From positions 1-31,736 of the IMG/VR virus record IMGVR_UViG_3300022841_000046: DNA of 31,736 nt; one strand, 5' to 3'. How positions within the stretch are numbered: position 1 is the stretch's first letter; each line of letters opens with the position of its first letter. Shown here one piece after another: positions 1-31,736 of the stretch. The position numbers were made by a program, and so were the translations under genes. This DNA comes from a virus. Below the pieces are notes generated by a model, which had not been told where the DNA came from, did not search any database, and was given only the letters and a program-made list of their open reading frames with translations.

Positions 1-135
1 CATTGACCTTGACAGCAACGCAGGAAAGTGGGAGCAAATGCATCTTGCAATGAATGTCTTGTATAGACCAATTCTAAATAGTAAGGCAGGTAAATACAAT
101 ATTGAAGAGTACAATACACAAGGATCTGAGGTGTT
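1..135. repeat. Left copy of diverged terminal overlap
   Basis: Bases 1-135 align without gaps to 31602-31736. I count 11 mismatches, all transitions and all at third codon positions of the chaperone gene, so the encoded peptide is identical. This is best read as the contig wrapping around a circularly permuted genome and ending on a related strain. A true packaged terminal repeat would be expected to be identical. Confidence 0.9.
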
Positions 136-352
136 AAAAGATATGCCTTTGGATGCAGCAATTGGAAGCCTTTTTTTTTTCTATCGTTTAGGGACAGCGT
201 TATCACAGGATACGATACTCTCTTCTCTAACAACGGAGGAGATGCAGGACATTCAAGAGCAGCTAATTTCGGGGCAAAGTGGGGTTGGTATCAATCAATT
301 TACGGACTCGCTAATGGACATATTGAACAATTTGAAAATATCACTAAATTAA
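1..352 (+). CDS. Tail assembly chaperone (G-like), 3' part of gene that wraps from 31300
   Basis: This is the 3' part of a gene cut by the contig ends. The frame is open from base 2; the first ATG at 38 is internal. Joined at the equivalent points 31602 and 1, the gene gives about 217 residues. It resembles the tail-assembly chaperone of Bacteroidota siphoviruses: a segment with W-E-x-M-H-L-A-M-x-V-L-Y-R-P, then M-P-L-D-A-A-I-G and an aromatic F-F-F-Y-R-L-G stretch encoded by a run of ten T at 171-180. Such chaperones coat the tape-measure protein and guide tail-tube assembly. The frame stays protein-like past the T run to the stop at 352, so this is the unshifted product. The function rests on family resemblance and position among tail genes. 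Confidence 0.7.
   Translation, partial: IDLDSNAGKWEQMHLAMNVLYRPILNSKAGKYNIEEYNTQGSEVLKDMPLDAAIGSLFFFYRLGTALSQDTILSSLTTEEMQDIQEQLISGQSGVGINQFTDSLMDILNNLKISLN
171..181 (+). other. Probable -1 frameshift (slippery) site, ten-T run
   Basis: A homopolymer of ten T lies at 171-180, between CC and C, inside the chaperone gene. A -1 slip here moves from the upstream frame into a frame that is open to 435 and has no usable start codon of its own before the conserved part. This is the arrangement of the G/GT tail chaperones of lambda-like phages. Ribosomal or polymerase slippage could both act on such a run, and the sequence alone does not separate them. Confidence 0.6.
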
Positions 353-435
353 ACGTGCATCAATGTTTGACTATGCTTTCTTTTATGAAAGAAAAAGCAG
401 AGTTAGAAGCACAACAAATAAAAAATAAGTTTTAA
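178..435 (+). CDS. T-like extension of the tail chaperone, made by -1 frameshift
   Basis: The second frame is open from just after a stop at 127 to the stop at 433-435. It encodes a natural-looking C-terminal region with W-G-W-Y-Q-S-I-Y-G-L-A, then L-N-V-H-Q-C-L-T-M-L-S-F and a charged K-E-K-A-E-L-E-A tail, similar to the second tail-chaperone product of related phages. The first in-frame ATG is at 373, after the conserved W-G-W-Y part, so independent translation is unlikely. With a slip at the ten-T run the fusion would have about 245 residues against about 217 for the unshifted product. It ends directly before the next gene at 436. Confidence 0.6.
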   Translation, partial: FLSFRDSVITGYDTLFSNNGGDAGHSRAANFGAKWGWYQSIYGLANGHIEQFENITKLNVHQCLTMLSFMKEKAELEAQQIKNKF

Positions 436-891
436 ATGCAAGGATTTTACCAGGTAACACAGACAATAAAAGATCAACTGTTAGCAGATGCAAATGTGAA
501 CACAGTTACAACAGGAGATATAGCAAGAATAGATTTGTCAACGGAAACAATCTTTCCTTTATCACACCTAATTGTAAATAATGTAAGTAACGAAGATACT
601 GTTCTTAGGTTCTCAATGTCTGTGTTATCAATGGATATTGTTGATATGTCAAAGGAAGAAACAGTAGATTTATTTATAGGAAACAACAACGAGCAAGATA
701 TTTTAAACACACAGTTAGCTGTACTTAATAAGTTAGTTCAAGTGCTAAGGGGCGGGGATCTTTATACAAGCAAATACCAATTAGACGGTACACCAAATCT
801 TGAGCCTTTTTATGATCGGTTTGATAACGAGGTTGCAGGATGGGCGTTAACTTTTGATGTGCTTGTTGCAAATGATATTTCAATATGTTAA
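436..891 (+). CDS. Tail completion/terminator-like protein
   Basis: A 151-residue soluble protein that starts one base after the chaperone extension stops and overlaps the next gene by 7 bases. The sequence resembles a conserved protein of Bacteroidota phages with the pattern G-F-Y-x-V-T-Q-T-I-K-D-Q-L, a hydrophobic middle with S-V-L-x-M-D-I-V-D, and a closing F-D-V-L-V strand. Size, fold-like beta pattern and position next to a gp10-like protein suggest the tail-terminator or completion role that caps the tail tube. No catalytic motif is visible. The role is inferred from position and is moderately uncertain. Confidence 0.55.
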   Translation: MQGFYQVTQTIKDQLLADANVNTVTTGDIARIDLSTETIFPLSHLIVNNVSNEDTVLRFSMSVLSMDIVDMSKEETVDLFIGNNNEQDILNTQLAVLNKLVQVLRGGDLYTSKYQLDGTPNLEPFYDRFDNEVAGWALTFDVLVANDISIC

Positions 892-1484
892 AAAACGTAC
901 AAGAGGAACTAAACAGATTCGCAAAATATGTAGTTAGTAAGTCTAAAGAAAACCTAATAAGACAAAAAAAAGCAAGTGGAGATTTATACAAAAGTATAGA
1001 CAGTAAAATAAATGTTTCAAAGAATAGTTTTCAATTAGATTTTACAATGGAAGACTATGGAATATTTCAAGACGCAGGTGTTAAAGGTAGAGATCCTTCT
1101 AAAGTTTCTCCTAATGCAAAAATCAAAGGACAGCAAGCACCAAATAGCAAGTATAGATTTGGGAGTGGTAAAGTCGGTAGGTACAAAGACTTTGTTTTAA
1201 GTATTGAGAAATGGGCAAAGAAAAGAAACGTAAGATTAAGGGAGTATAAAATAGTTGATGGTAAAAAAGTTTCAACAGGAAGATTTGCAAAAGGAAGTTA
1301 TAAAACAATATCACATATTATAGCAGGAAACATTTATAATAGAGGTATAAAACCAAGTTTGTTCTTTACAGAGCCATTTAGAAAAGCGTTTGATAATCTA
1401 GATAAAGATATAGTTAAGGCATATGCATTGGATGTAGAGTCATTAATAAACACAACAGTAAAAGATAATTTTAAAACAAAATAA
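885..1484 (+). CDS. HK97 gp10-like neck / head-tail joining protein
   Basis: A basic 199-residue protein. The N-terminal helix with many Lys and Arg, followed by a segment reading Y-G-I-F-Q-D-A-G-V-K-G, is typical of the HK97-gp10 family, in which a conserved Y/F-x-x-F-x-x-x-G motif precedes a loop. The middle (about residues 65-140) is rich in Gly, Lys and Arg and probably flexible. These proteins act at the neck or tail completion step. The gene overlaps its upstream neighbour by 7 bases, and its last base is the first base of the downstream start (TAATG). Family assignment is by motif and position only. Confidence 0.6.
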   Translation: MLKNVQEELNRFAKYVVSKSKENLIRQKKASGDLYKSIDSKINVSKNSFQLDFTMEDYGIFQDAGVKGRDPSKVSPNAKIKGQQAPNSKYRFGSGKVGRYKDFVLSIEKWAKKRNVRLREYKIVDGKKVSTGRFAKGSYKTISHIIAGNIYNRGIKPSLFFTEPFRKAFDNLDKDIVKAYALDVESLINTTVKDNFKTK

Positions 1485-2677
1485 TGTCAGCTCAAGATAC
1501 AACAGTAAACACAAGGAGTCCTTTTTACGTGCGAATTAATGCAGAATCAACTTCTTACGCAATTTTAGAAATATCAGTCTGGACTGGCCCAAGGTCTCCA
1601 TTTTCAACTGATATAAAGTACAGTTTAAGAAAGCCAAAACAAGGCTCAACTGATATGATTATTTTTGAGATTTCTGAACTTTTAAGAGATTACATAGATG
1701 TTACATTTAAAGGAGACTATTTAAGTCAGGCTATTTGGTTCAGGGCAAGAGCAAAGGCATATGATTCTTCAAACAATTTACTGTCTACTGTTTCAGTTGT
1801 TGAATTAGCTTTGGATTCTTATTCTTATTTTCAAGAGCCTAACTTTGATATTGAAGAGACAAATATAATGATTAGCAATAGAGAGATATTTGTTTTAGCA
1901 GATAACGCATTTAAGATACCTATTTACGCAGTTGATGCAAGCGAAATTTATTTCTTTAAAAACAATGAGGTCGTAGCAAGTAGATCTATATCTCTTTCAG
2001 ACAACACAACCTCAGTAATAAAATATGTTTCTTCAAACCCAACAAATGCAGCGTTTATAAATCAAAGAGATACATATGCAGAAAGAGTTGTTAACGATGG
2101 AGGCGCATTATCAAAAGGTATTTTCGAAAATAGTAATTGTTTAAAATCCTTTTTAGACTCAGTTGAGATAGGGGAGGTTGACAAGATTCAAATAAACGTA
2201 CAAGGAAAAGACCCTGTCTTTATAAAGATTACAACTATTGAGGAGTGTAAACAAGACCCTAAGAAAATAACCTTTGTAAATAAGTTTGGGGTGTTACAAG
2301 ATGTTTATTTCTTTAAGAAATCAGTTGAAAAAATTTCTGTAAAAAGAGAAAATTACAAGTCAAGTATTTTAGGTAATATTTTAAGTCCAGTAGATTATGA
2401 CACTACAAAACACGCAAACAGGGATTATAATATAGTTGGAAACGAATCAATGACACTTAGTAGCGGGTACTTGAGCGAGGAGTATAATGAAGTTTTTAAG
2501 CAAATGATGCTATCGGAAAAATGTTGGATAACAACTGTTAAAAATGGAATTGCAGAAATACTACCTATAAATGTTAAAACAGGGGACGTAACTTACAAGA
2601 CCTCTTTAAATAATAAGTTAGTTGATTACACTTTTGAGTTTGATTATTCTTTTAACGTTATAAATAACATTAGGTAA
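1484..2677 (+). CDS. Tail structural protein (distal tail/baseplate candidate)
   Basis: A 397-residue protein with a beta-rich composition and no membrane segment or signal peptide. It is conserved in Bacteroidota siphoviruses next to the larger tail protein that follows it at once (stop 2677, next start 2678). The N-terminal half has alternating hydrophobic strands and a helix-like R-D-Y-I segment; the C-terminal part has several aromatic beta stretches. Position between the neck gene and the tape measure suggests a distal-tail or baseplate component. The precise role cannot be read from the sequence. Confidence 0.5.
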   Translation: MSAQDTTVNTRSPFYVRINAESTSYAILEISVWTGPRSPFSTDIKYSLRKPKQGSTDMIIFEISELLRDYIDVTFKGDYLSQAIWFRARAKAYDSSNNLLSTVSVVELALDSYSYFQEPNFDIEETNIMISNREIFVLADNAFKIPIYAVDASEIYFFKNNEVVASRSISLSDNTTSVIKYVSSNPTNAAFINQRDTYAERVVNDGGALSKGIFENSNCLKSFLDSVEIGEVDKIQINVQGKDPVFIKITTIEECKQDPKKITFVNKFGVLQDVYFFKKSVEKISVKRENYKSSILGNILSPVDYDTTKHANRDYNIVGNESMTLSSGYLSEEYNEVFKQMMLSEKCWITTVKNGIAEILPINVKTGDVTYKTSLNNKLVDYTFEFDYSFNVINNIR

Positions 2678-4738
2678 ATGCAGAAAATTCAATTATACAT
2701 CCAAGATCAAAGAGTTGAACTTTTTTCAGATGAAGGTGTTGTTGTAACGGACACTATAAAAAATGCAAAAGAACCTGCTAAACTGTTTACAGAGTTCTCT
2801 AAAACATTTTCATTGCCTGCCTCAAAAACAAACAACAAGATATTTAAACACTTCTACAATGGTGCTATTGTAAATGGATTTGATGCAAGAGTAAGAACAG
2901 CAGCAAGAATAGAATTAAATAGTTTACCTTATAAATACGGTTTTATAAAATTAGAGGGCGTTGATCTTTTAGAGGGCGTTGCTCACACTTATAAAATTAC
3001 ATTTTTTGGGAACACAGTATCTTTAAAAAACACTTTAGGAGATGACTCATTGTCGGATCTTGATTGGTTAAATAATTTTAATACAAATCAAGCGGGTAAT
3101 AATATCATTTACAACCCTTCTTTTATAGAATCTTATTTAACAATACAATTAAATAAAACAGTCAATGGAATTAATTATTTAAAACCTATTCAAGTTCCTT
3201 TAATTACACATACGCAAAGGTTGTTTTATAATAGTGCAGAAGATATAGACGATAACGGTAACTTACACTACACAGCAGGAGGAGACAAGGGTGTTAGATG
3301 GGACAACTTAAAGTATGCGATCAGATTGCCTTTAATCATAAAAGCAATAGAAGAAAAATACAGCATTACTTTTAGTACAGACTTTTTTAATGAATCAAAT
3401 ACAGCTTGGTCAGATTTGTTTTTGTGGCTTCATAGAGTTAAAGGAGTTCCTACAAATGGTGGTCAAATAAGTTCCTCTACTTCTCCCGTTATTGGATGGG
3501 CGGATGAAAGCGATGAGGCAGTTAGCGGGGCATCTATCAGCTCAAACACTTTATTTATAGAGGACAGTTTAAACAAAAATGCTACAATAGTTTTTACACC
3601 AGAAGGAGCAGATGCAGGGGTGTTGTATGATTTTACAATATTTAAAAACGGAACAGGAATAATAACAAGCGGAGATGTTTCTGGAACACAAACAGCAACA
3701 GTTCCAACAAGCGGAAACTTTTTTGATTCGTACAGGGTAGAGATGACTTCTTCGGCTGAGGTTGTATTTACTTCTGTTATATGGTCTGTTCAATATAGCA
3801 CAGGTTCTAAAAATTTTACAAACACTAATTTTACAAAAAAGGATGAATTTGCTTTAGTTATTAGACAGCAGATACCAAAGATGAAGGTTATTGATTTTTT
3901 AACCGCTGTATTTAAAGCGTTTAATTTAGTTGCATATGTTGAAAATTCTATTATTGTCGTAAAAACTTTAGATGCTTTTTACGCTTCTGGAACCTCTTTT
4001 GATATAGGTAAATTTTTAGACGTATCAAAAAGTCAATCAAATGTTGCCTTGCCTTACAGCGAAGTTAAATACACGTACAACGGACTCGGGACAATACTAG
4101 CACTTGCACACGAACAAATAGAGAATCAAGTTTGGGGAGAATTAGAATACACAGGCGATAGTCCTCTTAATTTTTCAGGGGGAACTTACAACTACTCAAT
4201 ACAGTTTGAGCATATGAAGTTTGAAAGACTAAGAAATGTTAACTCTCCAACACCTCCGACAGATATACAATGGGGTTTTTGTGTTGATGACAATCAAGAT
4301 CCCTATATTGGAGAACCTTTAATTTTTTATATGGCAAGGAAAACAGCTGATATATCTTTTGTTGATAACATAAATGCAGCAGGAACATTTGTAAATCACA
4401 AGAAAATAACAAACTATTTTGCACCCTGCAATTCAAATATGAATATAGAATTAAAAGCAAATCAACCCTCAATTGATTTTAGCACAGGGCCTGACGAGTG
4501 GGAAGGGGTAGACAACGATAACTCTTTATTTGAAGTTTATCACAAAAATTTTATGTCATCAATTTTTAATAAATCAAACAGGATTACAAAAGTAACAGCG
4601 TACTTGCCTCTTAGGATTTTATTGACATATAAATTAAATGATATATTCGAGATTTCTGGAAATAGTTATAAAATAAATTCAATAACAACAAATTTAGAAA
4701 ATGGTAAATCTGAATTAGAACTATTAAATGACTTATGA
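2678..4738 (+). CDS. Large tail tip/baseplate protein
   Basis: A 686-residue protein. The N-terminal part (about residues 1-120) has the pattern seen in Bacteroidota tail-tip proteins: a D-T-I-K-N-A-K-x-P segment followed by F-S-K-T-F-S-L-P-A-S-K-T-N-N-K-I-F and a G-F-D-A-R strand. The middle contains Ser/Thr/Gly-rich beta regions (about 250-370) that look like domains exposed on the virion. The C-terminus returns to short strands. It probably forms part of the tail tip or hub that docks the fibres. It abuts the upstream gene and overlaps a 47-residue gene by four bases (ATGA). Function is inferred from size and place. Confidence 0.5.
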   Translation: MQKIQLYIQDQRVELFSDEGVVVTDTIKNAKEPAKLFTEFSKTFSLPASKTNNKIFKHFYNGAIVNGFDARVRTAARIELNSLPYKYGFIKLEGVDLLEGVAHTYKITFFGNTVSLKNTLGDDSLSDLDWLNNFNTNQAGNNIIYNPSFIESYLTIQLNKTVNGINYLKPIQVPLITHTQRLFYNSAEDIDDNGNLHYTAGGDKGVRWDNLKYAIRLPLIIKAIEEKYSITFSTDFFNESNTAWSDLFLWLHRVKGVPTNGGQISSSTSPVIGWADESDEAVSGASISSNTLFIEDSLNKNATIVFTPEGADAGVLYDFTIFKNGTGIITSGDVSGTQTATVPTSGNFFDSYRVEMTSSAEVVFTSVIWSVQYSTGSKNFTNTNFTKKDEFALVIRQQIPKMKVIDFLTAVFKAFNLVAYVENSIIVVKTLDAFYASGTSFDIGKFLDVSKSQSNVALPYSEVKYTYNGLGTILALAHEQIENQVWGELEYTGDSPLNFSGGTYNYSIQFEHMKFERLRNVNSPTPPTDIQWGFCVDDNQDPYIGEPLIFYMARKTADISFVDNINAAGTFVNHKKITNYFAPCNSNMNIELKANQPSIDFSTGPDEWEGVDNDNSLFEVYHKNFMSSIFNKSNRITKVTAYLPLRILLTYKLNDIFEISGNSYKINSITTNLENGKSELELLNDL

Positions 4739-4878
4739 TAAAATTAATTTTAGAGTTACTGCAAAATACAAATTGCAAAGATGAGGTTGTACAATTAGCA
4801 AGCGGAAAGAATAAGTTTCCAGACAGTTTCAAAGAATTATATAAAAGACAAAAACAAGAAGCACAATGGAAAAAATAA
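4735..4878 (+). CDS. Small unknown protein between tail tip and tape measure
   Basis: A 47-residue ORF whose ATG overlaps the stop of the tail-tip gene (ATGA at 4735-4738) and whose end overlaps the tape-measure start by 13 bases. The overlaps on both sides and the coding-like composition (short amphipathic helix, then a Lys-rich tail ending Q-E-A-Q-W-K-K) make it a likely translated gene. No function is recognised. Confidence 0.6.
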   Translation: MIKLILELLQNTNCKDEVVQLASGKNKFPDSFKELYKRQKQEAQWKK

Positions 4879-6803
4879 TTGTAGAGTTAGAGGCGAAAAC
4901 GGACAAGGCCCTAAAAGGTATTGATAACATTTCAAAAAGTGTTGAGGATTTAGGTAAAGAAGTTGTTAAGTCAAACAAAAACACGACAAAATCTTTAAGC
5001 GGAGTTGAGCAAGCGTCAAAGGGTGTTGCTTTGGGTGTAAAAGCTGTTGGTTCTAGTTTAAAAGCAATTGGAATAGGGTTGGTAATTGCAGCACTAAGCA
5101 CCCTAAAAGACTTGTTTCAGCAAAACCAAAATGCTGTTGATTTCTTTAGTGTTGCCTTTGAGACTGCTGCTATTGTTGTTGGTAAAGTTGTTACAGCATT
5201 TACAAACGTATATGATTCTGTTATACAAAGTGCTGAGGGTTTTAACGCACTTGGTAAAGTTATAAGCGGAATTAATACACTTGTACTAGGAGCTTTTAGA
5301 TTAACTTTCTTAAATATAAAGTTGGCTATTCAAACAGCACAACTTGCTTGGGAAGAGTCTTTTTTTGGAGACAAAGATCCTGAGACAATAAAGGACTTAA
5401 ATTTATCTTTAATTGAAACATCATATTTAATAAGAAAAGTTGCTTCTGATTCTTTTGACGCAGGTAAAGATATTGTAAATAATTTTGGAGAAGCTGTTAC
5501 AGAGACAGCAAGTATTGTTGGAAAGGTTGTTGATGAGGTTAGCAAAATAAGTATTGCAAATGCAATTGAAACAGCAAGAGCAAATACAGAGTTAACAAAG
5601 TCAGCAGAAATTGCAGCAGCAACGCAAGGATTAATATTTGAAAAGTTTGACAGACAAGCGGAGAAATTACGACAAGTAAGAGACGAAGAAAGAAATAGTA
5701 TAGTTGACAGAAAGAAAGCAAATGATGAGCTTTTGGTGACTATTGACAACGCAGAAAAAGCCTTATTATCACAAGCACAAATACAACTGCAAATTGCAAA
5801 TGCAAATCTTAAAAAAGATGCTGAAAATATAGAGTTTAAAGTTGCTCAAATAGATGCCTTAAGAGAGTTAGCAGGAGTTGAAGCACAGATTGAAGGATTG
5901 AGATCAGAGCAAAAGGCAAACGATTTAGCTTTAGACAAAGAATCAATAGAATTAACAAACTCAAAAATAGAAAGTGAATCTGTTTTAAGTATAGAAAGAC
6001 AGCGCTTTAATGCGGAGTTAATAAGAAACGAACTTGAAAGACTAGAGGCACTAAAAGAAATTGACCAACTAGAAAAGGATCAAGAAACTTTAAGACTAGA
6101 GCAGATTGTGTTAAACGCAAATTTAGGAACTCAAGCAAAAATAGATGCACAGATAGCACTTGACGAATTCCAAGAGCAGTCAAGACAATTAAGTTTAAGT
6201 AGAGAGGTTGAAATCGACAAAGCAAAAATAAAGTCAAAAGAAAATGTCTTAAACGCACTTATTGGATTATCAGGTGCGGAAAGTGCTCTTGGAAAAGCGG
6301 GTATAATAGCAAAACAAGTATTACTAACAAAAGAGTTATTAATTGACCTTGGATTTATAAAAAGCAAAGCAACAAAAACAATTGTTAGTGCAAACTTAGA
6401 TGCTGCCTCAAGTGGTGCAAGTGTAGCGACAGGATTCTCAAAAACTTTAGCTCTTGGTTTCCCTGCTGCAATTCCTGCTCTTATTGGTTATGCAGGTGCT
6501 GCTGTTGGCATTATATCTTCTGTTAAGTCTGCTGTTGGTGGTGCAAAAAGCGTAGCCTCTTCGATTGGTGGTTCTGGTGGTGCGGGGGGTAGTAATATAT
6601 CTTCTCCAATTGCCCCAAGTATTTCGACCGCTACAAGTACGCCCCCATCTTTTAACGTTGTTGGGTCAAGCGATACAAACCAACTTGCAAGTGCTATTGG
6701 TGGTCAATCCCAGAAGCCTATAAAAGCGTTTGTTGTAAGTAGTGATGTGTCAACTTCTCAAGAACTAGATAGAAATATTATTACAGAAGCAGGGATTGGT
6801 TAA
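4866..6803 (+). CDS. Tape-measure protein
   Basis: A 645-residue protein with the usual tape-measure layout: an N-terminal amphipathic helical region (about 1-60), a hydrophobic Gly/Ala-rich stretch (about 55-85 and 95-140), a long charged coiled-coil middle (about 210-480, repeated E-L-x-K and I-D-x-A patterns) and a hydrophobic Gly/Ser/Ala-rich C-terminal region (about 500-600) that could enter the host envelope. It sets tail length and leaves ahead of the DNA. At roughly 0.15 nm per residue, a rule known for siphoviruses, the tail would be near 95-100 nm. It follows the chaperone gene by four intervening tail genes rather than directly. Confidence 0.8.
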   Translation: MEKIIVELEAKTDKALKGIDNISKSVEDLGKEVVKSNKNTTKSLSGVEQASKGVALGVKAVGSSLKAIGIGLVIAALSTLKDLFQQNQNAVDFFSVAFETAAIVVGKVVTAFTNVYDSVIQSAEGFNALGKVISGINTLVLGAFRLTFLNIKLAIQTAQLAWEESFFGDKDPETIKDLNLSLIETSYLIRKVASDSFDAGKDIVNNFGEAVTETASIVGKVVDEVSKISIANAIETARANTELTKSAEIAAATQGLIFEKFDRQAEKLRQVRDEERNSIVDRKKANDELLVTIDNAEKALLSQAQIQLQIANANLKKDAENIEFKVAQIDALRELAGVEAQIEGLRSEQKANDLALDKESIELTNSKIESESVLSIERQRFNAELIRNELERLEALKEIDQLEKDQETLRLEQIVLNANLGTQAKIDAQIALDEFQEQSRQLSLSREVEIDKAKIKSKENVLNALIGLSGAESALGKAGIIAKQVLLTKELLIDLGFIKSKATKTIVSANLDAASSGASVATGFSKTLALGFPAAIPALIGYAGAAVGIISSVKSAVGGAKSVASSIGGSGGAGGSNISSPIAPSISTATSTPPSFNVVGSSDTNQLASAIGGQSQKPIKAFVVSSDVSTSQELDRNIITEAGIG

Positions 6804-6825
6804 AATACAAAATATAAAATAAAAA

Positions 6826-6841
6826 GCATTATACAATTATG
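6826..6841 (+). promoter_or_regulatory. Diverged copy of the GTATTATATAATTA element before the protease gene
   Basis: GCATTATACAATTATG ends in the start codon of the protease gene. It differs at two places from the 14-base element found exactly at 26852, 29597 and 31287. It may be a phage promoter core or part of a translation-start context; the sequence does not decide which. Confidence 0.35.
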
Positions 6842-7549
6842 AAGATAATCGAATTAATTTTAGACGAGGATGAAGCGATAGGAGTTGAGGCAATTTCTGT
6901 CGTTGAAAATCCTGCAATTGAGTCCGACTTTATAGCACTTAAAAACCAAGACATACAACTTGCTGAAATTAGCAAAGAGAAGCGTTTATTGATGGGTGCC
7001 TTGCTAATACCAAAGAAGCCAATTTACAGAAGAGATGGAGATGACGAGTATTATGTTTTCTTTTCTTCTGATACTGTTTTAAAGGCATCACAAATGTATT
7101 TGCAAAATGGTAATCAATCTAATTCAACATTAGAGCACGACGGCAAATTAAAAGGCTTAACGCTTGTAGAATCTTGGATAGTTGAAGATAAAGAAAAAGA
7201 CAAAACAGCTCTTTACGGTTTAGATGTTCCCGTTGGTACTTGGATGGGTTCTGTTAAAGTTGACAATGATGAGGTATGGAATAACTATGTAAAGACGGGC
7301 AAGGTAAAAGGATTTAGTATTGAGGGTTATTTTGCAGATAAGTTAGAGAGACCAAACGAAAAACAAAAAGAAAGTTTGCGAGAATACCCACACTTTATGT
7401 ATGACCCAAAAACAGGAAGGGAGGTAAAAGTTTTAACCGAAAAGCAGCACAACGATTTAAAAAAGAAAGGCTTTGTGCATAGAAACCAAGAAAGTTATGA
7501 CGAAGAAATGTCAATACTAAACGAACTTAAAAAACTATTATCAGAATGA
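6839..7549 (+). CDS. XkdF-type prohead serine protease
   Basis: A 236-residue protein of the XkdF-like (S78-related) phage protease family. It begins with the family's M-K-I-I-E-L-I-L-D-E-D pattern and contains the expected catalytic candidates: H100 in L-E-H-D-G and S160 in K-G-F-S-I-E-G-Y. Such enzymes cleave scaffold and capsid N-termini during prohead maturation. The gene lies directly upstream of a Cys-rich ORF, an acidic scaffold candidate and the capsid gene, which fits. The start follows a 35-base gap after the tape measure that carries an AT-rich repeated element. Confidence 0.8.
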   Translation: MKIIELILDEDEAIGVEAISVVENPAIESDFIALKNQDIQLAEISKEKRLLMGALLIPKKPIYRRDGDDEYYVFFSSDTVLKASQMYLQNGNQSNSTLEHDGKLKGLTLVESWIVEDKEKDKTALYGLDVPVGTWMGSVKVDNDEVWNNYVKTGKVKGFSIEGYFADKLERPNEKQKESLREYPHFMYDPKTGREVKVLTEKQHNDLKKKGFVHRNQESYDEEMSILNELKKLLSE

Positions 7550-7680
7550 GTAGAGCCGTATACTGTTATTGCAAAAACACCTATTCAATAGAATGCAAGG
7601 ATAGCCAAATGAAGGGTTGTAAGGCACCCGATTATTGGAAGCAAGGAATTGGAAGTATCCATAAAACAGAAGAAGAATAA
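7546..7680 (+). CDS. Small Cys-rich protein
   Basis: A 44-residue ORF whose ATG overlaps the stop of the protease gene (ATGA at 7546-7549). It has four Cys spaced C-Y-C, then C and C (residues 7, 9, 17, 25), compatible with binding one zinc ion. The length is typical of small virion or assembly factors, but no family is recognised. Confidence 0.55.
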   Translation: MSRAVYCYCKNTYSIECKDSQMKGCKAPDYWKQGIGSIHKTEEE

Positions 7681-7716
7681 AGACCAAAATGCAAAATTAA
7701 CTTTAAATTTTATTAT

Positions 7717-8295
7717 ATGATTATGAATACAAAAGAGACATTAAACAAAGTTAGAACCTTGCTTGGAATACAGGTGAAGTTTGAGCAGATGAAACTCGAA
7801 AACGGTGCTATTTTAGAAGCGGAAGTATTTGAAGCAGGAGCAGAGATTTTTGTCGTAGCAGACGAAGAAAGAGTTGCAGTTCCTGTTGGAGAATATGAAA
7901 CAGAAGATAGTATGGTTATCGTTGTTGCAGAAGAAGGAATTATTGCTGAGGTAAAAGCAGTTGAAAGCGAAGAGGCACCCGCAGAGGTTGTTGAAGAAGT
8001 TGTTGAAGAGGAATTAGCGACAGAAGTAGCAACACCAAAGAAGGTTGTTAAATCAATAAGCGAAGAAACTTTTTTCTCAGAAATAAAAAGATTAGAAGAC
8101 ATTATTAACTCTTTAAAAGAGCCAAAAGTAGAACTTTCAAAAGAAGTTCAAAAGGTTGAGTTATCTGTAGAATCAGAAGTTGAGGGTATTACACACACGC
8201 CAGAAGCTGCATCCGCAAAGAAAGAATTACACCTATACGCACAAAAAGGAAAAAACACAATTTTAAACAAGATTTACTCACAAATAAATAAATAA
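7717..8295 (+). CDS. Acidic scaffold-like protein upstream of capsid
   Basis: A 192-residue, strongly acidic protein. Residues about 85-110 are nearly all Glu, Ala and Val, followed by a predicted helix with heptad-like spacing (about 115-150) and a basic C-terminus. The position between protease and capsid, and the acidic and helical character, fit a scaffolding protein or capsid-associated factor. An internal in-frame ATG at 7723 (M-N-T-K-E) may be the true start; both are preceded by an AT-rich leader. The role is inferred. Confidence 0.6.
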   Translation: MIMNTKETLNKVRTLLGIQVKFEQMKLENGAILEAEVFEAGAEIFVVADEERVAVPVGEYETEDSMVIVVAEEGIIAEVKAVESEEAPAEVVEEVVEEELATEVATPKKVVKSISEETFFSEIKRLEDIINSLKEPKVELSKEVQKVELSVESEVEGITHTPEAASAKKELHLYAQKGKNTILNKIYSQINK

Positions 8296-8298
8296 AAA

Positions 8299-9234
8299 AT
8301 GGCTACTACAACAAGTATTACAACAAGTTATACAGGAGAGTTTGCAGGAAAATATGTTTCCGCAGCTTTATTGTCTGGAAACACTTTAGCAAATGGATTA
8401 ATTGAAATCAAACCAAACGTTAAATTTAAAGAAGTTTTAAAAAGATTAGAGTTAAACGGAATTACAGCGAATTCAACTTGTGATTTTACAGACACTTCAA
8501 CAGTTACATTAACAGAAAGAATTTTAGAGCCAAAGAGTTTACAAGTAAACCTAGAGCTTTGTTTGACTCCTTTCCGTTCTGACTGGGAGGCTGTATCAAT
8601 GGGATTTTCAGCGTTTGACAATTTACCAAAGAATTTTTCTGATTACTTTATTGCACACGTATCTGCAAAGGTAGCAGAGAAAACAGAACAAGATATTTGG
8701 ACTGGTGTTGCGGGTGCAGGAACGTTTGCGGGATTTATTACATTACTTGCTGCGGATGCTGCTTTGCCTGCTGCTCAAGAGATTGCCGCTGTTGCGGGAG
8801 GTGTTACTGCTGCAAACGTAATTGACGAATTAGGAAAGGTTGTTGACCAGATTCCTTCATCTTTATACGGTAAAGAAGATTTATACATTTATGCATCACA
8901 AAACATCTTTAGAGCATACAAACGTGCTCTTGGTGGATTTGCTGCAAATGGTGTTGGATCAAATGGTGTTAACGCACAAGGAAATAACCAAGATATTGAC
9001 ATCCAATTCTTTGATGGTGTTAAGATTGTTGCTTGTAATGGAATGACAGATAACAAAATGGTAGCGGCTGAGAAGTCTAACCTATACTTTGGAACAGGAT
9101 TGATTGCAGATCATAACGAAGTTAAGGTTATCGATATGTCAGATATTGACGGATCACAGAATGTAAGATTTATAATGAGATATACGGCGGGTGTTCAGTA
9201 TTCGGCTGTTGAGGATATTGTACTTTATAATTAA
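8299..9234 (+). CDS. Major capsid protein
   Basis: A 311-residue protein matching the size and pattern of the major capsid protein of Bacteroidota siphoviruses: a Thr/Ser-rich start, a conserved F-R-S-D-W-E-A segment (about residues 93-99), an Ala/Gly-rich hydrophobic middle (about 135-170), and a closing stretch V-R-F-I-M-R-Y-T-A-G-V-Q. No cleavage site can be named with confidence. It begins three bases after the scaffold candidate and is followed by a strong terminator, as expected for a highly expressed gene. Confidence 0.8.
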   Translation: MATTTSITTSYTGEFAGKYVSAALLSGNTLANGLIEIKPNVKFKEVLKRLELNGITANSTCDFTDTSTVTLTERILEPKSLQVNLELCLTPFRSDWEAVSMGFSAFDNLPKNFSDYFIAHVSAKVAEKTEQDIWTGVAGAGTFAGFITLLAADAALPAAQEIAAVAGGVTAANVIDELGKVVDQIPSSLYGKEDLYIYASQNIFRAYKRALGGFAANGVGSNGVNAQGNNQDIDIQFFDGVKIVACNGMTDNKMVAAEKSNLYFGTGLIADHNEVKVIDMSDIDGSQNVRFIMRYTAGVQYSAVEDIVLYN

Positions 9235-9251
9235 TTAATAATTTTAAATTA

Positions 9252-9283
9252 GGGTAGGTGGTTGATCTACTTACCCTTTTTTT
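9252..9283 (+). terminator. Intrinsic terminator after the capsid gene
   Basis: A 9-bp stem (GGGTAGGTG with TACTTACCC, two G-T wobbles) closes a 7-base loop and is followed by seven T. It lies 17 bases after the capsid stop. It would limit read-through and raise capsid transcript over downstream genes. Confidence 0.85.
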
Positions 9284-9304
9284 ATAACTAAAAAATATAC
9301 ACAA

Positions 9305-9832
9305 ATGGCTTGTTTATTAACATCGGGAAGAGCACTACCTTGTAAAAATAGTGTTGGAGGCTTAAAGGCGGTTTACTTTGCTGACTTTGGAACTTTAGGA
9401 GAGGTTACGGTTGCTTCGGGAGAAATAACAGCAGTTGCGGGAACACCTGACTTTTTTAAATTTGATATTAAAGGTAATTCTTCTTTAGAAACTACCATTA
9501 ACAGCTCAAGAGAAAACGGAACAACTTTCTACACGCAAACTTTAAATTTAACTTTAACAGTTTTGGATAAGGCTTCACAAGAAGAGGTTAAACTATTAGC
9601 ATCTTCAAGACCTCACGTAGCAGTTGAAGACTATAACGGTAACTTCTTTTTACTTGGATTAGAAAATGGTGCAGAGGTAACAGGTGGCACAATTGTCTCT
9701 GGCGCTGCAATGGGAGATTTGTCTGGATTTACATTGACTTTAGAGGCTCAAGAGAAGAACCCTGCTAACTTTACAGTTTCAACTATAATTACTGCAAATC
9801 AATCTGCATCTCAAATAGATCCAAACGCATAA
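9305..9832 (+). CDS. Tail tube (major tail) protein
   Basis: A 175-residue beta-rich protein that matches the tail-tube protein pattern of Bacteroidota phages. It begins M-A-C-L-L-T-S-G-R and continues with C-K-N-S-V-G-G-L-K-A-V-Y-F-A-D-F-G, then T-T-I-N-S-S-R-E-N-G-T-T-F and a late V-E-D-Y-N-G-N-F-F-L-L-G-L-E-N-G. It polymerises around the tape measure. It sits between two terminators, away from the other tail genes, which would let it be made in a large amount like the capsid protein. Confidence 0.7.
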   Translation: MACLLTSGRALPCKNSVGGLKAVYFADFGTLGEVTVASGEITAVAGTPDFFKFDIKGNSSLETTINSSRENGTTFYTQTLNLTLTVLDKASQEEVKLLASSRPHVAVEDYNGNFFLLGLENGAEVTGGTIVSGAAMGDLSGFTLTLEAQEKNPANFTVSTIITANQSASQIDPNA

Positions 9833-9854
9833 TTTTTTTATTAATTGGTTTTAA

Positions 9855-9884
9855 AAGGGTGTTATTAATTTAGCACCCTTTTTT
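9855..9884. terminator. Terminator after tail-tube gene, probably bidirectional
   Basis: A 10-bp stem (9855-9864 with 9871-9880, one wobble) around the loop TTAATT, followed by T on the plus strand. On the minus strand it is followed by TTTT, so it could also end the small minus-strand gene 9870-10007, whose stop codon lies inside the hairpin. Confidence 0.8.
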
Positions 9885-10007
9885 ATTTATCTTAATTTTT
9901 AAAGATATGTTTTCTTCTTTTAATTTATCAACATATTCTATAATTAAACTACCCAAACTTTCAGGATAATTATTTTTCATAAAATTATACATATAATCTC
10001 CATCCAT
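9870..10007 (-). CDS. Small minus-strand gene inside the structural block (moron-like)
   Basis: A 45-residue ORF running against all its neighbours. The product starts M-D-G-D-Y-M-Y-N-F-M-K and ends in a Lys/Ile-rich helix (K-L-K-E-E-N-I-S-L-K). A perfect Bacteroidota -7 box, TATATTTG, stands 15 bases upstream of its ATG (plus-strand positions 10023-10030), and the A-rich leader before the ATG is typical of the group. Its stop falls in the shared terminator hairpin. The closed unit of promoter, ORF and terminator in a 260-base gap argues for a real, independently expressed gene. The function is unknown. Confidence 0.6.
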   Translation of the reverse strand: MDGDYMYNFMKNNYPESLGSLIIEYVDKLKEENISLKIKINKKGC

Positions 10008-10022
10008 ATTATTTGTTTTTTA

Positions 10023-10030
10023 CAAATATA
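10023..10030 (-). promoter_or_regulatory. Minus-strand promoter, TATATTTG box
   Basis: Read on the minus strand this is TATATTTG, a full match to TAnnTTTG, followed by an A-rich leader and the ATG at 10007. No TTG is found 19-21 bases upstream, so it is a half-consensus promoter. Confidence 0.5.
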
Positions 10031-10092
10031 CATTAAATATATTTAATACATTAATAAAATTAAAATACCGTTAAAATTATATTATATAAAGG

Positions 10093-10455
10093 ATGAAGCA
10101 CTTAATACCAACAGCACTTGCACAAACTATAAAGATCATACCAAGAGTGTATGCATTGTCTGTTACGTTAAAGTTAAGAGATGACAGTACAAATACAACT
10201 GTAACGATTCTACCAACCGCAGCAAAAGTTGGAAACTACATAGAATTAACAAACGTTTACGATTTAAAAGAAGGGCGTTTTTACGATTTAAAAATATACA
10301 ACGGACAAGGTGCGGTAACAGAATCAGATATTATCTACAGAGATAAGATTTTCTGCACAGTACAATCAACAAACCAGCTAAACAACGAGCATTACACAGT
10401 AAATAAAGATGCTTACAAGTCAAAGAGTGGTAATAACGATTTTATTATAATATAA
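10093..10455 (+). CDS. Conserved structural-module protein, function unknown
   Basis: A 120-residue, beta-rich protein directly upstream of the portal; its last base is the first base of the portal start codon. The pattern L-I-P-T-A-L-A-Q at the N-terminus and V-Y-D-L-K-E-G-R-F-Y-D-L-K-I-Y in the middle recurs in Bacteroidota phages at this place. It could be a small virion or head-tail protein. The start is preceded by an AT-rich stretch after the minus-strand gene. Confidence 0.55.
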   Translation: MKHLIPTALAQTIKIIPRVYALSVTLKLRDDSTNTTVTILPTAAKVGNYIELTNVYDLKEGRFYDLKIYNGQGAVTESDIIYRDKIFCTVQSTNQLNNEHYTVNKDAYKSKSGNNDFIII

Positions 10456-12278
10456 TGAATAAGAAAATAAACCAACACAAGAAGCCAATACAAGAAAAAT
10501 CACAGAACAAATCCACAGTTAGTTTTGTAAATTTAAGCACGTACACTTCTCCTGAAATTGTAGAGTCAAAGAACAAGGATTATGTTGAATTTGGAGCAGA
10601 TAACAATTACTTTAAGTTCTTAATTGATAGATACAACGGAAGCCCAACAAATAACGCTGTTATTAATGCCTTATCTCAAATGATTTATGGCAGAGGTTTA
10701 GATGCAACAGACAGTTCAAGAAAACCAGAGTCTTACGCAAGAATGATCTCTTTATTCAAAAAAGATGTTGTTAGACGTTTAGCATACGATTTAAAATTAA
10801 CAGGACAATGTGCGATACAAATAATATACGCAGCAGATAAAAAGACTATTCAAAAGGTAGATCACTTACCAATTGAAACCTTAAGGGCAGAAAAGTGCGA
10901 TAAAGATGACAAAGAGGTACAAGCATACTACTACCATCCAGATTGGGCAAATATAAAGCCAAGTGAAGAAGCAAAAAGAATACTATCTTTTGGATTAAAA
11001 GAAACACCTGCACCAATTGAGATATTATACGTAAAACCCTATAAACCAGGTATGTACTACTATTCCACACCTGATTATCAAGGTGGTTTGCAATATTGCG
11101 AACTTGAGGAAGAAATAAGCAACTACCATTTAAACAACATAATGAATGGCTTAGCACCAAGTATGCTAATAAACTTTAATAATGGCGTTCCAAATGAGCA
11201 GGACCAAAAGTTAATGGAAAGCAAAATACATTCTAAATATGGTGGTTCTTCTAATTCAGGTAAATTTATATTAGCATTTAACGACAATAAAGAGTCTGCT
11301 GCGGATATTACACCAGTTCAGTTATCAGATGCACATAACCAATACCAGTTTCTTTCTGACGAATCACAGAAAAAAATTATGGTTGCTCACAGAGTTGTAT
11401 CTCCAAGGCTTTTAGGCGTTAATGACGCGGGAGGATTTGGAAACAATGCAGACGAGTTAAAGACAGCATCTATATTAATGCATAATACTGTTGTTATACC
11501 TTTTCAGGAACTTTTAATTGATGCTTTTGACAAAATACTAGCTTATAATGGTATTGCTTTAAACCTATACTTTAAGACCTTGCAGCCTTTACAATTTTTA
11601 GATTTAGACAACGTAAAAGATGAAGAAACAAGAGAAGAAGAGACAGGTGTAAAACTAAGCAAAGAAAACGAGGATTTCAATGACGAAGAGATGTTAGACT
11701 CTCTTGGTGGCGATGTTGTTGGGGATGAATGGGAACTTGTTGAAGAAAGGGAATATGACGAAAACGGAGAAAAGATTGAGGCTTGGGCAAGTAGATTAAT
11801 AGAAGAAGAAAAAACAATGATGCAGAAACTTGCTGATTTAATAAAGTCAAAGCCAAACGGATTTTCCTACTTAGATAAGTCTTTTTACAAAGTTAGATAT
11901 AAGTACGCTCAAAAATATTCAAGCACAAACTCAAGAAAGTTCTGCAAAAATATGATGGGAAGAACAGAGAAAGGGGTTGTATATCGTTTGGAAGATATTG
12001 ACAAAGCGTCAAGAGAAGGAGTAAATAAGTCTTTTGGTCACAAAGGCGAATCTTATGATTTGTTTAAATACAAAGGAGGTAAACAATGTGGGCATTTTTG
12101 GAATGAGCAACTATACAGATTGAAAGACAAGACTAAAAAGGGATCTGAATTAATCTCACAATACGATGAGACGGGCTCAATTCCTTCAAGTTACAAACCA
12201 AGTCCAACAGGTAACAAAGATGCTAAAAAAGCACCAAAGGATATGCCAAACGGAGGCGCATACCCATCAAACAAATAA
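10455..12278 (+). CDS. Portal protein with extra C-terminal domain
   Basis: A 607-residue protein. The first part (about 1-390) fits a phage portal: N-terminal V-E-F-G-A-D-N-N-Y-F-K-F-L, a hydrophobic helix around G-L-A-P-S-M-L-I, and a late G-V-N-D-A-G-G-F-G-N-N-A-D-E-L segment. The portal forms the dodecameric DNA channel at the capsid vertex. After an acidic linker (about 390-450) comes a compact domain (about 460-560) with conserved-looking C497, H529, C545 and H547 in the context K-G-G-K-Q-C-G-H-F-W, which could bind zinc. The tail end is Pro/Lys/Gly-rich. The extra domain makes it longer than many portals; I do not know its function. Confidence 0.7.
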   Translation: MNKKINQHKKPIQEKSQNKSTVSFVNLSTYTSPEIVESKNKDYVEFGADNNYFKFLIDRYNGSPTNNAVINALSQMIYGRGLDATDSSRKPESYARMISLFKKDVVRRLAYDLKLTGQCAIQIIYAADKKTIQKVDHLPIETLRAEKCDKDDKEVQAYYYHPDWANIKPSEEAKRILSFGLKETPAPIEILYVKPYKPGMYYYSTPDYQGGLQYCELEEEISNYHLNNIMNGLAPSMLINFNNGVPNEQDQKLMESKIHSKYGGSSNSGKFILAFNDNKESAADITPVQLSDAHNQYQFLSDESQKKIMVAHRVVSPRLLGVNDAGGFGNNADELKTASILMHNTVVIPFQELLIDAFDKILAYNGIALNLYFKTLQPLQFLDLDNVKDEETREEETGVKLSKENEDFNDEEMLDSLGGDVVGDEWELVEEREYDENGEKIEAWASRLIEEEKTMMQKLADLIKSKPNGFSYLDKSFYKVRYKYAQKYSSTNSRKFCKNMMGRTEKGVVYRLEDIDKASREGVNKSFGHKGESYDLFKYKGGKQCGHFWNEQLYRLKDKTKKGSELISQYDETGSIPSSYKPSPTGNKDAKKAPKDMPNGGAYPSNK

Positions 12279-12281
12279 GAT

Positions 12282-12782
12282 ATGGCAACAGCACTATTCA
12301 TAAGTAGAACGGATTTAGTAAAAAACACCATTATTGATGGCAACGTTGATACTGATAAATTTATCCAGTTTATTAAAATCGCTCAAGAGATACACATAAC
12401 AAATTACTTAGGCTCTAAACTATACGACAAGATTTCTGCTGATATTATAGCAGATACTTTGGCTGGTAATTATTTAACACTTGTAACGGATTACATACAA
12501 CCTATGCTGATACATTTTGCAATGGTTGAATATTTGCCTTTTGCAGCGTACCAAGTTAAAAATGGTGGTATTTCGAAGCATAGTTCTGAAAATTCTGAGT
12601 CAGTTAGTAAAACGGAAGTTGATTTTTTAGTTGAAAAACAAAGAGTATTTTCTGAGTACTACACAAGGCGATTTGTTGATTATATCTGTTTTAAAAGTGA
12701 TTTGTTTCCTGAGTATAATGCAAACCAAGATTCTGATATTTATCCAGAAAAAGATACAAACCCTTCAAACTGGGTATTATAA
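12282..12782 (+). CDS. Head-tail connector/adaptor, DUF6712-like
   Basis: A 166-residue protein resembling the DUF6712 connector-type proteins of Bacteroidota phages: F-I-S-R-T-D-L-V near the start, then K-I-A-Q-E-I-H-I-T-N-Y-L-G-S-K-L-Y, then a hydrophobic helical stretch and a C-terminal helix with Y-Y-T-R-R-F-V-D-Y. It lies directly after the portal, where adaptor proteins that dock on the portal ring are usually encoded. Confidence 0.6.
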   Translation: MATALFISRTDLVKNTIIDGNVDTDKFIQFIKIAQEIHITNYLGSKLYDKISADIIADTLAGNYLTLVTDYIQPMLIHFAMVEYLPFAAYQVKNGGISKHSSENSESVSKTEVDFLVEKQRVFSEYYTRRFVDYICFKSDLFPEYNANQDSDIYPEKDTNPSNWVL

Positions 12783-12862
12783 TGAGAGATACGTATAAAC
12801 CAAAAGAGGCAAATGTTAATCTATTACAAACTTATTTAACAAAGGTAAAAGACAAAAAATAA
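12782..12862 (+). CDS. Very small ORF between connector and fibre genes
   Basis: A 26-residue ORF whose start overlaps the connector stop by one base (TAATG) and which ends directly before the fibre start at 12863. It is Lys-rich and helical. Tight coupling on both sides suggests translation, but so short a product cannot be confirmed from sequence. Confidence 0.4.
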   Translation: MRDTYKPKEANVNLLQTYLTKVKDKK

Positions 12863-14044
12863 ATGGCAAATTTAATAAATTGGGGAAAGTCTTACATAAG
12901 TAGCTATTTTGGTATTGGTGTAACCTCGAATACAATTAGTTGGGGTAAAATATACAGAGATTTAGTAAATATTGCTGTTAGTTTATTGGCTGCTTTAAAA
13001 GACAAAAGTACGTATTATGAAAATGAGGAAGGGACTTTAGTGATATTAAATGAAATAAACCAGTGCCAACTTTTAGAAAAGGCAAGTATTTTAATTACAC
13101 CTACCGCTTATAGTCAAAATGTTTTAGCATCTGCAAAGCCAGAAGACGGAACAGCAGATCTAACATTTGTAAGAGGCAGTTTAGCAACACGAACAAACGC
13201 AAGTAATAACGTTGTCGCATCACAAGGAAATAATGTACCAAGAATAGACTACACAGGAGGAGATGGTCATATATTGTTAGAAGGTCAAGCAACACAACTT
13301 TACGAAAATACAGAAACTTTAAGCACACAGAACAACACAACAACAGCACAGGATTATAGTGTTTCTTTTTACGGAATGGGAACAGTTGCCTTAAGCGGTG
13401 CTTTTTCTGGTTCACTTGTTGGAACAGGAGCAAACGAAAGAGTAAGTTTAAAGTTTACTTCTACCGCTGCAACACTTACAAGTACAGTATCGGGAACAGT
13501 AACAAAAGGACAGTTGGAGGTGGGGAATGTTAGTTCTTATATCCCTAACACATCAGGCAACGCAACAAGGTTAAAAGAAACTTTAAGCAAAGGCGGATTA
13601 TCTTCTTTAATTAATAGCGAGGAGGGGGTTTTGTATGCTGAAATTGCTGCACTATCTGACAATCTAACAAATAGAAGAATAAGTCTAAACGATGGCAGTG
13701 ATGATAATAGGATTAATTTTATGTACACCTTTGATTCTAATTTAATTACTTGCAATTATAAGGTTAATGGAGTAACAGTAGTGACTCTATCGGGTACTAT
13801 TAATGTTCTTTTATTTAATAAAATAGCATTTCAATGGTCAATAGGTGGTTTTTCTTTAACAGTTAACGGGATTGTGGTAGATACAAATACAAATACCACG
13901 ATGATGCCTGCTGAAACTCTTAATACTTTAGCGTTTGTAGATGGAAACGGTCTAAATCAAATGATAGCAAAAACAAAATGTTTGGCAGTTTACTATAATT
14001 TATTAACAAATTCAGAACTACAATGTTTAACAACTCAATATTAA
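12863..14044 (+). CDS. Tail fibre / receptor-binding protein, first paralogue
   Basis: A 393-residue protein. The N-terminal part has two related N/S-W-G-K-x-Y motifs (about residues 6-11 and 25-31) that probably attach it to the virion. A second region has A-D-L-T-F-V-R-G-S-L-A-T-R, then V-P-R-I-D-Y and L-L-E-G-Q, a module common in phage fibre proteins. The C-terminal 160 residues look like a beta-sandwich of the concanavalin/LamG type. The next gene shares the module, so the two are paralogues. Both probably bind the host surface; the target is unknown. Confidence 0.6.
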   Translation: MANLINWGKSYISSYFGIGVTSNTISWGKIYRDLVNIAVSLLAALKDKSTYYENEEGTLVILNEINQCQLLEKASILITPTAYSQNVLASAKPEDGTADLTFVRGSLATRTNASNNVVASQGNNVPRIDYTGGDGHILLEGQATQLYENTETLSTQNNTTTAQDYSVSFYGMGTVALSGAFSGSLVGTGANERVSLKFTSTAATLTSTVSGTVTKGQLEVGNVSSYIPNTSGNATRLKETLSKGGLSSLINSEEGVLYAEIAALSDNLTNRRISLNDGSDDNRINFMYTFDSNLITCNYKVNGVTVVTLSGTINVLLFNKIAFQWSIGGFSLTVNGIVVDTNTNTTMMPAETLNTLAFVDGNGLNQMIAKTKCLAVYYNLLTNSELQCLTTQY

Positions 14045-14048
14045 AACA

Positions 14049-15332
14049 ATGACAACAACACCAAGCATAGCACTTATACCAAGCGGATTTAACACTAGTA
14101 AAGTTTACAGCGTGTTGCCAGAGAATGGAAATGCTGATTTTGACTTTGCAAGAGGATCAACTGCAATAAGATTTAGTGAAGACAAAATACTAGAAGAGAG
14201 TGGGATCAATGTACCTAGATTAGATTGGTATAATTCAACTTGTCCGAACCTTTTAATTGAAAGTCAATCAAAAAACATTGTAATATATTCAGAGGATTTT
14301 ACAGTAAGTAATTGGAGTAAAACAAATATAAGTGTTTCTTTAAATGAAACTATTTCGCCAAACGGTATTAAAAACGCGGATAAAATAAAAAGAACATCCT
14401 TAAGTAGTTCATTTATAAGAGATGACTTTAATAAGTCAAGTTCTTCAATTATTGATGCGTCATTAAGTTTTTTTATTAAAAAAGGAGAGGGTGACTATGG
14501 TGCTATAAGAATACAAGGATCATATCCAGCTAGGGTTGATCTAGTTTATAAATACTCTACAAATGAAATAGTGTCAATAACTTCAAATTCTTTTATAATA
14601 AAAAGTTACTCAGTAGTAGAATCTGGGTTTGGGTTCTACAGGGCTTCTATTTCGTGTTTAACAGACAATCATACAGGTCTTTCTGTTTTTTTTTCACCTA
14701 GAAGTACAGAAGGTCAAGTAGATTCTTCTGATTCAAATTCAGGTGCTTTTGCTTATTTATGGGGTGCGCAATTAGAGGAAAACTCTTATACTTCTTCTTA
14801 TATTCCTAATTTTGGCACAAGCTCAGGCGTAACAAGGCTTGGAGATTCTTTATTTAAAACAAATATAGAGCAGTACTTAGATGGTTTAGAAGGCGTTATC
14901 TATGCAGATATAGCTTTTAATGCTGAAAAATCAAAAAACACATTTAACTCAATATCTTTAGAGGAGACTGCGGGAAACTCTCAGGATTTAATTTCTATAT
15001 TTCAGTCTAATTCAGAAAATGAAATTAAGGTATATTTTAGACAAAACAATGTTTCTATAATAGACGTACCATACTTAATACAAGCAACTAGCTATAATAA
15101 AGTAGCTTTATGGTATAAAAGCGGACAAACAAAGTTATTTATAAATGGACAAATAGCATCTTCAACAGACGCAGGAAACCAATCAGTAATAACAACAACT
15201 TTTAACAACTTTAATTTGTCAAGAATTAAAACAGTCTTTAACAATCAACCTGATTTTAAATTAAAAGATTTTAGAGTTTATAAGTCAGGTGGCATAACAG
15301 ATAGTTTTTTAAATAAATTAACAACAATATAA
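14049..15332 (+). CDS. Tail fibre / receptor-binding protein, second paralogue
   Basis: A 427-residue protein with the same order of motifs as its neighbour: A-D-F-D-F-A-R-G-S-T-A-I-R, V-P-R-L-D-W-Y, L-L-I-E-S-Q, then G-A-Q-L-E-E-N-S-Y-T-S-S-Y-I-P-N and a C-terminal lectin-like beta region starting near L-D-G-L-E-G-V-I-Y-A-D-I. It lacks the W-G-K N-terminal part, so it may attach through the first fibre or by another adaptor. It starts four bases after the first paralogue. Receptor binding is inferred. Confidence 0.6.
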   Translation: MTTTPSIALIPSGFNTSKVYSVLPENGNADFDFARGSTAIRFSEDKILEESGINVPRLDWYNSTCPNLLIESQSKNIVIYSEDFTVSNWSKTNISVSLNETISPNGIKNADKIKRTSLSSSFIRDDFNKSSSSIIDASLSFFIKKGEGDYGAIRIQGSYPARVDLVYKYSTNEIVSITSNSFIIKSYSVVESGFGFYRASISCLTDNHTGLSVFFSPRSTEGQVDSSDSNSGAFAYLWGAQLEENSYTSSYIPNFGTSSGVTRLGDSLFKTNIEQYLDGLEGVIYADIAFNAEKSKNTFNSISLEETAGNSQDLISIFQSNSENEIKVYFRQNNVSIIDVPYLIQATSYNKVALWYKSGQTKLFINGQIASSTDAGNQSVITTTFNNFNLSRIKTVFNNQPDFKLKDFRVYKSGGITDSFLNKLTTI

Positions 15333-15333
15333 A

Positions 15334-15702
15334 ATGAAAATAGCAAAATACGAATTTAATTCAAAAAAGCAGTTTTTAAGTAAATTTAATGCATTGCATA
15401 CAGAAGACGAAGAAGGAAATAGTATTCCTAATTTTGAGTTTGCTATTGTTGAACTTGGAAATGTAGAACTAAAAAAGGGCGAATATGACGAAGAAGGGGA
15501 AGAAATTAAAAAACCTGTAATATCTAAAAAATACCATATTGACGCTGCCTGGATGCTAAAAGATACTTTTACAGAGGAAGGAGAGTTAGAGCCAAAAGAT
15601 CATCCATACGGTTGGAAAACGTATAGTGTTGACTATAAAATAAAAGAAGGACAAGGTTTACATTCTTTTCTTGGTGTTGACTATCAAAAAAACAAATTCT
15701 AA
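15334..15702 (+). CDS. Acidic protein downstream of fibres, unknown
   Basis: A 122-residue acidic protein starting one base after the fibre stop. Features are K-I-A-K-Y-E-F at the N-terminus, a Glu-rich middle (about residues 46-60) and the conserved-looking H-P-Y-G-W-K-T-Y-S-V-D-Y and H-S-F-L-G-V-D-Y near the end. Similar proteins follow fibre genes in Bacteroidota phages, so it may be a fibre chaperone or a small virion protein. No known domain is recognised. Confidence 0.55.
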   Translation: MKIAKYEFNSKKQFLSKFNALHTEDEEGNSIPNFEFAIVELGNVELKKGEYDEEGEEIKKPVISKKYHIDAAWMLKDTFTEEGELEPKDHPYGWKTYSVDYKIKEGQGLHSFLGVDYQKNKF

Positions 15703-15860
15703 TGAATATAACTGACTTGAAAATATACGGATTAAGCAGCCTTGCAATGGCGTTAAACTTCTCTACAGTAGAAGTAGGATTAAAGGCGGTTTTAACGTTG
15801 GTTGTAATTGGATATACAGCACAAAAGTGGTATTTAATGAACAAAAATAAAAACAAATAA
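15702..15860 (+). CDS. Small membrane protein in the lysis cluster
   Basis: A 52-residue protein whose start overlaps the upstream stop by one base (TAATG). It has one clear hydrophobic segment (about residues 26-41, V-G-L-K-A-V-L-T-L-V-V-I-G-Y) and a basic tail N-K-N-K-N-K. Position two bases before the M15 peptidase gene suggests a holin or lysis accessory role. Confidence 0.55.
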   Translation: MNITDLKIYGLSSLAMALNFSTVEVGLKAVLTLVVIGYTAQKWYLMNKNKNK

Positions 15861-15862
15861 TT

Positions 15863-16186
15863 ATGAGCAAGTATTTCAAAATTAATGAAAAAAATATGGA
15901 TGTTGATTTCTTGTCTAAATTAGATCAAGCAAGAGAGCACGCAGGAATACCTTTTATAATTAATTCAGCTTATAGATCTCCAGAGCACCCATTGTCAATA
16001 AAGAACCCAACGTCAAGTCATATTAAGGGTTTAGCAGTAGATATATCTGTTACAGATAGTAGACATAGGTTTTTGATATTAGATGCTTTAATTGCTGTCG
16101 GATTTACTAGAATCGGTATTGCTAATAACTTTATACACGTTGATCTAGATATTGATAAATCTCAAAATGTAATATGGACTTACTAA
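15863..16186 (+). CDS. M15-family peptidase, probable endolysin
   Basis: A 107-residue protein with the zinc ligands of the M15 (D-Ala-D-Ala carboxypeptidase-like) family: H53 in S-S-H-I-K-G-L-A-V-D, D60, and H92 in F-I-H-V-D. The N-terminal part carries I-N-S-A-Y-R-S-P. It probably cuts peptide bonds in host peptidoglycan at lysis. There is no signal peptide, so export would need a holin, and a holin-type gene is 157 bases downstream. The length is typical of single-domain phage enzymes of this class. Confidence 0.8.
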   Translation: MSKYFKINEKNMDVDFLSKLDQAREHAGIPFIINSAYRSPEHPLSIKNPTSSHIKGLAVDISVTDSRHRFLILDALIAVGFTRIGIANNFIHVDLDIDKSQNVIWTY

Positions 16187-16195
16187 TCTAAAAAT

Positions 16196-16336
16196 ATGGA
16201 ATTAAATTTAATTTTTTTAGTGCCAAATGCAATGATGCTTGGTTGGCAATATTTTAAACCAGAAGAAAACTTTGATTTTTCTGAGGTAAACATTTATTTA
16301 TTCTTTGTACAAATCCAATACCGTTGGGCAAAATAA
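16196..16336 (+). CDS. Small unknown protein in the lysis cluster
   Basis: A 46-residue ORF with a hydrophobic start (L-N-L-I-F-L-V-P-N-A-M-M-L-G-W) and a closing N-I-Y-L-F-F-V-Q-I-Q-Y-R-W. It lies between the M15 peptidase and the holin gene, with gaps of 9 and 6 bases. The pattern recurs beside phage endolysins in this group, but its role is unknown. Confidence 0.55.
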   Translation: MELNLIFLVPNAMMLGWQYFKPEENFDFSEVNIYLFFVQIQYRWAK

Positions 16337-16342
16337 AAAACT

Positions 16343-16834
16343 ATGAGCAATAATCCTAAATTATTAAAAAACGGAGGAAAAGGAACTTTTTTTGGTAACT
16401 TATTCAGAACAGTTAAAGGTGTTGTTGGTGTTGTGTCTCCTGAATTGGTTGCACTTATAGAAACAGCAGAAGGAATAAAAGATGTTGGTCAATTAACAAA
16501 CCTAATATCAAAAGAAAAGGGTTTATCAGAAATTGAAAAAGAATTATTATTTAAACAACTTGAACAAGATGTTATAGAGATGCAGGAAGTTACAAAAAGA
16601 TGGAGCGCAGATATGAACTCAGACAGTTGGTTAAGTAAGAATATAAGACCTTTAAGCCTTGCTTTTTTAACCTTATCACTATTCCTTTATATTATACTTG
16701 ACAGTTCTTTAGAAGGCTTTAAAATAGATAAATCTTGGATTGATTTAATGAGTTCTTTATTGTTGCTTACTTACGGTGGCTACTTTGGTGCAAGAGCACT
16801 TGAAAAGATTACAAGTATAAAGCAGAATAAATAA
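16343..16834 (+). CDS. Holin of the 3TM-type family
   Basis: A 163-residue protein with a long soluble, charged N-terminal half followed by the signature R-W-x-A-D-M-x-S-D-S-W-L-S-K-N-I-R-P-L (about residues 87-103) and two hydrophobic segments (about 103-120 and 132-150). This is the layout of the phage 3TM holin family (PF11351). It would form membrane lesions that release the endolysin. It is the last gene of the rightward late block. Confidence 0.7.
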   Translation: MSNNPKLLKNGGKGTFFGNLFRTVKGVVGVVSPELVALIETAEGIKDVGQLTNLISKEKGLSEIEKELLFKQLEQDVIEMQEVTKRWSADMNSDSWLSKNIRPLSLAFLTLSLFLYIILDSSLEGFKIDKSWIDLMSSLLLLTYGGYFGARALEKITSIKQNK

Positions 16835-17056
16835 AAGGCTCAATATTTAATTTTAATTTAATAAATACATAAGGTAGACTTCCAACAATCTTTTTTGTTT
16901 ATATGTAAATATTATCTTTTGTTAAATAAGGAGCCAATTATAAAAAATCCTTTGTCCAAATTTCAGTTATGGAAGCGTACTATATTACAGGAATTGCACT
17001 GTATTTAACACCCTTTACAATAAACACAACTGCTGATACAGTTTAATATTAAATCA

Positions 17057-17083
17057 TTGGGCCCATAGACCTAATATTTTTTT
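17057..17083 (+). terminator. Probable terminator of the late operon
   Basis: TTGGG (17057-17061) can pair with CCTAA (17070-17074) over an 8-base loop, followed by TA and seven T. The stem is short, with one wobble, so strength is uncertain. Confidence 0.5.
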
Positions 17084-17105
17084 ATCTTCAAGCAAAGAAC
17101 TTATG

Positions 17106-17135
17106 CAAATATACAACTTATTATTAGTATTACAA
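17106..17135 (-). promoter_or_regulatory. Full-consensus minus-strand promoter (TTG-N19-TATATTTG)
   Basis: On the minus strand TTG (plus 17133-17135) is followed after 19 bases by TATATTTG (plus 17106-17113), an exact fit to the Bacteroidota vegetative promoter. It points leftward, away from the 17140 gene, toward the 3' end of the holin gene, and no ORF follows. It may drive an antisense or regulatory RNA. Confidence 0.55.
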
Positions 17136-17139
17136 TACT

Positions 17140-17349
17140 TTATTTATTAAAAAACTGAATAGATGTAAATGTTTCGGGGTAATCTCTGCGCAACACCCTA
17201 GTACCTAACAAGTCTTGTAATTTATGAAAGTTAATTGACCATTCGGTTACCTCCATAGGGTGTGTTCTATTTAACTGCATAAAGTTGTTGTGTGCTTTTA
17301 CAAGCAATTCCATAATTTTTTGTTCTTTATTTGTAAATGGTTTTTTCAT
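17140..17349 (-). CDS. Conserved small protein on the minus strand
   Basis: A 69-residue protein opposite in direction to the late and early operons. It contains K-E-Q-K-I-M-E-L-L-V-K-A-H-N, R-T-H-P-M-E-V-T-E-W and V-L-R-R-D-Y-P-E-T-F, a pattern I recognise from small conserved proteins of Bacteroidota phages and prophages whose role is not known. It is mostly helical, with no membrane segment. It lies beside the early control region, and a GTTAA-type element is found 21 bases upstream of its start, so it may be regulated with the early promoters. Confidence 0.7.
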   Translation of the reverse strand: MKKPFTNKEQKIMELLVKAHNNFMQLNRTHPMEVTEWSINFHKLQDLLGTRVLRRDYPETFTSIQFFNK

Positions 17350-17369
17350 AAGATAAATTTAAGAGTAGT

Positions 17370-17387
17370 TAAACTGTTATTAACAAA
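17370..17387 (-). promoter_or_regulatory. Inverted GTTAA-type element upstream of the minus-strand gene
   Basis: The minus strand reads TTTGTTAATAACAGTTTA, close to the plus-strand repeats at 17584 and 17734. It stands 21-38 bases upstream of the gene starting at 17349. A TAAATTTA box at 17354-17361 lies between them, too near the ATG for an ordinary leader. Confidence 0.4.
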
Positions 17388-17583
17388 TCATAATTAGTCT
17401 CTTAAACAGGCTAATATTTTATTTCTTTTTTTTTGTTAATGTCCTTGAATTTGTTTTTATTTGTAATTCTAATATAATTATTGTGCTAATGTTTCCGTTA
17501 TACTATGTTGTAAATTTACAGGTTTTTTTTTTGGAAATTGCAATATTCATTAACAGATGTTTTTATTTTTATAAACAATGTAA

Positions 17584-17602
17584 TTTGTTAATAGTGTTTA
17601 TA
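17584..17602 (+). repeat. 19-base direct repeat, copy 1
   Basis: TTTGTTAATAGTGTTTATA, identical to 17734-17752. It starts exactly 50 bases before the TATATTTG box at 17634. Within it GTTAATA and GTTTATA form a spaced direct half-site pair. Probably a binding site for a transcription factor. Confidence 0.75.
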
Positions 17603-17633
17603 ATTAAGGTACTTATATTGTAATAATGTATTG

Positions 17634-17641
17634 TATATTTG
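17634..17641 (+). promoter_or_regulatory. Promoter P1, TATATTTG box
   Basis: Perfect TAnnTTTG box with no TTG at the usual upstream distance. The 19-base repeat starts 50 bases upstream. Transcription would start near 17647 and could end at the hairpin near 17707-17737. Confidence 0.6.
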
Positions 17642-17737
17642 ACTGAGGGTTTTTACTCTTAGTATTTAATTAATTGGGGTCGCATCCAAGTAATATTAAA
17701 AAACCAAAAGGAGAATTTAATTATGTTCCTTTTTTTG
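17642..17737 (+). ncRNA. Candidate short RNA from P1
   Basis: Downstream of the TATATTTG box there is no ORF. The segment contains a foldable region (ACTGAGGG with CTCTTAGT, 17642-17663, which may be only partly transcribed), a TTGGGGTCG motif shared with the next unit, and a terminator-like stem AAAAGGA with TCCTTTT before a T run. The layout is a promoter, about 90 transcribed bases and a terminator. Expression is inferred. Confidence 0.35.
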
Positions 17738-17752
17738 TTAATAGTGTTTATA
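17734..17752 (+). repeat. 19-base direct repeat, copy 2
   Basis: Identical to 17584-17602 and again starting exactly 50 bases before a TAnnTTTG box (17784). Conservation of both sequence and spacing argues for a functional upstream promoter element. Confidence 0.75.
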
Positions 17753-17783
17753 GATAATATATTAAACAACCTTATATAATGTG

Positions 17784-17791
17784 TATCTTTG
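17784..17791 (+). promoter_or_regulatory. Promoter P2, TATCTTTG box
   Basis: Perfect TAnnTTTG box without an upstream TTG. It is followed after about 45 bases by a strong terminator. Confidence 0.6.
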
Positions 17792-17795
17792 AGCA

Positions 17796-17861
17796 AGGAG
17801 TGATTATCCTATTTGTCATATTATTGTTTTTGAAGTGGGGTCGAAAGGTCTCACTTTTTTT
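17796..17861 (+). ncRNA. Candidate 65-base RNA from P2
   Basis: Between promoter P2 and the terminator at 17834-17861 lie about 65 bases with no convincing ORF. It shares GTGGGGTCG with the P1 unit. It could be a free small RNA or an attenuated leader of the early operon. A GTG-initiated hydrophobic frame runs through the terminator and was not accepted. Confidence 0.4.
17834..17861 (+). terminator. Intrinsic terminator with GAAA tetraloop
   Basis: AGTGGGGTC pairs with GGTCTCACT (9 bp including three G-T wobbles) around a GAAA loop and is followed by T. It stands 50 bases before the early promoter P3, so it would insulate P3 from upstream transcription. Confidence 0.75.
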
Positions 17862-17874
17862 ATGCAATAATATT

Positions 17875-17891
17875 TTAACATTTCTTTAACA
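17875..17891 (+). promoter_or_regulatory. Two TTAACA sites 11 bases apart upstream of P3
   Basis: TTAACA at 17875-17880 and 17886-17891 is the reverse complement of the TGTTAA sites upstream of the second early promoter. The 11-base step puts the sites on about the same face of the helix. Confidence 0.45.
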
Positions 17892-17912
17892 TTTTAATCT
17901 AAAAAGGTATTG

Positions 17913-17920
17913 TATATTTG
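17913..17920 (+). promoter_or_regulatory. Main early promoter P3, TATATTTG box
   Basis: Perfect TAnnTTTG box preceding the first early gene by 24 bases. The box and leader (ACCATAATCAAAAA and on to ACGATA) recur almost unchanged at 24573-24602 before the second early operon. Confidence 0.7.
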
Positions 17921-17944
17921 TACCATAATCAAAAACAAACGATA

Positions 17945-18115
17945 ATGAAAGATCAATTACAAAAATTACAAGACTACGCTAACTCTTCAAATAACCTATG
18001 GTTAGCAAACGAAATGGAGATATTATGTGTAGAAATTGAAGAAGCTATTTTAGAAGCAGAAATTAAAATATTATACAAAGCACTAAAAGAAAAGCGTAGG
18101 TATGAAAGTAAATGA
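17945..18115 (+). CDS. First early gene, small helical protein
   Basis: A 56-residue acidic, helical protein (M-K-D-Q-L-Q-K-L-Q-D-Y and later E-I-E-E-A-I-L-E-A-E-I-K). The start at 17945 is chosen because an upstream in-frame ATG at 17918 lies inside the promoter box. No family is recognised. First genes of early operons often act on host functions, but nothing here shows this. Confidence 0.65.
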   Translation: MKDQLQKLQDYANSSNNLWLANEMEILCVEIEEAILEAEIKILYKALKEKRRYESK

Positions 18116-18263
18116 AACCGCTTGGAATAACCTAAAAAAGCAAATAGAATTCCACTTAGATCAAGATGCAAATCTAACAGATATAGCAATAAATTATCAA
18201 ATAAAAACACCAGAGTTTGGAACAAGAAACTTTTTAAACCTAGGTGTTGTCATTAACAAATAA
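18102..18263 (+). CDS. Small early protein, unknown
   Basis: A 53-residue ORF overlapping the first early gene by 14 bases. The product starts M-K-V-N-E-T-A-W-N-N-L-K-K-Q and is soluble and mixed in charge. The overlap and early position suggest a real gene; no family is recognised. Confidence 0.55.
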   Translation: MKVNETAWNNLKKQIEFHLDQDANLTDIAINYQIKTPEFGTRNFLNLGVVINK

Positions 18264-18276
18264 ATAACTACATTTA
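18247..18276 (+). promoter_or_regulatory. Promoter with TTG-N19-TACATTTA
   Basis: TTG at 18247-18249, a 19-base spacer and TACATTTA at 18269-18276, 14 bases before the next ATG. The last base departs from TAnnTTTG. Confidence 0.45.
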
Positions 18277-18290
18277 CAAAAACAAATATT

Positions 18291-18473
18291 ATGTCAGAAA
18301 AATTATACAAAGCAGTATGTTTAAAAACATTCCCAGATGAAAACGATATGCAGGATTACTGCGATGGTGATATATGGAATTCTTGTGATGTTAGAATATA
18401 CACTAAAGGAGAAACTTATATGGTGCAATCAAATGCAAACACACAATATTTTAAAATCTTAGAATACAAATAA
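18291..18473 (+). CDS. Small early protein, unknown
   Basis: A 60-residue protein with many aromatic residues (Y-C-D-G-D-I-W-N-S-C-D-V-R-I-Y) and three Cys. It could be a small beta-fold. It has its own candidate promoter 14 bases upstream and precedes the recombination genes by 17 bases. No family is recognised. Confidence 0.6.
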   Translation: MSEKLYKAVCLKTFPDENDMQDYCDGDIWNSCDVRIYTKGETYMVQSNANTQYFKILEYK

Positions 18474-18490
18474 ATAAAAACAATAAACAA

Positions 18491-19045
18491 ATGGAAAAAC
18501 TAAACAAAATTCAAGCAGAATTAAAAGCACCAAAAAATCAAAGGAATAACTTTGGTAATTACAATTACAGAAACTGTGGAGATATTTTAGAAGCAGTTAA
18601 ACCAATTTTGTTAAAGTATAATTGCACTTTAACGGTATCAGACGAAATCAAAGAATTAGGAGGTATTTTATTTGTAGAGTCATTTGCTGTCATAGTTGAT
18701 GAAGAAGGCAATACAGTACACGCAAAGGCACAGGCAGGGATTGATCCAAATCGCAAAGGTATGGACATTGCTCAAAGTTTTGGTAGTAGTTCATCTTATT
18801 CAAGAAAGCGTGCCTTAGATGGCTTGTTTTTAATTGACGACACAAAAGATGCTGACAGCACAAATACACACGGTAAAGAAAAAGAACCTGAAAAAAAGAC
18901 AACTTTAGAAGATAACAAGGATTGGCTAAATAAAGGAACTTCGGAGTTTACAAAGGTACAGGCTTATTTAAAAGGAGGTGGTACACTTGCTAATGTAGAG
19001 AAGAAGTATAAGATTTCAAAAGAGGTGAAGGAATTATTAAAATAG
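18491..19045 (+). CDS. ERF-family single-strand annealing protein
   Basis: A 184-residue protein of the ERF recombinase superfamily. It has the family start (L-N-K-I-Q-A-E-L-K-A-P-K), N-Y-N-Y-R-N-C-G-D-I-L-E-A-V-K-P and the typical A-Q-S-F-G-S-S-S-S-Y-S-R-K-R-A-L segment near residues 94-109. The C-terminal third is charged and less conserved. It anneals complementary single strands in phage recombination and probably works with the SSB-like protein encoded next and the RecE-like exonuclease at 22909. Confidence 0.8.
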   Translation: MEKLNKIQAELKAPKNQRNNFGNYNYRNCGDILEAVKPILLKYNCTLTVSDEIKELGGILFVESFAVIVDEEGNTVHAKAQAGIDPNRKGMDIAQSFGSSSSYSRKRALDGLFLIDDTKDADSTNTHGKEKEPEKKTTLEDNKDWLNKGTSEFTKVQAYLKGGGTLANVEKKYKISKEVKELLK

Positions 19046-19078
19046 AAAATTAAAAATAAACCAATTAAAATTAGAATT

Positions 19079-19441
19079 ATGAGCAACAAAAGTTATTTAT
19101 TAGGAAACGTAGAATTACATTTAGAAGAAATTAAAAAGTTATCTCAATACTTTGAGAGCATTTTAACTTATAACAGTCAAAAAGAGTTAGTTCCAAAGAA
19201 GGATGAAAACGGTAAAGAGTTAAAGAAACTTGAATTAAACTTCTCTATTTTTGAAGAAGGTAATTTTGGTAAAAATGTTTCTTTTACAATTCCACAGACA
19301 AAGGAGCAGAGAGATAATAAGGAGGCTAAAAAGTATGTAGCAAACGGAAAAGTTTATTATGCTTCTGAGGACTTGCAGAGTTTTGTACAGAAAGCAGAGA
19401 AAAAAGCAGTTGCGGAGGTGGTAGACGATTTACCTTTTTAA
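19079..19441 (+). CDS. SSB-like protein with DDLPF tip
   Basis: A 120-residue protein immediately after the ERF gene. The body has beta-strand patterns (N-F-S-I-F-E-E-G-N-F-G-K-N-V-S-F-T-I) and a Lys-rich part. The last residues are V-V-D-D-L-P-F, which closely mimics the acidic D-D-I-P-F tip by which bacterial SSB proteins recruit partners. I do not see a textbook SSB domain, so the assignment as a single-strand DNA-binding protein rests on this tip and on the ERF neighbour. A terminator follows 11 bases after the stop. Confidence 0.5.
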   Translation: MSNKSYLLGNVELHLEEIKKLSQYFESILTYNSQKELVPKKDENGKELKKLELNFSIFEEGNFGKNVSFTIPQTKEQRDNKEAKKYVANGKVYYASEDLQSFVQKAEKKAVAEVVDDLPF

Positions 19442-19452
19442 TTAATTAAATC

Positions 19453-19484
19453 AAAAGGGGTGTTAATACCATCCCTTTTTTAAA
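19453..19484 (+). terminator. Terminator after the ERF/SSB-like pair
   Basis: AAAAGGGGTG (19453-19462) pairs with CATCCCTTTT (19470-19479) with one wobble, with a 7-base loop and a T run. It separates the recombination pair from the PAPS-reductase-like gene. Confidence 0.75.
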
Positions 19485-19492
19485 CTAAAATT

Positions 19493-20230
19493 ATGAAAGA
19501 GATAATAGCGGTTTGGTTTAGCTGTGGTGCTGCAAGTGCGGTAGCTGCAAAAAAAACCATTGATAAGTACGGTAAAACTCACAATGTGATAATTGTAAAT
19601 AACCCAGTAGTAAATGAGCACAAGGATAATTTAAGGTTTTTAAAAGACTGTGAAGTTTGGTTTGGTCAAAAAGTTATAAGTGCCACAAACAGCAAGTACC
19701 CGTCTTGTGATATTAGAGACGTGTTTGAAAAGCGTAAGTATATTAGCGGTGTAGCAGGTGCACCTTGCACTAAGGAATTAAAAAAGGAAGCACGATACCA
19801 ATTTGAAAAAAACAATAAAATAGACTGGCACGTTTTAGGATTTACAATTGATGAAAAAAAACGTAGTGATAGGTTTATGAAGTTTGAAAGAGAAAATTTA
19901 ATACCTATTTTGATTGACGAAAACCTAACAAAAGGTAATTGCTTTGATATTCTTTTAGGTGAAAAAATTAAACTTCCAGAGATTTACAAATTAGGCTTTC
20001 CAAATGCAAATTGTATTGGTTGCGTAAAAAGTCAAAGCCCTACTTATTGGAATTTAGTTAGAGAGAAGTTTCCGGAAATATACAAAGAAAGAGCAAATCA
20101 AAGCAGGAAAATAGGCTGTAAACTAGTAAAAAGGAAAGGAGAGCGAATTTTTTTAGATGAATTACTACCTACCGATAAAGGTGGTAAAATAAAAAGTTGG
20201 GAATGTGGTATATTTTGCGATACCGAATAG
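19493..20230 (+). CDS. PAPS-reductase-family protein
   Basis: A 245-residue protein with the PP-loop of the adenylyl-transferring fold: S10-C-G-A-A-S15, close to the SxGxxS motif of PAPS reductases and DndC-type proteins. Further Cys occur in G-A-P-C-T-K-E-L-K (a typical motif of the family), in N-C-I-G-C-V-K and in E-C-G-I-F-C near the end, which could hold a metal or iron-sulfur centre. Many phages carry such a gene with no proven role; sulfate assimilation and DNA or RNA sulfur modification are possible. No other sulfur-modification genes are seen nearby. Confidence 0.7.
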   Translation: MKEIIAVWFSCGAASAVAAKKTIDKYGKTHNVIIVNNPVVNEHKDNLRFLKDCEVWFGQKVISATNSKYPSCDIRDVFEKRKYISGVAGAPCTKELKKEARYQFEKNNKIDWHVLGFTIDEKKRSDRFMKFERENLIPILIDENLTKGNCFDILLGEKIKLPEIYKLGFPNANCIGCVKSQSPTYWNLVREKFPEIYKERANQSRKIGCKLVKRKGERIFLDELLPTDKGGKIKSWECGIFCDTE

Positions 20231-20288
20231 TTAAGCCTAATTTAATTAATATAAGATTAGTTGCGGATAATGATAACACTCCTAAAAT

Positions 20289-20723
20289 ATGTGGATATAC
20301 AAAGGCAAAGAAATAACAGAAAGAATCCAATTACCAGAAAAAGCAATTGGATTTGTTTATAGCATCTATAACACCAAAACAAACAAAACATACATTGGTA
20401 AAAAGATCCTGATTAATAAGCGTACAAGACCACCTTTAAAAGGCTATAAGCGTAAAAGAGTAGATTACATTGAAAGTAATTGGTTAAAATATACGGGAAG
20501 TAACGCAGAAACAAAAAAGTGGATTATTGATGACTGTAAAAGAGAAATAGTATACATTTGCTTTAATCGCACAATGATGACATACTATGAGACGGCCTTA
20601 CAATTTCAGTTAAAAGTGTTAGAAAGTGAAGGGTACTTGAACGAAAATATTTTAGGTAAATTTTATAAAACAAAAATTATACAATATAAAGACGATGAAT
20701 CAAAAAACAATCAAAACAGATGA
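20289..20723 (+). CDS. GIY-YIG endonuclease, SegE-like
   Basis: A 144-residue protein. G21-F-V-Y24 and T34-Y-I-G37 form the GIY-YIG motif, followed by R-T-R-P-P-L-K-G-Y-K-R and W-L-K-Y-T-G-S-N, as in the SegE-like nucleases of T4-type phages. It cuts DNA, either as a homing endonuclease or in degrading or processing DNA. It stands free, with no interrupted gene around it. Its 3' end overlaps the next gene by 29 bases. Confidence 0.65.
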   Translation: MWIYKGKEITERIQLPEKAIGFVYSIYNTKTNKTYIGKKILINKRTRPPLKGYKRKRVDYIESNWLKYTGSNAETKKWIIDDCKREIVYICFNRTMMTYYETALQFQLKVLESEGYLNENILGKFYKTKIIQYKDDESKNNQNR

Positions 20724-21552
20724 CGAGAAAGAAGTAAAGAGAATGGAAATGCAGCTTCTTTATGACGATGCTTATGTTGACATATCGGAAGAAGTGAAAT
20801 ATCCTCCTGTTGCTATTAGCTGCGGTACCTACAATCAAAGTAATGAGGATGGCACATTTACAGAGTATGCTGTTCCGATTGGTACTTATGGCAATTTTAG
20901 CTTTGTTCAAGCACCTCCAAAAGTTGGTAAAAGTTTCTTTACAAGTCTTTTGACTGCTGCTTATCTAAAAAACGGCAACAAGTATACGGGAAAATTAAAA
21001 GGACACAGACAAGATAGGAATGTTATTCACTTTGATACTGAGCAGGGTAGATTCCACGCTCAAAAGGTATTTAGAAGACCTGTTGTAATGAACGAAATGC
21101 AGCAAGATGAAAAGTATTATACTTATGCTCTTAGAAATTTAACACCAAGCGATAGGATTGATTTTATTGATTATGTTCTTGATGACATTTTAGAGTCAAA
21201 GAATATAGGCTTAATTATTATTGACGGAATAGCAGACCTTGTGAGCGATGTTAACAACCTTGAACAATGCAGTAAAGTGGTTCAAAAGTTAATGAGTTGG
21301 ACAGATCAATACAAGTGTCATATTGTAACAATAATACATTCTAATTACGGAAGCGATAAGCCAACGGGGCACCTTGGAAGTTTTTTAGAAAAGAAAGCGG
21401 AGACACAGATAAAACTAGAAACAAATCACGTTAACAAAGGTTGGGTCTCTGTTGAGTGCAAAAGAAGTAGAAACAGAGGTTTTAAGCCTTTTAGTTTTTT
21501 AATAAATGATAATGGACTACCTGAATTTGTTGATAACGATTATGACTTTTAA
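20695..21552 (+). CDS. RecA-fold ATPase / RepA-like helicase
   Basis: A 285-residue protein with Walker A A73-P-P-K-V-G-K-S80 and Walker B I-G-L-I-I-I-D177. A later I-I-H-S-N-Y-G, followed by G-H-L-G-S, matches the sensor region of RepA/RegA-like hexameric helicases. It probably unwinds or moves along DNA in phage replication, or loads host replication factors. It is the only replication-type ATPase seen; no primase or polymerase accompanies it. The start lies within the GIY-YIG gene. Confidence 0.7.
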   Translation: MNQKTIKTDDEKEVKRMEMQLLYDDAYVDISEEVKYPPVAISCGTYNQSNEDGTFTEYAVPIGTYGNFSFVQAPPKVGKSFFTSLLTAAYLKNGNKYTGKLKGHRQDRNVIHFDTEQGRFHAQKVFRRPVVMNEMQQDEKYYTYALRNLTPSDRIDFIDYVLDDILESKNIGLIIIDGIADLVSDVNNLEQCSKVVQKLMSWTDQYKCHIVTIIHSNYGSDKPTGHLGSFLEKKAETQIKLETNHVNKGWVSVECKRSRNRGFKPFSFLINDNGLPEFVDNDYDF

Positions 21553-21554
21553 TT

Positions 21555-22346
21555 ATGAAAAAATGTACAAAGTGTAAAGTAGAAAAGGAATTTACTTGTT
21601 TTGGAAAAAGAACAAAAGGTGTTGATGGGCTTGTAAGTTACTGTAAAGAGTGCAAGAGAAAAATAGATAAAGAATACAGGAAAAATAACAAAGAAAAACT
21701 TAAAGAAATTGGCAATAAATATTATAAAGATAACAAGCAGAGGGCAAGAGGATACTATAAAAATAACAAAGAAAAACTTAAAGAATATATAAAAGAATAC
21801 AGAAAAAATAACATAGATAAAAATAAAGAATACATAAAAAATAACATAGATAAAATTAAAGAATATCAGAGAGAATACAGAAAAAATAACAAAGAAAAAA
21901 ATAATGAGTATCAGAGAGAATATAGAAAAACAAAACGCAAAACAAATCCTTTATTTAAACTACAAAGTTATTTAAGAACTAGAACTTATTGGGCATTTAG
22001 GTCTAAAGGATATACCAAAAACACAAAGACACATAAGATTATTGGTACTGATTGGGAGGTTTGTAAGATGCACGTTGAACAACAATTTACAGTAGATATG
22101 CATTGGGATAATTACGGAGATTGGCACATTGATCACATAGTTCCTTTAAGTTGTGCAGATACGGAAGAGGAGTTGAAATTGCTTTGTCACTATACAAATT
22201 TACAACCATTATGGGCAGTTGATAACCTTGCTAAATCAAATACATACATTAGGTTAGGTAATTACAACAAAGTACTAAACAAGCATCCAGATCCAGAAAT
22301 ATTAAAGGCAATTGTTAACAGAAGTCAAATTGTTATATTGCAATAA
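21555..22346 (+). CDS. HNH endonuclease with zinc finger and Lys-rich repeats
   Basis: A 263-residue protein. The N-terminus has C4-x2-C7 and C30-x2-C33, a zinc-ribbon of the kind found in HNH nucleases. Residues about 38-125 are repeats of a Y-R-K-N-N-K-E-K-L-K-E type, very basic and helical. The C-terminal part has W-H-I-D-H-I-V-P-L-S and N-L-Q-P-L-W-A-V-D-N-L-A-K-S-N, the H-N-H core. It is likely a mobile endonuclease. It is inserted in the replication block with only two bases to the upstream stop. Confidence 0.75.
   Translation: MKKCTKCKVEKEFTCFGKRTKGVDGLVSYCKECKRKIDKEYRKNNKEKLKEIGNKYYKDNKQRARGYYKNNKEKLKEYIKEYRKNNIDKNKEYIKNNIDKIKEYQREYRKNNKEKNNEYQREYRKTKRKTNPLFKLQSYLRTRTYWAFRSKGYTKNTKTHKIIGTDWEVCKMHVEQQFTVDMHWDNYGDWHIDHIVPLSCADTEEELKLLCHYTNLQPLWAVDNLAKSNTYIRLGNYNKVLNKHPDPEILKAIVNRSQIVILQ
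21679..21930 (+). repeat. Degenerate coding repeats in the HNH gene
   Basis: Several imperfect copies of a unit rich in AATAACAAAGAAAAA encode Y-R-K-N-N-K-E-K-type peptides. The units vary in length and sequence and stay in frame, so this is an internal protein repeat rather than a CRISPR or regulatory array. Confidence 0.6.
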
Positions 22347-22363
22347 ATTCATATCTTAGTGTT

Positions 22364-22756
22364 ATGGATAAATGGAGAGAAAAAGATTTGTTTGAGTGGC
22401 TTTTAAAAAACTACTATAATACTTTAGTAAATAGTAAAAACCCAATATCAAGATGGGATTGTTACGACATCAATACAAGAAACAGAATTGAGTTAAAATG
22501 TAGAAGGACGCATTATAATACTTTAATTTTAGAAAAGTCTAAGTATGATGCATTGATTTTAGAATCAGATAAAAACTTTGATATTCCAATTTACATTAAC
22601 AGCACACCAGAAGGGATCTATTTATTTAATCTAAACAATATAAATCCTACTTGGTTTACAAAATCACTTCCTGCGACAACAGAGTTTAAAAAAATGATTT
22701 GGATAAAAAAAGAAATAACAGAATTAGAAGTTATTAAAGCAATAAAATTATGCTAA
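22364..22756 (+). CDS. PD-(D/E)XK nuclease-like protein
   Basis: A 130-residue protein. W-D-C-Y-D (about residues 31-35), followed after a short turn by I-E-L-K, fits the D...ExK active site of the PD-(D/E)XK fold. The rest alternates helices and strands, with conserved-looking R-T-H-Y-N-T-L-I-L-E-K-S-K-Y. It could be a resolvase or a small endonuclease of replication or packaging. It begins 17 bases after the HNH gene. The family call is by motif only. Confidence 0.5.
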   Translation: MDKWREKDLFEWLLKNYYNTLVNSKNPISRWDCYDINTRNRIELKCRRTHYNTLILEKSKYDALILESDKNFDIPIYINSTPEGIYLFNLNNINPTWFTKSLPATTEFKKMIWIKKEITELEVIKAIKLC

Positions 22757-22893
22757 AAGAAGTAGTAGTTTATTTAAAGCAAGATTATTCTATAAACAAA
22801 AGTATTTGGTTAAGCGATAGCCTAAGTAAAGAGCAAATAACTAAAATTGTAAACGATAAATTTAATATTTGGTATTATTACGATATATTGTAA
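22750..22893 (+). CDS. Small protein overlapping the nuclease gene
   Basis: A 47-residue ORF starting 7 bases before the upstream stop. The product is aromatic at its C-terminus (I-W-Y-Y-Y-D-I-L) and has S-L-S-K-E-Q-I-T-K-I-V in its middle, helix-like. No family is recognised. Confidence 0.5.
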   Translation: MLKEVVVYLKQDYSINKSIWLSDSLSKEQITKIVNDKFNIWYYYDIL

Positions 22894-22908
22894 ATTAAAG
22901 CAAAAACA

Positions 22909-23679
22909 ATGAACACAATAAAACTATTAAATAACGAAGTATTTGACAAAAAGGATATACTTGAGAAAATGTTTGACGACTCTTTTTATTACGGTTATCT
23001 TGGAAAAAACGCTCTTTCTTCTTCATCTTGCAAAAGTCTTTTAGAATCCCCAGAGGCTTATGTTGTTATGTTAAACACACCGTCAAAAGAAAAAGAACCT
23101 CAAGCCTTTAGAGATGGTAGGCTTATTCATATGCTGTCTTTAGAGCCTCACAGAGTAACTGAGTTAACAATTGTTGAAAGCACAAAAGGAAGTAAGCTAT
23201 ATAAGTTAGCAGTTGAAGAACAATTACCACAAACAGTATACACAAGAGCAGAATTTAATAGATGCAGCGAAGTTGCAAACGCTGTACTTGACAACAAAGA
23301 TTTTAGTAGATTGGTAAAAAATGCACAGTTTGAAGTTCCAGAAATAGCTTTATACAATGGCTATGCTTTTAGAGGTAAAGCAGATATATTATTGCCAGGT
23401 GTTGTTGTGGACTTAAAAACAACAAGTAACATTGATGAGTTTGAGCAGTCTGCATTGCTTTATAATTACGATTTACAAGCAGCTTTGTATCTTGAATTAT
23501 TCGGAGCGTTTGAATTTAACTATGTTGTTGTTGACAAAAAGACAAAAGAAGTGCAGTTTGTTACTTTATCAGACGACTTTATTCAAGGCGGTTATGTTAA
23601 GTTAAAGATTGCAACAGACAATTATAATAAATATATTAATAACAAAGAATATTATGATGGAGCAGCAACAGTGCAATAG
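22909..23679 (+). CDS. RecE-like exonuclease, PD-(D/E)XK family
   Basis: A 256-residue protein of the RecE/exonuclease VIII and RecB-like PD-(D/E)XK group. Features include an S-S-S-S-C-K-S-L-L-E-S-P start helix, F-R-D-G-R-L-I-H74, F-R-G-K-A-D159-I, V-V-D168-L-K170-T-T and the downstream Y-D-L-Q-A-A-L-Y motif (Q190, Y194). It resects double-stranded DNA ends and would feed the ERF annealing protein. The length is that of the isolated nuclease domain. Confidence 0.75.
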   Translation: MNTIKLLNNEVFDKKDILEKMFDDSFYYGYLGKNALSSSSCKSLLESPEAYVVMLNTPSKEKEPQAFRDGRLIHMLSLEPHRVTELTIVESTKGSKLYKLAVEEQLPQTVYTRAEFNRCSEVANAVLDNKDFSRLVKNAQFEVPEIALYNGYAFRGKADILLPGVVVDLKTTSNIDEFEQSALLYNYDLQAALYLELFGAFEFNYVVVDKKTKEVQFVTLSDDFIQGGYVKLKIATDNYNKYINNKEYYDGAATVQ

Positions 23680-23884
23680 ATTAAATAAGGTAGCTTATAA
23701 GAGTTGTATAGATAGTTATTACCAATCAAATGATAAGAATGACATATACGAGTACTTTTTACATTTAATGCATTTAAAGAGGCATTGCGAAGCTGAGGGA
23801 GTTGCAAAGGCTTTAGAATTAATAACACTAATAGAAGATTTATATGCCGAAGCTAAAAAAGAAAATAGTAATAAAAAATTGTAA
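23654..23884 (+). CDS. Small helical protein, unknown
   Basis: About 76 residues, counted from the ATG at 23654; a second ATG follows at 23657. An upstream ATG at 23609 lies deep in the exonuclease gene and is less likely. The sequence has many Cys, Tyr and His (Y-K-S-C-I-D-S-Y-Y, L-H-L-M-H-L-K-R-H-C) and then an acidic helix. It overlaps the exonuclease by 26 bases. Unknown role. Confidence 0.55.
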   Translation: MMEQQQCNRLNKVAYKSCIDSYYQSNDKNDIYEYFLHLMHLKRHCEAEGVAKALELITLIEDLYAEAKKENSNKKL

Positions 23885-24083
23885 CTATGATGCAATGCGA
23901 TACTGCTTTAAAAAAGGGTTTGTTATTCATCCTCAGGTGTCAGGCTCTAAGTTTAAAGTAGTTTACAAAATAGGAAACAAAGTGCAGTTTTATATGAAAG
24001 GCAAAGAGTTTAACCAAGAAGAATCATTCCAAGCAATTTGGGATTTATATACAAAAATATACGAATACGATAAAAATAAATAG
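23844..24083 (+). CDS. Small basic protein, unknown
   Basis: A 79-residue basic protein overlapping the upstream gene by 41 bases; an internal start at 23895 would give a shorter form without overlap. It contains F-K-K-G-F-V-I-H-P-Q and F-K-V-V-Y-K-I-G-N-K-V-Q-F-Y, which suggests a small beta-sheet fold, possibly nucleic-acid binding. This is a guess from composition. Confidence 0.55.
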   Translation: MPKLKKKIVIKNCNYDAMRYCFKKGFVIHPQVSGSKFKVVYKIGNKVQFYMKGKEFNQEESFQAIWDLYTKIYEYDKNK

Positions 24084-24085
24084 AT

Positions 24086-24481
24086 ATGAATAATTACAGA
24101 GATGAGTTTATAAAAATAGCAAAAGAACTTGCAGGTGCTATGCAGAAAGAAGATAAAGTGCCAAAGGTTGATTATAAAGAATTTAATTCACAAATTAAAA
24201 AAGAAGATAGAAAATCAATTCCTATTTATTCGGGTTGTATATCTTACTTTCCAGATGCTTTAAAAGAAGTGTCTAAGTGTAGCTTAGCAGGGCAGAAACA
24301 ACACAACCAAGGCAATAAACTATATTGGGATAAAGAAAAGAGTACAGACAATGCAGATGCAATGGTAAGACATTTAATAGATCACGAAAATAATCCAATT
24401 GATGACGACGGAGTTTTGCACCTTGCGAAAGTTGCTTGGCGAGCCTTAGCAGTATTACAAATATATTTAGATAAAAAATAA
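24086..24481 (+). CDS. dATP/dGTP diphosphohydrolase-like (DUF5664/MazZ-type)
   Basis: A 131-residue protein resembling the N-terminal domain family of phage dATP/dGTP diphosphohydrolases: Y-F-P-D-A-L-K-E-V, H-N-Q-G-N-K-L-Y-W-D, A-M-V-R-H-L-I-D-H and G-V-L-H-L-A-K-V-A-W-R-A-L. Members adjust the deoxynucleotide pool, and some belong to the pathway that makes 2-aminoadenine DNA. No PurZ-like gene is seen here, so base modification is not supported. It starts two bases after the upstream stop and is followed by a terminator. Confidence 0.6.
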   Translation: MNNYRDEFIKIAKELAGAMQKEDKVPKVDYKEFNSQIKKEDRKSIPIYSGCISYFPDALKEVSKCSLAGQKQHNQGNKLYWDKEKSTDNADAMVRHLIDHENNPIDDDGVLHLAKVAWRALAVLQIYLDKK

Positions 24482-24483
24482 AC

Positions 24484-24509
24484 AAGGTGGCAATTAGCCA
24501 CTTTTTTTT
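24484..24509 (+). terminator. Terminator ending the first early operon
   Basis: GTGGC (24487-24491) pairs with GCCAC (24497-24501) across AATTA, extended by A-T pairs and followed by eight T. Clear intrinsic terminator right after the stop at 24481. Confidence 0.85.
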
Positions 24510-24516
24510 GTTTAAA

Positions 24517-24543
24517 TGTTAAAATAATGTTAAATTCTGTTAA
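24517..24543 (+). promoter_or_regulatory. Three TGTTAA sites in helical phase
   Basis: TGTTAA occurs at 24517, 24528 and 24538, spaced 11 and 10 bases, then continues as TGTTAATAGATAGTTTATA, similar to the 19-base repeats at 17584 and 17734. It lies upstream of promoter P5 and looks like a cooperative protein-binding array. Confidence 0.55.
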
Positions 24544-24572
24544 TAGATAGTTTATAAACTAAATAAGAGTTG

Positions 24573-24580
24573 TACATTTA
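24573..24580 (+). promoter_or_regulatory. Second early promoter P5, TACATTTA box
   Basis: TACATTTA departs from TAnnTTTG in the last base. Surrounding bases from TTGTA through ACCATAATCAAAAA to ACGATA repeat the P3 promoter-leader at 17911-17944. It drives the operon beginning at 24603. Confidence 0.6.
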
Positions 24581-24602
24581 CACCATAATCAAAAAAAACG
24601 AT

Positions 24603-24731
24603 ATGAAAAAAATTAAAAGAATTATCAAAGCAAAGTTAGTTAAGTTAAATATAAAGCCTGTTAAGGTTACTGTGTTACAGACAGGAGTGGTGTGTGAGCA
24701 TTTTGCAAACGGAACAATTAAAATTATATAA
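24603..24731 (+). CDS. Very basic small protein, unknown
   Basis: A 42-residue protein, the first after promoter P5. It starts M-K-K-I-K-R-I-I-K-A-K-L-V-K-L and becomes beta-like (P-V-K-V-T-V-L-Q-T-G-V-V). The strong positive charge suggests binding of nucleic acid or membrane. No family is recognised. Confidence 0.55.
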   Translation: MKKIKRIIKAKLVKLNIKPVKVTVLQTGVVCEHFANGTIKII

Positions 24732-24732
24732 T

Positions 24733-24849
24733 ATGAAAAAATTTATAACATTTGTATCTGAGGTATTAATAGGAATTATTTTTTTAGCAGGAACTGTATT
24801 CTGCTGCTTAATGTTATTATCAATGGTTATTAAATTATTTACAAATTAA
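24733..24849 (+). CDS. Small single-span membrane protein
   Basis: A 38-residue ORF with one hydrophobic segment (about residues 11-35, V-L-I-G-I-I-F-L-A-G-T-V-F-C-C-L-M-L-L) after M-K-K-F. It starts one base after the upstream stop. It could alter the host membrane early in infection; nothing more can be said. Confidence 0.55.
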   Translation: MKKFITFVSEVLIGIIFLAGTVFCCLMLLSMVIKLFTN

Positions 24850-24851
24850 AT

Positions 24852-25157
24852 ATGAAAGAAAAAATAAAAGATGTTATTAGAAAAATAGCACCATCTTTTG
24901 AGATGACAAACGACAGTAGGCACCCTTTGCCAAATGAAGTAACTTTGTTTTTAGATAATGGTATTTATTTTATAGAGTTGAATTTAAAGGATAACGTTCT
25001 AGAGGCTTTAGTTTGGGAAGGAGAAGAGTTAATTGAAATAGATGCAGACTTTATTTACGATTATTTAACAGAACTTTTAAACGATCAAATAGATTTAACG
25101 CAAAGGTATTACGATGAAGAGAGTTACGAACAACAAGAATATTATTATATAAAATAG
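24852..25157 (+). CDS. Acidic early protein, unknown
   Basis: A 101-residue acidic protein starting two bases after the membrane peptide. It has a beta-like core (E-V-T-L-F-L-D-N-G-I-Y-F-I-E-L-N-L) and an acidic, Tyr-rich C-terminus (Q-R-Y-Y-D-E-E-S-Y-E-Q-Q-E-Y-Y-Y). Strong acidity is shared with DNA-mimic anti-defence proteins, but no specific family is recognised. Confidence 0.6.
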   Translation: MKEKIKDVIRKIAPSFEMTNDSRHPLPNEVTLFLDNGIYFIELNLKDNVLEALVWEGEELIEIDADFIYDYLTELLNDQIDLTQRYYDEESYEQQEYYYIK

Positions 25158-25159
25158 AT

Positions 25160-25501
25160 ATGAAATTAACAGGAAAATGTGAAGTAGATTTTAAGAAATG
25201 GTTTAATGCTAATAAAATTAGTGATTTAATTATAGGTACTGTATCTCATTATTACGGAGATGAAGATGTTTATTTTTATGATGCATTTGATAATTTACCA
25301 CCATCTGCTAAGTACGGTGTGTATGTAGATTTCTTTGATAGTGTGGGTATTAGTGCTGAAATAATGCCTGTCGATTGTGGTATTTCTTACTATTGGTTAA
25401 TAAACGATAATCAAATGAATGACGGAGATACAAATACAAGACCAGAAGCAAGAAGCGCATTAATAGAAGAAGCAAACGAAATTTATAACAGTATAAAATA
25501 A
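25160..25501 (+). CDS. Conserved phage protein, unknown
   Basis: A 113-residue protein. M-K-L-T-G-K-C-E-V-D-F-K-K-W and K-Y-G-V-Y-V-D-F-F-D-S-V-G-I are patterns I recognise from uncharacterised flavobacterial phage proteins. It is soluble and acidic with a C-terminal helix. It begins two bases after its neighbour and is evidently part of the same operon. No activity can be assigned. Confidence 0.6.
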   Translation: MKLTGKCEVDFKKWFNANKISDLIIGTVSHYYGDEDVYFYDAFDNLPPSAKYGVYVDFFDSVGISAEIMPVDCGISYYWLINDNQMNDGDTNTRPEARSALIEEANEIYNSIK

Positions 25502-25506
25502 AAGAT

Positions 25507-26064
25507 ATGAACACACAAACAAAAGATTACAATTCAGAAGAAGCAGACAACATATTAGCAAAGTATGTAGAGTTAACAAATATGCAGATCACAAGCAAAT
25601 CAAAAAAAACAAAGGAAGCGTACACAAGAGCATTGTTTTACAAGGTTTTAATGCAGTTTAATTTTATGAATGACAGACAAGCCTCGGATTATTTTTTAGA
25701 CAAAGGAGCGATTAGAAATAGGAGCTCTATATTTCACGCACTTTCAAAAATTGATATGTATTATACAACTTACAAGGATTTTAGAAACATTTACAATATT
25801 TACTTTGATGACAAATTAATTGAGAACAAACTGATCGAGGACAAAATAAAGGCTAAGCACAAAGGATTAACTTTAAGACTTAATAGCAATATGTCAAACT
25901 ATAATAACGATTCCTTGCAACTGCTTATAAACAGTTTACCAGATAACAAAAGAGACGAAGTGTTTGAGATAGTTGAACTAAGGGTAAAGTCTTGGGCGTG
26001 GAAGAGTAGAGATAAGTGTGAGATAATAGAAAGTACAGATGGCATAAGTGCAAGTATATATTAA
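25507..26064 (+). CDS. DnaA domain IV-like DNA-binding protein
   Basis: A 185-residue protein. Residues about 25-85 resemble the C-terminal DNA-binding domain of DnaA: a basic region S-K-S-K-K-T-K-E-A-Y-T-R-A followed by a helix and R-N-R-S-S-I-F-H-A-L, the counterpart of the R-D-H-S-T-V-x-H-A signature. There is no AAA+ domain. It may bind origin-like sites of phage or host, or act as a regulator. The remainder is helical and charged. This is a motif-based call. Confidence 0.5.
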   Translation: MNTQTKDYNSEEADNILAKYVELTNMQITSKSKKTKEAYTRALFYKVLMQFNFMNDRQASDYFLDKGAIRNRSSIFHALSKIDMYYTTYKDFRNIYNIYFDDKLIENKLIEDKIKAKHKGLTLRLNSNMSNYNNDSLQLLINSLPDNKRDEVFEIVELRVKSWAWKSRDKCEIIESTDGISASIY

Positions 26065-26083
26065 TAAACTAAAAATAAATATT

Positions 26084-26794
26084 ATGAAGTATATGGGAAG
26101 TAAGAACAGGATAGCAAAATACATATTGCCTATAATTTTAGAGAATAGAAATGGCAAGACTTACGTAGAACCTTTTGTAGGTGGTGCCAATATGATAGAT
26201 AAAGTCGAGGGGGCTAGAATTGGAGCAGATTCTAACGAGTATCTAGTAAAGGCTTTGGAATTAATTAGGGATAATGTAAATAATATACCCTATTTAATAT
26301 CAGAAAATTACTACCAATTATTGAAAAATAAAAAAGAAGTAAACGGTATAACTGGGTTTGTTGGGTTTGCTATGAGTTTTGGAGGCAAATGGTTTGGTGG
26401 TTACAGGAGAGATGTTGCAGGAACTAAGGGCTGCATTGATAATATGAAAACACAAACAAGAAGAAGCAGACAAAATGCAATAAACCAAAGTAAGGAAATA
26501 CAAGGTGTAGAATTTATACACAGCAATTACCAAGATTTAATTATACCTAAAAACAGTATAATATACTGCGATCCACCTTATGAGGGTTCTACAGGATATA
26601 AGGACAAGTTTAATCACGTTAATTTTTGGGAATGGTGTAGAGTAAAAGCAAGTGAAGGGCATAATATTTTTATTAGTGAGTATAGTGCTCCGTATGATTT
26701 TAAATGTGTTTGGCAAAAAGAAGTTAATAGTTCTTTAACAAAAGATACAGGAAGTAAAAAATCAGTAGAGAAATTATTTACCATTAAATATTAA
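26084..26794 (+). CDS. D12-class adenine-N6 DNA methyltransferase
   Basis: A 236-residue protein starting at 26084, where M-K-Y-M-G-S-K-N-R-I is the family N-terminus; the upstream in-frame ATG at 26048 overlaps the previous gene. It has the SAM-binding Y-V-E-P-F-V-G-G-A-N-M (about residues 27-37) and the catalytic D163-P-P-Y166. It methylates adenine in DNA, presumably to protect phage DNA from host restriction or to mark it. The recognition site cannot be read. No partner restriction gene is present. Confidence 0.8.
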   Translation: MKYMGSKNRIAKYILPIILENRNGKTYVEPFVGGANMIDKVEGARIGADSNEYLVKALELIRDNVNNIPYLISENYYQLLKNKKEVNGITGFVGFAMSFGGKWFGGYRRDVAGTKGCIDNMKTQTRRSRQNAINQSKEIQGVEFIHSNYQDLIIPKNSIIYCDPPYEGSTGYKDKFNHVNFWEWCRVKASEGHNIFISEYSAPYDFKCVWQKEVNSSLTKDTGSKKSVEKLFTIKY

Positions 26795-26851
26795 GAACAA
26801 TTATAAATAACAAAAAGAGTTTAGTATATTTTGTAAATTGTCAGTTTAAAA

Positions 26852-26865
26852 GTATTATATAATTA
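26852..26865 (+). promoter_or_regulatory. GTATTATATAATTA element, copy 1
   Basis: Exact match to the copies at 29597 and 31287. It lies in the 192-base gap between the methyltransferase and the next gene, which holds no ORF and no perfect TAnnTTTG box. It may be a phage-specific promoter element. Confidence 0.45.
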
Positions 26866-26986
26866 TATTGTTATATTAACTACCACTGTAATATTTACTC
26901 AACCCTTTATCCTAATGTATTAATTTATAAAAATACATTTATATGTGCTTGGGTGTACTATACTCTTTTTTCAAATACCTTTAAAT

Positions 26987-27355
26987 ATGGAAGCAAAAGA
27001 ATTAAGAATTGGAAATTTTGTAAGTGATAAAATAAATAGATGTATTTCTATTCAAGAGGTTAGGCAAGATCATTATGTATTTACTTTAGCTAATGGAAGT
27101 AAAATAAAGTATCATATAAATTCTGCTAAACCTATACCATTAACAGAAGACTGGTTGTTAAAGTTTGGGTTTAAGTCGGTTAGTCTAGGGGAATATCAAT
27201 TGGGAAGTATTCTTTTAGATAATGAATATACGGATAAAGGTGTTTTTAATATATCGGATGGAGATCATTGTTTATCTTCTAATGTTTTATACGTACACCA
27301 ATTACAAAACTTATACTTTGCATTAAAGCAACAAGAATTACTGTTAACAACTTAG
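26987..27355 (+). CDS. Conserved phage/ICE protein of the MEAKELRIGN type
   Basis: A 122-residue protein. The start at 26987 is chosen because M-E-A-K-E-L-R-I-G-N is the usual N-terminus of a family common in Bacteroidota phages and mobile elements; the ATG at 26945 adds an unrelated hydrophobic lead. P-L-T-E-D-W-L-L-K-F-G-F and Y-V-H-Q-L-Q-N-L-Y-F-A-L are also typical. The function of the family is not known to me. Confidence 0.7.
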   Translation: MEAKELRIGNFVSDKINRCISIQEVRQDHYVFTLANGSKIKYHINSAKPIPLTEDWLLKFGFKSVSLGEYQLGSILLDNEYTDKGVFNISDGDHCLSSNVLYVHQLQNLYFALKQQELLLTT

Positions 27356-27402
27356 TTTTATTTTACTTTTTAGATAGCTTATCTTTATGTAAATAAGTTT
27401 AT

Positions 27403-27870
27403 ATGCTAGAAAAGATTTACAGTTCACACAAGAAATGGATTAACACAGTTTTAAAATTCGGATGCTCGAGAGATGAGGCAGAAGATATAGTTAGTAGTAT
27501 GTATCTTATTATTGGTACAATGCTAAAAAAAGGTTTAAATATTTCTTATGGGGATGACGTAAATTATTACTATATTTATTTGACGTTAAAAACTACATTT
27601 TTACAGATGAAGAACAAGCAAAAGAAAGAAGCAAGAGTGCCAATTGATTTAGTATTAGATTTAGAATCTTCTGAGTATATTGATTTTGATGAGGCAAACG
27701 AAAGAGTACAAGAAGAGTTGCAAACTTTACATTGGTACGATAGAAAAATATACAATTTAGTTCAAGACGAGTACTCAATTACAGAACTATCAAAGAGAAC
27801 CAATATAAGTTATCACAGTATTTACAATACATTTAGAAAAGTTAAACAAAAGCTAAAAGAAAAAATATGA
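27403..27870 (+). CDS. Sigma-70-like (ECF-type) factor
   Basis: A 155-residue protein with a region-2-like start (K-K-W-I-N-T-V-L-K-F-G-C-S-R-D-E-A-E-D-I-V, residues about 10-30) and a C-terminal region-4 helix-turn-helix (Y-S-I-T-E-L-S-K-R-T-N-I-S-Y-H-S-I-Y-N, about 124-142). Region 2 is divergent and the linker is short. It could direct host RNA polymerase to phage late promoters; the repeated GTATTATATAATTA element upstream of late genes is a candidate site. It is encoded just before the late block. Confidence 0.65.
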   Translation: MLEKIYSSHKKWINTVLKFGCSRDEAEDIVSSMYLIIGTMLKKGLNISYGDDVNYYYIYLTLKTTFLQMKNKQKKEARVPIDLVLDLESSEYIDFDEANERVQEELQTLHWYDRKIYNLVQDEYSITELSKRTNISYHSIYNTFRKVKQKLKEKI

Positions 27871-28019
27871 AAAAATTTAAAGATAGGTTTATAATTGGAT
27901 TAATTATTATTGGATTTTGTGCAATAATATACGGAATAGGATTTGTAAAGCATAAAGTATGGAGAGCAGAACATCCACACGCTGAGAGTTGGACTTTCTT
28001 TGTTCCTTCAAGAAATTAA
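27867..28019 (+). CDS. Small membrane protein
   Basis: A 50-residue protein whose ATG overlaps the sigma-like gene stop (ATGA). One membrane segment (about residues 9-26) follows a basic start, then a short soluble tail with H-P-H-A-E-S-W-T-F-F. No family is recognised. Confidence 0.55.
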   Translation: MKKFKDRFIIGLIIIGFCAIIYGIGFVKHKVWRAEHPHAESWTFFVPSRN

Positions 28020-28029
28020 AAGAAAAGAT

Positions 28030-28296
28030 ATGAAAAAAATAACAACAGCACTAATACTAATCGTATTATTGGGATGCTCAAAAGATATTGAACCAGACAT
28101 TGATTGCGGATGTAAAGAGGTAATTGTAAGAACAGTTGCTGAAGTATGTAACGGAGGTGCTAACCTTTGTATTGAAGAAACAAAGACAGTCGTAAGAGAC
28201 TTAGAAGGGTGTTACACAAAACAAGAGATTATTAACAATACAGTTACTATATCAAAGGAGAGTTATAGGACTGTTAAATGCAGGAGAACGTTATGA
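28030..28296 (+). CDS. Lipoprotein
   Basis: An 88-residue protein starting at 28030. The signal sequence M-K-K-I-T-T-A-L-I-L-I-V-L-L-G-C gives a lipobox L-L-G-C16, so the mature protein should be lipid-anchored in the cell envelope, exported by host machinery. The mature part has several Cys (C-G-C, C, C, C, C) that may form disulfides. Envelope-bound phage lipoproteins can block superinfection, but this is only a possibility. An upstream ATG at 28000 is rejected because it precedes the signal peptide. Confidence 0.65.
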   Translation: MKKITTALILIVLLGCSKDIEPDIDCGCKEVIVRTVAEVCNGGANLCIEETKTVVRDLEGCYTKQEIINNTVTISKESYRTVKCRRTL

Positions 28297-28364
28297 CAAA
28301 CGGAATAGTAATATTTTTAGCAGTTATGTCTTTAATAATGTTTTATAATTATTTAAAAAGTTAA
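28293..28364 (+). CDS. Tiny membrane peptide
   Basis: A 23-residue ORF starting four bases before the lipoprotein stop (ATGA-type overlap). It is almost wholly hydrophobic (I-V-I-F-L-A-V-M-S-L-I-M-F). Tight coupling favours translation, but the length prevents certainty. Confidence 0.4.
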   Translation: MTNGIVIFLAVMSLIMFYNYLKS

Positions 28365-28367
28365 ATT

Positions 28368-28430
28368 ATGGAGGGAATTATAGTAATATTATCAGTTATA
28401 ATTATTGTTATAGCTGTTAGAAATTTGTAA
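28368..28430 (+). CDS. Tiny membrane peptide
   Basis: A 20-residue ORF, hydrophobic throughout (I-I-V-I-L-S-V-I-I-I-V-I-A-V) with R-N-L at the end. It sits between two other small ORFs with gaps of 3 bases each. Weak but consistent with a string of membrane peptides. Confidence 0.35.
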   Translation: MEGIIVILSVIIIVIAVRNL

Positions 28431-28433
28431 GTT

Positions 28434-28565
28434 ATGAGACTTGGAGACTTAATAGAATTGATTACAAGATACACAGGGATTAAATACATTGTTAAAAAGG
28501 TATTTGGCGATAACTGCGGGTGTGATAAAAGGCAAGAACAATTAAATGAAATTGAATTATGGTAA
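28434..28565 (+). CDS. Small conserved Cys protein
   Basis: A 43-residue protein with L-G-D-L-I-E-L-I-T-R-Y-T-G-I-K and G-D-N-C-G-C-D-K-R-Q-E-Q-L-N. The C-G-C-D-K-R pattern recurs in small proteins of Bacteroidota phages located before the terminase genes. The role is unknown. It overlaps the next gene by 7 bases. Confidence 0.6.
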   Translation: MRLGDLIELITRYTGIKYIVKKVFGDNCGCDKRQEQLNEIELW

Positions 28566-28768
28566 CATCAAAAGAAAAGGCAGCAGATAAAAAGATCTGG
28601 AAAGAAGTACTAAAAAGAATAACAAATAAAATTACAAGAGCAGACTTAAAAGTAATGTTTCAACTACACTCAAAGCATTTCAACCATAAATATCAAGAGC
28701 CTTGTACTTGCAACAAAGAAAAGTTAAGGTTATGGATAAGCGAACTAAATACATATTTTAAATTATGA
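28559..28768 (+). CDS. Small basic protein, unknown
   Basis: A 69-residue basic, helical protein (K-E-K-A-A-D-K-K-I-W-K-E-V-L-K-R-I, later H-K-Y-Q-E-P-C-T-C-N-K-E-K-L-R-L-W). The two Cys in C-T-C and nearby His could bind a metal. It overlaps both neighbours by a few bases. No family is recognised. Confidence 0.55.
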   Translation: MVTSKEKAADKKIWKEVLKRITNKITRADLKVMFQLHSKHFNHKYQEPCTCNKEKLRLWISELNTYFKL

Positions 28769-28950
28769 AAAGAAAAGTATTAGAATTTTTAAAAGAAACA
28801 ATTGATGAAAATTTCTATCTAAAAGAAGAGATACGGGATTTGCAATTACAAAATTCATTAATGAAACTTATGCAGGTTAAGATTGATGATTTAAAGGGGC
28901 AGTTAGTGGCTGAAAAAAAAAATTGGGTGTTTGAAAAACAAAACAAATAA
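28765..28950 (+). CDS. Small coiled-coil protein
   Basis: A 61-residue protein with heptad-like leucines (L-K-E-E-I-R-D-L-Q-L-Q-N-S-L-M-K-L) over most of its length, probably a dimeric coiled coil. It starts four bases before the upstream stop (ATGA). Unknown role. Confidence 0.55.
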   Translation: MKRKVLEFLKETIDENFYLKEEIRDLQLQNSLMKLMQVKIDDLKGQLVAEKKNWVFEKQNK

Positions 28951-28952
28951 TT

Positions 28953-29189
28953 ATGAAGCAAAAGAAACACACAGTAGCAGAAAAGATTAAAGCACTTGAG
29001 AAAGCAGTATATCAAACTCACTTAGAAGTTGAGGGGTTAATGAAAGCAGTAACTGCAATTATAAAAGCAATAGAAGAGACTAAAGTAAAAGAAGAAAAAC
29101 CAACAGAAGAAGAGCTATCTTTTAGCAGAAAGAGTATTGCAAAAGTTTATAATAATGAAACAGATACTTTGGAAATAAAAGAAGAATAA
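28953..29189 (+). CDS. Small coiled-coil protein
   Basis: A 78-residue helical protein (K-I-K-A-L-E-K-A-V-Y-Q-T-H-L-E-V-E-G-L, then A-V-T-A-I-I-K-A-I-E-E-T) with an acidic C-terminus. It follows the other coiled-coil gene by two bases, so the two may form a complex. Unknown role. Confidence 0.55.
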   Translation: MKQKKHTVAEKIKALEKAVYQTHLEVEGLMKAVTAIIKAIEETKVKEEKPTEEELSFSRKSIAKVYNNETDTLEIKEE

Positions 29190-29191
29190 AT

Positions 29192-29404
29192 ATGGATATA
29201 ATTTTAATAGTAGCATCAGTTTTAGTTTGGTTTTTTATAGGAGCTTATTCTTTTTATTGGTTCTGGACTAGTGAAGATGATTTTACAAATAGAGAATTAA
29301 CTCCAATGATTATTTGTGGCATATTTGGGGTATTTGGTTTAGTAGTTTCGTTTATTGCTTTGTACGAGACAAGTGATAAAATATTATTTAAAAAAAGAAA
29401 ATAA
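29192..29404 (+). CDS. Two-span membrane protein
   Basis: A 70-residue protein with two hydrophobic segments (about residues 2-22 and 37-57) separated by an acidic loop (T-S-E-D-D-F). Its first bases, ATATGGATATAATTTTAATA, recur at the next gene, which suggests a local duplication of the start region. It may be a holin-like or host-envelope protein. Confidence 0.55.
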   Translation: MDIILIVASVLVWFFIGAYSFYWFWTSEDDFTNRELTPMIICGIFGVFGLVVSFIALYETSDKILFKKRK

Positions 29405-29406
29405 AT

Positions 29407-29478
29407 ATGGATATAATTTTAATAGGAGTAGCAGCGTTTTTAGTTTTCATTTTGTTTACGCAACTATATTTTAGATAA
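29407..29478 (+). CDS. Tiny membrane peptide with duplicated start
   Basis: A 23-residue hydrophobic ORF starting M-D-I-I-L-I like the upstream gene, from a 20-base DNA repeat (29190-29209 and 29405-29424). It may be a partial copy of that gene or a separate small membrane peptide. Confidence 0.4.
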   Translation: MDIILIGVAAFLVFILFTQLYFR

Positions 29479-29499
29479 AAGAATAATAATAAAGCTTTG

Positions 29500-29597
29500 T
29501 GGTCAGGGTTTTGTTAGTGGGTTTAAATGTGCCTATGTGTTTTCTACGGTTCGATTCCGTTTTATTTTAAACCTCTACTAAAATAGGGGTTTTTTTG
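29500..29597 (+). ncRNA. Structured RNA candidate with T-arm-like hairpin and terminator
   Basis: This ORF-free segment contains ACGGTTCGATTCCGT (29546-29560), which has the sequence of a tRNA T arm with loop TTCGATT. GGTTTAAA (29520-29527) can pair with TTTAAACC (29566-29573), enclosing that arm. The same 3' bases form the terminator stem at 29569-29592, so the two folds exclude each other. I could not build an anticodon arm, so it is not a tRNA. It may be an attenuator or leader RNA controlling the terminase genes. Confidence 0.35.
29569..29597 (+). terminator. Terminator upstream of the terminase genes
   Basis: AAACCTCTA (29569-29577) pairs with TAGGGGTTT (29584-29592), with one wobble, around the loop CTAAAA, followed by T. 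It separates the small-gene block from the late packaging genes. Confidence 0.8.
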
Positions 29598-29610
29598 TAT
29601 TATATAATTA
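29597..29610 (+). promoter_or_regulatory. GTATTATATAATTA element, copy 2
   Basis: Begins where the terminator T run ends and lies 18 bases upstream of the small terminase start. This is the place where a late promoter is expected, and it supports the element being a promoter core. Confidence 0.5.
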
Positions 29611-29628
29611 ATAGTTAATTTATTTTAA

Positions 29629-29913
29629 ATGGAAGATAAAAGAAAAAGCAACGGAGGACACAGTACAAAATCAAAAGAAGGAGCGATTGATAAACGCAAG
29701 AACGAATACAGAAAAGCACTTGAAGAGGCATCAACAAAACAAGATGTAATTGACGTTATTAATATGATAAAGACCAAGGCGATAAAAAGCAAAGATGTTC
29801 AAGCAGGAAAACTGTTTTTAGAATACTATATTGGAAAACCAAAAGACAGTGTTGACATTACAACAAACGGAGATACGATAAACATACCCGTTATTACTTT
29901 TAGAAAGTCTTAA
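29629..29913 (+). CDS. terS: Terminase small subunit
   Basis: A 94-residue basic protein directly upstream of the large terminase. It begins R-K-S-N-G-G-H-S-T-K, and its C-terminal part (V-Q-A-G-K-L-F-L-E-Y-Y-I-G-K-P-K-D) matches the usual terminase small-subunit region that carries the oligomerisation and DNA-contact helices. It selects phage DNA for packaging. The short length suggests a minimal subunit. The DNA site it recognises may lie in the non-coding segment just upstream. Confidence 0.65.
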   Translation: MEDKRKSNGGHSTKSKEGAIDKRKNEYRKALEEASTKQDVIDVINMIKTKAIKSKDVQAGKLFLEYYIGKPKDSVDITTNGDTINIPVITFRKS

Positions 29914-29918
29914 AGCCT

Positions 29919-31127
29919 ATGAGTGGAATAGTTATAAATGATTTATTTGAGCCTTTGCGTTCTTCTGGTGCTCGTTACTATATTGTTACAGGTGGTAGAG
30001 GTTCTGCAAAGTCTTACAGTACAACTTTGATAGAGGCAACAAATACTTTTAAAGAAGGCTACAATTGTTTATATACAAGATACACAATGACCTCAGCGGA
30101 GCTGTCTATAATACCAGAGTTTAACGAAAAGATTGAGTTGTTAAATTCTTCTGATTGTTTTGACATTACAAAGAAAGAGATTACAAATACAGTTACAGGA
30201 AGTAGAATATTGTTCAGAGGTATTAAAACATCAGCAGGAAACCAAACAGCAAATTTAAAATCTTTGCAAGGAATATCAACTTGGGTACTTGATGAAGCAG
30301 AAGAGATGGTTGACGAAAACGAATTTGACACAATTGACCTATCAATAAGAAGCAACGTGCAACAGAATAGAATAATACTTATTTTAAACCCTGTTACAAA
30401 AGAACATTGGATATTTAAAAAGTTCTTTGAATCAAAAGGAGTAACAGAAGGTTTTAACGGAATTGTTGGGGATGTGTGTTACATTCATACCACTTATCTA
30501 AACAACATAGAGAACCTACCAAAATCATTTATAGACAATATAGAAAACATCAGAGTAACAAACCCAAACAAATACAAGCACAAAATACTTGGCGGATGGT
30601 TAGACAAAGCAGAGGGCGTAATATTTACAAATTGGAAGTTTGGTACATTTAATCCTGACTCTTTGCAAACGTCTTGCGGAATGGATTTTGGTTTTTCTGT
30701 TGATCCAGATACTCTAACAGAAGTTGCAATTGATAAGTCAAAAAAGATAATATATTTAAAGGAACATATTTATCAAAACGGCTTAAAGGTAGACGACCTT
30801 GCTGCACTAATATTAGAAAAGGTAGGAAGTAAATTAATTATATCAGAAACAGATCCTAGATTAGTAGCAGATCTAAAATACAGAGGCTGCAATATAAAGC
30901 AGCACAAAAAAGGACTTATAGAAGTTGGCGTTACATTGATGTTAGAGTATTCAATTATAGTAGAACCAAAGAGTATTAACATAGCAAAAGAATTAAACAA
31001 TTATGCGTATTCTGACAAGGCAAGTAAGTTATACATTGATGACTTTAACCACGCAATAGATGGAAGTAGATACAATATAGAGCACCATCTAAGAAGTCCG
31101 AACTCAGGAAAATACAATATAAGATAA
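29919..31127 (+). CDS. terL: Terminase large subunit
   Basis: A 402-residue packaging motor with ATPase and nuclease parts. Walker A is G25-G-R-G-S-A-K-S32 and Walker B is W122-V-L-D-E126. The nuclease part begins near C-G-M-D-F-G-F-S-V-D-P-D-T-L, with further acidic residues in S-E-T-D-P-R and H-A-I-D-G-S-R. It resembles the PBSX-type (Terminase_3) large subunits. It cuts concatemers and pumps DNA through the portal. The length is usual for the family. Confidence 0.9.
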   Translation: MSGIVINDLFEPLRSSGARYYIVTGGRGSAKSYSTTLIEATNTFKEGYNCLYTRYTMTSAELSIIPEFNEKIELLNSSDCFDITKKEITNTVTGSRILFRGIKTSAGNQTANLKSLQGISTWVLDEAEEMVDENEFDTIDLSIRSNVQQNRIILILNPVTKEHWIFKKFFESKGVTEGFNGIVGDVCYIHTTYLNNIENLPKSFIDNIENIRVTNPNKYKHKILGGWLDKAEGVIFTNWKFGTFNPDSLQTSCGMDFGFSVDPDTLTEVAIDKSKKIIYLKEHIYQNGLKVDDLAALILEKVGSKLIISETDPRLVADLKYRGCNIKQHKKGLIEVGVTLMLEYSIIVEPKSINIAKELNNYAYSDKASKLYIDDFNHAIDGSRYNIEHHLRSPNSGKYNIR

Positions 31128-31279
31128 TGGGAAACCTTGAAATGATAGCTACAATAGAATGTTTTATACATCACAAGACAGGAAAAGAGATACGTATATC
31201 ACAGCCAAAGAATCACAACCATTTTTTTCTGCTCACAAAGGCGTATGAAAGTTGTAAGAAGTATTTTATAAAACATTAG
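31127..31279 (+). CDS. Small protein after terminase, unknown
   Basis: A 50-residue ORF whose start overlaps the terminase stop by one base (TAATG). It has three Cys/His-containing stretches (E-C-F-I-H-H, N-H-N-H-F-F, S-C-K-K-Y) that could bind a metal. No family is recognised. Confidence 0.5.
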   Translation: MGNLEMIATIECFIHHKTGKEIRISQPKNHNHFFLLTKAYESCKKYFIKH

Positions 31280-31286
31280 TAAAAAA

Positions 31287-31300
31287 GTATTATATAATTA
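31287..31300 (+). promoter_or_regulatory. GTATTATATAATTA element, copy 3
   Basis: Its last A is the first base of the chaperone gene's ATG. If it were a promoter core, transcription would start within the gene, so here it may act on translation or be a site from which the next gene is not initiated. Confidence 0.4.
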
Positions 31301-31736
31301 TGAAGATAGAAATTAACGTACCAACCTCACTAAGCGAAATTACACTTGGTCAATATCAAAAGTTTTTAAAAATAGCTGAGAACAATCCAGAAGGAAACTT
31401 CTTAGATGCTAAAATGATAGAAATATTCTGCGGCATACCTTTGTCAGAAAGTTACAAGTTAAAGATGTCAAGCGTTCAGGCAATTGTTGATATACTAAAT
31501 GAGTTGTTAGATATAAACCCAGAGCACGTAGAGAGGTTTACTTTGCACGGCACAGAATACGGATTTGTTCCTGACTTAAATGAAATGAGTCTTGGAGAGT
31601 ATATTGATCTTGACAGCAACGCAGGAAAGTGGGAGCAGATGCATCTTGCAATGAACGTCTTATATAGACCAATTCTAAATAGTAAAGCGGGTAAGTACAA
31701 TATTGAAGAATATAATACACAAGGATCTGAGGTATT
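31300..31736 (+). CDS. Tail assembly chaperone, 5' part (cut by contig end)
   Basis: The 5' part of the gene that continues at base 1. M-K-I-E-I-N-V-P-T-S-L-S-E-I-T-L-G-Q-Y-Q-K-F is the N-terminal pattern of Bacteroidota tail-chaperone proteins, followed by F-C-G-I-P-L-S-E and Y-G-F-V-P-D-L-N-E-M. It is open to the end of the window, with 145 codons plus two bases. Bases from 31602 on duplicate bases 1-135, so the gene should be read 31300-31601 then 1-352 (or on to 435 after a -1 shift). Confidence 0.75.
   Translation, partial: MKIEINVPTSLSEITLGQYQKFLKIAENNPEGNFLDAKMIEIFCGIPLSESYKLKMSSVQAIVDILNELLDINPEHVERFTLHGTEYGFVPDLNEMSLGEYIDLDSNAGKWEQMHLAMNVLYRPILNSKAGKYNIEEYNTQGSEV
31602..31736. repeat. 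Right copy of diverged terminal overlap
   Basis: Aligns to bases 1-135 with 11 transitions at third codon positions and no change in protein. See the left copy. Confidence 0.9.

Follow-up and report, generated by a model that had tools for sequence, protein, structure and literature searches.

A predicted small-RNA gene and a doubled upstream promoter element in the early control region of a Bacteroidota phage

Organization of the control region

The window analysed here is the whole 31,736-nucleotide IMG/VR virus record IMGVR_UViG_3300022841_000046. Its ends (2–135 and 31603–31736) share a 134-nt overlap containing about ten mismatches; though classed as linear, the record therefore probably represents an entire genome, circularly permuted and about 31.6 kb long. 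The phage is of the Bacteroidota type, with flavobacteria-type bacteria as the host group; a search of a genome collection for the host returned matches to the ERF protein, all of them unrelated.

The control region lies between the late operon, with its lysis module of an M15 peptidase (15863–16186) and a holin (16343–16834), and the early operon, which includes an ERF annealing protein starting at 18491. The first ORF of the early operon (17945–18115, plus strand) found no relatives in a homologue search. It is preceded on the same strand by the promoter box P3 (TATATTTG, 17913–17920, predicted start ∼17925) and, further upstream, by a conserved element (TTTTAACATTTCTTTAACA, 17873–17891). 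Between the lysis module and P3 are two units, each composed of a 19-mer, a promoter box and a short predicted transcript.

A candidate leftward promoter is also present at 17511–17518 on the minus strand (TAAATTTA, with TGTTAATG at −37), facing an ORF on the same strand (17140–17349). The small protein encoded there matches a PHROG that carries the label DNA ligase, as well as parts of proteins from Vibrio and Clostridioides phages, and no homologue of it was found among the fetched relatives. The AAATTTAC core of this promoter is kept in relatives that lack the ORF, and one further locus (L123) carries TGTTAATA at −37 at the same site. Elsewhere in the window, another promoter (24538–24580) combines a TACATTTA box with TGTTAATA at −35 and GTTTATA at −23; it lies downstream of a terminator-like hairpin (∼24484–24510) and upstream of small genes, and its leader is similar to that of P3.

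Promoter boxes and the upstream element

Both TAnnTTTG boxes described in the earlier note are real: P1 (TATATTTG, 17634–17641) and P2 (TATCTTTG, 17784–17791), both on the plus strand and of the host sigma type. The box alone is not unusual, with 64 matches in the window against 57.8 expected. The housekeeping-sigma box of F. psychrophilum, TAnnTTTG, is located at −12 to −5 from the start (PMC9723704), which places the predicted starts at about 17646 and 17796. The boxes fit the consensus of Bacteroidota housekeeping-sigma promoters (PMC9723704), to which the window adds a further element, TGTTWAYAACT, some 50 nt upstream of the predicted start.

This element is contained in the exact 19-base repeat noted earlier, TTTGTTAATAGTGTTTATA, which occurs at 17584–17602 and 17734–17752 on the plus strand and begins exactly 50 nt before the start of the box in both units, as claimed. 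No third copy is present in the window at up to three mismatches (shuffled sequences gave a mean of 0.09), and the two copies can be extended to 24 nt at 92% identity. Judged by its sequence, the 19-mer is itself two copies, 9 bp apart, of TGTTWAYAACT, situated at about −50 from the predicted start. In the first 19-mer the halves are TGTTAATA at 17586–17593 (−48 from the box) and TGTTTATA at 17595–17602 (−39); in the second they are TGTTAATA at 17736–17743 and TGTTTATA at 17745–17752.

In the phage loci that were fetched, which have 1519 distinct TAnnTTTG boxes, a search upstream of the boxes placed 27 of the 67 occurrences of TGTTWATA within 80 nt at −37 to −39, a peak that is missing from a scrambled control. 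The ACT extension to TGTTWAYAACT emerged in 29 non-redundant sites, the search having used the first eight bases only. When variants of the box were allowed, 58 distinct sites combined element and box, compared with 7–16 in shuffles, and 31 distinct element–box sites were followed by a terminator hairpin 35–100 nt past the box, compared with none in shuffles. Several sequence groups unrelated to one another have this layout of box, element and terminator. The combination TGTTAATAACT...TTGTATATTTG is found in this exact form in unrelated phages too, ahead of protein genes and of a gene for tRNA-Met, indicating that the element is general to these phages rather than specific to the RNA units. 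The tRNA-Met gene follows this promoter immediately, in an unrelated phage contig (L158, 3650–3790).

The element is probably bound by a host activator or an early phage activator. The only IMG/VR match to the 19-mer itself, in a coding region of an unrelated T4-like phage, was taken as chance, and the motif drew nothing beyond chance matches in the literature. No description of TGTTWAYAACT was found in the papers searched, and the promoter class that it marks appears to be new to that literature.

Unit 1

The predicted transcript of unit 1 is about 88 nt in length (17646–17733, plus strand) and is not conserved in the relatives found. A 9-bp inverted repeat (ACTGAGGGT-TTTT-ACTCTTAGT, 17642–17663, plus strand; −10 kcal/mol, z = −5.35) spans its start and is either a 5′ stem-loop of the RNA or an operator. 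The earlier note had placed a terminator-like hairpin at TGGGGTCGCATCCA; however, that hairpin is ordinary (z = −0.49), lacks a T tail and was misplaced. Termination probably occurs instead of at the TGGGGTCG hairpin at a weak structure on the plus strand formed by AAAAGGAGAATTTAATTATGTTCCTTTT and a T run (AAAAGGAG...TTCCTTTTTTT, 17706–17733; −5.3 to −6.6 kcal/mol, z = −1.78).

The two units do share the TGGGGTCG motif, as had been observed, at 17675–17682 and 17836–17843 and nowhere else in the window (0.06 occurrences expected, a significance that is post hoc). It forms part of the terminator stem in unit 2 and has no stable structure in unit 1. The claim that the units are two copies of one transcript is not supported, since their RNA bodies show no detectable similarity (p = 0.11–0.44); significant similarity is confined to the 24-mer and the box and is missing from the spacer between them. 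Unlike unit 2, the unit 1 body does not align with an L018-type relative above the level of shuffled sequences; its hairpins are not kept in relatives, and no relative carrying two units was found. On this sequence evidence, unit 1 is best described as an additional promoter of P2's type that is specific to this lineage, and it probably arose through promoter duplication.

Unit 2 and its relatives

Unit 2 is predicted to encode a small RNA of about 67 nt (17796–17862, plus strand) with a 5′-terminal stem-loop, AGGA-GUGAUUA-UCCU (17796–17810, plus strand; loop UGAUUA), a mostly U-rich linker of variable length and a U-tailed terminator. The terminator hairpin (17832–17860, plus strand) was correctly recognized in the earlier note: it has a GAAA tetraloop, which is also present in close families, a T tail and a folding energy of −10.6 kcal/mol (z = −3.25), and a terminator scan agrees. 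The whole RNA folds only modestly better than shuffled sequences (z = −1.6).

In relatives recruited by means of the early ERF gene, the flanks of the region (17487–17578 and 17866–18288) are both shared, and between them lies a single unit of the same design. Clear homologues of unit 2 are found in at least 12 related contigs (L004, L005, L006, L020, L055, L056, L016, L018, L021, L023, L130 and L134), in one copy and in the same place, and the alignment of the unit 2 body with an L018-type relative lies far above shuffles (0 of 1000). A covariance model built from nine relatives, with the window excluded, returned unit 2 as its top match in the window (32.9 bits, E = 3.7e-4; next match 16.3 bits). 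Other matches of the model, in L116 and L097, are gene-end terminators that follow coding sequence.

The 5′ stem shows two-sided changes at three of its six pairs, and the UGAUUA loop is invariant in the aligned relatives. In this small set of related sequences (seven distinct rows), the covariation score of the stem is 0.508 against 0.289 for shuffles; this value was reached by three of 500 shuffles, and slid controls scored lower. The count of two-sided pairs taken alone is not beyond shuffles (157 of 500). The hairpins of unit 2 are kept in relatives.

Frames of 18 and 36 amino acids exist in the units (with a TAATG overlap and an AGGAG), but as genes they were rejected because neither is present in relatives and no peptide is conserved; the description of the segments as ORF-free is therefore true in effect. 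Unit 2 thus has a conserved predicted promoter, an intrinsic terminator, no conserved frame and a conserved structure, as expected of a small-RNA gene. The proposal of a regulated short transcript at the early control region accordingly stands, on comparative grounds, for a putative unit 2 RNA that is untranslated, terminated and conserved in relatives; unit 1 has only the promoter in common with it.

Searches of Rfam at the gathering threshold gave only chance matches for the window region and none for ten relatives, and no nucleotide-level match to the region was found in phage records. Target predictions gave no convincing base-pairing candidate. Pairing of the UGAUUA loop with AUAAUCA in the P3 leader extends over 7 nt in the window, as it does in several relatives; it is absent from other groups and was rejected. 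The corresponding duplex energies are mostly not significant relative to shuffled RNAs, and the gene start at 17945 ranks 16th of 43 in the comparison of targets.

A sigma-like gene with the same promoter class

The third match to the element–box pattern in the window (27342–27387, plus strand) comprises TGTTAACA at −38 and the box TATCTTTA, and its predicted start lies 11 nt before the ATG of a 155-residue sigma-70-like protein (27403–27870, plus strand). This protein matches Sigma70_r4_2 below the cut-off and a sigma-factor PHROG weakly, and homologues in L077 and L070 exceed the Pfam cut-off for Sigma70_r2. The element also precedes the sigma-like gene at seven other loci (L070, L072, L073, L075, L077, L081 and L124), where the encoded proteins include some that are only 27–30% identical. 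Its recurrence before sigma-like genes across loci is the main evidence for assigning the small RNA to a regulatory set. Since the same element precedes the sigma-like gene in the window, the unit 2 RNA and the sigma-like factor would most likely be co-expressed within one switch controlling infection.

The same position in other phage groups

Phage groups that show little similarity in sequence nevertheless have, in the same place, the element, a box, 41–74 nt, a U-tailed hairpin and P3, usually with a TTTTAACATTTCTTTAACA-like element between hairpin and P3. In distant ERF phages the position is occupied by a gene for an M15-like protein under the same promoter class, and in L068, L074, L076 and others this class is followed by a small protein gene and then by a terminator at the same position. 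Thus, it is the slot that is conserved, with the RNA as one occupant among others. In the cultured Nonlabens phage P12024L, the portal protein of which is 34% identical, the holin is followed by a TTGTATATTTG box and, about 45 nt further on, by a terminator, with no further box before the next gene and hence no P3. In Tenacibaculum phage Larrie (L161; ON950054.1, reverse strand, ∼16700–17180), a long imperfect inverted repeat (GGGTAGACTCC ... GGAGTCTACCC) is found in an unannotated gap.

Interpretation

The reading considered probable here is that the region contains two host-sigma-type promoters, each giving a short untranslated transcript, that unit 2 is a small-RNA gene and that the upstream element is shared with the sigma-like gene. 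It draws on sequence, conservation, covariation, the position of the element and the common promoter class.

The main rival to this reading, which is judged unlikely, is that P1 and P2 are additional promoters of the early operon and that the hairpins are conditional terminators overcome by a phage or host factor, so that the short RNA is merely an aborted leader of the early mRNA. The units do lie directly upstream of the early operon and in the same direction, and P12024L, with its terminator and no further box, could be arranged in this way. A 5′-terminal stem-loop would also suit an RNA acting on its own polymerase, as PMC9378689 describes for the HK022 put RNA, which acts in cis on the transcribing polymerase and suppresses termination; put resembles unit 2 in being a short structured RNA near an early promoter and differs in that unit 2 is directly followed by a terminator and then by P3. 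In the window and most relatives, however, P3 lies with its own conserved element 3′ of the terminator, so the early genes would need no read-through, and the predicted folds show no mutually exclusive antiterminator structure.

It is still less likely that the region serves for insulation only, with the terminator ending the late operon and the promoters being incidental or left from a lost gene, an idea prompted by the M15-peptidase-like gene held in the slot by distant relatives. A terminator does separate the end of the holin from P3 in many relatives, and the loci with a small protein gene between this promoter class and the terminator position would agree with such a loss. Nevertheless, promoter, element and distance are kept in groups without an ORF, and a covarying 5′ stem-loop with an invariant loop is not expected of a useless transcript. 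The same covariation bears on the proposal that the inverted repeat at the start sites serves a repressor as its operator on the DNA, the RNA structure being a by-product, which is regarded as very improbable: the repeat in unit 1 overlaps the predicted start, the classical operator position, but in the relatives of unit 2 the arms change in a compensating manner about a fixed centre, the opposite of the usual operator pattern, and neither a repressor nor an integrase came up among the proteins searched.

Under the small-RNA reading, host polymerase would start at P1, P2, P3 and the promoter of the sigma-like gene. P2 would yield a stable RNA from about 17796 with a protected 5′ end, stopping at the strong intrinsic terminator near 17860, in which the 5′ stem-loop would present UGAUUA and the mostly U-rich linker would be single-stranded; the RNA from P1, unrelated to it and about 88 nt long, would end at a weaker terminator. 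Neither RNA would be translated, and both would be made early, their promoters being of the host sigma type. The unit 2 RNA could act by pairing with a phage or host mRNA or by binding a protein, and its terminator would double as an insulator that keeps late (lysis) transcription from the early operon and P3. The existence and timing of the transcripts, the binding of a protein to the element and a regulatory action of the RNA on a phage or host mRNA or a host protein are inferred from the features observed.

Known phage small RNAs include λ OOP (77 nt), λ PreS (∼88 nt) and P22 sar (68/69 nt), as reviewed in PMC12197685, the text of which nowhere contains 'Bacteroid-' or 'Flavobact-'. The predicted units resemble these RNAs in size, in having their own promoter and a U-tailed terminator and in their place in a phage control region, and differ in their Bacteroidota-type promoter and in matching no Rfam family. 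A further difference is that OOP and sar are each antisense to a gene of their phage, while the units in the window have no conserved ORF on the other strand; a search of the strand opposite 17584–17862 found no ORF of at least 60 amino acids, only frames of 15–21.

A wider proposal, regarded as doubtful, is a circuit common to Bacteroidota phages in which promoters with TGTTWAYAACT at −50 co-express the small RNA and a sigma-like factor; in it, the RNA would either tune the switch from early to late expression or silence some function of the host. The papers searched contained no description of a small RNA from Bacteroidota phages. Unit 2 would represent a new RNA family of a known kind, the phage small-RNA gene, with coordinates in more than ten contigs. 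Both the sea and the gut are rich in Bacteroidota phages, and because a defined RNA family is now accompanied by a fixed-spacing element shared with a sigma-like gene, their transcription programme becomes directly testable.

Follow-up and report, generated by a model that had tools for sequence, protein, structure and literature searches.

A predicted ECF-like sigma factor and its putative two-box late promoters in a group of flavobacterial phages

Does the sigma-70-like protein encoded just before the late genes of this phage recognise the short element that recurs along the genome, and why does that element repeatedly touch start codons? The stretch of DNA analysed here, which we call the window, is the virus record IMGVR_UViG_3300022841_000046 over its full length of 31,736 bases (about 70% AT). 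A few model phages are known to encode sigma factors that activate their late genes, and an earlier note on this DNA had suggested that a factor of this kind could act on a repeated 14-mer, with a role in translation as the main alternative. The boxes, their spacing, their positions and their co-variation with the sigma protein point, with high confidence as far as sequence comparison goes, to the element being a late promoter of an ECF-like phage sigma factor.

Results

The phage genome

The ends of the record (2-132 and 31603-31733) match with 93% identity over 131 bases, so that the record could be close to complete and circularly permuted; an overlap of this kind is what a circularly permuted genome would give if its assembly drew on mixed strains. 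Among named phages, the Nonlabens phages P12024S/L have the nearest terminase (61%). The recognised late genes include those for the terminase large subunit (TerL; 29919..31127, plus strand; Pfam Terminase_3, 117.4 bits; phrog_3717), an XkdF-like prohead protease (Peptidase_S78_2; 6839..7549, plus strand), the portal, a tail protein and a holin, and the early-type genes include those for an Erf-like annealing protein, an exonuclease and endonuclease VII. TerL is preceded by a phrog_38011 gene of unknown function (29629..29913, plus strand), TerS-like by position only.

A two-box element at five sites

Exact copies of the 14-mer start, as had been claimed, at 26852, 29597 and 31287; all are on the plus strand and none on the minus strand, and the comparison with shuffled sequence refutes chance: three copies were observed, against a mean of 0.003 and a maximum of 1 in 1000 dinucleotide shuffles, none of which reached three. 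When up to two mismatches are allowed, there are 11 matches compared to a mean of 1.99, a number reached in 0 of 100 shuffles. The looser copies of the same set are at 6826 (two mismatches), a variant also correctly placed in the earlier note, and at 7710 (TTATTATATGATTA, abutting the ATG at 7723), which had been overlooked there together with a further box, NNYAAA (box 1), that starts exactly 20 nt upstream of all five copies. This two-box pattern, defined for the shuffle test after inspection of the five sites, occurs five times on the plus strand and not once on the minus strand (shuffle mean 0.001, maximum 1).

We denote the sites A (the gene that follows TerL and the small neighbour of TerL), B (the protease), C (the gene at 7723), D (upstream of the gene that precedes TerL) and E (upstream of the sigma gene); all five candidate promoters are on the plus strand. 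At A (31267..31300; box 1 TATAAA, 31267-31272; box 2, 31287-31300), the last A of box 2 is the A of the ATG of a putatively leaderless late gene of unknown function (31300..31734, plus strand; phrog_32199) that is truncated where the record stops. The same register holds at B (6806..6839; box 1 TACAAA, 6806-6811; box 2 GCATTATACAATTA, 6826-6839), where the last A of box 2 is that of the protease ATG, and at C (7690..7723; box 1 TGCAAA, 7690-7695; box 2 TTATTATATGATTA, 7710-7723), where it is that of the ATG at 7723 and the late gene that follows (7723..8295, plus strand) is of unknown function, with no PHROG match. Contact with start codons had been noticed before for two copies; the contact is real, and the copies that touch or overlap an ATG number three (6826, 7710 and 31287).

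The other two sites are removed from start codons. Promoter D (29577..29610; box 1 ACTAAA, 29577-29582; box 2, 29597-29610) ends 19 nt before the ATG (29629) of the gene preceding TerL, and its 14-mer at 29597 does lie, as had been described, between a terminator and the terminase genes: a terminator-like hairpin (29569-29592) is upstream, and the phrog_38011 gene and TerL are downstream. Promoter E (26832..26865; box 1 TGTAAA, 26832-26837; box 2 GTATTATATAATTA, 26852-26865) is upstream of both an ORF at 26987-27355 and the sigma gene, with position 26852 being 551 nt before the sigma start codon, and its transcripts would have a leader longer than 100 nt; the sigma gene itself is probably transcribed from this promoter. 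A D12-class adenine DNA methyltransferase is encoded upstream of E (26048-26794).

Box 1 of D in the window sits inside the hairpin. The arrangement of a promoter built into a terminator hairpin was considered as a general rule and rejected, given that one of 60 D sites passed the test. A tRNA-like T-arm (ACGGTTCGATTCCGT, 29480-29568) precedes the terminator; it was not called by ARAGORN and, among 106 D regions, is found in the window only (0 of the 105 others).

The sigma protein

The ORF at 27403..27870 (plus strand) is real and its product of 155 aa is sigma-like, as had been proposed, with a predicted region 2 (approximately residues 1-77), a linker and a predicted region 4 (approximately 95-155). 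Its own Pfam score is below the curated cut-off (Sigma70_r4_2, a weak region 4 match at 19.4 bits, cut-off 25.7); gp33 of P12024S scores 25.2 bits with Sigma70_r2 (cut-off 24.0). An AlphaFold2 model built from 21 sequences (pLDDT 80.1; pTM 0.45, the latter because the two sigma domains are loosely placed) consists of a four-helix N domain, a linker and a C domain, and its top Foldseek matches in the PDB are ECF sigma factors (SigH, sigmaE; probability 1.00, best E 2.5e-3). The model thus has the ECF architecture, with regions 2 and 4 and without regions 1.1 and 3, and the sigma profile aligns with region 2 of SigH/SigR. We predict from the model that 27403-27870 encodes an ECF-like sigma factor.

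The candidate promoters likewise have the two boxes, -35 and -10, at a fixed spacing that are found with ECF sigma factors. The typical ECF -35 motif, GGAAC, is common but not universal; box 1 of the window does not follow it, being NNYAAA at all five sites. A cognate anti-sigma gene beside the sigma gene is also common but not universal. The ORFs that follow the sigma gene differ between relatives, and the 50-aa membrane-like ORF at 27867 of the window is not general. A 43-aa protein with the pattern LGDLIELITRYTGIK...NCGCDKRQEQLN is encoded at 28434-28565; its relatives follow the sigma gene in many loci, it has no Pfam match, and a longer form is gp35 of P12024S, itself located behind a late-type box.

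A search with the sigma profile matched 183 loci, and in many relatives the sigma gene is upstream of the terminase genes. Five loci longer than 9 kb lack a match; in four of these the missing gene is accounted for by a contig that begins no more than about 1.2 kb from TerL, and the contig of L016 begins about 2 kb before TerL. A tblastn search with the window sigma against 50,697 phage records gave no match at E 0.1. The search for host or prophage copies in genome contigs gave a single match, L209, a relative with 77% identity on a 3.5-kb contig within a Campylobacterales MAG, which is probably a stray phage contig. The putative sigma/promoter system is common to a large group of phages.

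Promoter sites in related phages

The relatives carry the box at the corresponding gene starts and also ahead of the terminase genes. With the five sites as the seed of a weight matrix run on 50 non-redundant of 143 sequences, the first round gave 33 matches and the later ones 44-45, every match being on the plus (late-gene) strand, and the reversed control gave none; these matches represent conservation and not independent events, many of the relatives sharing ancestry with the window. Once sequences at least 85% alike are collapsed, box 1 lies at one exact offset in 19/23 A, 15/15 B, 5/5 C, 29/32 D and 11/17 E sites. Among the A, B and C sites with a box of the types listed below, to which this count is limited, the first box base (-12) precedes the A of the ATG by 12 nt in 87/99, 27/28 and 9/9 cases, respectively; none of the listed boxes was found at 47/146 A, 19/47 B and 12/21 C sites. 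D sites of relatives are about 20-50 nt before the next gene, and E sites, in many relatives, are about 190 nt (mostly 167-203 nt) before the sigma ATG.

Counts of ATG-anchored pairs in single genomes were dominated by A-rich starts and detected the element unreliably in distant clades, and the box patterns of clades were then taken from k-mers and by eye. The window clade has TATTATA, L013/L014/L018/L029 and L022 have TGTAATATA, L140/L188/L193/L195 have CGTTATATA, the L066 clade has CGTTTATATATAA, a freshwater clade has AATGTTTTTAAATAA and P12024S has CGTTAATATA, of which 6/6 plus-strand copies lie 2-6 nt before an ATG (shuffle mean 0.13).

In some loci a promoter also lies within the sigma ORF. 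At 3172 of L067, a copy of the clade's late promoter (TATAACGATT...CGTTTATATATAA) occurs inside this ORF and is followed by an in-frame ATGATG, and such promoters are present in L066, L070, L075, L078 and L081 as well; as judged from these positions, they could drive a shortened sigma that contains region 4.

Concerted change of boxes within genomes

The sites of one genome tend to share a box type, and clades differ. The similarity between A and B boxes is 9.45/11 within genomes compared to 8.13 between genomes, a difference reached in 0 of 20000 permutations over 38 genomes; for A-C and B-C (16 genomes), it was reached in 507 and 578 of 20000 permutations. After relatives are collapsed, the respective values are 311/20000 for A-B (14), 3098/40320 for A-C (8) and 432/720 for B-C (6), so that only the concerted change of A and B stands, and A-C and B-C are not significant.

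The clearest case is the pair L017 and L029, which share 98% identity in TerL and in the phrog_38011 protein and 94% in the A protein but only 58% in sigma, and which have, at both A and D, the boxes TATTATATA and TGTAATATA, respectively. The terminase region of L016 compares with that of L029 exactly as that of L017 does, and upstream of its site B the DNA is that of L029 except for the box bases. There are counter-examples: L195 has CATTATATA at D and CGTTATATA at A, and L014 and L018 have TTGTTATATA at D and TTGTAATATA elsewhere.

Sigma residue 68 and promoter base -11

Five residues (39, 61, 64, 65 and 68) separate, without overlap, the sigmas that go with TGTAATATA boxes (5 sequences from 4 contigs) from those that go with TATTATA boxes (66), and four of the five share one face of the helix 55-77, as follows from their i, i+3, i+4, i+7 spacing. 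In a scan of all sigma columns, made without knowledge of the SigH structure, residue 68 comes first and residue 65 next, with one error; residue 68 ranks first in the close and the distant half of the sequences alike. Residue 68 predicts base -11 in 87 of the 87 scored genomes, with the calls for L081, L036 and L037 re-set by eye (otherwise three errors): Gln or Lys is accompanied by A in 57 genomes, and Asp or Asn by G in 30. The scored set comes from 120 rows, of which 28 had no call (13 without an A, B or C site and 15 without a recognised box); of the other 92, 5 were excluded for misalignment (L045 and four freshwater ones). Rows with identical TerL were merged. The freshwater clade L048-L060, with its other box and Ser, Thr or Lys at residue 68, was left unscored. 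On a TerL tree, which is a quick one with long branches, residue 68 and base -11 each change 8 times, and the well-supported independent pairs agree in 5/5 cases (sign test p 0.0625, the most that five pairs can give).

An HMMER alignment to SigH equates residues 68, 61, 64 and 57 with N92, I85, N88 and W81, the SigH numbers being assigned from the residues named in PMC6411747. In the crystal structure of Mycobacterium tuberculosis SigH, N92 forms a hydrogen bond with the base opposite G-11, and I85, N88 and W81 form the T-10 pocket (PMC6411747). We propose that residue 68 (Gln in the window, within helix 55-77) would be the reader of base -11, and consider its co-variation with this base the strongest evidence for the pairing of sigma and promoter.

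A model of late transcription

Our preferred reading, to which we assign a probability of roughly 86%, is that the phage ECF-like sigma (27403-27870) would recruit the host RNA polymerase core to late promoters that consist of NNYAAA at about -33 followed by [T/C]ATTATAYA at -12 to -4. Five such promoters would serve the sigma region (E), the genes that precede (D) and follow (A) TerL, the protease (B) and the next gene (C). Helix 55-77 would read the -10 box, with residue 68 reading base pair -11 (Gln/Lys with A, Asp/Asn with G), and transcription of the sigma gene from promoter E would create a positive feedback, that is, an autogenous loop. The binding of RNA polymerase, the start sites, the lateness, the activity of sigma and the leaderless translation are the components of this model that we infer.

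Promoters A, B and C would end on the start codon and produce leaderless mRNAs. In SigH, the -10 box consists of G-11, T-10 and T-9 relative to +1 (PMC6411747), and when this register is applied to the phage boxes, the A of the ATG at A, B and C becomes +1. From this geometry, contact of the box with the ATG most likely means that the mRNAs are leaderless. Such contact had been regarded as odd for a promoter; it ceases to be odd if the mRNAs are leaderless and the A of the ATG is at the +1 of an ECF promoter.

It also appears fairly probable that, in a large group of flavobacterial phages, promoter specificity has been re-tuned repeatedly, with each replacement of the sigma or change of residue 68 (among Gln, Asn and Asp) followed by matching changes in the leaderless late promoters of the genome, which would amount to a natural one-residue code for ECF base -11.

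Alternative explanations

RinA, ArpU and LtrC are late regulators of Gram-positive phages that are often encoded beside the terminase, and the window protein, a putative regulator of late genes whose own gene neighbours those of the terminase, resembles them in this. The sites could accordingly be operators of a sigma-like activator, with the promoter proper recognised by a host sigma, and this reading draws on the location of the gene, which in many relatives lies ahead of the terminase genes, the typical place of such activators, and on the weak Pfam score of the window protein. We nevertheless consider it unlikely: regions 2 and 4 are both modelled and match ECF sigma factors, the window protein has no Pfam match to the RinA, ArpU or LtrC families at E 0.001, and residue 68 varies with one base of the -10 box, through what would be the same contact as in SigH (PMC6411747). 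The boxes, moreover, do not conform to TAnnTTTG, the sigmaA box of the host (PMC9723704). Even less credible is the possibility that the boxes are host promoters, recognised by sigmaA or an ECF sigma of the host, and that the phage sigma acts elsewhere. An ECF-type sigma of Flavobacterium psychrophilum uses a CGT-type -10 box (motif SM6; PMC9723704), which is like the boxes of the CGTTATATA and CGTTAATATA clades, but the box type differs between near-identical phages with different sigma genes (L017/L029) and tracks sigma residue 68. Nor is TAnnTTTG enriched on the plus strand of the window (21 occurrences compared to a shuffle mean of 25.1).

To our knowledge, Flavobacteriia do without Shine-Dalgarno sequences, and the element could be read as a signal for translation initiation, in the manner of an AU-rich, Kozak-like start context, given that three copies in the window and most boxed A, B and C sites touch an ATG. 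This reading, formerly the main alternative, now seems very improbable: the D and E copies are away from start codons, box 1 keeps one fixed distance, 19 nt, from box 2, most start codons of the window have an A-rich context without the element, the element co-varies with the sigma helix, and leaderless mRNAs would make a translation element unnecessary. Chance repeats, conceivable in DNA that is about 70% AT, are practically dismissed by the shuffles, the strand bias and the conservation. What favours the late promoter, in agreement with the original proposal, is box 1 at a fixed spacing at five non-homologous sites, the existence of copies away from start codons (19 nt before 29629, and 167-203 nt before sigma) and the change of the box together across the sites of a genome and with the sigma helix.

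Discussion

The nearest known cases are those of phages phiEco32 and 7-11, whose sigma factors, gp36 and gp47, direct the host core polymerase to late promoters (PMC8948821); the likeness is that of a phage late sigma, with the window system being known from sequence alone. These two sigmas are highly divergent: gp36 and gp47 share 15% identity and use different promoter sequences at similar genome positions, tAATGTAtA and GTAAtg-16-aCTA, with starts mapped experimentally in enterobacterial hosts (PMC8948821). Unlike these, the window sigma is ECF-like, the promoters abut ATG codons and a residue-to-base correspondence is apparent; no leaderless rule is seen in the available part of PMC8948821. 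M. tuberculosis SigH is similar in having regions 2 and 4 only, in the -10 box being read as -11, then T-10 and T-9, and in the equivalence of N92 with residue 68 (PMC6411747), but the window sigma is a phage gene, its -35 box is NNYAAA and the window clade combines Gln68 with A at -11. Isolated relatives are the Nonlabens phages P12024S/L (NC_018271, NC_018272; gp33/gp35), in which the sigma gene, annotated with Sigma-70 region 2, is located just before the terminase, and the ATG-abutting box CGTTAATATA is repeated; they differ in that their sigma is 18% identical to that of the window and has Asp at 68 and that their boxes are of another type, and the records annotate no promoters.

As far as the open-access literature shows, the phage late sigma as such is known (phiEco32, 7-11), and what is new is the leaderless arrangement, the spread among flavobacterial phages and the residue-base code; a search of that literature, with subscription papers outside it, did not find the system described. 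The relatives across many contigs form a natural experiment in which near-identical genomes differ in sigma and late promoters together. With these natural pairs, and with residue 68 aligned to a contact residue of SigH, the specificity of sigma for its promoter becomes directly testable using a handful of them. In F. psychrophilum, the sigmaA box is at -12 to -5 and leaderless mRNAs make up 5.5% (PMC9723704). If the phage mRNAs are leaderless, late protein synthesis would show how Flavobacteriia, in which such mRNAs are rare by this figure, start translation on them.

An Rfam search of the window gave no match at the gathering score, the top score being 32.4 bits for a family with a 50-bit threshold. 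Among the early genes there is a phosphoadenosine phosphosulfate reductase-like gene (19493-20230). Upstream of the early genes, a long intergenic region contains three plus-strand copies of TATNTTTG (17634, 17784 and 17913), which resemble host sigmaA boxes, an assignment that is only suggestive.
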